Assembly (NCBI GenBank): GCA_030041215.1
Contig: JASHOH010000027.1
Location: 1 to 35,487, forward strand
Length of the DNA stretch: 35,487 nucleotides
Reading direction: 5' to 3'
From: Candidatus Sulfotelmatobacter sp.
GTDB taxonomy: Bacteria; Acidobacteriota; Terriglobia; Terriglobales; Acidobacteriaceae
Shown: in pieces, positions 1 to 35,487 of the stretch
Layout of the letters: each line of letters begins with the position of its first letter
Position numbering within the stretch: the stretch's first letter is position 1
Made by a program: the position numbers and the translations under genes
Notes under the pieces: generated by a model
What the model was told of the DNA's origin: nothing
Seen by the model: only the letters and a program-made list of their open reading frames with translations
Database searches by the model: none

Positions 1-221
1 CCGAGGAAACCGATTATTTTTTCTCCTCGCTCACAGACTAGCGAGGGTAGTTCTTCGTCACGCCATGGATTCGCTAGAAATACATCCTGCAGGTAGCCAA
101 CTAGCTCGCCGGGCGGCAGACCGCTTTCATTGGGAAACACATGCTCATATAGTTGAGCAACGGCCGGAAGGTCCGCTTTCCTGAGCGGTCGTATCTCTTC
201 CGGACGTGTGCAGGGGGGCAT
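1..221 (-). CDS. GNAT-family acetyltransferase, N-terminal part (runs off the window)
   Basis: Reading the minus strand from the ATG at 221 gives about 73 codons without a stop up to the window edge. The translation begins MPPCTRPEEIRPLRKADLPA and continues with AVAQLYEHVFP and later CERGEKIIGFL. The pattern IRPL-x-K-x-DLPAVAQLY followed by a V-x-E-x-G-x-x-IGF strand is the beta1-alpha1 and beta2-beta3 opening of the GNAT fold, which transfers an acyl group from acyl-CoA to an amine or hydroxyl. The acetyl-CoA-binding motif would lie outside the window, so substrate cannot be called. Its neighbour is another acyltransferase remnant, which may point to a surface-polysaccharide or amino-sugar locus; that is inference. 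Family call fairly sure, start moderately sure. Confidence 0.6.
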   Translation of the reverse strand, partial: MPPCTRPEEIRPLRKADLPAVAQLYEHVFPNESGLPPGELVGYLQDVFLANPWRDEELPSLVCERGEKIIGFL

Positions 222-514
222 GCAGCTAGATTAGGGTTGCCATTTGTTTCGTGAGGTCGCTCACCCAGGAGGTGTATGGATGGGTCCGCAACGTCGATAT
301 AAATCTCTCGTCTAGCTGGAGAGGCCAGGTAGCTTCAGAATGAAATACACGCTTACCAAACACCGGAGAGTGCGGTAGACATGAAAGGGAGCTGTCTTAA
401 GTCCGATTAAAAACATCAATTCACAAGTTGGCGCAAGTGCAAAACCATCGTTGTCTATAGCTTAATGATGGTTTCTGGAGTCAAGCATGTTTCCGACGGC
501 CAATACAGCGCGAG

Positions 515-1066
515 TCAAGCATCTAGCTCGGAGTCATCCCAATCTGGCAGACGAATTCTTTGCCTTGCGGCCTGCATAGCCCGCACCACGCCAGGAGGGA
601 GACGGGAACACATCCACTCAAGGCAGCCTGGCAGGTCGCTTAATGTTGAACATCGGCAAAAGTTTACATCGTATTTCGTTTCCAGCCTCCTACGCCGGTA
701 TCGAACCTTGCTCCGTTCTTTGGCTGACAGCTTTGCAAGGTATTGCTCCCAGGTTCGTGTTAGTACGATCGCTGACCACGGTCGCACAGAGGTTGCATGA
801 GGCCAACCACGTTGCTTAACCGTTCGGAGAATGTGCTCAACCGTTGGCGCGTCAATTGGCATGCTGCGCAAACTGCACAGATCCCAACCAGATTGGTGAC
901 CTAGCCAATCTAAGAAGCGTGATACAAAATACTTCTCATAACCAGTGCGAGTTATAAATGTAAGATTGTCCGAATCCAATGAATCGTCACCAATAAAGCG
1001 TAGTATTCTGAGGGGTGAGCCCAGTAATGATCGCAACTTACGAGAATAAAGTGGGGCTAGGCCAAC
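515..1066 (-). pseudogene. BioF2/FemAB-like acyltransferase remnant, cut by IS630
   Basis: Open reading runs from the IS junction at 1066 to a stop at 515. It contains VGLAPLYSRK, then PLRILRFIGDDSLDSDNLTF, then VKQRGWPHAT and LSAKERSKVRYRRRRLE. These are the hallmarks of the GNAT-fold BioF2-like domain (Acetyltransf_6, found in polysaccharide-associated acyltransferases). The true N-terminus is missing: the IS630 element sits at 1069, and across it the same frame meets a TAA within 7 codons. The C-terminal half of the domain is also absent, since after CLEWMCSRL the translation stops resembling the family, which suggests a frameshift near 590. I therefore call it a decayed gene rather than a short gene starting at the TTG at 1036. 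The stretch 222-514 shows no convincing continuation. Confidence 0.6.
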
Positions 1067-1068
1067 TA

Positions 1069-1082
1069 GTGTAGTGCGTCAT
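1069..1082 (+). repeat. IS630 left terminal inverted repeat
   Basis: The sequence gtgtagtgcgtcat is the exact reverse complement of the right end at 2218-2231. It directly follows the TA at 1067-1068. Confidence 0.9.
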
Positions 1083-1135
1083 AATTAACAACCGTTATAA
1101 TTCCGCCCGCGTCTAATGGGTAGGAGACCCAGTGG

Positions 1136-2221
1136 ATGCGGATCGCCCCAGCCATCACCTTGAATTCGGAGCAGCGAGCCACCTTGGAGCAGTGGGCTCG
1201 CAGCCGGTCGCTTCCGGCACGAGTCATAGAGCGTGCACGCATCGTGCTGTTGGCCGCTTCTGGCCGGCAAGACAAGCAAATCGCTTCCGCCATGAAGATC
1301 ACGCCCAAGAAAGTATCGCGCTGGCGGAGTCGGTTTCTGACCATGGGCGTGGAGGGGTTGGAACGGGATGCCTCCCGGCCCGGTCGTTCGCCCAAGATCA
1401 CCGCGAGTTTTGCGCGGCGGGTGGTGCGCATGACCACTGGGCAAAAGCCCCCGAACGCCACCCACTGGAGCACGCGCACGATGGCGGCAGCGGTGGGCAT
1501 TAGCGAAGCCAGCGTTCGCCGTATCTGGCGCAGTCATGGCCTGAAACCCCACCGGGTCGAGAGTTTTAAGATCAGCAACGATCCCGAGTTCGCGGAAAAA
1601 CTGGAGGACATCGTCGGCCTGTATCTGAACCCGCCCGAACACGCTCTGGTGCTGTGCGTGGACGAGAAGAGTCAAATCCAAGCCTTGGATCGCACCCAGC
1701 CTGGATTGCCCCTGAAGCGCGGTCGCAGCCAGACCATGACGCACGACTACAAACGCAACGGCACCGCCACTCTGTTCGCCGCCCTGAATGCGGCCAACGG
1801 TGAGGTCTACGGCCTTTGTCAGGAACGGCATCGCCACCAGGAGTGGCTCAAGTTTCTGCGCTTGCTCGATCACACCATGCCACCGCATCTCGACTTACAC
1901 CTCATCGCTGACAACTATGCCACCCACAAACATCCCAGGGTGCAGCGCTGGTTTCAGCGCCACCCGCGGTTTCACATGCACTTCACGCCAACCAGCGCCT
2001 CGTGGCTCAACATGGTGGAGCGTTTCTTCCGCGATCTCACTCAAAACCGGTTGCGCCGCGGAGTGTTTCGCGATCTGGAAGAACTCATCATGGCCATCGG
2101 AGACTACATCGACCGGCACAATGAAAATCCCAAGCCCTTCATCTGGACGGCTCGCGCTTCCGATATTTTGGAAAAGGTCAAGCGCGCTCGCCGTGCGCTG
2201 GATAAACGTCAATCTGCATGA
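1136..2221 (+). CDS. IS630-family transposase
   Basis: A 361-residue DDE transposase that cuts and joins the element ends at TA dinucleotides. The N-terminal third is a helix-turn-helix region of the IS630 kind (QDKQIASAMKITPKKVSRWR, then GVEGLERDASRPGR). The catalytic triad is visible as CVDEKSQIQ (first Asp), LIADNYATH (second Asp) and SWLNMVERFF (Glu), with the IS630-typical HFTPTSASWLN context. Length is normal for the family. The TGA stop overlaps the first bases of the right inverted repeat. There is no sign of a frameshift, unlike many two-frame IS families. Confidence 0.95.
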   Translation: MRIAPAITLNSEQRATLEQWARSRSLPARVIERARIVLLAASGRQDKQIASAMKITPKKVSRWRSRFLTMGVEGLERDASRPGRSPKITASFARRVVRMTTGQKPPNATHWSTRTMAAAVGISEASVRRIWRSHGLKPHRVESFKISNDPEFAEKLEDIVGLYLNPPEHALVLCVDEKSQIQALDRTQPGLPLKRGRSQTMTHDYKRNGTATLFAALNAANGEVYGLCQERHRHQEWLKFLRLLDHTMPPHLDLHLIADNYATHKHPRVQRWFQRHPRFHMHFTPTSASWLNMVERFFRDLTQNRLRRGVFRDLEELIMAIGDYIDRHNENPKPFIWTARASDILEKVKRARRALDKRQSA

Positions 2222-2231
2222 CGCACTACAC
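2218..2231 (-). repeat. IS630 right terminal inverted repeat
   Basis: The sequence atgacgcactacac mirrors the left end perfectly. It overlaps the transposase stop codon and is followed by the duplicated TA at 2232-2233. Confidence 0.9.
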
Positions 2232-2415
2232 TAGCACCTTTCGCCTTTAGTTCGCCATAGAATATGCTACTTTGTGTTATGCCTTTCGTCGATGGGCGTT
2301 CCATGATTTCCCTCGTCGAGAAATCATCGCGTCCCGATTCAGATTGCCGACCTTCTCGCTCACACTATGACCCGGATGTTCCAGCAATGGCGTTGTTCCT
2401 GAAAGCGTCGTAACT

Positions 2416-2997
2416 ATGATTCCGAGACCGGGACCGAGAGTTGAGCAACTACCGCCTCTGAAACTCTACAGGGAAGACCTCGACAATTTGTTGTCTCTCT
2501 TCAAAGAGAATTGCCAGAACGTGACTTTTGGAGATGAAGGACACAACTATGAAACGCTCGACGAAATGGAAAGCAAGAATCCTGCATCCCTGTCATGTTT
2601 TCTAGTTCAGGGGTTCTTGCCGCACGCAGAGATTGTGATTCGAGGTTCTCACAAGGCACGCCTCAACGTTCAGCGAAGCACACTCTTCGTCGTCGAACGC
2701 AACAACCCAAAGGCAGACCTTCTCTTCTTTTCGGTCAAAGACTTTCTTCTGACTCGTAAGTGGTATTCGAGAATCACTATGCGATATACGCTCTTGACGG
2801 TTGGCACCGTCCTGGTCATCGCTCTGCTTTTCTCGAAGTCGCTCTTACGCACGCATGACGGCAGCGACTTTCCTTACAATCTAGCCGGCGCGACTTCCAA
2901 ATTCGTCGAGGCTGATGCCGAAAGCGCGGGCATGGATTTCATCCTCTGTGCTGGTGAGTTCTTCGAAACGAAGAGGATTTTTCTTAACGAGACATGA
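2416..2997 (+). CDS. Hypothetical protein with one membrane segment, C-terminus probably lost
   Basis: Unrecognised 193-residue reading frame. Residues 1-120 look like an ordinary soluble domain (for example ASLSCFLVQGFLPHAEIVIR and KADLLFFSVKDFLLTRKWYS). They are followed by a clear hydrophobic span at about 124-141 (LLTVGTVLVIALLFS) and a basic residue. From about residue 156 the frame is antisense to the C-terminal end of the gene at 2881-3432, which has the better coding character there. I infer that the original C-terminus was lost by recombination near 2880 and that the frame now runs on by chance. No recognisable function; lies between the IS630 element and the island edge. Confidence 0.45.
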   Translation: MIPRPGPRVEQLPPLKLYREDLDNLLSLFKENCQNVTFGDEGHNYETLDEMESKNPASLSCFLVQGFLPHAEIVIRGSHKARLNVQRSTLFVVERNNPKADLLFFSVKDFLLTRKWYSRITMRYTLLTVGTVLVIALLFSKSLLRTHDGSDFPYNLAGATSKFVEADAESAGMDFILCAGEFFETKRIFLNET

Positions 2998-3432
2998 TTC
3001 GAACCAGTCTTCGGTGAGCCGCATGAACTTTTCTTCGTGGGTCTTCAATTCCTGTGGCGAGAGCACGCCGTTGCCAAAAACGTCTTCCGAGTTTTGCATT
3101 AGTTCAACCAAGGCGCGCCGGGTTGCCGTATCGGAGACGGACAACTCGTCGCTCAGGTGCTCACCGAATGCGAACTCATTGAATACAGATTCAAAGAAGG
3201 ACATTGCCTCGTTACCGAACGCCCTCGCCTCGGTGTCGGATGTGTCTTCGGCTATGATCGAGCGGTAGTTACGCAATAGGCGATAGCCCCTGACGCCCTC
3301 CGACTCGATAGGAAGTGCTAACGCGAAGCAAATCATCTCATTGGGATCAATGTGATTCTGGTTTTCCATCAAGGAGATGTGGAAGACGCCACCTCCTTTC
3401 CAAATCACCAGCTTGACCAACTCTCTTGTCAT
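2881..3432 (-). CDS. Hypothetical protein, accessory region
   Basis: Unrecognised. From the GTG-ATG at 3432 it reads MTRELVKLVIWKGGGVFHIS, then a mostly helical, acidic soluble protein (YRSIIAEDTSDTEARAF, EAMSFFESVFNEFAFGEHL, KTHEEKFMRLTEDWFESC). Alternative starts are at 3504 and 3369. The minus strand also has a hydrophobic segment in another frame just upstream (3450-3544, LSVVAAATVTSAITTN). That is the kind of N-terminal membrane anchor many such proteins have, so a single frameshift near 3440 could have separated anchor and body. It overlaps the convergent gene at 2416 by 117 bp. Confidence 0.45.
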   Translation of the reverse strand: MTRELVKLVIWKGGGVFHISLMENQNHIDPNEMICFALALPIESEGVRGYRLLRNYRSIIAEDTSDTEARAFGNEAMSFFESVFNEFAFGEHLSDELSVSDTATRRALVELMQNSEDVFGNGVLSPQELKTHEEKFMRLTEDWFESCLVKKNPLRFEELTSTEDEIHARAFGISLDEFGSRAG

Positions 3433-3504
3433 CACCGAACGCAACCTTTTCCAGCAACCCGCAATTCGTTGTGATTGCACTAGTAACTGTGGCAGCCGCG
3501 ACAA

Positions 3505-4060
3505 CGCTGAGATCCGTTGGGAAAAGTCCCACCGAGGAAACCACTCAGACCACCCTTAAGGACTGCCAGCACAATTCTTCGCCTCAAAGGCTCGCTCCTG
3601 TTGCGGAGACATTTTCTCAGGAGAGACGTGTCGGCGAATAGGTCACAAACGTAACGCAAAACCTCAAAAACTCAACGCTGGCTGTCTTGGACTGCTGGCG
3701 CGTACAACAGGCTGGAAAATAGCCGAGAAGGCCGCCACTTTCGTCGAGGAAACACAGGTGATGGGCGCGCCGTGTCACTCCCTTAAAGATAATTTTCACC
3801 CTTGCGCGGCATAGGGACGATTCGCCATTATTTTGACCGGGGTGGTTTCGTCCTCCCCCATGGGGTCTGTCCATGACCGGGGGAATTTGTGACGTGGCTG
3901 TGACGTAACCGTAGCATCCAAGCCGAAGTGATCGCTTGTTGTCAGGTGCTACTCAGTGTCACTGCGGTTGTGGCCAAACCCGCGCCAGACGCGCCTTCCC
4001 CGCGAATCAGTGTCAGTCCTTCTCACTCGTTCTCACTTCGTTGAGGGAAATGGCATGGAA
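3505..4060. other. Gene-poor stretch at the island edge
   Basis: No reading frame here has convincing protein character. Short frames exist on both strands but have Arg/Ser/Pro-rich, unpatterned translations. The stretch contains near-duplicate GACCGGGG strings around 3836 and 3877 and a C/G-rich inverted patch around 3852-3886. I see no recombinase gene or recombinase remnant. Confidence 0.4.
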
Positions 4061-4094
4061 GAGGTCGTCGGTTCGATCCCGACCAGGTCCACCA
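4061..4094 (+). other. tRNA 3'-end remnant, putative attachment site (attR-like)
   Basis: The sequence folds as the 3' part of a tRNA: variable loop gaggtc, T-stem gtcgg (4067-4071), T-loop ttcgatc, T-stem ccgac (4079-4083), acceptor 3' strand caggtcc (4084-4090), discriminator A and encoded CCA (4092-4094). Upstream bases do not form an anticodon arm or D-arm, and no matching 5' acceptor strand ggacctg is seen. So this is a fragment, not a gene. Integrases that target tRNA 3' ends leave exactly such a copy at the far side of the inserted DNA. The orientation puts the intact tRNA to the left of the window. The acceptor and variable loop resemble tRNA-Ile, but identity is not certain. Confidence 0.7.
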
Positions 4095-4155
4095 ATTCCA
4101 ATCATTTGCATCCTCATTGTAGGGCACGGAACGAATTTTCGTGCCATCTCCCCTG

Positions 4156-4257
4156 TACTGGCCGATGAGGTCTTTGAGCTCACCCAGCTCTATCGCTGAA
4201 GCGTCAGAAATCAGGCAAAACTGCTCATGCCAAGGCTATAACTGGTTGACGTGGCAG
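4156..4257 (-). pseudogene. Rearranged duplicate of the anti-sigma gene 3' end
   Basis: Bases 4156-4224 match 5424-5492, the last 23 codons of the anti-sigma gene at 5423-6181, in the same orientation at about 61 of 69 positions without gaps. Bases 4225-4257 match 5504-5536, the next part of the same gene, but inverted, at about 29 of 33 positions. The copy is therefore a diverged C-terminal fragment in which the inner piece has been flipped in place. Nothing translatable remains. It sits 61 bp after the tRNA remnant. Confidence 0.75.
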
Positions 4258-4447
4258 TCCGGCTAACACGTCCGGCAATCGGCCCCACTCACTAATCAGT
4301 ATTCACTTTATCGAATGTGTTTTCCCGAAGTTACTTTCGGGAAAGAACGGTCTTCCCAACGTAATCTGGTGCGCATCTTTATTGTTTCCCTACGATATAC
4401 GAACGGCACCGGGGGTCACGGTGCGAACTCTTTCGGAGGAAGTCTCC

Positions 4448-4852
4448 ATGAAGCTCTGCAAATTCACCCTGGCTCTCGCTCTGGTTGCCGCAGCCTGTCT
4501 TCCGGCGGTTGCTCAATCTCGGATGAGCCTCAACATTCCATTCGATTTCACCGTAAACGGCAAGACTCTGCACGCCGGGCACTACTACGTCGAGGAGACA
4601 TTACGTAACGACAACAGTCTCTGGACCATCGATGGCGAGCACGATTTTGCAAAGATCATCACGAATGCAGTTCAATCGCCCATGATCGCCCATGCCCCCA
4701 GCCTGATCTTTGTGAGAGCCGGCGATCGCTACTTCCTGATGCAAATCTGGAACGACGCCCACTGGGGTCGCGAACTGCAGCTGCCTAATATGAAAGGTCT
4801 CGTGGTCGCAGAAGGGAACGCTGATCGGTACGTGGAAATTGCCGCCAAGTAA
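4448..4852 (+). CDS. Small secreted protein, paralogue of the 4942 gene
   Basis: 134 residues. The start is set by a strong ribosome-binding site (ggaggaag, 6 bases upstream) and a classical signal peptide, MKLCKFTLALALVAAACLPA with cleavage after VAQ. The mature protein begins with LNIPFDFTVNGKTLHAGHYY, a short beta-rich core. That pattern recurs in many small exported proteins of Acidobacteriota; function unknown. The adjacent gene has the matching PFDFMIEQVMFPAGGYEV, so the two are tandem paralogues. Probably periplasmic. No metal-binding or catalytic motif is visible. Confidence 0.8.
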   Translation: MKLCKFTLALALVAAACLPAVAQSRMSLNIPFDFTVNGKTLHAGHYYVEETLRNDNSLWTIDGEHDFAKIITNAVQSPMIAHAPSLIFVRAGDRYFLMQIWNDAHWGRELQLPNMKGLVVAEGNADRYVEIAAK

Positions 4853-4861
4853 TCGGGGCCA

Positions 4862-4906
4862 CAAACACAGGGCTCCCTGCGTCGAGCAGACGCTGCCCTG
4901 TGTTTG
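4862..4906. terminator. Strong two-part hairpin between paralogous secreted genes
   Basis: A perfect 12-bp stem (caaacacagggc at 4862-4873 with gccctgtgtttg at 4895-4906) encloses a second 5-bp stem (gcgtc/gacgc). No T-run follows, so it may be a partial terminator, an RNA-stability element or an intergenic repeat rather than a simple intrinsic terminator. Confidence 0.5.
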
Positions 4907-4941
4907 CTCGGTCTAAACATCTTGCAAATCGGTAAGGAACG

Positions 4942-5388
4942 ATGGAATTTTCAATGAAACGGCTGACTTTCGTCACTGGCACTCTGCTGGTGTTGTCTCT
5001 GGCCACGCTGGCAATCGCACAGACCCATGGGCAAGCTCACCAAAGGCTCATCGCCGACGTTCCCTTTGATTTTATGATCGAACAGGTGATGTTTCCCGCT
5101 GGAGGCTACGAGGTCAGTTTGGATGCGGGGCACACGTTCCAGCTGCAAGCTCAACATGGCCGGGAATCGATCAAGATTGAGGTGCAGCCGATCCGAACCG
5201 CTTCCCATCCTGACGGGGCTGCCCTGATCTTTGCAAACGACAACGGACACCTGAGCCTGCACGAACTTTGGATCAACGCAACCACCGGCAGCGAACTGCC
5301 CACATCGGAGCAAGTGTACACGGTCGGTGCCTCTCACGTGGAGATTCCGCTCACGCCGTACGGGCCATCAGACATACCGCGTAACTAA
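4942..5388 (+). CDS. Small secreted protein, paralogue of the 4448 gene
   Basis: 148 residues with signal peptide (MKRLTFVTGTLLVLSLATLA, cleavage near IAQ). The core ADVPFDFMIEQVMFPAGGYE aligns with the preceding gene's IPFDFTVNGKTLHAGHYY. Later shared landmarks are ALIFANDNG against SLIFVRAGD and LHELWIN against LMQIWND. aaggaacg lies just before the ATG at 4942; an internal ATG at 4954 is also possible and would give a tighter signal peptide. Exported, function unknown. The gene ends 35 bp before the convergent anti-sigma gene. Confidence 0.8.
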   Translation: MEFSMKRLTFVTGTLLVLSLATLAIAQTHGQAHQRLIADVPFDFMIEQVMFPAGGYEVSLDAGHTFQLQAQHGRESIKIEVQPIRTASHPDGAALIFANDNGHLSLHELWINATTGSELPTSEQVYTVGASHVEIPLTPYGPSDIPRN

Positions 5389-5422
5389 GTAAATCGGGCG
5401 AACCTGGCCCATTTTCTTACGC

Positions 5423-6181
5423 CTACTGGCCAATGAGGTCTTTAAGCTCACGAAGATCCGTCGCTGAAGCGTCAGAGATCAGGCAAAACTGCATTTCACC
5501 CGATTGCCACGTCAACCAGTTATAACCTTGGTGTGAGCCCGACCCGGCAAGACTCGTCCCCTTCTCGCGGTAGGGCCACACGAACAGATTAATGAAGTGT
5601 TTGCGGCGGGCATAGACCAATGCCGCCACATTGTGACCATCCACGATGTCGAGTCTTCCACCGACCAGCGGAAATCCCTGCTGCGAGAAATCCGACACCG
5701 GAGGAATAAAATCCAGCTTGCCATCAAACCATGGCTTCACGGTGTGCTGATCGCTCGACAGCACATCGGTCAGATGCCCAGGCTGCAGCGAGCGCACATG
5801 CGCGTCGATCAGTTCAGTAGTAATTCGCGCCGACTGATTATGAGACTGGAACACTAAGAACCCCGCCAGGAGCAAGACGGCGGCAGCGGCCAGAGCGGCA
5901 AACGAGGGAACGAAAAACAGTTTTCGAGCCTTGGAAATTTTCGCGCCGCTCGCATTCGCTTCCCGCACGATTTGTTTGTGAATCCGGTCACGCAGCTGTG
6001 GCGAAGCTTGCTCGAACAGATTGCTTTGCTGAAGCCGCTCGTGCAACGATTCAGTCTCTCGTAGCTCCGCCTGGCATTCCCCGCAGCTCTCCAGATGACG
6101 TTCGAATTCGGCTGAACGCACGGCATCGAGTTCGCCATCGAAATACCCGTGAACTGTGGTTTCTGAGAATTCGCAGTTCAA
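5423..6181 (-). CDS. Membrane-anchored zinc-finger anti-sigma factor
   Basis: 252 residues from a TTG start at 6181. I chose this start because aaggaggcg lies directly before it and it overlaps the sigma gene stop by 4 bp (TTGA), a translational-coupling arrangement. The N-terminus carries the zf-HC2/ZAS motif: His11 in VHGYFDGELD, then His29-x3-Cys33-x2-Cys36 in ERHLESCGECQAEL. A single membrane helix follows at about 89-111 (KLFFVPSFAALAAAAVLLLA). The periplasmic part ends in a domain with HFINLFVWPY and NWLTWQSGEMQFCLISD, common in anti-sigma factors of this type. It should hold the cognate ECF sigma at the membrane until a signal releases it. Confidence 0.9.
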   Translation of the reverse strand: MNCEFSETTVHGYFDGELDAVRSAEFERHLESCGECQAELRETESLHERLQQSNLFEQASPQLRDRIHKQIVREANASGAKISKARKLFFVPSFAALAAAAVLLLAGFLVFQSHNQSARITTELIDAHVRSLQPGHLTDVLSSDQHTVKPWFDGKLDFIPPVSDFSQQGFPLVGGRLDIVDGHNVAALVYARRKHFINLFVWPYREKGTSLAGSGSHQGYNWLTWQSGEMQFCLISDASATDLRELKDLIGQ

Positions 6182-6702
6182 GACGCCTCCTTCGCGGTCG
6201 CCGCGGTTAGGGTTCGCTGTAAGCGTGCGCGGGCGCGCGCCAGAGTGGACATAACAGTTCCAATGGGAATGCCAGCAATCTGGACGATCTCTTTGTAAGA
6301 GCACCCTTCCAATTCGCGGAGTACGAGCACCTCTCTCGCGCGCGCAGGAAGCGATTCGAGCGCCCGCATTAACCTTTGCCGCTCATCCGCCTGTCCCGCC
6401 AAAGCTTCCGGATTTATAGACGGCTGCTGATGCACTTCTTCATTGAACTCCGTCATTAATTCCGCCGGCCGATTCTTCTCGAGCCAGGTGTAGCACGTGT
6501 TGCGAACAATCTGCAGAAGCCAGGCACGCGCGTCCCCTCCGTGAAAACGATCAAAAAAACGATAAGCCCGCAGCATTGCCTCTTGTACAACGTCCTCCGA
6601 ATCGGCCCGGTTTCGCACTAACCAGCGCGCTAAATTCGCGGCGCTGTCCAGATGCGGCAACACGAGTTGCTCAAACCGAATTCTGTCTTGCGGCCCTAGC
6701 AC
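6178..6702 (-). CDS. ECF-family RNA polymerase sigma factor
   Basis: 174 residues. Region 2 is visible as NRADSEDVVQEAMLRAYRFF and DARAWLLQIVRNTCYTWL (core binding and -10 recognition). Region 4 is LESLPARAREVLVLRELEGC followed by SYKEIVQIAGIPIGTVMSTL with an RARARL tail (-35 recognition HTH). There is no region 1 or 3, as expected for an ECF. Overlap with the downstream anti-sigma gene shows they are co-translated. A promoter-like motif 23-53 bp upstream of its ATG matches one on the opposite strand, consistent with autoregulation plus control of the divergent genes. Confidence 0.95.
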   Translation of the reverse strand: MLGPQDRIRFEQLVLPHLDSAANLARWLVRNRADSEDVVQEAMLRAYRFFDRFHGGDARAWLLQIVRNTCYTWLEKNRPAELMTEFNEEVHQQPSINPEALAGQADERQRLMRALESLPARAREVLVLRELEGCSYKEIVQIAGIPIGTVMSTLARARARLQRTLTAATAKEAS

Positions 6703-6724
6703 GTCCCTGTTCCTCGGCCTCTAT

Positions 6725-6755
6725 GTAATAACCGTTCCCGCTGGGATTTTATTCC
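6725..6755 (-). promoter_or_regulatory. Predicted ECF-dependent promoter of the sigma/anti-sigma operon
   Basis: On the minus strand the sequence reads GGAATAAAA, 13 bases, GGTTATTAC. Element order, spacing and sequence match the plus-strand copy at 6790-6820. The likely -35 element is GGAATAAAA and the -10 element GGTTATTAC. It lies 22 bp before the sigma factor ATG at 6702. Confidence 0.6.
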
Positions 6756-6789
6756 CGACGCGCCCAGACCGACTCAAAACAAATTTCTT

Positions 6790-6820
6790 GGAATAAAACT
6801 TGCCGGGCCCCGGTTTATGC
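6790..6820 (+). promoter_or_regulatory. Predicted ECF-dependent promoter of the metallophosphoesterase-cupredoxin-DUF2231 genes
   Basis: The sequence reads GGAATAAAA, 13 bases, GGTTTATGC, in the same arrangement as the divergent copy at 6725-6755. It leaves a leader of about 100 bp before the ATG at 6927. Confidence 0.6.
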
Positions 6821-6926
6821 AGGTGTAGCACGTCCTGACAGGCGGCGCGAACCCGAAACCTCTCGCGGCAAAGTTTGCGTCGCCTGGATTCATCGAACGT
6901 GCGCACTAAAACCGAGGATAAAGCAA

Positions 6927-7913
6927 ATGGCGAAAAACGACCGGTTTGATCCAAGCCTGAGCGGTTTCATCGAGCATGACCATAATAATGATGGAATCGA
7001 CCGCCGAGGATTTCTGAAATGCATGGCGTGGGCCGGCACGGGTGCGCTCTGCGTAATTGAAGGGGGCATCTTAAAGTCCTATGCCTTAGGCTCGCAAAAA
7101 GGCTCCGCGATTAGGTCCCACAAAACGGCAAGCTTCAGCTTTGTTCAGATCAGCGACAGCCACATGGGCTTCAACAAGCCTGCGAATCCCGACGTAATCG
7201 CTACGCTGAAGGCTGCTGTCGATAAGATCAACGCTCTTCCCGACCAGCCAGATTTTATTCTGCACACCGGCGACGTCAGCCATCTCTCGAAGCCCTCAGA
7301 GTTCGAGAACGTTGACCAGATTCTCAAGGCGACCAACAAGGAAATCTTTTTCGTGCCGGGAGAGCACGACGTGCTCAACGACGACGGGGCAATGTTCCGC
7401 GAACGCTACGGGAAAAATTCCAAAGGGCAAGGTTGGTACAGCCTGGACAAGAACGGAGTTCACTTCATCGGCTTGGTAAACGTAATGAATCTCAAGGCGG
7501 GCGGACTGGGCACGCTCGGGCAGGAGCAGCTTGCATGGCTGGAAGATGATGTCAGACACTTGACATCGAGCACGCCAATCGTGGTCTTTGCCCACATTCC
7601 GCTCTGGACTGTTTATCCGCAATGGGGTTGGGGAACTGACGACAGCACGCAAGCCCTGTCGTATCTGAAACGGTTTGGTTCAGTGACAGTCCTGAACGGA
7701 CATATTCATCAGAGCATGCAAAAAGTCGAAGGCAACATCACTTTCCACACCGCGTTTTCAACGGCCTTTCCTCAACCCACACCGGGTGCTCCAGAAGGCC
7801 CGGGGCCGATGAAGGCCCCAGCTGAGCAACTACGCAGCGTTCTTGGCATTACCCATGTCAATTACGTGCAAGGCCGGCACGCCCTCGCAGTTGTTGACTC
7901 ATCACTCGTTTAG
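6927..7913 (+). CDS. Tat-exported calcineurin-like metallophosphoesterase
   Basis: 328 residues. A twin-arginine signal is seen at 26-31 (D-RRGFLK) followed by a hydrophobic stretch, so the enzyme is exported folded, probably with its metals. The metallophosphatase motifs follow in order: D77-S-H79 (QISDSHMG), GD at 115-116 (HTGDVSH), a GEHD at 145-148 in place of the usual GNHD/E, FAH at 221-223 and GHIH at 258-261. It should hydrolyse a phosphoester outside the cytoplasm; the substrate is unknown. The asparagine-to-glutamate change in the third motif is worth noting, because that Asn normally binds metal and phosphate. First gene of the divergent set driven by the predicted ECF promoter. 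Confidence 0.88.
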   Translation: MAKNDRFDPSLSGFIEHDHNNDGIDRRGFLKCMAWAGTGALCVIEGGILKSYALGSQKGSAIRSHKTASFSFVQISDSHMGFNKPANPDVIATLKAAVDKINALPDQPDFILHTGDVSHLSKPSEFENVDQILKATNKEIFFVPGEHDVLNDDGAMFRERYGKNSKGQGWYSLDKNGVHFIGLVNVMNLKAGGLGTLGQEQLAWLEDDVRHLTSSTPIVVFAHIPLWTVYPQWGWGTDDSTQALSYLKRFGSVTVLNGHIHQSMQKVEGNITFHTAFSTAFPQPTPGAPEGPGPMKAPAEQLRSVLGITHVNYVQGRHALAVVDSSLV

Positions 7914-7949
7914 CAGCGAGCCCGGATTATTTTCGATACGGAGAACTTT

Positions 7950-8306
7950 ATGAAAAGAAGACTATTCATCTGCAGCTTCGCTATGGCGACCCAACTGTTC
8001 TTCGCCGCAACCCTGGTTCTGCAGCCGGCGCGAGCCGGAAGTGAGGATGCCAAGTCATCACCAACGGAAGTGCGTGTAGACAATTTCACTTTCTCCCCCG
8101 AAACACTCACCGTCCCGGTAAACAACGCTGTGACCTGGGTAAATAAAGACGATGTGCCGCACGTTATCGCCAGTAACGACGGACTGTTCAAGTCTAAGGC
8201 GCTCGATACTGACGACAAATACTCATACACCTTCACCAAGGCAGGGTCGTACTCGTACTACTGCAGCGTTCACCCAAAAATGGTGGGAAAGATTGTAGTG
8301 CAGTAG
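7950..8306 (+). CDS. Exported cupredoxin (plastocyanin/amicyanin-like)
   Basis: 118 residues with a signal peptide (MKRRLFICSFAMATQLFFAA, cleavage near ARA). The mature domain is a one-domain type I copper protein: His71 in DDVPHVIAS, then Cys105, His108 and Met111 in YYCSVHPKMVGKI, the complete copper ligand set. VRVDNFTFSPETLTV is the typical first strand. It would carry single electrons or bind copper in the periplasm. It begins 36 bp after the metallophosphoesterase, so co-transcription is likely. Confidence 0.93.
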   Translation: MKRRLFICSFAMATQLFFAATLVLQPARAGSEDAKSSPTEVRVDNFTFSPETLTVPVNNAVTWVNKDDVPHVIASNDGLFKSKALDTDDKYSYTFTKAGSYSYYCSVHPKMVGKIVVQ

Positions 8307-8346
8307 GCGAGAGCTTTCTGCGCTTGAACAGAATAGGAAATATGAC

Positions 8347-8793
8347 ATGGTGAACCCTTTCGACTTGCGAACGATTCTGCTGGCCAGGCACGCGCAGCAC
8401 GTCGTACTCGTTCATTTTCCGATCGCGCTGTTTATAACCGGGGTCATATTGGATTTGCTCTCGCGAAACGCACACAAGCCAGGACTTGCCAGAGCCGCTT
8501 ATCTGAATATTTCGATTGCCGCGGCGACCGTAATCCCTTCAGCCGTAACAGGCCTCCTGGCCTGGCAATTTGCTCTGGAAGGCAAGAGGCTGAAAGGTCT
8601 CTTGTTATTCCACGTCGTTGCAGCTTCGATTGCTGTGACGCTGGTGATCGCGTCGTGGTGGGTGCACTGGCGGTCGCACAAGTCAGGACCGCAAGCGCTA
8701 CACCGAATTCTTGTTCCTGTCGAACTATTTGGCGTAGCAGTCATCGCCGTTACCGCACACCTCGGAGGTTTTCTTAGCGGCGTGAACTTCTGA
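8347..8793 (+). CDS. DUF2231 four-helix membrane protein
   Basis: 148 residues, mostly hydrophobic with about four membrane helices. The N-terminal HVVLVHFPIALFITGVILDL matches the DUF2231 signature (HPhLVHFPIA-type), and helix 2 has the PSAVTGLLAW pattern. Members are inner-membrane proteins, possibly haem- or metal-related, but no reaction is established. It is the third gene after the metallophosphoesterase and cupredoxin, at 40-bp spacing. Confidence 0.85.
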   Translation: MVNPFDLRTILLARHAQHVVLVHFPIALFITGVILDLLSRNAHKPGLARAAYLNISIAAATVIPSAVTGLLAWQFALEGKRLKGLLLFHVVAASIAVTLVIASWWVHWRSHKSGPQALHRILVPVELFGVAVIAVTAHLGGFLSGVNF

Positions 8794-8830
8794 TCGATCC
8801 CGGCAGACAGGGGGTATTGTGTGGCGAACC

Positions 8831-9121
8831 TTACTTAAGATAAGCACGCACCAGACTGATCAGATCTTCGGTAAGTTCTTCAGGAGATTCACTGCTGCGG
8901 TCAGGGTGGGTAATGTGCAAACGGACGTGGTCTTCAAGAATTTCTGCCATCAGGCTGTTCACACCGCCGCGAATGGCCGCCAGTAGCATCAAGACGTCAG
9001 CACATTCATCTCCTTCTGTCACCGACCGTTGAACCGCGTCGATCTGCCCGCCAAGCCTCTTGATGCGCGAGAGCAGCTTTTGTTTTTGCTTCGAGATTTG
9101 TGGGAACTTATCCTTCATCAT
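8831..9121 (-). CDS. CsoR/RcnR/FrmR-family metal- or aldehyde-sensing repressor
   Basis: 96 residues, all-helical family fold: KLLSRIKRLGGQIDAVQRSV, then ECADVLMLLAAIRGGVNSLM and EDHVRLHI, ending DLISLVRAYLK. Sensor positions are Cys40, His65 and His69, the C-H-H arrangement of RcnR/FrmR rather than the C-H-C of copper-sensing CsoR. No N-terminal His3 of the RcnR kind is present, so nickel/cobalt sensing is doubtful and a FrmR-like (formaldehyde) or other role is open. It lies convergent to the DUF2231 gene. Alternative start three bases downstream (second ATG). Confidence 0.88.
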   Translation of the reverse strand: MMKDKFPQISKQKQKLLSRIKRLGGQIDAVQRSVTEGDECADVLMLLAAIRGGVNSLMAEILEDHVRLHITHPDRSSESPEELTEDLISLVRAYLK

Positions 9122-9155
9122 TTTTCACGATAATTTTCGCTGGGAAGGTACCGTA

Positions 9156-9165
9156 CGGGAGTATT
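9156..9165 (-). promoter_or_regulatory. Possible CsoR/FrmR-type operator half-site
   Basis: Minus strand reads aatactcccg, 35-44 bp before the repressor start. A similar aataccccct is at 8809-8818, between the repressor stop and the DUF2231 stop. C/G-run sites flanked by AT are usual for this repressor family. The sites here are imperfect and lack clear full dyads. Confidence 0.25.
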
Positions 9166-9279
9166 GTATGACTTGCGCAGGTGGGAAAGCCACATTTCAT
9201 GTCTGCCCCTTGCAATAGGGACGTATGAAAAAGCAGCACAGGGCGTCCGTGCCTTAACGAAGGATGCTAGGCTGAAGAT

Positions 9280-10197
9280 ATGAACTGGGGACTCATTGCT
9301 CACTACTTCCCTAAAGTTTCGGTCTCAGGCCTGACTTGTCTGCTGCTGAGCGCAGGCCCCACGAGCGCATATGGCGCCACCTGGAGCGTCCGCGCACAAC
9401 CTACACGCCTGGTCAACGGCAGCCCAGTGCTGTTTCGAGTCAAGCCACCGACGAAGCTTAATTCCTTGAAAGGAATCTGGATCGGTCACGAATTTTCCTT
9501 CAGCCTCGACAAGAAAACCAAAACCTGGTTCGCATTAGCCGGCGTCAGCATGGAAACTGCACCCGGAAGCTACGCGCTCGAACTGAGTGGCGAAACCGCT
9601 GCCGGAAAAACTCCGCCTCAACAGCTTTCGTTCACAAGAAACTTTGCTGTTGCCCGTGGCAAATATCCCAAGATTGAAGTGAAGCTTAGCGTCGAGAGCA
9701 AATTCACCGAGCCGACACCAGAACAGCAGAAGCAAATCGAAGAAGCGCAGCAAATCAAGAAGGATTATCTCAACCGCATCACGCCGGCCCGCGAATGGTC
9801 GGGATCATTCTCCACTCCGGCAGAGGCGGCCATTTCTGATGTCTTCGGCTCCGAACGAATTTTTAACGGCAAGACATCGAGCCCACATCTTGGTCTAGAT
9901 TTCCGTGTGCCAAGCGGAACTCCAGTCGAAGCCATGAATGACGGTACTGTGCTGCTTGCCCGGCCGCTTTACTTCGAGGGAGATCTCGTAGCGATCGACC
10001 ATGGCCAGGGTTTGCTCACCCTTTACATGCATCTTTCCGAATTCAAAGTGAAGGAAGGCGAGCAGATAAAGCGTGGTCAGATCGTAGGCTTGAGCGGCGG
10101 CACCGGCCGCGCGACCGGACCGCATCTTCATGTGGCCGTCAGATGGCAGGGAACGTATCTGGACCCTGAAGCCCTGATGCGATTGAGTCTGCCGTAG
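9280..10197 (+). CDS. Secreted M23 (LytM) metallopeptidase
   Basis: 305 residues. N-terminal hydrophobic signal (about 13-33), a beta-rich N-terminal domain (40-130), a helical linker (EQQKQIEEAQQIKKDYLNRI, about 148-168) and a C-terminal LytM domain. The zinc ligands are His203 and Asp207 (HLGLDF) and His284 (GPHLHV), with His251 (LYMHLSE) and His282 as catalytic partners, so the site is complete. Expected to cleave peptidoglycan cross-link peptides in the periplasm. It stands alone, divergent from the repressor gene by about 160 bp. Confidence 0.9.
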   Translation: MNWGLIAHYFPKVSVSGLTCLLLSAGPTSAYGATWSVRAQPTRLVNGSPVLFRVKPPTKLNSLKGIWIGHEFSFSLDKKTKTWFALAGVSMETAPGSYALELSGETAAGKTPPQQLSFTRNFAVARGKYPKIEVKLSVESKFTEPTPEQQKQIEEAQQIKKDYLNRITPAREWSGSFSTPAEAAISDVFGSERIFNGKTSSPHLGLDFRVPSGTPVEAMNDGTVLLARPLYFEGDLVAIDHGQGLLTLYMHLSEFKVKEGEQIKRGQIVGLSGGTGRATGPHLHVAVRWQGTYLDPEALMRLSLP

Positions 10198-10200
10198 GAA

Positions 10201-10355
10201 CAGCACTCGGCATTTAGCACTTGGCACTAGGCCAATCGCCGTTCGCTGCCCGGCCACGGACTGCTGGCTGGGAAACTCGACCCTTAGCGGCGACCGACAG
10301 CCGACAAAGCGTAGACAGCCTCGACTGGCTAAGTGCTAACTGCTCATTGCTGAAG
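10201..10355. repeat. Intergenic repeat cluster of the GCACTCGGCATT family
   Basis: Bases 10201-10231 (cagcactcggcatt...) match the reverse complement of 14389-14419 inside lhr at about 25 of 31 positions. Bases 10341-10354 (tgctcattgctgaa) are identical to 14394-14407 in direct orientation. The two arms also complement each other loosely, so the intergenic copy could form a large stem between the convergent M23 and regulator genes. Confidence 0.65.
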
Positions 10356-10363
10356 GCTGTTCC

Positions 10364-12328
10364 TCACGCATTCCCGCCGGAAATCCCGCTCAGCCCGCGT
10401 GCTGAGATGTCCCGCAGCGCGCCCTTCAGAGTCTCTCGCATTTCCAGATTGCGGATGAGACGGTGCAGATAATTGGGATGAACCCCCAGAATACGTGCCG
10501 CATCGGCAAAGCTGCCCTGTGTCTGTTCCACAGCGTCGCGGATGAGTTGCTTCTTCAATTCCTTGATCGCCGCATGATATTTCGCTTCTGTCATGTCCGG
10601 GGCGGGAGCCCGCTCCAGCAGCGACTCCGGCAGATCTTCGGGCAGAATCATATCCGGGGACCCGAGCACCAATGCTCTCTCAATGGCATTCTCCAGTTCC
10701 CGCACGTTGCCCGGCCAGTCGTAATTCACCAGGCAGGCAAGCGCTTCGCGTGAGACCGGCCGCGGTTTCACTTTGCAGCGTTTGGCATGTTTCTGCACAA
10801 AATGGCGCACCAGCATGGGAATATCGTCGCGCCGCTCGCGCAGGGCGGGCATGGTGATCTTCAGCACTGCCAGCCGATAATACAAATCCTGCCGAAATCT
10901 GCCGTCGCGGACGGCCTGTTCCAGATTGCAGTTCGTGGCGGCAATGACGCGGACGTCGACCTTGATGGGATTGTTCCCGCCCACTCTTTCGAATTCGCGC
11001 TCCTGAAGCACGCGCAGCAGTTTGACTTGCAGGGTCGCCGCCAACTCGCCAATTTCATCAAGAAAAACCACTCCCCCGTCTGCGATCTCCAGCCGGCCTT
11101 TCTTCAGCGCGCTGGCCCCAGTGAACGCCCCGCGCTCGTGGCCGAAAAGCTCGCTTTCCAGGAGCGTCTCAGGGATTGCCGCACAGTTGATCGTCACAAA
11201 TGGCTTCTCAGCGCGTGCGCTGTTGCGGTGCAAGGCGCGCGCAGCAAGTTCCTTTCCCGTTCCGCTTTCACCCTCGATCAACACCGTCGAATCCGTCGGC
11301 GCCACGCGCTTTAGGAATTGATACACCTCTTTCATGCGCGCGCTTTCCCCCACCAGGCTGCGCTCCTGGCTGATCTCTACGTTCAGGCGCTCGTTTTCCT
11401 CCTCCAGCCAGTGCAGCCGCCGGGCATTCTGGAGCGCTACCGCAGAAATTCCGGCGATCGCAGTCACCAGTTCCAGATGCTCTTCGTCAAGCCGTTTTTC
11501 GATCCTGTCGCTGTCGAGATAAATACAGCCAATCACGCGCTGAAACACGGTGAGCGGCACGCAGAGCAGCGAGCGCACCTGCGACGCCGCAAGGCTCTCA
11601 ACCGCGCGCAACTCATCGCTGCCGGGCACATCGCTACCTAGAATGGCGATGCCCTGCTCCAGAACCTGGCGGGCCACGGTACGGCTCACTCGCACCAACG
11701 GCGCCTGCCCCACCTCTCGCATGCGAGCGAACATGGAGTTGAACTGATGCCCTTCGCTATCGGCCAGCAAGATGGCGCCGCGCCCGGCAGGAACAACCTC
11801 GAAGATCAAATCCAGTAGTTGTCCCTGGAGGTCATCCAGGTCTCGAATGGCATGAACTATGCGGCTGATTTTCAGTAGAGCATTCAGGTCTCGCGCGACC
11901 CGTGAATTCGCGGGCAACTCGCTCGACAGCCGCTCCGGCTGCAAATAAACCACGTCGCGCGGGTGAATCACCGTGGTTGCCGACGCAGAATCGCCGGCTT
12001 CGAACTCTACTCGCCCGGCTACGGCCGAGGTACCATCCTCCTCGGTTAGGAACAAAAAGGTGGAATCACCCGCGGCGATCTGATCGCCATGCCTGAGCCA
12101 GTGCTCCTGCACTGCTGCGCCGTTGACCAGGGTGCCATTTCGGCTTTCCAGATCGCGAACGCGAAATCTGCCATCATGACAACTCAATTGAAAATGTTTT
12201 CGCGATACGGAAGGGTCGGCAATGGCGATCCCGTTTGTGGCATCGCGCCCTATCGTGATTTCGCTTTCAGTAAGGGGGATCGTTGAATTTTTCAACGGGC
12301 CGGAAAGCACCAGCAGCCTTGGGCGCAA
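10364..12328 (-). CDS. Sigma54-dependent activator with FHA and GAF sensor domains
   Basis: 654 residues. FHA domain at 1-95 (GRDA, VSRKH, ESRNGT: phosphothreonine-binding residues present), GAF domain at about 145-305, then a sigma54 AAA+ domain at 325-555 with Walker A GESGTGKE (353-360), the sigma54-contacting loop GAFTGA (400-405) and Walker [10 protein letters not shown], and a C-terminal Fis-type HTH ([20 protein letters not shown]). It uses ATP to open sigma54 promoters. The FHA domain suggests control by a Ser/Thr kinase and the GAF by a small ligand; there is no receiver domain. Targets are not shown here. Two dyads upstream of its start may control it. Confidence 0.95.
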
Positions 12329-12396
12329 GTCTCACCTCGCGCCCCTTCTTATCACAAGTTGACCTGCTTTTCATTCCCGAATCCAAACTTTTCCAA

Positions 12397-12431
12397 TATC
12401 CGAACGGATAGCAATACTATCCATTCGGATA
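12397..12431. promoter_or_regulatory. Tandem dyad operator-like site upstream of the sigma54 activator
   Basis: tatccgaacggatag (12397-12411) and ctatccattcggata (12417-12431) are inverted copies of each other at 14 of 15 positions, separated by 5 bases. Each half is itself a dyad: TATCCG-AA-CGGATA and ACTATCC-ATTC-GGATAGT. Centres are about 21 bp apart, two helical turns, as for cooperative dimer binding. The site lies 69-103 bp before the activator start. Regulator unknown. Confidence 0.6.
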
Positions 12432-12808
12432 GTGAATCCCAGAGAACCCTGAGAGCTCGATAAGCAACGGCATGCTGCTAAGCTATTCCAATCAAAAGAC
12501 TTAATGTGGTGCGCTGCTCCAGGTGGCCATGGCAAGCCACTTGCATTTTGTTCGCTGCGCTCGCGCTCGGCGAAAAGCGATGGGGGAAGCGCTTTGGAAC
12601 AGTTCTGCCGAGTTTGCGCAATCAGGGACTCGAAGGGCCCCCTCATCGGGTTCCTGATTTTTTCATTTTCCCTGCCGTGCCCGGCGGTTTCCTAAGGGTG
12701 ATCCTCAGCGCTTTTCGCGGAATTTTCTTCGCGGACTTAGCGGTTTAGGATTTTCGCGCCTTGTTTGAACGTGGACCCTGCCTCTGCCCAACAGCAGGCG
12801 TCTCGACG
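12432..12808. other. Intergenic stretch with degenerate repeat text
   Basis: No gene is supported. 12696-12750 reads like the common intergenic repeat built from ttcgcgg and gcggactta units, and resembles 27888-27935 and 28075-28145 in style. The rest shows nothing recognisable. Confidence 0.4.
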
Positions 12809-15800
12809 CTACCCCGCGGCAGCCTGGTCAGAAATCGCGGGAGTGGCGGGCACAGCGATGGCTACCCCATCGCGAAGCGTGACCGTATTTCCTGAAATCG
12901 CTGGCACGCGCTCGCCGCGAACCAAAATTCCCACTAGATTAAGGGGATCCGCCGCCGACAGCGCAATGGTTTCCTGCCCAGGTTCCATCTTGCGCATTGC
13001 CCGTATCGACTCCACCGCGACCGGCAGCGCAAACTGCTCGCCCAGAAATCCATCGACGAATCTGCCACCGCGAATCTCGCCTCGATCTTCTAATCGCCGG
13101 AACGCCATCAGTAGTTCACGCCACGGAGGCAGATTCGCCTCGCGCGCCAGCACGTCGCGAATGACAATTCCATAGCGCCGCAGCAGCATCCAGCAGGCCG
13201 CCTCGACCATTCGCGGCCGTTCGACGACGTCGTCATTGTGCAGCAAAGCCCAGCGTCCGGCCGTATGCCGCGGACGCATTGTGCGGCCACTGCCTTGCCC
13301 TGCCCGGCGTTTTGGATCGATCAACGAGCGAAGATTGTCAAAACCGTCAGCCGTGACCAACCCGGCAGCTACCAATTCCCACAGCGCCGTTTCAATTTCC
13401 GCCTTCAGCTTGCCCGTACCGCGTACGATATCTGCAAAGAACGAAGCTCCACGCTGGCGCAAAAAGTCAAGAACGTTTCGGGCACCGTGGCTCAATCCTG
13501 TGTTCTCCGCCACTTCAGGCTGACGCGGCGTCATCCAATCGGCATCTTCCCGCACGAAGAAAGTGATCGGCGCAACGCTAGTGGGGATCACTCTCCGTTG
13601 CCGGCGTGCGCTATCGTTTCCGGAATCGCCCGCACTGGAATATTCCAACGTCGCCGGATGCGGCGACAATCTGCCCCAGCCAACCGCCCCTGTGAGGCAA
13701 AGCTGATCGAGATACTTGGGATCGTAATCGCTGACGCGGCGCGCCAGCACCTGCCGCTCCCACGCATTCGCCGGAATTTCGAACCCCTGCAATTGCCGCA
13801 AAACTTCCAGCGTCCCGCGCTCGCCCGTCACCTGCATTCCCGGAGCCAGATGCTGCCAGCGCAGCAGCCACTGCATGAATTGCGCCGCGGTCACCGGTTC
13901 GATCTGCTTGCGTAAGGTCGCAACCGTCAGCCGGTGAATCCGCGCCAGCAACCGCCGCTCGCACCACTCAATGTCCTGATCTGATGTGGAAACTTCCGTC
14001 CCAATCTCGGCTTTTGTAGGGGCAGGCTCTGCCCGCGAAACGCCCGTGAACTTTCCCCGCAGAATCGTCCCGCTCGCTTCCATGCGAAGCAAAGCATTAA
14101 AAATCTCAGAGGCTGGAATTCCCAACGTCGCACTCAGTTCCCCGGCAGTTGTCGGCCCCACATGCGACATCCAGCCAGTCACAAGAGTGAGCAGAGCATC
14201 GTCTCGCGACGGGGTTGCCGCCTCAATCGCAGTCAACGGTGGCTGAAACCGAGCCTCAGGAAACAAATTCGAAAAAGTATTCGCCCGCTCTGCAGATACC
14301 CAGTACCTGCGCTCACCCGTGCTAGCAATTGCCGCGCGGCCCTGGTTCACAAGCGCTCCGAAATAGTTCTGCCACAACTCCCTGTCGGCCGAATGCTCAT
14401 TGCTGAATGCCGAGTGCTGCTCCGGCAGCGCCACCAGCGTGTGCAGCGCATCATGCAACTCATCCGCATCGCGCACGTCGGGCCATGCCTCGGCCCGCAC
14501 TTGCTCAATCGCGGCGGGATCGAGCCCACCCACTTCTTCCAACACTGACTCCGGCAACGTTCGCCGCATCTGCACCGCACGCGCGCGCCGCTCTTCCAAA
14601 GGCGCATCATCCAAATACGCATACGGATTCGCATTCAGAATCTCGTGGGAGAACTGCGACGGCACCGGCGTATCGACCGCGAGGCAGCGAATTGTTCCAT
14701 CGGCAATCCCCCTGAGCGCGGACTTCAAACCCTCCACGTCCATCGCTTCCGTGAGCACATCTTTCATCACTTCTGCGACCAGGGGATGATCGGGTATCTT
14801 GCGGTCACCCTCGATATTTTCGAAGCACGCCGCCGCATCAGGAAACACCGAAGCCAGCAGATCTTCCGACCGCATGCGCTGAATCTGCGGCGGAACTTTC
14901 TTTCCGCCCTGGAATCGCAACAACGCTAGAGCGCGGTTCGCGTCCCAGCGCCAGCGTGTGCCGAAGATCGGAGAATCGAGCGCAGCCTGTTCTAAAATCG
15001 GCTGCACCGTCGCCGCCTGCAAGAAATTGAAGACATCGCCGAGCGGAAAACTGTGCTGCTCAGCCAGGGCGATATTCAAACCGTTGTCCGTCGCCGCGGC
15101 CTGCAATTCGAAGTTAAACCCGCGGCAGAAACGCTTGCGCAGAGCCAGTCCCCATGCCTTGTTGATGCGCCCACCAAACGGCGCATGAATCACAAGCTGC
15201 ATGCCGCCGCCTTCGTCGAAAAAGCGCTCGGCAATGACGGTGTCTTGAGTCGGCACTGCGCCCAGCACAGCCCGGCCTTCAAGAACATATTGAATCGCTT
15301 GCTCGGCTCCGGAATCTTCGAGGCCGCACTCTTCTTTTAGCCAGGAAACTGCAGCGGCTACATCCGGCTGCGTTGCAGAAAATCCGACCGGCGACGTATG
15401 CGGCAGCATCTCGCTGATCTTTTTTCGCAAGGTTCCGATATGTTGCGAAAGCTCTTCTGTACGCGCCGGAGCCTCGCCCCGCCAGAAGGGCACGCTCGGC
15501 GGTGCCCCGTGCGCATCCTGCACCAGCATGCGGCCAGCATTGGTTTCCACACGGCGGATCATCCACGACGTGTTGCCGAGCAGCATGATGTCGCCGCGAT
15601 TGCTCTCAACCGCAAAATCTTCGTCAACCGTGCCGACTACTATGCCATCAGGCTCCACGACCACGGCATATAAAGAATTGTCGGGAATCGCTCCGCCGCT
15701 GGTGATCGCGGCAATCCGCGCCCCCCGCCGAGCCCGCAGCTTGCGGTTGACCCGGTCGCGATGCAAGTACGCTCCGTATCGCCCACGCCGCGCTGCGATT

Positions 15801-17380
15801 CCTTCAGACAGCATTTCGAGAATCGCCTCGTAAGTTTCGCGCTTGAGATCGCGATAGGGATACGCCCGACGTACCAGCGCAAACATCCCGTCTTCATCCC
15901 ATTCTTCTGCAGCGCACGCCGCCACAATTTGCTGCGCCAGCACATCCAGCGGCGCCTCGGGAATCATCAGCCGGTCCAGATCCCCTTGCTTAATCGCCCT
16001 CACCAGAGCCGCGCATTCCAGCAAATCGTCGCGCGTGGTCGCAAAAAATCTTCCCTTCGGAACCGCTCCGCGCCAGTGCCCCGAACGCCCCACACGTTGC
16101 AACGCCACTGCAATCGCTCGTGGCGAATTGATCTGCACGACGAGATCAACTGTGCCCACATCGATTCCAAGTTCGAGCGACGCGGTCGCCACCAGCACGC
16201 GCACCTGGCCTTCTTTCAGCTTCTTTTCTGCCGCCAGCCGCAGCTTACGGGAAAGGCTCCCGTGGTGCGCCGCGACATTTTCTTCTCCCATGCGCTCGCC
16301 CAACTGATGCGCCACACGCTCGGCCATGCGCCGCGTATTCACAAAGACCAGCGTCGACCGATGCTGCCCCACCAGAGTCACCAGCCGGTCATACACCTCA
16401 TCCCACATTTCGTTGGAAGCCACTGGGCCCAGCGGCATGGAAGGAACTTCTACGCCTAAATCGAGCCTGCGCTTGTGACCAATGTTGACGATGACCGGGT
16501 CATCAGAAACAGCAAAACGCGCCCGCGCCGCTCTGTCAGCAATTTGATCAGGTTCGCTTTGAAGGGGCGCGGCTTCCAGCCGCGCCGTAGAAGAACCCCC
16601 ATTTGAATCGACTTCAAAATTCCTTGAAAGGCTCGCTTTTGGGTGGCGCAGCGCTTCTAGCGCTGCGATTCCAGATTCGCGTTCCGTAGCGGCTTTAGCC
16701 GCTGAGGTGCCGCTCCCCGTCAAAAAATGCGCTACCTCCTCAATCGGCTTCTGCGTCGCCGAAAGCCCAATGCGCACCGGCTTTTTGTGTGTCAGTGCAT
16801 CCAGCCGTTCCAGGGACAAGGTCAAATGCGCCCCGCGCTTGTCGTCGGCGACGGCATGGATCTCATCGACAATCACCGTCTCCACATCCCGCAAAATCGC
16901 GCGGCTCTTATCGGCAGTCAGCAAAATGTAGAGCGACTCCGGCGTCGTCACCAGAATATGCGGAGGCCGTTTCAGCATCGCTCGCCGCTCGTGCATCAGC
17001 GTGTCACCCGTGCGCACAGCGGTGCGGATCTCCGGCATAAGCAGCCCGCGCTCGCCCGCCATGCCGAGAATCGCGCCGAGAGGAATCTCCAAATTTTTCT
17101 GGATGTCGTTGCCCAGCGCCTTCAACGGCGAAACATATAAAACCTCAGTCCGATTCGCCAACTCTCCCGTCAGAGCCTTGCGCACCAGCCGATCGATGCA
17201 CGCCAAGAATGCAGCCAGCGTCTTGCCCGACCCGGTGGGTGCGGAAATTAGCGTTGTGCGCCCCGCGAGGATATGCGGCCAGCCCTGTTCCTGTGGCTCA
17301 GTTGGTGTGCCGAAGCGCTGCACAAACCACTCGGCTACGAGGGGATGGGCCCAGGAGAGAGAAGAAGGAAGGGAATGCAT
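12809..17380 (-). CDS. lhr: Lhr-type superfamily 2 DNA helicase carrying repeat-derived insertions
   Basis: 1523 residues, the size of full-length bacterial Lhr. Walker A SAPTGSGKT (47-55), motif Ia LYVSPLKAL, DEIH box (172-175), motif III LSATQKP, then RecA2 with LVFVNTRRMAERVA, LVATASLELGIDVG and QRVGRSGHW. The winged-helix/beta-barrel and large C-terminal Lhr domains follow. It unwinds DNA or RNA:DNA with 3'-5' polarity; a repair role is known for the family. Residues about 224-292 are an insertion, relative to what I expect for the family, made of palindromic repeats (16507-16711). A second repeat near residue 988 (EQHSAFSNEHSA) matches an intergenic repeat at 10201. Both are in frame, and motifs on both sides are intact. 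Confidence 0.95.
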   Translation of the reverse strand: MHSLPSSLSWAHPLVAEWFVQRFGTPTEPQEQGWPHILAGRTTLISAPTGSGKTLAAFLACIDRLVRKALTGELANRTEVLYVSPLKALGNDIQKNLEIPLGAILGMAGERGLLMPEIRTAVRTGDTLMHERRAMLKRPPHILVTTPESLYILLTADKSRAILRDVETVIVDEIHAVADDKRGAHLTLSLERLDALTHKKPVRIGLSATQKPIEEVAHFLTGSGTSAAKAATERESGIAALEALRHPKASLSRNFEVDSNGGSSTARLEAAPLQSEPDQIADRAARARFAVSDDPVIVNIGHKRRLDLGVEVPSMPLGPVASNEMWDEVYDRLVTLVGQHRSTLVFVNTRRMAERVAHQLGERMGEENVAAHHGSLSRKLRLAAEKKLKEGQVRVLVATASLELGIDVGTVDLVVQINSPRAIAVALQRVGRSGHWRGAVPKGRFFATTRDDLLECAALVRAIKQGDLDRLMIPEAPLDVLAQQIVAACAAEEWDEDGMFALVRRAYPYRDLKRETYEAILEMLSEGIAARRGRYGAYLHRDRVNRKLRARRGARIAAITSGGAIPDNSLYAVVVEPDGIVVGTVDEDFAVESNRGDIMLLGNTSWMIRRVETNAGRMLVQDAHGAPPSVPFWRGEAPARTEELSQHIGTLRKKISEMLPHTSPVGFSATQPDVAAAVSWLKEECGLEDSGAEQAIQYVLEGRAVLGAVPTQDTVIAERFFDEGGGMQLVIHAPFGGRINKAWGLALRKRFCRGFNFELQAAATDNGLNIALAEQHSFPLGDVFNFLQAATVQPILEQAALDSPIFGTRWRWDANRALALLRFQGGKKVPPQIQRMRSEDLLASVFPDAAACFENIEGDRKIPDHPLVAEVMKDVLTEAMDVEGLKSALRGIADGTIRCLAVDTPVPSQFSHEILNANPYAYLDDAPLEERRARAVQMRRTLPESVLEEVGGLDPAAIEQVRAEAWPDVRDADELHDALHTLVALPEQHSAFSNEHSADRELWQNYFGALVNQGRAAIASTGERRYWVSAERANTFSNLFPEARFQPPLTAIEAATPSRDDALLTLVTGWMSHVGPTTAGELSATLGIPASEIFNALLRMEASGTILRGKFTGVSRAEPAPTKAEIGTEVSTSDQDIEWCERRLLARIHRLTVATLRKQIEPVTAAQFMQWLLRWQHLAPGMQVTGERGTLEVLRQLQGFEIPANAWERQVLARRVSDYDPKYLDQLCLTGAVGWGRLSPHPATLEYSSAGDSGNDSARRQRRVIPTSVAPITFFVREDADWMTPRQPEVAENTGLSHGARNVLDFLRQRGASFFADIVRGTGKLKAEIETALWELVAAGLVTADGFDNLRSLIDPKRRAGQGSGRTMRPRHTAGRWALLHNDDVVERPRMVEAACWMLLRRYGIVIRDVLAREANLPPWRELLMAFRRLEDRGEIRGGRFVDGFLGEQFALPVAVESIRAMRKMEPGQETIALSAADPLNLVGILVRGERVPAISGNTVTLRDGVAIAVPATPAISDQAAAG
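14389..14419 (-). repeat. GCACTCGGCATT-family repeat inside lhr
   Basis: Minus strand begins cagcactcggcattcagc and matches 10201-10231 at about 25 of 31 positions. In lhr it encodes EQHSAFSNEHSA, where Lhr proteins usually have a short linker before the DUF-like C-terminal region. Confidence 0.65.
16566..16586. repeat. Palindrome inside lhr (9-3-9)
   Basis: ggcgcggct, 3 bases, agccgcgcc: perfect 9-bp arms. It lies at the far end of the insertion in the lhr frame and is followed by gtagaagaac. Confidence 0.8.
16637..16709 (-). repeat. 73-nt two-hairpin element inside lhr
   Basis: Contains two perfect palindromes: cgcagcgct-tct-agcgctgcg (16647-16667) and agcggct-tt-agccgct (16688-16703). 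The reverse complement shares both ends and both hairpins with the intergenic copy at 18957-19029, each about 73 nt; the central 20 nt differ. Translated in frame as part of the Lhr insertion. Confidence 0.85.
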
Positions 17381-17481
17381 TAAACAATTTTACCTTTGTT
17401 TTGGAACTTTCGCCAGTTCTTCGCTCCGGATTGTTGCGGGAATTATCTGAGCCGGCAGCCGCCGATGCTAGAATCGCCACG

Positions 17482-18039
17482 ATGCCCCAACTCTCCCCCC
17501 AAGCCCGCGCTCGCCGCATCAAACTAATTCTCTTCGACGTCGACGGCGTCCTCACCGACGGCAAACTTTATTTTCTTCCCACGCCGGGCGTTCAGGAAGA
17601 TGCTGGCAAAACCGAATTCAAGGGCTTTCACGCTCACGACGGCATCGCCATTTCCCTCGCGCGCATCGGAGGGCTCAAGACTGGTCTCATCACCAAGCGC
17701 GTCTCCGACAACGTTGCCCTGCGCGCTCGCGACCTGAAACTCGATTTCGTCCATCAGGGCGTGAGTCACAAGCAGGCCTGCTTCCTCGAAATCGTCGCCA
17801 CAGCCGGGCTGAAGCCAGAACAAGCCGCCTTCGTCGGAGACGACATTGTTGATCTACCGCCCATGCGCGCCGCAGGCCTGGCCATCGCCGTCAAGAACGC
17901 CCGCCCCGAAGTGAAGCGGAAAGCCCACTACGTCACTCCGCATTCTGGCGGTGAGGGCGCGCTGCGCGATGCCGTCGAATTCATCCTGAAAGCGCAAAGG
18001 AAATGGGAGCAGGTCCTGCAGGAATATGTGGGTGGGTGA
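17482..18039 (+). CDS. kdsC: 3-deoxy-D-manno-octulosonate 8-phosphate phosphatase (KdsC), HAD family
   Basis: 185 residues from the ATG at 17482; longer frames upstream are antisense to lhr. The HAD motifs are LILFDVDGVLTDG (nucleophile Asp and acid Asp), TGLITKRVS (motif II, Thr), K-x-A motif III region and FVGDDIVDLPPM (motif IV Asp pair). Also typical of KdsC are FHAHDGIAISLA and the C-terminal SGGEGALRDAVEFIL. It removes the phosphate from Kdo-8-phosphate in lipopolysaccharide inner-core synthesis. KdsD, an earlier step of the same pathway, lies 5.8 kb downstream. GNATTHE-like substitutions are absent; all catalytic residues are seen. Confidence 0.92.
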   Translation: MPQLSPQARARRIKLILFDVDGVLTDGKLYFLPTPGVQEDAGKTEFKGFHAHDGIAISLARIGGLKTGLITKRVSDNVALRARDLKLDFVHQGVSHKQACFLEIVATAGLKPEQAAFVGDDIVDLPPMRAAGLAIAVKNARPEVKRKAHYVTPHSGGEGALRDAVEFILKAQRKWEQVLQEYVGG

Positions 18040-18122
18040 GATCGCGGAGCGAAGTCGGTTCAGCCCCCGCGTTGACTCCATCGAAAACCGCTCACTATAC
18101 TTTTTCTAGCGAAGGAGAGCCC

Positions 18123-18902
18123 TTGCCCCTATCCGCGGTAATCGTGGACGATGAGCAGCTCGCGCGCGACGAGCTTGCCTATCTGCTCAAAAACGCCGAG
18201 GACGTCAATGTCGTTGCGCAGGGCAAAAATGGCCTGGAAGCAGTTAACCTGATCAAAGAGCACAATCCGGACCTGGTTTTTCTCGATGTTCAAATGCCGG
18301 GGCTCGACGGATTTGGCGTCATCAAGAAGCTTCTCGACAAAAAAATTCCATTGCCCAAAGTGGTTTTCGCCACGGCGTTCGATCAATATGCAGTAAAGGC
18401 GTTCGAGGTCAATGCAGTTGACTACCTGCTGAAACCATTTGATAAGAAACGCGTTGCGCAGTCTCTTGTTAAGGCCCGCACTCAGCAGGAATCGGAAAAC
18501 CTGCCCGCAGAAAAAATCGATGCTCTTGTCCGCATGATGCAGGCGCCCAAGGCGCAAACTTCAAAGATTTTGCTGAAAGCCGCGGGGCGAATGTTCCTGG
18601 TGGACCAGAAAGACATCTGCTATGCCTGGATCGAAGATGGCGTGATCAGCGTAGTGACGGCCGGTCCTGCCGGCATGGAAGGACACTCGAACTGCCGCAC
18701 TCTGGAAGAATTGCTGGACAGCCTTGACCCCAATTTGTTCTGGCGGGCCCATCGTTCGTACCTGGTGAACATCAACCATATTCGCGAAGTGGTGCCGTGG
18801 TTCAAAAGCTCTTATCAACTGCGGCTAGATGACAAAAAGCAGAGCGAAATTCCTGTGAGCCGGGCACAAACCAAACGTTTGCGGGAGTTGTTTCGGCTGT
18901 AG
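18123..18902 (+). CDS. LytTR-family response regulator
   Basis: 259 residues from a TTG at 18123, chosen because gaaggag lies 6-7 bases upstream. Receiver domain: VIVDDEQLARDEL acidic pair, phospho-acceptor Asp in DLVFLDVQMPG, switch Thr in VFATAF and Lys in YLLKPFDK. A linker (about 120-150) leads to a LytTR DNA-binding domain with FWRAHRSYLVNINHI and IPVSRAQTKRLRELF. LytTR regulators bind direct repeats through a beta-strand domain. No LytS-type or other histidine kinase is present in the window, so its sensor is elsewhere. 83 bp after kdsC on the same strand. Confidence 0.93.
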   Translation: MPLSAVIVDDEQLARDELAYLLKNAEDVNVVAQGKNGLEAVNLIKEHNPDLVFLDVQMPGLDGFGVIKKLLDKKIPLPKVVFATAFDQYAVKAFEVNAVDYLLKPFDKKRVAQSLVKARTQQESENLPAEKIDALVRMMQAPKAQTSKILLKAAGRMFLVDQKDICYAWIEDGVISVVTAGPAGMEGHSNCRTLEELLDSLDPNLFWRAHRSYLVNINHIREVVPWFKSSYQLRLDDKKQSEIPVSRAQTKRLRELFRL

Positions 18903-18956
18903 CGGAGATTGTCGTTCTTCCGCGATTTCGGGCCTTGAGCAGGCGGCGGGAAGACG

Positions 18957-19029
18957 CACCTCAGGGGCTAAAGCCGGACTGAAAACAGGGGACTTATCGC
19001 AGCGCTGGAAAGCGCTGCGCCACCCAAAA
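18957..19029 (+). repeat. 73-nt two-hairpin element, intergenic copy
   Basis: Begins cacctcag and ends cgccacccaaaa, with a ggctaaagcc half-palindrome and the palindrome cgcagcgct-gga-aagcgctgcg (18998-19019). Conserved ends and hairpins match the lhr copy at 16637-16709 in opposite orientation. Lies between the LytTR and GGDEF genes. No gene is visible in 18903-19270. Confidence 0.85.
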
Positions 19030-19270
19030 ATCTGCGCCAACCACAATCTGCGTGAGAAAATCTGCGCCCACGCCAAATTGATGTTTTTTCGCAGCTTTTG
19101 AAGCCGCTTTTACGATCGGTAATTCCTATAGGCAATGCTATTCCCAACTCCGCATTGGCTTTACGGGTTCCGGTTACCAAGGTTCATTGCTCCAAGGTTG
19201 AGGCACCCATATAATTTTTTCTAACCGTCGCTCCGCCCAGCAGAGATCAGAGGAATTGAGACCAAGAAAT

Positions 19271-20323
19271 ATGTCCGAGGCCACCGGCACGCAGCTAACC
19301 CGCCAGAGCCAGGAGCTCACCATTTTTCACGATGTGGCCAAGGCCTTGACCTCGTCACTCGATCTGGATTCCATTCTGCAGACCATCATGGAGAAAATGG
19401 CGGAATACTTCCGCCCCGATACGTGGTCGCTGCTGATGGTGGATGAGGAGCATGATGAGCTTTATTTCGCCATCGCCGTTGGTGAAGCTGCCGAGGCGCT
19501 GAAGAATGTTCGCTTGAAACTTGGCGAAGGAATCGCTGGGTGGGTGGCCCGCCATGGTGAGCAGGTGATTTCAGGCGATGTGGCCAACGATCCGCGCTTC
19601 GCCAAACGCATCGACGAAGCCACACAGTGGCAGACGCACTCGATCATCTGCATCCCTTTGCGTTCGCGATTGCGCGTGCTGGGGGTGATCCAACTGGTCA
19701 ACGTGGATCTTACGCAATTCAATGAGCCCGAACTTTTCTTTCTGCAGGCACTTTGCGACTATGCCGCCATCGCTATTGAAAACGCCCGCTGGGTGGAGAA
19801 GATACAGGAACTGACGATCACCGATGACTGCACCGGACTCTACAACGCGCGGCACTTGTATAAAACTCTTGAAACCGAGGTTTACCGCTCAGCGCGCTTC
19901 GGCTACGAGTTCAGCGTGCTGTTCATTGATCTCGATCATTTCAAATCTGTGAACGATACTTATGGCCACCTGATCGGCAGCAAGCTGCTGGCCGAAATCG
20001 GTTACCTCATCAAAGCACAACTCCGATTAATCGACTTTGCCTTTCGTTACGGAGGCGACGAATTTGTGGTTTTGTTGCCGCAGACCGGAAAAGATCAAGC
20101 GCTTGTCGTGGCCAAGCGGCTCCGCGACGGGCTGCGAGGAACTCATTTTTGCCGCAATGAGGGTTTGAATTTAAACGTAAGAGCTTCGATTGGCCTTGCG
20201 ACCTATCCTCACGATGCACGTGACGCGCATGATGTCATCCGCCAGGCTGATGAGATGATGTATCTGGTGAAGAACACTACCCGGGACAACATCGGCATTG
20301 CACAGCGGGGAGTCATGAAGTGA
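19271..20323 (+). CDS. GAF-GGDEF diguanylate cyclase
   Basis: 350 residues from the ATG at 19271; a TTG five codons earlier is possible. GAF sensor domain at about 20-175 (SLDLDSILQTIM, VARHGEQVISGDVANDPRF, IICIPLRSR). GGDEF domain at 185-350 with LTDDCTGLYNARH-like entry, FIDLDHFKSVNDTYGH (metal-binding Asp) and catalytic YGGDEF (261-265). An inhibitory I-site R-L-I-D at 252-255 stands exactly five residues before GGDEF, so product inhibition is expected. It makes cyclic di-GMP in the cytoplasm; no membrane segment is seen. The signal sensed by the GAF domain is unknown. Confidence 0.94.
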   Translation: MSEATGTQLTRQSQELTIFHDVAKALTSSLDLDSILQTIMEKMAEYFRPDTWSLLMVDEEHDELYFAIAVGEAAEALKNVRLKLGEGIAGWVARHGEQVISGDVANDPRFAKRIDEATQWQTHSIICIPLRSRLRVLGVIQLVNVDLTQFNEPELFFLQALCDYAAIAIENARWVEKIQELTITDDCTGLYNARHLYKTLETEVYRSARFGYEFSVLFIDLDHFKSVNDTYGHLIGSKLLAEIGYLIKAQLRLIDFAFRYGGDEFVVLLPQTGKDQALVVAKRLRDGLRGTHFCRNEGLNLNVRASIGLATYPHDARDAHDVIRQADEMMYLVKNTTRDNIGIAQRGVMK

Positions 20324-20425
20324 ATTTGGTAATTGGGAAATTTGGTGATTTGGTAATTTGAAACCGAGGGCGCAATCGACCGAACTGATTACCAAATTAC
20401 TCGATTACGAAATCACAAAATTTCA
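20321..20425. terminator. A+T-rich repeat hairpin filling the gap between convergent genes
   Basis: Built from units aatttggtaatt on the left and attaccaaattac on the right around a short G/C centre (about 20361-20382). It can fold as one long imperfect hairpin. It starts at the GGDEF stop codon and ends at the stop of the facing gene, so a bidirectional terminator made of repeats is plausible. Confidence 0.55.
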
Positions 20426-21430
20426 CCTCTTCTCCTCCGGCCTCCACGGGTTCGCATTCGCCGGAGCATTGGGATCCACTGCAAAATCCCACAGATAAAG
20501 GTTCATCCCTTCGCTCCCTGTCATCTCAATCAGCGCATACTCTCCGGGTGGGAGCTCGTCGACCGGAGTCAGCTTGAACCAGCCGTGACCAATCTTGTCG
20601 ATGGTCGTCTTCACGAAGTCCGGGTTCTGGTTTAGTTTGCCACTGGAATCGCGTTTCAATTCGCTGATGACCCGTCTGCCTTTTTTTATGTTAGCGCGAA
20701 CGATCCGAAAACGATCAAAAGGCACAACTGGCGCTTCAGCCGGCTGCGGCTGCTGTGGTTGTGCGCGCGGAGCATCAAGACTCGGCTGTGAAGGTTGAGC
20801 TGAGGCGGTCTGACCGGGAAGCGGTTGATTGGGTTGGTCCTGGGCATTGATATAAATGGAAGGCAGGCCCACGTGCGCCTTGACTGTTGCATGCTCGCCT
20901 TCGAGCTCGATTGATGATTTCCCCCTGGCGATTGGACCGAGCGGTCCGCGAAAAATGTTCGACTGCGCCCTCTGGCCGATATCGCCTTCCATCGGCTCTA
21001 GTTCGATCAGTTGCGGCTGCCCCTGGTAGTTATCGAGCAAAAATACTCCGGATTCTTCCGGAATGCGCAGTCCGGGAGCGACCACCGGCAGGGGCGACTT
21101 CTCGGCCTCACTTTCTTTGTCGATGGCGGCAGCTTCAGGAAGCGCGGAAGTAGCCCGCTCTTTTTCAAATTTTTCTGTGGCCGGCCAATCCACCAGGTCT
21201 TTGGGAAGTTCCTCCCACTCGTTGCGCTCGGCGCTCAAATAGCGGACGCGATCGCCCTTTACTTCATATTTTGTGACTAGTTGATAGGAGCCGTCCTTCA
21301 GAATGAGGCGCTTCGACAACTCCTGCCCGCGGCTGGGCAGCGGAGCCAGGACGAAAATCGTAACGGCCGCAATCTGCCATAAGGCGGCAAAGAGCCACCG
21401 CCGGCGCCGGATGCGATTCGAATAAGACAT
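20423..21430 (-). CDS. Exported proline-rich protein of unknown function
   Basis: 335 residues from the ATG at 21430; the frame extends further upstream, but a basic-plus-hydrophobic signal begins here (RIRRRRWLFAALWQIAAVTI, cleavage near SRG). The first mature part, RLILKDGSYQLVTKYEVKGD followed by VRYLSAERNEWEELP, is a strand-rich repeat seen in acidobacterial exported proteins. A middle P/Q-rich linker (about 205-245, QPSQPSLDAPRAQPQQPQPA) separates it from a C-terminal beta domain ending in LPPGEYALIEMTG and LYLWDFAVDP. Likely periplasmic or outer-membrane associated. No enzyme motif seen. Confidence 0.75.
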   Translation of the reverse strand: MSYSNRIRRRRWLFAALWQIAAVTIFVLAPLPSRGQELSKRLILKDGSYQLVTKYEVKGDRVRYLSAERNEWEELPKDLVDWPATEKFEKERATSALPEAAAIDKESEAEKSPLPVVAPGLRIPEESGVFLLDNYQGQPQLIELEPMEGDIGQRAQSNIFRGPLGPIARGKSSIELEGEHATVKAHVGLPSIYINAQDQPNQPLPGQTASAQPSQPSLDAPRAQPQQPQPAEAPVVPFDRFRIVRANIKKGRRVISELKRDSSGKLNQNPDFVKTTIDKIGHGWFKLTPVDELPPGEYALIEMTGSEGMNLYLWDFAVDPNAPANANPWRPEEKR

Positions 21431-21617
21431 AAGTTGTACTCGAGGGTGCACTTTTATTTTACTTCTGCTTGAGATGCAGCATCTGTTGGTTGCAAGCCGC
21501 AGGTTGTATTTCTGCGAGCCATTACCCTGCGACAACAACCTCAGGAGATCACCTAATGAACAAGCTGCGCTCGGTTGTAGTATTCTGATCAGCGAACTCG
21601 CACCAAATCTGCGATCC

Positions 21618-22388
21618 ATGAACGTTAAACTCCCTTTATACGTATCCGCGTTGTTCTCGCTCGTTGCAATCGCCGTCGGCTTCGCACAAACACCGGCTTC
21701 CGATACTCAGGCAGGCACCCAGTATTCGAAGCAGGGAAGTGCTGTTTCGTCGCCTCAGCAACAAGGGACCGCCGTCTCTTATGCATCGATCACGCAGGTG
21801 AACGGTCTGCTGGCGGAATTGGAGGCAACGTCGAAGTCGACTCAGGCCGATCTCAGTAAACTCCGCATTGACCGCTGGAAGACAGACTCGTCTAACAAAA
21901 AACAGATTCTGAACGATGCAGAGTCCATCCAGCGCAATTTGCAGAACGCTTTGCCCGAGATGATGGCTCAGTTGCGTAACGCGCCGGAGGACCTCGGGGC
22001 CACATTCAAGATCTACCGCAATCTCGATGCCCTATACGGCGTGTTATCGAGTGTGGTTGAATCGGCGGGAGCCTTTGGGCCTAAAGACGATTTCCAGGCG
22101 CTCTCAAACGATCTAAACGGGTTCGAAGGCGTGCGCAGGCAACTTGCGGACCGCATGGAGAACCTGGCCTCCTCGAAAGAGCAGGAGATTGTCCGCCTGC
22201 GTGCCGACTTGAAAACGGCAGAAGCCAAAATTCCCGCAACACCACCCCCTCCAAAGAAGACCGTTGTAGATGACACTGAACCCAAGAAACCACCAGCCAA
22301 GAAAAAGCCGATGACGAAGAAGCCAACTACAACGCCGGCGAGCACGCCTCCTGCCCAAAGTCAGCCGCAGCAATCCAAGCCGCAGTAA
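21618..22388 (+). CDS. Exported helical protein with Pro/Lys/Thr-rich tail
   Basis: 256 residues. Signal peptide MNVKLPLYVSALFSLVAIAV, cleavage near FAQ. The body is largely helical (VNGLLAELEATSKSTQADLS, IQRNLQNALPEMMAQLRN, coiled-coil-like EQEIVRLRADLKTAEAKI). The last 50 residues are low complexity, rich in PPP, KK and TT (PPAKKKPMTKKPTTTPAS), which may contact peptidoglycan or the envelope surface. Unknown function. Divergent from the gene ending at 21430, with 187 bp between the starts. Confidence 0.75.
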   Translation: MNVKLPLYVSALFSLVAIAVGFAQTPASDTQAGTQYSKQGSAVSSPQQQGTAVSYASITQVNGLLAELEATSKSTQADLSKLRIDRWKTDSSNKKQILNDAESIQRNLQNALPEMMAQLRNAPEDLGATFKIYRNLDALYGVLSSVVESAGAFGPKDDFQALSNDLNGFEGVRRQLADRMENLASSKEQEIVRLRADLKTAEAKIPATPPPPKKTVVDDTEPKKPPAKKKPMTKKPTTTPASTPPAQSQPQQSKPQ

Positions 22389-22532
22389 GGCGCTTGGCCC
22401 TTCTTTCGTCAGTTGGCCGGAGCCCGATAGCGGATTTCGAACGTTATACCTTGCCCTCACGCCGAAGCCCGATAGCTGAAGCCCGCAGGCCGAATCTGTT
22501 ACTCTTCCTTCCGCATCCACTGAGCATCCGGA

Positions 22533-23720
22533 ATGCATTCTCACGTCCACATTTCCGCCATTATTTTCGGACTCATCATCGTCTGGGTCGTATTGCTGGA
22601 TGCTTTTGAGACAATCGTGCTGCCACGCCGCGTTTCACGGCACTTTAAGTTGACGGCCCTGGTTTTGCGGCGCACGTGGATTCCCTGGAAAAAAATTGCC
22701 GGCTGCATACAAACCCCGTCGCGTCAGCAAAACTTCCTGGGATACTTCGGCCCGTTGTCATTGTTCCTGCTCCTGGGCTTCTGGGCCACTTTCCTGATTC
22801 TCGGCTTCGCTCTGCTGCAATACGGTATCGGTGGACACGAACAATTGGGCAACGAGCCGATCACGTTCGGACGGCTTCTCTACCACAGCGGTGAAACTTT
22901 CTTTACACTCGGCTACGGAGACATCGTGCCCACCTCCACGGGCGCGCGCCTGCTTTCTGTGCTGGAAGCGGGCATGGGCTTTGCCTTTCTTGGTGTCGTG
23001 ATCGGGTACTTACCAGTGGTGTATGGGTCGTTCTCACGCCTAGAAATTCAGATCTCCATGCTGGACGCACGCGCTGGCTCGCCTCCGACCGCGGTCGAAC
23101 TGCTGGTGAGGCTGGCTGGAAAATCCGACAGCCCCGGTATTAATCAACTGGTTCTCGACGAAGTCTTACGCGATTGGGAGCGCTGGTCGGCGGAACTGCT
23201 CGAAAGCCACCTTTCTTATCCCGTCCTGAGCTTCTTCCGTTCGCAGCACAGCAACGAGTCGTGGCTGGCTACGCTCCAGACGATGCTCGACGTCACTTCA
23301 TTGCTTCTCACTGGAATCGAAGGGATTCATCCTGGCCAGGCGAAGGTCACATTTGCTATGGCGCGCCACGCCGCCGTCGATCTGTCGCAGGTAATCAATG
23401 CCCGCTATGACGCGCAAGCGCCAGAGCGCTTGACCGAGGCTGATTACAAGACTCTAAGGGAGACACTCGCCGCGGCGGGACTAGGACTGCACGACAGCGA
23501 TGAGGCCAAGCAGAAGCTTACGCGACTGCGCTCGATGTACGAGCCCTACTTGCACGCTATGTCTCGGACCCTAGTGATTACGCTGCCGCCCTGGCAACAT
23601 CCCGAGAAGACTCGAGATAACTGGCAAGCTGGCCCGTGGGACCGCATGATTCAAGCCAGAGGCCTGGCTGTGCTCGGACAGAAACCGCGAGTGACGGCGC
23701 CAGACGCGGATCATTTCTAA
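22533..23720 (+). CDS. Pore-loop potassium channel with cytoplasmic helical domain
   Basis: 395 residues. Membrane helices at about 8-26, 72-95 and 143-165, with a pore loop HSGETFFTLGYGDIVPTSTG whose selectivity filter TLGYGD (125-130) is that of K+ channels. The remaining 220 residues (ARAGSPPTAVELLVRLAGKS onward) are soluble and helical with no RCK/KTN nucleotide-binding motif. That combination is a known ion-channel-plus-unknown-domain architecture rather than a textbook KtrA/Kch. Expected in the inner membrane. The 144-bp upstream gap holds agcccgatagc direct repeats at 22421 and 22466. Confidence 0.85.
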   Translation: MHSHVHISAIIFGLIIVWVVLLDAFETIVLPRRVSRHFKLTALVLRRTWIPWKKIAGCIQTPSRQQNFLGYFGPLSLFLLLGFWATFLILGFALLQYGIGGHEQLGNEPITFGRLLYHSGETFFTLGYGDIVPTSTGARLLSVLEAGMGFAFLGVVIGYLPVVYGSFSRLEIQISMLDARAGSPPTAVELLVRLAGKSDSPGINQLVLDEVLRDWERWSAELLESHLSYPVLSFFRSQHSNESWLATLQTMLDVTSLLLTGIEGIHPGQAKVTFAMARHAAVDLSQVINARYDAQAPERLTEADYKTLRETLAAAGLGLHDSDEAKQKLTRLRSMYEPYLHAMSRTLVITLPPWQHPEKTRDNWQAGPWDRMIQARGLAVLGQKPRVTAPDADHF

Positions 23721-23806
23721 TGCTGGAGGAGCGCTGGCAATGATCGAGGTACTGCACGGCGCGTGGGTTAACATCGTGTTTTGAGTTCTGGAATTGATTC
23801 GGCGAA

Positions 23807-24835
23807 ATGAAGAACATTGGCGAAAACGTGGTGCGCATCGAGGCAGAAGCGCTGCGCGCTTTGGCCGACCGCATTGCCGGCCCGATGGGCGATGCATTCC
23901 AGCGCGCCATCGATCTAATGTTCTCATGCACAGGAAGAGTGGTGGTTACAGGCATGGGCAAAAGCGGCCTGATCGCCCGCAAGATCGCGGCTACGCTGAG
24001 CTCCACGGGTACGCCGGCTTTGTACTTGCACCCGGTTGAGGCGCTGCACGGAGATTTAGGAATGATCGTGCGCGGGGATGTTGTGCTGGCGCTCTCGGCA
24101 TCGGGAGAGACGGAGGAGATTCTCGCGCTATTGGCGACTATCAAGCGGTTGCAAGTGCTGCTGATTACGATGACTGGGGATGAGATGGGTTTGCTTAGAG
24201 GTCCGAGGAGCAAGCGCCGTCAGGCGGGCAGGAGTGCCGGCTCCACACAATCTACATTAGCCAGGTCCGCAGACGTTGCGCTGGACTGTTCTATTACGCA
24301 GGAAGCATGCTCGTTGGGCTTGGCACCCACTGCTTCGACGACTACAATGCTGGCGCTCGGGGATGCTCTGGCCGTGACCCTGAGCCAGAAGCGCGGCTTC
24401 AAAGAAGAAGACTTTGCGAATCTTCATCCTGGGGGGAAACTGGGCAAAAGGCTGGCGCGCGTGGAATCTCTGATGCACACCGGCGATGCTTTGCCTTGCG
24501 TTTTCCCGAAAACAAAGATGCCGGACGTGATCTATGAAATGTCGCGCAAGAAACTCGGAGTTACTGCGGTCGTCGAAGGCCGTAAGCTGGTCGGGGTCAT
24601 CAGCGATGGCGACCTTCGGCGCTTGCTGGAGAAGCGTGGCAAAGACGCGATGGATCTTACCGCCGGTGAAGCTATGACATCCAGCCCAAAGACGATCGCA
24701 GCCGACGAGTTCGCAGCCAGCGCTCTGGCTCTGATGGAAGAAAAAAAAATCACGTCGCTCATGGTCGTGGACGCAAAGGGCAGGCTGGAGGGGATCGTTC
24801 ACCTGCATGATTTGTGGAGCACCGACCTGGTGTAG
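23807..24835 (+). CDS. kdsD: Arabinose-5-phosphate isomerase (KdsD/KpsF), with an in-frame insertion
   Basis: 342 residues. SIS domain (GRVVVTGMGKSGLIARKIAA, LHPVEALHGDLGM, LSASGETEEILALL, CSLGLAPTASTTTMLALGDA, FANLHPGGKLGK) followed by two CBS domains (VESLMHTGDALP onward; MTSSPKTIAADEFAASALAL). It converts ribulose-5-phosphate to arabinose-5-phosphate, the first step of Kdo synthesis, feeding the pathway that uses KdsC. Between ITMTGD and STLARSADVALD lie about 22 extra Arg/Gly/Ser-rich residues (about 127-150) where the family has a tight GNPxSTLA turn. These derive from repeat-like DNA at 24187-24252. All active-site segments are kept, so the enzyme may still work. Confidence 0.93.
   Translation: MKNIGENVVRIEAEALRALADRIAGPMGDAFQRAIDLMFSCTGRVVVTGMGKSGLIARKIAATLSSTGTPALYLHPVEALHGDLGMIVRGDVVLALSASGETEEILALLATIKRLQVLLITMTGDEMGLLRGPRSKRRQAGRSAGSTQSTLARSADVALDCSITQEACSLGLAPTASTTTMLALGDALAVTLSQKRGFKEEDFANLHPGGKLGKRLARVESLMHTGDALPCVFPKTKMPDVIYEMSRKKLGVTAVVEGRKLVGVISDGDLRRLLEKRGKDAMDLTAGEAMTSSPKTIAADEFAASALALMEEKKITSLMVVDAKGRLEGIVHLHDLWSTDLV
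24187..24252 (+). repeat. Repeat-like insertion in kdsD
   Basis: About 66 nt encode an extra Arg-rich loop. Content is C/G-rich with partial palindromes (gccgtcaggcgggc, ggagtgccggctcc). aggtccg occurs at 24199-24205 and again at 24263-24269, which could be a target duplication or chance. Confidence 0.5.
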
Positions 24836-24853
24836 CGCCACCCTATTACAGTA

Positions 24854-24918
24854 TAGCGCCGCCATCCCGGCGGCTGGCGTGGCGGCGTCTCGCCGCCACG
24901 GCAATGTCCGCGGCGCTA
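24854..24918. repeat. Nested cruciform-type palindromic element
   Basis: Outer arms tagcgccgc (24854-24862) and gcggcgcta (24910-24918) pair perfectly. Inside are cgtggcggcg-tct-cgccgccacg (24878-24900, perfect 10-3-10) and a second C/G hairpin (24859-24874). Sits between kdsD and the small gene at 24930. Confidence 0.8.
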
Positions 24919-24929
24919 CAATTACTCCC

Positions 24930-25139
24930 ATGTACCACTACGATCCCAATACCGCGTTGGAAGAACTGACAGAAGATGCCACGCTGCCCAATCCTGTGCA
25001 CGTGCGCGACATGATGCTGCGCAAGCATCTCACGGCCGATAAGTCGCTGGAGCTGAATCGGCTGTTCGTCGAATATCAGAAGTTTTTCGCGGAAGCGCAG
25101 AAGCTCGGCAAAGAGATTCTCAGGCAGTTGGCAGCATAG
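24930..25139 (+). CDS. Small conserved-looking helical protein
   Basis: 69 residues: MYHYDPNTALEELTEDATLP then HVRDMMLRKHLTADKSLELN and VEYQKFFAEAQKLGKEILRQ. Acidic N-terminus, amphipathic helices, no cysteine, no signal peptide. I do not recognise the family. The ATG at 24930 is preferred because the frame upstream runs through the palindromic element. No clear ribosome-binding site. 94 bp after kdsD. Confidence 0.5.
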   Translation: MYHYDPNTALEELTEDATLPNPVHVRDMMLRKHLTADKSLELNRLFVEYQKFFAEAQKLGKEILRQLAA

Positions 25140-25149
25140 AGCGTGAGGA

Positions 25150-25167
25150 GCGGACGCCCTCGTCCGC
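25150..25167. terminator. Hairpin between convergent genes
   Basis: gcggacg-ccct-cgtccgc, perfect 7-bp arms, between the 24930 gene and the facing DUF1905 gene, followed on the plus strand by ttatttctt. Suitable as a bidirectional terminator. Confidence 0.6.
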
Positions 25168-25172
25168 CCAGG

Positions 25173-25636
25173 TTATTTCTTGCGTCTGTTGCTGCGCAGC
25201 GCATCCATCATTGCGGCAATGCGCTTCGCGCGTGTCTCGGGTCGCTTCGCGCCATCGATTTCCCGCACATATTCCTTCTGGTGAGTGAACGAGAGTTTGC
25301 CCCAGAACTCTTTGGCTTTCGGATCGCTGTTGATAATTTTCTTCAGGTAAGCAGGAACTTCGACTGTACGCTTTTCTTCGTCGAGCTCCATGACAACTAC
25401 AACGGTATCGCCGGCTTTGCACTTCGCGCCGGCGCGCAGTTGGGCATTGACTGCCTCATGTGGCCGTCGCCCATGTTCATCAGCGAGCTTCGGAAAGGGA
25501 GGCCGTTGATCGTGCCCTTGACCGGCACGCGGCCTTTGCGCTGGAAGACTTCGACTACATCGAAGGGCGGTTTAAGAGCGGCGACTTCGCTGCCTTCCTG
25601 GCCGAGAAGTTTGGTGGTGAATTTGTGCTGGGGCAT
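25173..25636 (-). pseudogene. DUF1905-YdeI/OmdA-like protein, broken by a frameshift
   Basis: The N-terminal half from the ATG at 25636 reads MPQHKFTTKLLGQEGSEVAA and VKGTINGLPFRSSLMNMGDG, a DUF1905 domain. The C-terminal half, in another frame, reads VNAQLRAGAKCKAGDTVVVV then YLKKIINSDPKAKEFWGKLS and THQKEYVREIDGAKRPETRA, the YdeI/OmpD-associated domain. The frames switch at about 25440-25450, right after GDGHM; one missing base restores one continuous protein of about 154 residues. Both halves are well preserved, so the break is recent, or a sequencing error. Function of the family is unclear. Confidence 0.75.
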
Positions 25637-25669
25637 GATGGATGCTCGTGCGTGCAGTAGCACTCTTTC

Positions 25670-25751
25670 GCCCCTATCGGGGCTTGATCCGTTGGTTACG
25701 CGTTTTCCCACAGCTTACGCTGTGGGCTGCATTCTCTCGCCGCTTTGCGGC
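25670..25751. repeat. Three-hairpin intergenic repeat
   Basis: gcccc-tatc-ggggc (25670-25683), cccacagc-ttac-gctgtggg (25707-25726) and gccgc-ttt-gcggc (25739-25751), evenly spaced. The last arm touches the ROK kinase stop. Palindromes of this kind recur in many bacterial genomes as tandem hairpin units. Confidence 0.75.
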
Positions 25752-25752
25752 T

Positions 25753-26787
25753 TTAGGCTGCGGCCTCTGCTACCCTCGCCGCCCCATACAATCCGGCATC
25801 GCTGCCAAGCAGTGCGCGCGTGATGATCGTCTCCCGTTTGCCGAGGCTATCGGTTTCGAAAGAGGCGCCTTGGTCGCCGAGAACACTGATCCGAAGAGGA
25901 TCATCTGGAGCCGTGGCTGCATACACCACCGAGCGCTCGCGCAGCTCTTCGAACATGTTGGGGGCGAACGCATCCCAGGCGCTGGAAACGCCGCCGCCGA
26001 TCACGTACATGCCGAGATTCAAAACATTAATCAGATCGGCCAGCAGAATGCCGAGATAGCGTCCGAAAGTGCGGAAAATGCGGCGGGCGTGCTCGTCTCC
26101 CTGGAGGGCGAGATTGTAGATTGCCTTGGCACCGAACTCTGGATCGCTGGATGCGGCGCGCGCCAACTCCGGCGCTTCGCCGCTCGTGATCGCTTCGCGG
26201 GCCATGCGCATGACAGCACTGGCTGAGGCATATTGCTCGGCGCAGCCGTGATTCCCGCACCCGCAGGGATGGCCTTCGGGTTCAACAGTGACATGGCCGA
26301 ACTCGCCTGCCATGCCATTCATGCCGTGCCAGATTTTTCCGTCGAGAACGATGCCGCCGCCGATGCCTGTGCCGAGCGTGACCGTAGCTACGTTGGCAAT
26401 GCCGCGGGCCGCGCCTAGCCACTGCTCGCCGAGCGCGGCAACGTTGGCGTCGTTTTCAAGGACAACCGGCACTTCGAGCCGCCGCTCGATTTCTGCACGC
26501 ACGGGATAGTCTTCCCAGCCGGGAAGATTGGCCGATTTGCGCAGCACGCCCCTCGCCATGTCGATGATGCCTGGCACGCCGATACCCGCTCCGAGGAATT
26601 CTCTGTCAGTTTTGCATTTTGCTGAGAGGCCCAGGATAGCTGCGCACATTTCGTCGATGACCTGATCACGTCCCTGAATGACTTTGGTGCCAAGGGTGAT
26701 TTTTTCCAGGAGCTGGCCTTCGCTGCTGACGGCGGCAATGCGCAGGTTGGTGCCGCCGAGGTCAACGCCGATAGAGAAGGAGGGCAT
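25753..26787 (-). CDS. ROK-family sugar kinase (probable glucokinase)
   Basis: 344 residues. ATP-binding DLGGTNLRIA (9-18), catalytic Asp in ENDANVAALGE (about 112-113), glucose-contact E162 and zinc ligand His165 in AGEFGHVTVEPEG, and the zinc cluster CGCGNHGC (Cys175, 177, 182) typical of ROK kinases. TLGTGIGGGIV binds phosphate. No N-terminal HTH, so it is an enzyme and not a ROK repressor. It probably phosphorylates glucose or a related hexose in the cytoplasm. The start at 26787 fits the family N-terminus. Confidence 0.93.
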   Translation of the reverse strand: MPSFSIGVDLGGTNLRIAAVSSEGQLLEKITLGTKVIQGRDQVIDEMCAAILGLSAKCKTDREFLGAGIGVPGIIDMARGVLRKSANLPGWEDYPVRAEIERRLEVPVVLENDANVAALGEQWLGAARGIANVATVTLGTGIGGGIVLDGKIWHGMNGMAGEFGHVTVEPEGHPCGCGNHGCAEQYASASAVMRMAREAITSGEAPELARAASSDPEFGAKAIYNLALQGDEHARRIFRTFGRYLGILLADLINVLNLGMYVIGGGVSSAWDAFAPNMFEELRERSVVYAATAPDDPLRISVLGDQGASFETDSLGKRETIITRALLGSDAGLYGAARVAEAAA

Positions 26788-26900
26788 GGGCTTTGATTAT
26801 AAGACTGTTCCGCCGCCCAGGATTGTTGATTGATGATTGCCGATATCGGAACTTGATTAAAGAGGTTTCCGTTCTGCAATCGAAAATCAACAATGACATC

Positions 26901-27860
26901 CTACTTCTGGCACGTTGGACAATAATGGCTGCTGCGGCCGGCGATGACGATCCGCTTGATCGGAGATTTGCAAGTCAGACACGGCTTGCCTTCGCGGCCG
27001 TAGACGCGGTGCTCGAGTTGGAACAAACCTTCTTCTCCATCGGAGTCGACGTAATCGGAGATGGATGATCCTCCGGCAACAATCGCCTCATTCAAAACTT
27101 CTTTAATCTCGGCGAGCAGCCTGGCAAACTGACCGCTAGTGATCGTGCTTGCGCGGCGGCGGGGACGAATCCCTGCACGGAACAGTGCTTCATCGGCATA
27201 GATATTTCCTACTCCGCGCAGAAGTTTCTGATTCAAAAGTGCACTTTTGATTGGGGTCTTACGCTCACGAAACAGGGCGATAAACTTTTCCAAATCGATT
27301 TCGAGCGGCTCGTTACCTCCCGCATCGAAGCTCTGCACCACGCTCAAGCGGCCGAAGCGGCGAGGATCGATGAAGCGCAATTCGCGACCCGATGCCAGCT
27401 TCAGGATGGCGTGGGTATGTTTAGGTATTTCTAAGTTGGGATTGCAGACTTGCAGACGCCCCGTCATACCGAGGTGGACGATGAAGTGGCACGCGGGGGC
27501 TGAAGTCCCCTTCAATTTTGTGCTCTCAACGCGGCCCTGAAGGGCCGCTCTTCCACGGCGGCTCCGGTTTTTCATGAGCAGGGGTGGGTTGGCCACGGTA
27601 GTTTCCTCAGTTTTCGGCAGAGCCTGCCCTGAGCTTGGCGGGGGAAGTGGCACGTGGTTCGGTTCAAGATCGAAGACTATGTGCTTGCCCATGCGGTGCA
27701 CGGCTGCGATGTGGCTGTGCGCGAGGGCGGCGGCGATTTGTTGCGCGGGGGACTTCAGCGGTTCCGGCTTCTTTCCCAGCCAGACAGATTCGATCACGTC
27801 TCCCGTGACCCGCTCAGCCAGCCCGCGAACGATGGTTTCTACTTCGGGCAGTTCGGGCAT
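26901..27860 (-). CDS. mutM: Formamidopyrimidine-DNA glycosylase (MutM/Fpg) with a repeat-derived insertion
   Basis: 319 residues against a usual 270-290. Catalytic N-terminus MPELPEVETIVRGL (Pro2, Glu3), HFIVHLGMTGRL, ELRFIDPRRFG, the H2TH region LLNQKLLRGVGNIYADEALF, and a C-terminal zinc finger CLTC-x16-CPTCQK. It excises oxidised purines and nicks the strand. Between VFDLEP (about 67) and CHFIVHL (124) lie about 56 extra residues rich in P, R and T. Their DNA (27483-27657) holds an 8-2-8 palindrome and is bounded by a near-perfect direct repeat. The added loop lies in the N-terminal domain; all known catalytic residues are present. Confidence 0.93.
   Translation of the reverse strand: MPELPEVETIVRGLAERVTGDVIESVWLGKKPEPLKSPAQQIAAALAHSHIAAVHRMGKHIVFDLEPNHVPLPPPSSGQALPKTEETTVANPPLLMKNRSRRGRAALQGRVESTKLKGTSAPACHFIVHLGMTGRLQVCNPNLEIPKHTHAILKLASGRELRFIDPRRFGRLSVVQSFDAGGNEPLEIDLEKFIALFRERKTPIKSALLNQKLLRGVGNIYADEALFRAGIRPRRRASTITSGQFARLLAEIKEVLNEAIVAGGSSISDYVDSDGEEGLFQLEHRVYGREGKPCLTCKSPIKRIVIAGRSSHYCPTCQK
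27483..27657. repeat. Palindromic insertion in mutM bounded by direct repeats
   Basis: gaagtggcacgcgg (27483-27496) recurs as gaagtggcacgtgg (27644-27657), 161 bp apart. Between them are gggggctgaagtcccc (27495-27510) and the perfect palindrome gcggccct-ga-agggccgc (27531-27548). The arrangement looks like an element plus target-side duplication. The stretch stays open in the mutM frame. Confidence 0.7.
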
Positions 27861-28149
27861 GAAGCTTCAGTGTACCGTCCGGCAGCAACAAAGACATTTA
27901 ACCGCCCAGAGCGCAGCGAGCGCCGAGGAAGTAGGAAGATAAAAAAGCTCGGCTTGGCTACGTCCATTCCGATTGAGCGCGCATCGTAAGGTCCCTCCGA
28001 GAGCTCCCGCTCTCGTCGGGATGACATCGTGCGTTGAGATGCGGGGGTGGCGCTCAATCCGAAAAATCGCCCGAAAACACCGAGATCGCCGAGCTGTTTT
28101 TCTCGACGATCTTGGCGTCCTCCGCGGTGAAGAGCTTACGCGGATAAAT
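27861..28149. other. Intergenic degenerate repeat stretch
   Basis: No gene supported. 27888-27935 and 28075-28145 consist of imperfect gcgcagcgagcgcc and gatcgccgag/gacgatcttggcg strings, typical of widespread intergenic repeat text whose short frames translate to Arg/Ser/Pro-rich noise. Confidence 0.4.
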
Positions 28150-28392
28150 TCAATCTTTAAGGGGAACAACGGCCTGGCCGTCGCGGCAGAAGGTGGCGAC
28201 CCGTTGTAACTCGCCGTTTGCTTGGGGTAAGGTCATCACTGGTCCGTAGCAATAGACGGCGTGTCCGCTGGCGGCGAAATACCACTTGCCGCCTTTGGTA
28301 TGCTGCTTAAGTTGACCGGTTGGATGACGAATGGGCTGGGGCGGCTTGGTGGCCGTCAGGCTCAACAACAAGGCTAGGGTCAGGACCTTCAT
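28150..28392 (-). CDS. Small secreted protein
   Basis: 80 residues. Signal peptide MKVLTLALLLSLTATKPP, then KGGKWYFAASGHAVYCYGPV and VATFCRDGQAVVPLKD with two cysteines that could form a disulfide. I do not recognise the family. Single gene, no close operon partner. Confidence 0.6.
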   Translation of the reverse strand: MKVLTLALLLSLTATKPPQPIRHPTGQLKQHTKGGKWYFAASGHAVYCYGPVMTLPQANGELQRVATFCRDGQAVVPLKD

Positions 28393-28515
28393 TGTTGCCG
28401 AACTGCTGGAACTGCTTTTCCTACCAGCGAACCTTACCGGGGTTTAATTCTCAAACCCGGGATTCAAATCTCTTGCCCCGACTCGAATGTCGCACCGAAG
28501 CAGCGTCCACAGAAG

Positions 28516-28932
28516 CTAAATCGAGTTGAGCGACCGCCGGTGATCCACCAGGTCCGACGCGGGTGCCGGGGGCATGTCGACTCCCGGCTTTGCCGTTTTG
28601 TCCGTATGCCCTTGCTGATGTTTCGGCGTCTGAGTCGGCGTCCCCTGTGTCTGCGCAGCAGGAGCCTTGGCGGAAGGCGGCTGAGCTTTTGCCTTGGCGT
28701 GGGCGGACCTCTGCTCAGCAATGGCTTTGCCCTTTGCGGCCCACAACTCGGAACTGTCGCTCATCAAAACGCGGATCAGATTGCTCTGCGACTGAATCGC
28801 CGCGCCTTGCTCAACAATAAGCAGGGTCAAGAGTCCATAAGAGAAGAGAAAAAGGACGGTGAGCAGAGGCAAAAGACTCCGTTTTTTTGGGGGAGCCGCA
28901 TTTGGCGTCATCGGGCTACAACCGTAAGCCAT
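28516..28932 (-). CDS. Single-pass membrane protein with Ala/Pro/Gln-rich tail
   Basis: About 138 residues from the ATG at 28932; starts at 28911 and 28998 are also possible and none has a strong ribosome-binding site. A short basic N-terminus (PKKRSLLP) precedes one membrane helix (LLTVLFLFSYGLLTLLIVEQ). Next comes a helical stretch (NLIRVLMSDSSELWAAKGKA) and a low-complexity K/A/P/Q/T tail. Topology suggests the tail is periplasmic. Function unknown. Confidence 0.6.
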   Translation of the reverse strand: MAYGCSPMTPNAAPPKKRSLLPLLTVLFLFSYGLLTLLIVEQGAAIQSQSNLIRVLMSDSSELWAAKGKAIAEQRSAHAKAKAQPPSAKAPAAQTQGTPTQTPKHQQGHTDKTAKPGVDMPPAPASDLVDHRRSLNSI

Positions 28933-29228
28933 CGTCAAGCCGCACCTCATGCTTGCCTTTTCCGGCAAGTATAGGGGCCAATGCAGCTTCCCGGCCATCG
29001 ATCAGGCGTATTCCAAGGGACTGATTTTAAGGCGTTTGCCACAAAGCGTGCCATGAGGCTGGCCGCTTCCAAGTGCAATCCGATGCACATATTGAGCAAT
29101 GAAACCTGTATGGAAAATTTCGCAACTCGCCACTGTTAATGCGGGGATTCGGAAACTCTGTCTGCCTCGAGCTGCGGGAACCAGACAAAATTTAGCCTGA
29201 AAATTTGCTTCGCGCATAATAGTGCGTA

Positions 29229-29434
29229 ATGCCTCATCGAGCACCAAATGAGTCACGCTGGCTCCGAGCGGAGCCGCGCCGCAGCGTGCCCGCCAAGGTG
29301 TTGCAGAAAATCGTAAACACCGCTTTTCCTGGGCGCAGAGCAGTTGACCTACAGCCACTCACTGACGGCTATCGGAACGCGAATTTCAGATCCGCAATTT
29401 TCATGACGTGCGGTCCGCCACCCAACAGCAGTGC
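29229..29434 (+). pseudogene. N-terminal remnant of an aminoglycoside-phosphotransferase-like gene
   Basis: From about 29283 the plus strand reads VPAKVLQKIVNTAFPGRRAV then LQPLTDGYRNANF. This is the usual start of APH/choline-kinase-like phosphotransferases (afpg-x-x-v-x-x-l-x-x-G-x-x-Na-N-f, the first strands of the kinase N-lobe). After NANF the frame loses family character, and a neighbouring frame continues QIRNFHD for a few codons. The sequence then enters the 3' end of the acyl-CoA dehydrogenase gene. The remaining about 240 residues are missing from this place. A minus-strand frame at 29002-29358 is its shadow. Confidence 0.45.
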
Positions 29435-30610
29435 CTACTTCGCGCTCAGCACCAGCTTGGCAATCGTGGCCAGCTGCATGTTCGACGTGCCCTCATAAAT
29501 CTTGCCAATCTTGGCGTCGCGCCAGTATTTTTCGATCGGATAATCTTTGGTGAACCCGTATCCGCCATAGATTTCGATTGCGAGCGAGGTCACGCGCTCG
29601 GCTACCTGAGAAGCGAAGAGTTTGGTCATAGCGGCTTCTTTGACGAAGTTCACGCCGGCGTCTTTCATCCGCGCCGCGTTGTAAACCATCAGGCGTGCGG
29701 CTTCGATCTCGGTGGCCATTTGCGCGATCTGAAACTGAATGCCCTGAAACTCGGCGATGGGCTTGCCGAACTGCTTGCGCTCCTGCGCGTATTTGGCGGC
29801 GAACTCCCAGGCGCCGCGGGCGACACCGATCATCTGCGCGCCTATGCCGATGCGGCCCTCGTTCAAAGTTTCGATGGCGATTTTGTAGCCTTTGCCCGGT
29901 TCACCCAGAACGTTTTCTTTGGGAACTTTGCAGTCTTCAAGAATCAGTTCGCACGTAGAGGATGCGCGGATGCCGAGCTTGTCTTCTTTCTTGCCGACGC
30001 TGAAGCCAGGAAAATTTTTCTCGACGACGAATGCGGTGATGCCCTTGTATCCGGCGGAGGGGTCGATTGTGGCAAACAGGACGAAGAGTCCGGCTTCTTT
30101 GCTATTAGTGATCCAGAGCTTGCGGCCGTTGAGGACGTAGTCGCCGCCCTTGAGTTCCGCTCTGGTTTGCAGTGCAAATGCGTCAGAACCGGAACCGGCT
30201 TCGCTTAACGCGTAGGCGCCGCATGTGTCGGCGGCCATCTTTGGGAGATAACGTTTTTTCTGCTCCGCATTTGCCCAGCGCAGGAGCGCGTTGTTGACCA
30301 ATGTATTCTGCACGTCAACGATGACGCCGGCCGATGCGTCTACGCGCGAGAGCTCTTCGACGGCGAGAATGGCTTCGAAGAATTTGCCGCCACCACCTCC
30401 GAATTGCTCGGGGATTTCGATACCCATCAGGCCAAGCTGAAAAAACTCGTCGATCAGATCTTTTTCGAAGATGCCTTTTTCATCCATTTCTTTAACGTGC
30501 GGGCGGATTTTCTCGTCGGCAAACTGGCGGATGTTATCGCGGAAAAGAATTTCGTCGTCGGTGAGGGCGGTCAAGGGTATGGGCGCGGGCGGTGCGAGCG
30601 TGTCGGGCAT
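29435..30610 (-). CDS. Acyl-CoA dehydrogenase (short/branched-chain type)
   Basis: 391 residues, normal length. Family signatures ALSEAGSGSDAFALQT (FAD/substrate) and IEIYGGYGFTKDYPIEKYWR, with the catalytic base at Glu373 in KIYEGTSNMQL, the C-terminal position used by short- and branched-chain enzymes. The VDASAGVIVDVQNTLV segment is also typical of those. It oxidises an acyl-CoA to the trans-2-enoyl-CoA, passing electrons to ETF. Stands alone here: no ETF, thiolase or hydratase gene is next to it. Confidence 0.95.
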   Translation of the reverse strand: MPDTLAPPAPIPLTALTDDEILFRDNIRQFADEKIRPHVKEMDEKGIFEKDLIDEFFQLGLMGIEIPEQFGGGGGKFFEAILAVEELSRVDASAGVIVDVQNTLVNNALLRWANAEQKKRYLPKMAADTCGAYALSEAGSGSDAFALQTRAELKGGDYVLNGRKLWITNSKEAGLFVLFATIDPSAGYKGITAFVVEKNFPGFSVGKKEDKLGIRASSTCELILEDCKVPKENVLGEPGKGYKIAIETLNEGRIGIGAQMIGVARGAWEFAAKYAQERKQFGKPIAEFQGIQFQIAQMATEIEAARLMVYNAARMKDAGVNFVKEAAMTKLFASQVAERVTSLAIEIYGGYGFTKDYPIEKYWRDAKIGKIYEGTSNMQLATIAKLVLSAK

Positions 30611-31407
30611 AAACGTACCTTTGTTGGAAGAAGAATGGCGAACGGCAATAGTCTAGCATTTAGGAGGGACGAGCCAAGGCCACAAGCTCGGTCGCGTTGC
30701 GATATGGCTTCTTAAGCGGCCGCTTATCCCGCATTTCCATGGACAAAAATCTTCGGCGCGAGATCGTGTGCTTTTGCAGGAAAGCGCCTCCGCGTACGAC
30801 GGTGCCGCCGGGGCGATCCGTTGAGGGCCCTGTCGTGCTTCGCTCGACCAAACCCTTCGACTTCGCTCAGGTCGGCCGAGGCGGCTGTCCCAACATGAGC
30901 GTATCGGTTGGCAGGGAACGTGCGCTTCTCTTCTCAAACTTCTACCCATCGAGTGGATCATGTAAATTCTTCCCTGCTTTTGGGGGTGCTCTAGGGAATT
31001 TCTCCTAAGGTGTTTGCCTGAGGGCGAGGGACCGCTTTGCTCGCGACTGAGCTGGACGAATAGCCCATCTACCGATTGGCGTGAGCCGAACGCTTAATGC
31101 GGCACTCGCCGTCGGCAAGTCGCACCTTCATGATTTGGTTTTTCGCATTGAGTTCACGCTGAATTTACAGGGTGATCAGCTTCTACTGCAGAGAAGAATG
31201 CCGCACCAGGGGACGAATCCGCACTGATCTCGGCGTCGATTGGGCGCTCTCAAAGACCTGGATTTTTCCGGCAAGTGCCTGTGGAAATTGTTGTTTACTT
31301 GTCACAGTCATTTCTATCGAGGAATGGCATTGTGGGTGCAACACAGGTTCTAAAACATCCTAGGTGTGCAGAGTTCACGCGTGGAAATCCAAAACAAAGG
31401 AGGGGTA
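30611..31407. other. Long intergenic region, no supported gene
   Basis: Short frames on both strands have unpatterned Arg/Ser/Pro-rich translations. Visible are the 12-bp palindrome aagcggccgctt (about 30713-30724) and repeat-like text around 30835-30885 (gcttcgctcgac, cttcgactTCGCTCAGG). The last 250 bp before 31408 probably hold the promoter of the LuxR-HTH pair, but I see no certain -35/-10 pair. Confidence 0.4.
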
Positions 31408-31698
31408 ATGTCGGACCAGTCCATTCGTCTAGGACCGCGCGAACGGCAAATCGTGGAACTACTGTTACAGGGCTGTGACAACGCGGAAATCGCTAAGCAG
31501 CTCAAGATGGCGCGACGCACCGTAAAGGCCCACTTCAACCGTCTGTTTCTCCGTTTTGGAATCACCAGCGGAATCAAGCGAGTGAAACTCGCGACCATGC
31601 TTTACCGGAGGCAATCATGTTTGCAAATGAACGCTACGGAGCACGTACCCCCAACGAGCGTGAGCACCGCGTCATCGAGCTTGTTGCCCAGGGACTAA
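31408..31698 (+). CDS. Stand-alone LuxR/GerE-type HTH protein, first of an overlapping pair
   Basis: 96 residues from the ATG at 31408, preceded by a strong aaaggagg. Almost the whole protein is a GerE HTH (LGPRERQIVELLLQGCDNAE, IAKQLKMARRTVKAHFNRLF), residues about 8-70. There is no receiver, PAS or autoinducer domain. Residues after about 70 are encoded in the region that overlaps the next gene in another frame and are low complexity. As a bare DNA-binding domain it may dimerise with its neighbour or be controlled by amount only. Confidence 0.82.
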   Translation: MSDQSIRLGPRERQIVELLLQGCDNAEIAKQLKMARRTVKAHFNRLFLRFGITSGIKRVKLATMLYRRQSCLQMNATEHVPPTSVSTASSSLLPRD

Positions 31699-31850
31699 GA
31701 AACCGCGATGTGGCCTTGCAGATTGGCACCACCGAACACGTTGTAAAGAATTATCTGCGAGTGATCTATGACAAGCTGGGGTTGTGGAACCGCGTCGAGC
31801 TGGCCTTGTGGTACGAGGCTCGCAAGCAAGAGCACGGTCTACCCTCGTAA
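31617..31850 (+). CDS. Stand-alone LuxR/GerE-type HTH protein, second of an overlapping pair
   Basis: 77 residues, ATG at 31617 after ccggagg at good spacing. HTH: TPNEREHRVIELVAQGLRNR, DVALQIGTTEHVVKNYLRVI, YDKLGLWNRVELALWY. Overlaps the first gene by 82 bp in a different frame, so translation is probably coupled. The two HTHs are only distantly alike (recognition helices RRTVKAHFNR versus EHVVKNYLRV), which argues against a recent duplication. Confidence 0.85.
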   Translation: MFANERYGARTPNEREHRVIELVAQGLRNRDVALQIGTTEHVVKNYLRVIYDKLGLWNRVELALWYEARKQEHGLPS

Positions 31851-31883
31851 TGCCCTGTGTGGTTGCGCCCGGGAATTCAATTT

Positions 31884-33266
31884 CTATTGGCAGCCGAAAG
31901 CGGGCAAGTGGCGAAGCCTTTCGGCTGCTCCCTTGTCTCCCTTGCGGGCAGCCGCATCCAAAAGCAGGCGCGCCTGATCGCAGCTTTTCGAAACGCCATC
32001 GCCTCTCAGATATAAATCCGACAGCGTGACTGTGGCCGCAACGTTTCCCTTGGCCACGGCTTTCCAGAGCCAAACTGCCGCTTCTCCGCTGTTGCGCGCG
32101 GGGCCGTCAGTCAGATATTGCTGTGCGGTGGCCAATTCCTGCTGCCCGGTGTCAACGGCCGCCCCGCTCGGGAAAGTTGCGGAGCGCTCCTCCGGAGGGG
32201 CCTCAGCTTGCGCAGTGTTCTCTCTGCCAGTTGCTGTATTTGTGGATTCAGGCGCTGGCGCCTGCTCTTGTGGAACTGGGCTTTGCTCCTGCGAGGCCGG
32301 CGGTGGGTTTTTTGATGCTGCTGCGGCTTTGTTGGCTGCCGGCGGGATTGCCTCCTGCTTGGTAGTTGCTAGAGTATCTTTTGGAGCCTCGGCCGGCAAT
32401 ACTGCCGGCGCCCGCGACGGGGCAGGCGCAGGTTGCGTGTAAGGCACACCGCTCGACGCCAATTGTGACCCCGAGAATGCCCTCTTGCCTCGCCAAGAGA
32501 TGTAAATCAGGGTGGAAAGCAAAAGCACCAGCGCCGCGCCTAGATAGAGCCGGTAGCGATAAGGTACGCTCGGCTGTACTGTGGCAAATCCCAGAAGATC
32601 GCCATCCGGCATTCTGCCAGCAAGCTCTGGAGTTGCCTCAAGCATTCGATGCTCAACTGCAGGCTCGTCATGGTAGGGGTGTGAAAGAGCGAGAAACGAG
32701 CCCGCCTGATAACTCCCCGATCCGGCTTTATAACTGCCAGATTCAGCGTCTGCCCCAGACTCCGCGATTTGCTCATCCGAACTTGGCGTTTGCAACGGTA
32801 CTCCACACATTCCGCAGAATCTTTGATCCGGCGGATTTTCGTGACCACATCCTGCGCACAGAGGGGAAGATTCCCCTGCTGAAATTTCCGCCGGGCTCGA
32901 AGAGTCTTTGGGCAGCGTGCTTTGCAAAACTTCTTGCTCATTCGCCTCAGCGCCAGCATCCATGGCTGCAGGAGCTTCGACTTTTGCCGGCGTACCGCTC
33001 TCGCGCTCGAGCTGCCGTATCAATTCAGCAATTGCTTCTGCACGTTGTTCGGGCGGAGTGGTGAAATAGACTTCTGCCCACCGTCCCATGTTCGCCGTCA
33101 GCAGCGGGTTTTGCAGCGGGCTCATTTCAGGATCGGGCAGACTGCCTGGTTGGGATTCTGGGCGCCTCAATCGCACTCCGGATTTAAGAGTTGGCAAACT
33201 GTAGGATTGCACCCTGTCCAGTAAGGTTGTCAACTGGCAGAGCTGCATTCCCTGCGTTTGAAGCAC
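31884..33266 (-). CDS. Zinc-ribbon, single-TM protein with C-terminal Sel1-like repeats
   Basis: 460 residues. N-terminal region with MGRWAEVYFTTPPEQRAEAI; a zinc ribbon CAGCGHENPPDQRFCGMCG (Cys137, 140, 151, 154); one membrane helix at about 239-257 (LYLGAALVLLLSTLIYISW); a long Pro/Ala/Gln-rich stretch; and C-terminal Sel1/TPR-like repeats (ATAQQYLTDGPARNSGEAAV, ATVTLSDLYLRGDGVSKSCD). So a cytoplasmic zinc-ribbon head with a periplasmic repeat domain, probably for protein contacts. The start is uncertain; an ATG at 33125 would drop 47 residues. It follows the gene ending at 33301 by 34 bp and shares its layout, so an operon is likely. Confidence 0.82.
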   Translation of the reverse strand: MLQTQGMQLCQLTTLLDRVQSYSLPTLKSGVRLRRPESQPGSLPDPEMSPLQNPLLTANMGRWAEVYFTTPPEQRAEAIAELIRQLERESGTPAKVEAPAAMDAGAEANEQEVLQSTLPKDSSSPAEISAGESSPLCAGCGHENPPDQRFCGMCGVPLQTPSSDEQIAESGADAESGSYKAGSGSYQAGSFLALSHPYHDEPAVEHRMLEATPELAGRMPDGDLLGFATVQPSVPYRYRLYLGAALVLLLSTLIYISWRGKRAFSGSQLASSGVPYTQPAPAPSRAPAVLPAEAPKDTLATTKQEAIPPAANKAAAASKNPPPASQEQSPVPQEQAPAPESTNTATGRENTAQAEAPPEERSATFPSGAAVDTGQQELATAQQYLTDGPARNSGEAAVWLWKAVAKGNVAATVTLSDLYLRGDGVSKSCDQARLLLDAAARKGDKGAAERLRHLPAFGCQ

Positions 33267-33300
33267 TTCCAGAGGCTCCGATGTGAATTTGGGCCAAATC

Positions 33301-35112
33301 TCATTCGCAAGGCTTGCGACTGGCAGGCTCGAACTGGTCTAATTGCGCGTTGCGCTGCGTGGTGAGTTTGCCTTTAGGCGTCTTGCCGTAAAGATCTGCG
33401 CCGGGGCAGTAGTACAAGGCTGTGTGCGGGTCGACCCAGACTTGCACGTTAGGATTGCCCTTCTCAGGCGGCGCTTCGGGTGCCTCGGCCAGCCCCAGAC
33501 TGATCAGCAGCCTGTCGAATAAGGAGAGGTCTGCATCGGGGGCGGGCTGATGATTGCTGGTGGCGCCGACCTGGTTCCCGCGGCCAGTCGCGCCCACAGA
33601 ATGGTGTGACCCTAAACCCCAGCGAATCACAACCAATACTAACAGCACCGCCAGCACGAGGTAGAAATCTCCGCGGTGCGCTTCCCAAAGCTCTGTCAAA
33701 CGACTGGTTTTCTGTGATCCCGCGACCTTTTCCAGAAATTCGCGAGTCTTTGCTGCCGAACTCCAGACTTGACTTTCGACGTCCGATTTGACCAGCGGCG
33801 ATGGTTTCTCAACAGTTACTTCCTCTTCGTCTTCGCGACTGCCGGAGTCCGGCTGATTGTGAAGTTCAGATTCTTGCGAGAAAGCTGCTGCCGAAGGTTC
33901 CTCATGGCTGTTCGAGGCACGCGAACGCGGCAAGAAGGGATCGCTATATTCAACCGGCACCGGCTCGCCGGCCTTTGAAGGCAAAGCTGGCTGGACAACG
34001 GCATCGGCGCTTGTCGAAACAGCTGCGTTGCTTACCACACTTGCGTCCTGTGCATTTTCCGTTGGGGATAACGGCTGAGGCTGTTGACATTTGCCCGGAC
34101 CTGAATCCGGGGCAGAGATTTGATGCCTTTGCCACGCCGATGCGATTTTGCTCTGCATGGACCCGCTTTCGCTCTCATGAGTGAGCACAGCGCCGCAGTG
34201 TCCGCAGAACTGCTCCACTGCCGGCATCTTCGTGCCGCACTTCCAGCAAGTCTGCTCCGGAGCGGCGGCGTCCTTGCCATTGCTTTTTTCCGGGATTCTG
34301 GATGACTCGTCCGCCAGTGCCGCCAGATTTGGTTGCAGCTTCTCAATCGTCGCCAGCATCGACGATCGCTCCTCCACCATCGACCTCTTTAGTTTGAGTT
34401 CGGCATCCCGGCCAAGAGCTTCGGTTAACATCCCCGCCAGCAGTTGGCAGGTGTGGACGTCTTGCTCGGTGTAGCCGTGAACTTTGTCGAAATAAAGTTC
34501 CAGCGTCCCTGCGATTTCGCCGTCGTGATAGACGGGGACAGCGAGAAGCGAAAGGATGCCGCGCTGGAGGCAGGGCTCAGGGTCGAACTGCATCTCTATG
34601 TTGAGATCGTCGCTGCGAGTGACCTGGCCACTGAGGACGCAGATGTTGCACACCGCCGTCGCCAAAGGCACTTCAGTTCCCACCGGCAACGCCGCAGAAC
34701 CAGCGGCTGCACGGTATCGAACAATTTTTCCATCGAGAATGCCGATGCCGACGCCGCTGGCGTGAGTGATGCGCATAACTTTTTCGGCGATCAAGGCCAT
34801 CGCCGCATCAAGTCCGAGGTGCCGCACTTGGATCTGGCGCTGGGTCTCAACAATTTCCGCCAGCGTGAGCGTGTAGTCATTGGGAGGTGAAAATTGGGCA
34901 GAGGCCTCTTGAGTGGGTTGCGTACTCGGCTGATCAGCTAATCCCTGTTCGCGATCGCTGGGCAGCTCAATCTGTTTTTGCAGTTCTTGCAGCATATCGC
35001 CGCGCTGCTGCAGTACGTGTGCAGCTTCGAGCAGCTTCTGGAACGTCTGCTCATCGAGCACCGGCTTGTTTTTGTCGTCACTCACAACGCCTTCGCTGCC
35101 GAGCGTGGCCAA
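33301..35112 (-). CDS. GAF-zinc-ribbon-TM sensor-like protein
   Basis: 603 residues. GAF domain at about 85-235 (GVGIGILDGKIVRYRAAAGS, GILSLLAVPVYHDGEIAGTL), zinc ribbon CWKCGTKMPAVEQFCGHCG (about 287-306), a long acidic/Ser-rich linker, one membrane helix near 490-507 (FYLVLAVLLVLVVIRWGL), and a periplasmic end with VWVDPHTALYYCPGADLYGK and a final Cys-containing tail. The last segment resembles a small YHCPG-x-x-YYGKT module seen in other bacterial proteins. No kinase, cyclase or HTH output domain, so it may pass a signal by contact, perhaps to the next gene product. The start could also be the GTG at codon 9-10. Confidence 0.85.
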   Translation of the reverse strand: MATLGSEGVVSDDKNKPVLDEQTFQKLLEAAHVLQQRGDMLQELQKQIELPSDREQGLADQPSTQPTQEASAQFSPPNDYTLTLAEIVETQRQIQVRHLGLDAAMALIAEKVMRITHASGVGIGILDGKIVRYRAAAGSAALPVGTEVPLATAVCNICVLSGQVTRSDDLNIEMQFDPEPCLQRGILSLLAVPVYHDGEIAGTLELYFDKVHGYTEQDVHTCQLLAGMLTEALGRDAELKLKRSMVEERSSMLATIEKLQPNLAALADESSRIPEKSNGKDAAAPEQTCWKCGTKMPAVEQFCGHCGAVLTHESESGSMQSKIASAWQRHQISAPDSGPGKCQQPQPLSPTENAQDASVVSNAAVSTSADAVVQPALPSKAGEPVPVEYSDPFLPRSRASNSHEEPSAAAFSQESELHNQPDSGSREDEEEVTVEKPSPLVKSDVESQVWSSAAKTREFLEKVAGSQKTSRLTELWEAHRGDFYLVLAVLLVLVVIRWGLGSHHSVGATGRGNQVGATSNHQPAPDADLSLFDRLLISLGLAEAPEAPPEKGNPNVQVWVDPHTALYYCPGADLYGKTPKGKLTTQRNAQLDQFEPASRKPCE

Positions 35113-35279
35113 GTCACCCTAATTTTAGTGCAATTCCGTGTCATCGGGATGGTTTCGCGTTCCTTTGCCGAGAGCGGACGGCGCTTTAGTGTGCCATTCA
35201 TTTTGAGGGCCTTGCGAGGTTACTTCGGTAAGACGGGGGTACGCGAATGAGGAATACAACTCAACGCAAGAACCGCGAT

Positions 35280-35487
35280 CTATTTCTCCTCCGCATGTTC
35301 CGGAAAATCGCTGGGATACGATTTGGGCGGCAGCAGGAATTGCAAGCCGAAATAGCCGAGAAAATAAGTTTGGTTGCTGCTGCTGGGTCTGAGGGCGCGT
35401 CCGGCCATGAAGAGAAGGATAATCGGGGAATGAATTTTGTAGCGGCCGCCGAAGTCGATGGTCGGCTGGTTCTGCGAAGGATGAAAT
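35280..35487 (-). CDS. C-terminal end of a probable outer-membrane beta-barrel protein (partial)
   Basis: The minus strand is open from the window edge to a TAG at 35280-35282, giving about 68 residues: HPSQNQPTIDFGGRYKIH, then SPIILLFMAGRALRPSSSNQ, TYFLGYFGLQFLLPPKSYPS and DFPEHAEEK. Alternating polar/hydrophobic residues, SPIILLFMAGRAL and YFGLQFLL look like the last strands of a barrel. The start and most of the gene lie beyond the window. Confidence 0.55.
   Translation of the reverse strand, partial: FHPSQNQPTIDFGGRYKIHSPIILLFMAGRALRPSSSNQTYFLGYFGLQFLLPPKSYPSDFPEHAEEK

Follow-up and report, generated by a model that had tools for sequence, protein, structure and literature searches.

Palindromic repeats in frame in an interdomain linker of an Lhr-type helicase from Candidatus Sulfotelmatobacter: a probable RAYT-type REP cluster in a recurrently occupied loop

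The lhr gene of Candidatus Sulfotelmatobacter sp. (assembly GCA_030041215.1, contig JASHOH010000027.1; the whole stretch of 35,487 nucleotides analysed here is referred to as the window) contains an extra in-frame segment that, with a probability of about 85%, represents a cluster of REPs of the RAYT (REP-associated tyrosine transposase) type that entered the linker joining RecA1 to RecA2, translated into probably disordered residues, moved by a RAYT, and exemplifying loops that are refilled throughout the genus. This kind of element has already been described; what appears to be new, going by the open-access papers searched, is the Acidobacteriota setting and a recurrence that is broader than in the described cases. 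The features involved are collected in Table 1.

Table 1. Coordinates of the features discussed (positions in the window, unless preceded by a locus label)
Feature	Coordinates	Strand	Basis or remark
lhr, large helicase-related protein, 1523 aa	12809..17380	-	ORF and Pfam domains
Extra coding segment of Lhr, residues 224-292, between RecA1 and RecA2	16507..16711	-	
REP unit A, 33 nt	16556..16588	+	Palindrome 16566-16586; stem pattern, 25 genome places with no more than 2 mismatches
REP unit By	16636..16671	+	Palindrome 16647-16667; GTGG precedes the stem
REP unit Bz	16688..16709	+	Palindrome 16688-16703; By and Bz form a 74-nt pair, 16636-16709
Second By-Bz pair of the window	18956..19029	-	Between ORFs 18003-18902 and 19256-20323
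TilS of the same genome, PP-loop domain split by a repeat cluster	L207:151-1953		
Candidate REPtron	L064:1024-1942		RAYT domain, By and Bz array on one side, one pair on the other

The Lhr protein and its extra segment

The Pfam domains DEAD, Helicase_C, WH_Lhr, DEAD_assoc, WH3_Lhr and WH4_Lhr identify the gene product as an Lhr-type helicase. The extra segment is flanked by the DEAD (residues 27-214) and Helicase_C (residues 332-435) domains. A comparison with the structures of M. smegmatis Lhr (7lhl and 5v9x) reveals about 69 surplus residues (in the 7lhl alignment, query residue 225 corresponds to position 224 of the chain and query residue 304 to position 234), in agreement with the first-pass annotation of this DNA, made from the letters alone, which had placed an insertion at residues 224-292, approximately. 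The same annotation described three perfect palindromes, of the forms 9-3-9, 9-3-9 and 7-2-7 in the order of Table 1, across which the reading frame stays open. Both observations hold: the segment contains three palindromes with arms of at least 7, compared with an average of 0.165 and never more than 2 when its dinucleotides are shuffled 200 times, and the ORF is uninterrupted through all three of them. The description of the segment as three palindromes plus linker is accurate with respect to the palindromes and can be refined with respect to the remainder, given that about half of its 205 nt belongs to the recognised units (33 and 74 nt).

An AlphaFold2 model of Lhr residues 1-520, built with 39 relatives, has a mean pLDDT of 84 and a pTM of 0.79. 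The blocks spanning residues 221-290 have pLDDT values of 58, 61, 55, 31, 31, 43 and 46, compared with 80-98 for most of the other blocks. Because the confidence of the predicted model is low in this region, the insert is probably a linker that is disordered and leaves the RecA domains on either side intact, most likely a tolerated one, and its presence may be neutral.

Repeat units in the genome and in the genus

The genome (5.03 Mb in 251 contigs) contains at least 44 places that match the insert and fall into two groups, unit A and the By-Bz pair (40 of the 109 candidates scored). With no more than 2 mismatches allowed, the stem of unit A is detected at the number of places given in Table 1 versus 1 for the reversed control, and the 16-mer of By at 28 forward and 28 reverse places versus 2 and 7 for the controls. 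A search with positions 16470-16640 of the window yields matches elsewhere in the genome that are essentially confined to unit A, with 2 of the 33 matches listed extending 7-13 bases beyond it. The suggestion that a 73-nt unit of the insert is dispersed in the genome is borne out by other copies with up to 83% identity over 75 nt, one of which is the second pair of the window.

The exact By 16-mer is present in 32 of the 37 genomes of the genus, including the one studied here, and in none of the 24 genomes from outside the genus, with a single match overall for the reversed control. A third palindrome, GGACAGCCG-N4-CGGCTGTCC, which relatives carry within inserts of Lhr and AlaS, is found in 36 of the 37 and in none of the 24 genomes, respectively (control 0). 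Units A and By and the third palindrome are all short palindromes present in many dispersed copies. Examination of 73 copies in their genomic context (45 of the 81 places listed for A and By, and 28 of the 29 places of the third palindrome) shows that 12 are located within genes with domain support (7 of 45 and 5 of 28, respectively), so that the copies are mostly intergenic; coding sequence accounts for about 86% of two sampled contigs, according to a simple gene prediction based on length and codon bias. By has GTGG or GTAG, a possible foot of the GTAG type, ahead of the stem, with GTGG being the more common of the two in a pattern-based count that favours GTGG by design, whereas A, Bz and the third palindrome are footless. 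In the window, a perfect 10-3-10 palindrome at 24878-24900, within a short predicted ORF, is not matched by any of the repeat units scanned.

Occupancy of Lhr loops in the orthologues

Site 224 of Lhr, delimited by HFLTG and VIV, contains 6-11 residues in 16 of the 22 sequences from the genus that cover it and 25-73 residues in the other 6; five sequences from outside the genus have 2-12 residues. Thus, as had been anticipated, the insertion is missing from most orthologues, and neither of the two patterns that the first-pass annotation had named as contrary to its reading, i.e., the same residues shared by orthologues across the phylum or a lack of other copies of the unit, is found.

The larger Lhr set includes 110 loci (30 and 80, with some genomes sampled twice), 93 of which have full-length ORFs; after removal of 14 duplicates, 79 sequences remain, with one near-duplicate pair (L058 and L146) retained. 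Inserts are defined as extra segments of at least 8 aa, and palindromes by arms of at least 8 and a loop of no more than 5. Under these definitions, the inserts contain 58 palindromes in 10,950 nt compared with 58 in 333,015 nt of the conserved core, and in a shuffling analysis, 59 are observed, whereas the shuffled segments average 1.9 and never exceed 7 (100 shuffles of 180 of the 181 segments, the one that contains N being dropped). Palindromic inserts are present in 27 of the 79 sequences (15 of 24 in the clade that includes Lhr of the window and 12 of 55 elsewhere). At site 224, inserts of at least 15 aa are found in 6 of the 79 sequences, and each of the five from other genomes holds a perfect palindrome, with arms of 9 in four cases and of 8 in one. 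Because the same loop has palindromic inserts in these five sequences, site 224 is a recurrently occupied site rather than a one-off case. Four species have a Bz-like unit at this site in a common frame and orientation, and By is read in differing frames in Lhr of different species.

On a tree constructed from the Lhr core columns by a quick method, the presence of these inserts at site 224 requires 5 changes, at least 4 of which are forced by starred (well-supported) branches. Given that shuffled tip labels require 5.8 changes on average, the tree shows scatter and not direction. Sixteen sequences have palindromes at site 1115/1118, with 14 changes on the tree; at either site, a change could represent a gain or a loss.

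These patterns bear on an alternative history, a single ancestral insertion in the genus that was subsequently lost in most species, with the palindromes kept alike through gene conversion with intergenic copies. The shared frame and orientation of the Bz-like units would be expected under such a history, as would the common frame of the By unit in loop 133 of TilS (see below), and the changes on the tree could be losses; conversely, the number of changes relative to the number of occupied sequences (5 over 6 at site 224 and 14 over 16 at site 1115/1118), together with the fact that the combinations of units in Lhr inserts differ between related species, argues against it. We consider a single ancestral insertion conceivable and somewhat doubtful, and infer repeated gain rather than repeated loss.

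Two further observations concern Lhr of individual genomes. Lhr of L084 and L078 has inserts at sites 200 and 994 that include peptides such as VIPSEARDLGF and CHSERSEE, which we take to resemble another dispersed coding repeat of acidobacterial proteins. In G001, Lhr matches are located on two contigs, C96 and C123, which may come from two organisms given the 9% contamination of this bin; a By 16-mer at C123:1926-1941 falls into an alignment gap of the second match.

Reading frames and assembly

The genomes compared are mostly metagenome assemblies, and 17 of the 110 Lhr loci lack a full-length ORF by the filter used. Ten of these are located at contig ends and five contain runs of N (L138, L145, L127, L075 and L034), so that the breaks which could have been taken for frame-breaking insertions are the runs of N themselves. 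L141 appeared truncated and is full-length, a segment having been lost by BLAST. In the remaining case, L113 (bases 6630-6751), lhr of a relative enters a Bz-like unit in which its frame meets a TAG, 13 bases short of the end of the contig; this could be an insertion that breaks the frame, or the contig may wrongly end in the repeat. Apart from L113, no frame-breaking insert is seen among the 110 loci.

In some mobile bypass elements, ribosomes skip a segment or the segment is removed, and a similar explanation could be considered for Lhr, given that the hairpins are perfect in RNA as well and that the stop codon of L113, though beside the contig end, lies in the repeat. An open frame is unnecessary, however, if the segment is not translated, and 93 of the 110 loci are full-length, with nearly all of the others accounted for as above. 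Bypass or removal of the segment therefore appears very unlikely. An artefact of the metagenome assembly is still harder to credit: repeats break assemblies, this one consists of 251 contigs, and in five relatives' Lhr loci the gene is interrupted by runs of N; as opposed to this, the insert is in the middle of a 35-kb contig, in a frame that is open through 1523 codons, and similar inserts are found in assemblies that bear other project names.

Other genes carrying in-frame repeats

In the same genome, ten genes contain a repeat in frame with domain support. For Lhr and TilS, the repeat is located in frame in a conserved gene and is absent from orthologues, the translation being predicted; the other eight genes are judged by domain position alone. 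The seven domain-supported copies of A and By are found in Lhr (twice), a Methyltransf_28 protein, an FAD/4Fe-4S dehydrogenase, TilS, a PMT_2 glycosyltransferase and MtaB, of which the glycosyltransferase is the weakest case, with the repeat following the domain. Eight more of the 45 A and By copies pass the codon-bias filter and are located near ORF ends, before a domain or in ORFs without a domain (four of them, L168, L177, L187 and L197, being outside the Pfam scan). Among the third-palindrome copies, 11 pass the filter; the five with domain support are in genes for a molybdopterin oxidoreductase, peptidyl-arginine deiminase, MnmG, LpxB and the same FAD/4Fe-4S dehydrogenase, with all three phases used, and one of the remaining six (L316) is outside the Pfam scan. 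Three of the ten hosts (TilS, MtaB and MnmG) are tRNA-modification enzymes, a number too small for enrichment.

The use of all three phases is relevant to the possibility that the insert is a selected, functional accessory module of Lhr, e.g., a regulatory or partner-binding loop. The host is a repair enzyme, and it has been speculated that REPs in repair genes alter function (according to the text available for PMC3733652). Against such a role, not only is the phase of the in-gene copies variable; the sequence, length and repeat family of the Lhr insert also differ between species, most relatives have no insert, and the confidence of the structural model is low over it. A selected module is accordingly unlikely, and a tolerated linker is the reading that we retain.

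Recurrent occupancy is found also in TilS and AlaS. The TilS set comprises 30 loci out of 42 genomes matched, with one partial sequence dropped (29 species), and the AlaS set 30 out of 45, with six dropped (24 species); AlaS was picked as a control gene, repeats in it not being known beforehand. In TilS, inserts contain 22 palindromes in 2,466 nt versus 2 in 44,790 nt of the core (shuffle mean 0.57), and in AlaS, 8 in 3,405 nt versus 11 in 64,854 nt (shuffle mean 0.31). A palindromic insert is present in 14 of the 29 TilS and 6 of the 24 AlaS sequences. The palindromic inserts of TilS are found at site 133 in 10 sequences and at site 161/164 in 9; at the former, the By unit is read in one common frame in several species, and the TilS palindromes of L217 and L228 are unlike the repeat families studied here. 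In AlaS, 6 of the 8 inserts at site 299 are palindromic, compared with none of the 14 at site 422 (L242-L271), where species-specific inserts of 16-114 residues are present in 14 of the 24 sequences. Most bacteria cannot do without TilS and AlaS, so that both presumably work despite the inserts.

Beyond these loops, there is no clear excess of palindromes in genes generally: 354 predicted genes from 434 kb of this genome contain 13 palindromes with arms of at least 9 versus 8.6 +/- 2.7 (maximum 15) in synonymous shuffles, and 42 with arms of at least 8 versus 32.8 +/- 4.6. In 21 pairs of orthologues from two relatives, taken from stretches chosen for synteny, none of the 14 insertions of at least 8 aa is palindromic, and this small sample does not support a pervasive gene-wide effect. 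Taken together, these two results indicate that repeats within genes are the exception and cluster in particular loops.

Association with a RAYT transposase

The genome contains six places that match PF01797. An ORF at one of these, L064, scores 101.5 bits with NF047646 (REP-associated tyrosine transposase; cut-off 80) and has the HFH motif. This 3.3-kb locus includes five By and three Bz units that flank the transposase domain on both sides, the upstream By-Bz pair being located inside the ORF as called and upstream of the domain; all five By copies have GTGG or GTAG ahead of the stem. At the other five places, By-Bz units on both sides are absent: at one, the locus includes a By unit on a single side, at another there is a weak match to the units (E 0.034), and at the remaining three there is nothing of the kind. 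Unit A yields only one weak match at the RAYT loci (E 0.036), which overlaps a Bz unit, and none of the places of the third palindrome in this genome is on the RAYT contig, C15. Thus, only By-Bz is tied to the RAYT, and not unit A or the third palindrome. Because By-Bz flanks a RAYT domain and the By core is confined to the genus among the genomes searched, these units appear to constitute a RAYT-type REP system, and the repeats are likely mobilised by the RAYT of this genome.

Comparison with known repeat systems

The closest described counterparts are the GTAG/CGTC-tagged REPs found within genes of several species (PMC3733652). According to the available text of that paper, many of these are in repair genes, more than half occur as dimers or groups, recB is hit at nearly the same position in two Xanthomonas, tRNA pseudouridine synthase genes are among the hosts, and intragenic REPs are argued to be possibly neutral in flexible linkers or loops. 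As here, these are short dispersed palindromes, mostly intergenic, some of which are translated within genes; DNA-repair hosts and linker or loop positions are also common to them and the Lhr case. Unlike the cases covered by the same text, the present ones include a single gene with repeats in several of its loops in many species, and the hosts comprise TilS, AlaS, MnmG, MtaB and LpxB. With the RAYT-associated REPs and REPtrons, the present system shares the By-Bz units that flank a domain passing NF047646 and the GTGG or GTAG tetranucleotide ahead of the By stem at the RAYT locus; it differs in that GTGG appears dominant, Bz, A and the third palindrome have no foot, and A and the third palindrome are not located beside a RAYT.

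The RPEs of Rickettsia resemble the present repeats in being palindromic and in frame in unrelated genes. By the description in the part of PMC10969869 available, RPEs are about 150 bp long and encode a conserved peptide; the units described here are 22-74 nt long and are read in several frames, and neither this length nor one conserved encoded peptide is found for them. The earlier classification of the insert as protein-coding palindromic elements, which had pointed to Rickettsia and Wolbachia, is thus correct as to insertion in frame, whereas the closest kind, going by the available text of PMC3733652, is the RAYT-associated REP/BIME rather than the longer RPE.

From the same phylum, the available text of PMC3733652 describes tyrosine transposases of Acidobacteria (TIRYT), which are related to the transposase reported here and have long inverted repeats at the flanks, as opposed to the short REP units that adjoin L064; that text names no Acidobacteria among its intragenic cases. 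REP-like repeats in Acidobacteriota are also tabulated by RepRanger, with three genomes of this phylum and none of this genus in the part of PMC12306157 available; the terms 'intragenic', 'in-frame' and 'RAYT' are absent from its main text. Within the open-access papers, supplementary files aside, no description of translated REPs in Acidobacteriota was found, in line with what the first-pass annotation had stated for the phylum.

Proposed scenario and implications

These observations are best compatible with a scenario in which one unit A and one By-Bz pair, the latter a 74-nt BIME-like unit, entered the linker between RecA1 and RecA2 of Lhr. The insertion would have kept the frame and met no stop, so that about 69 extra, probably disordered residues would be translated, while the fold of Lhr, and presumably also its activity, would be retained. 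Movement or copying of the repeats is most likely the work of the RAYT, a single-strand transposase of the HUH type whose gene adjoins By-Bz units. Most insertions into genes would be lost, the survivors being in frame and in loops or interdomain linkers, and because survivors must satisfy these constraints, the same loops of Lhr, TilS and AlaS would be filled repeatedly across the genus.

A more general proposition, which we put forward tentatively and regard as possible rather than probable, is that in this genus a RAYT/REP system is a continuing source of protein loops, such that a few permissive loops of housekeeping enzymes, TilS and AlaS (both probably essential) among them, would be repeatedly filled, emptied and refilled, and much of the length variation of these enzymes would come from mobile hairpins. 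New protein segments could arise from selfish hairpins that have turned coding, and the described cases of coding hairpins come from Rickettsia and scattered other genomes. In a genus with dozens of sequenced species, in which the same loops are occupied in some and empty in others, the rate of insertion, the permissiveness of loops and gain of function would become testable.
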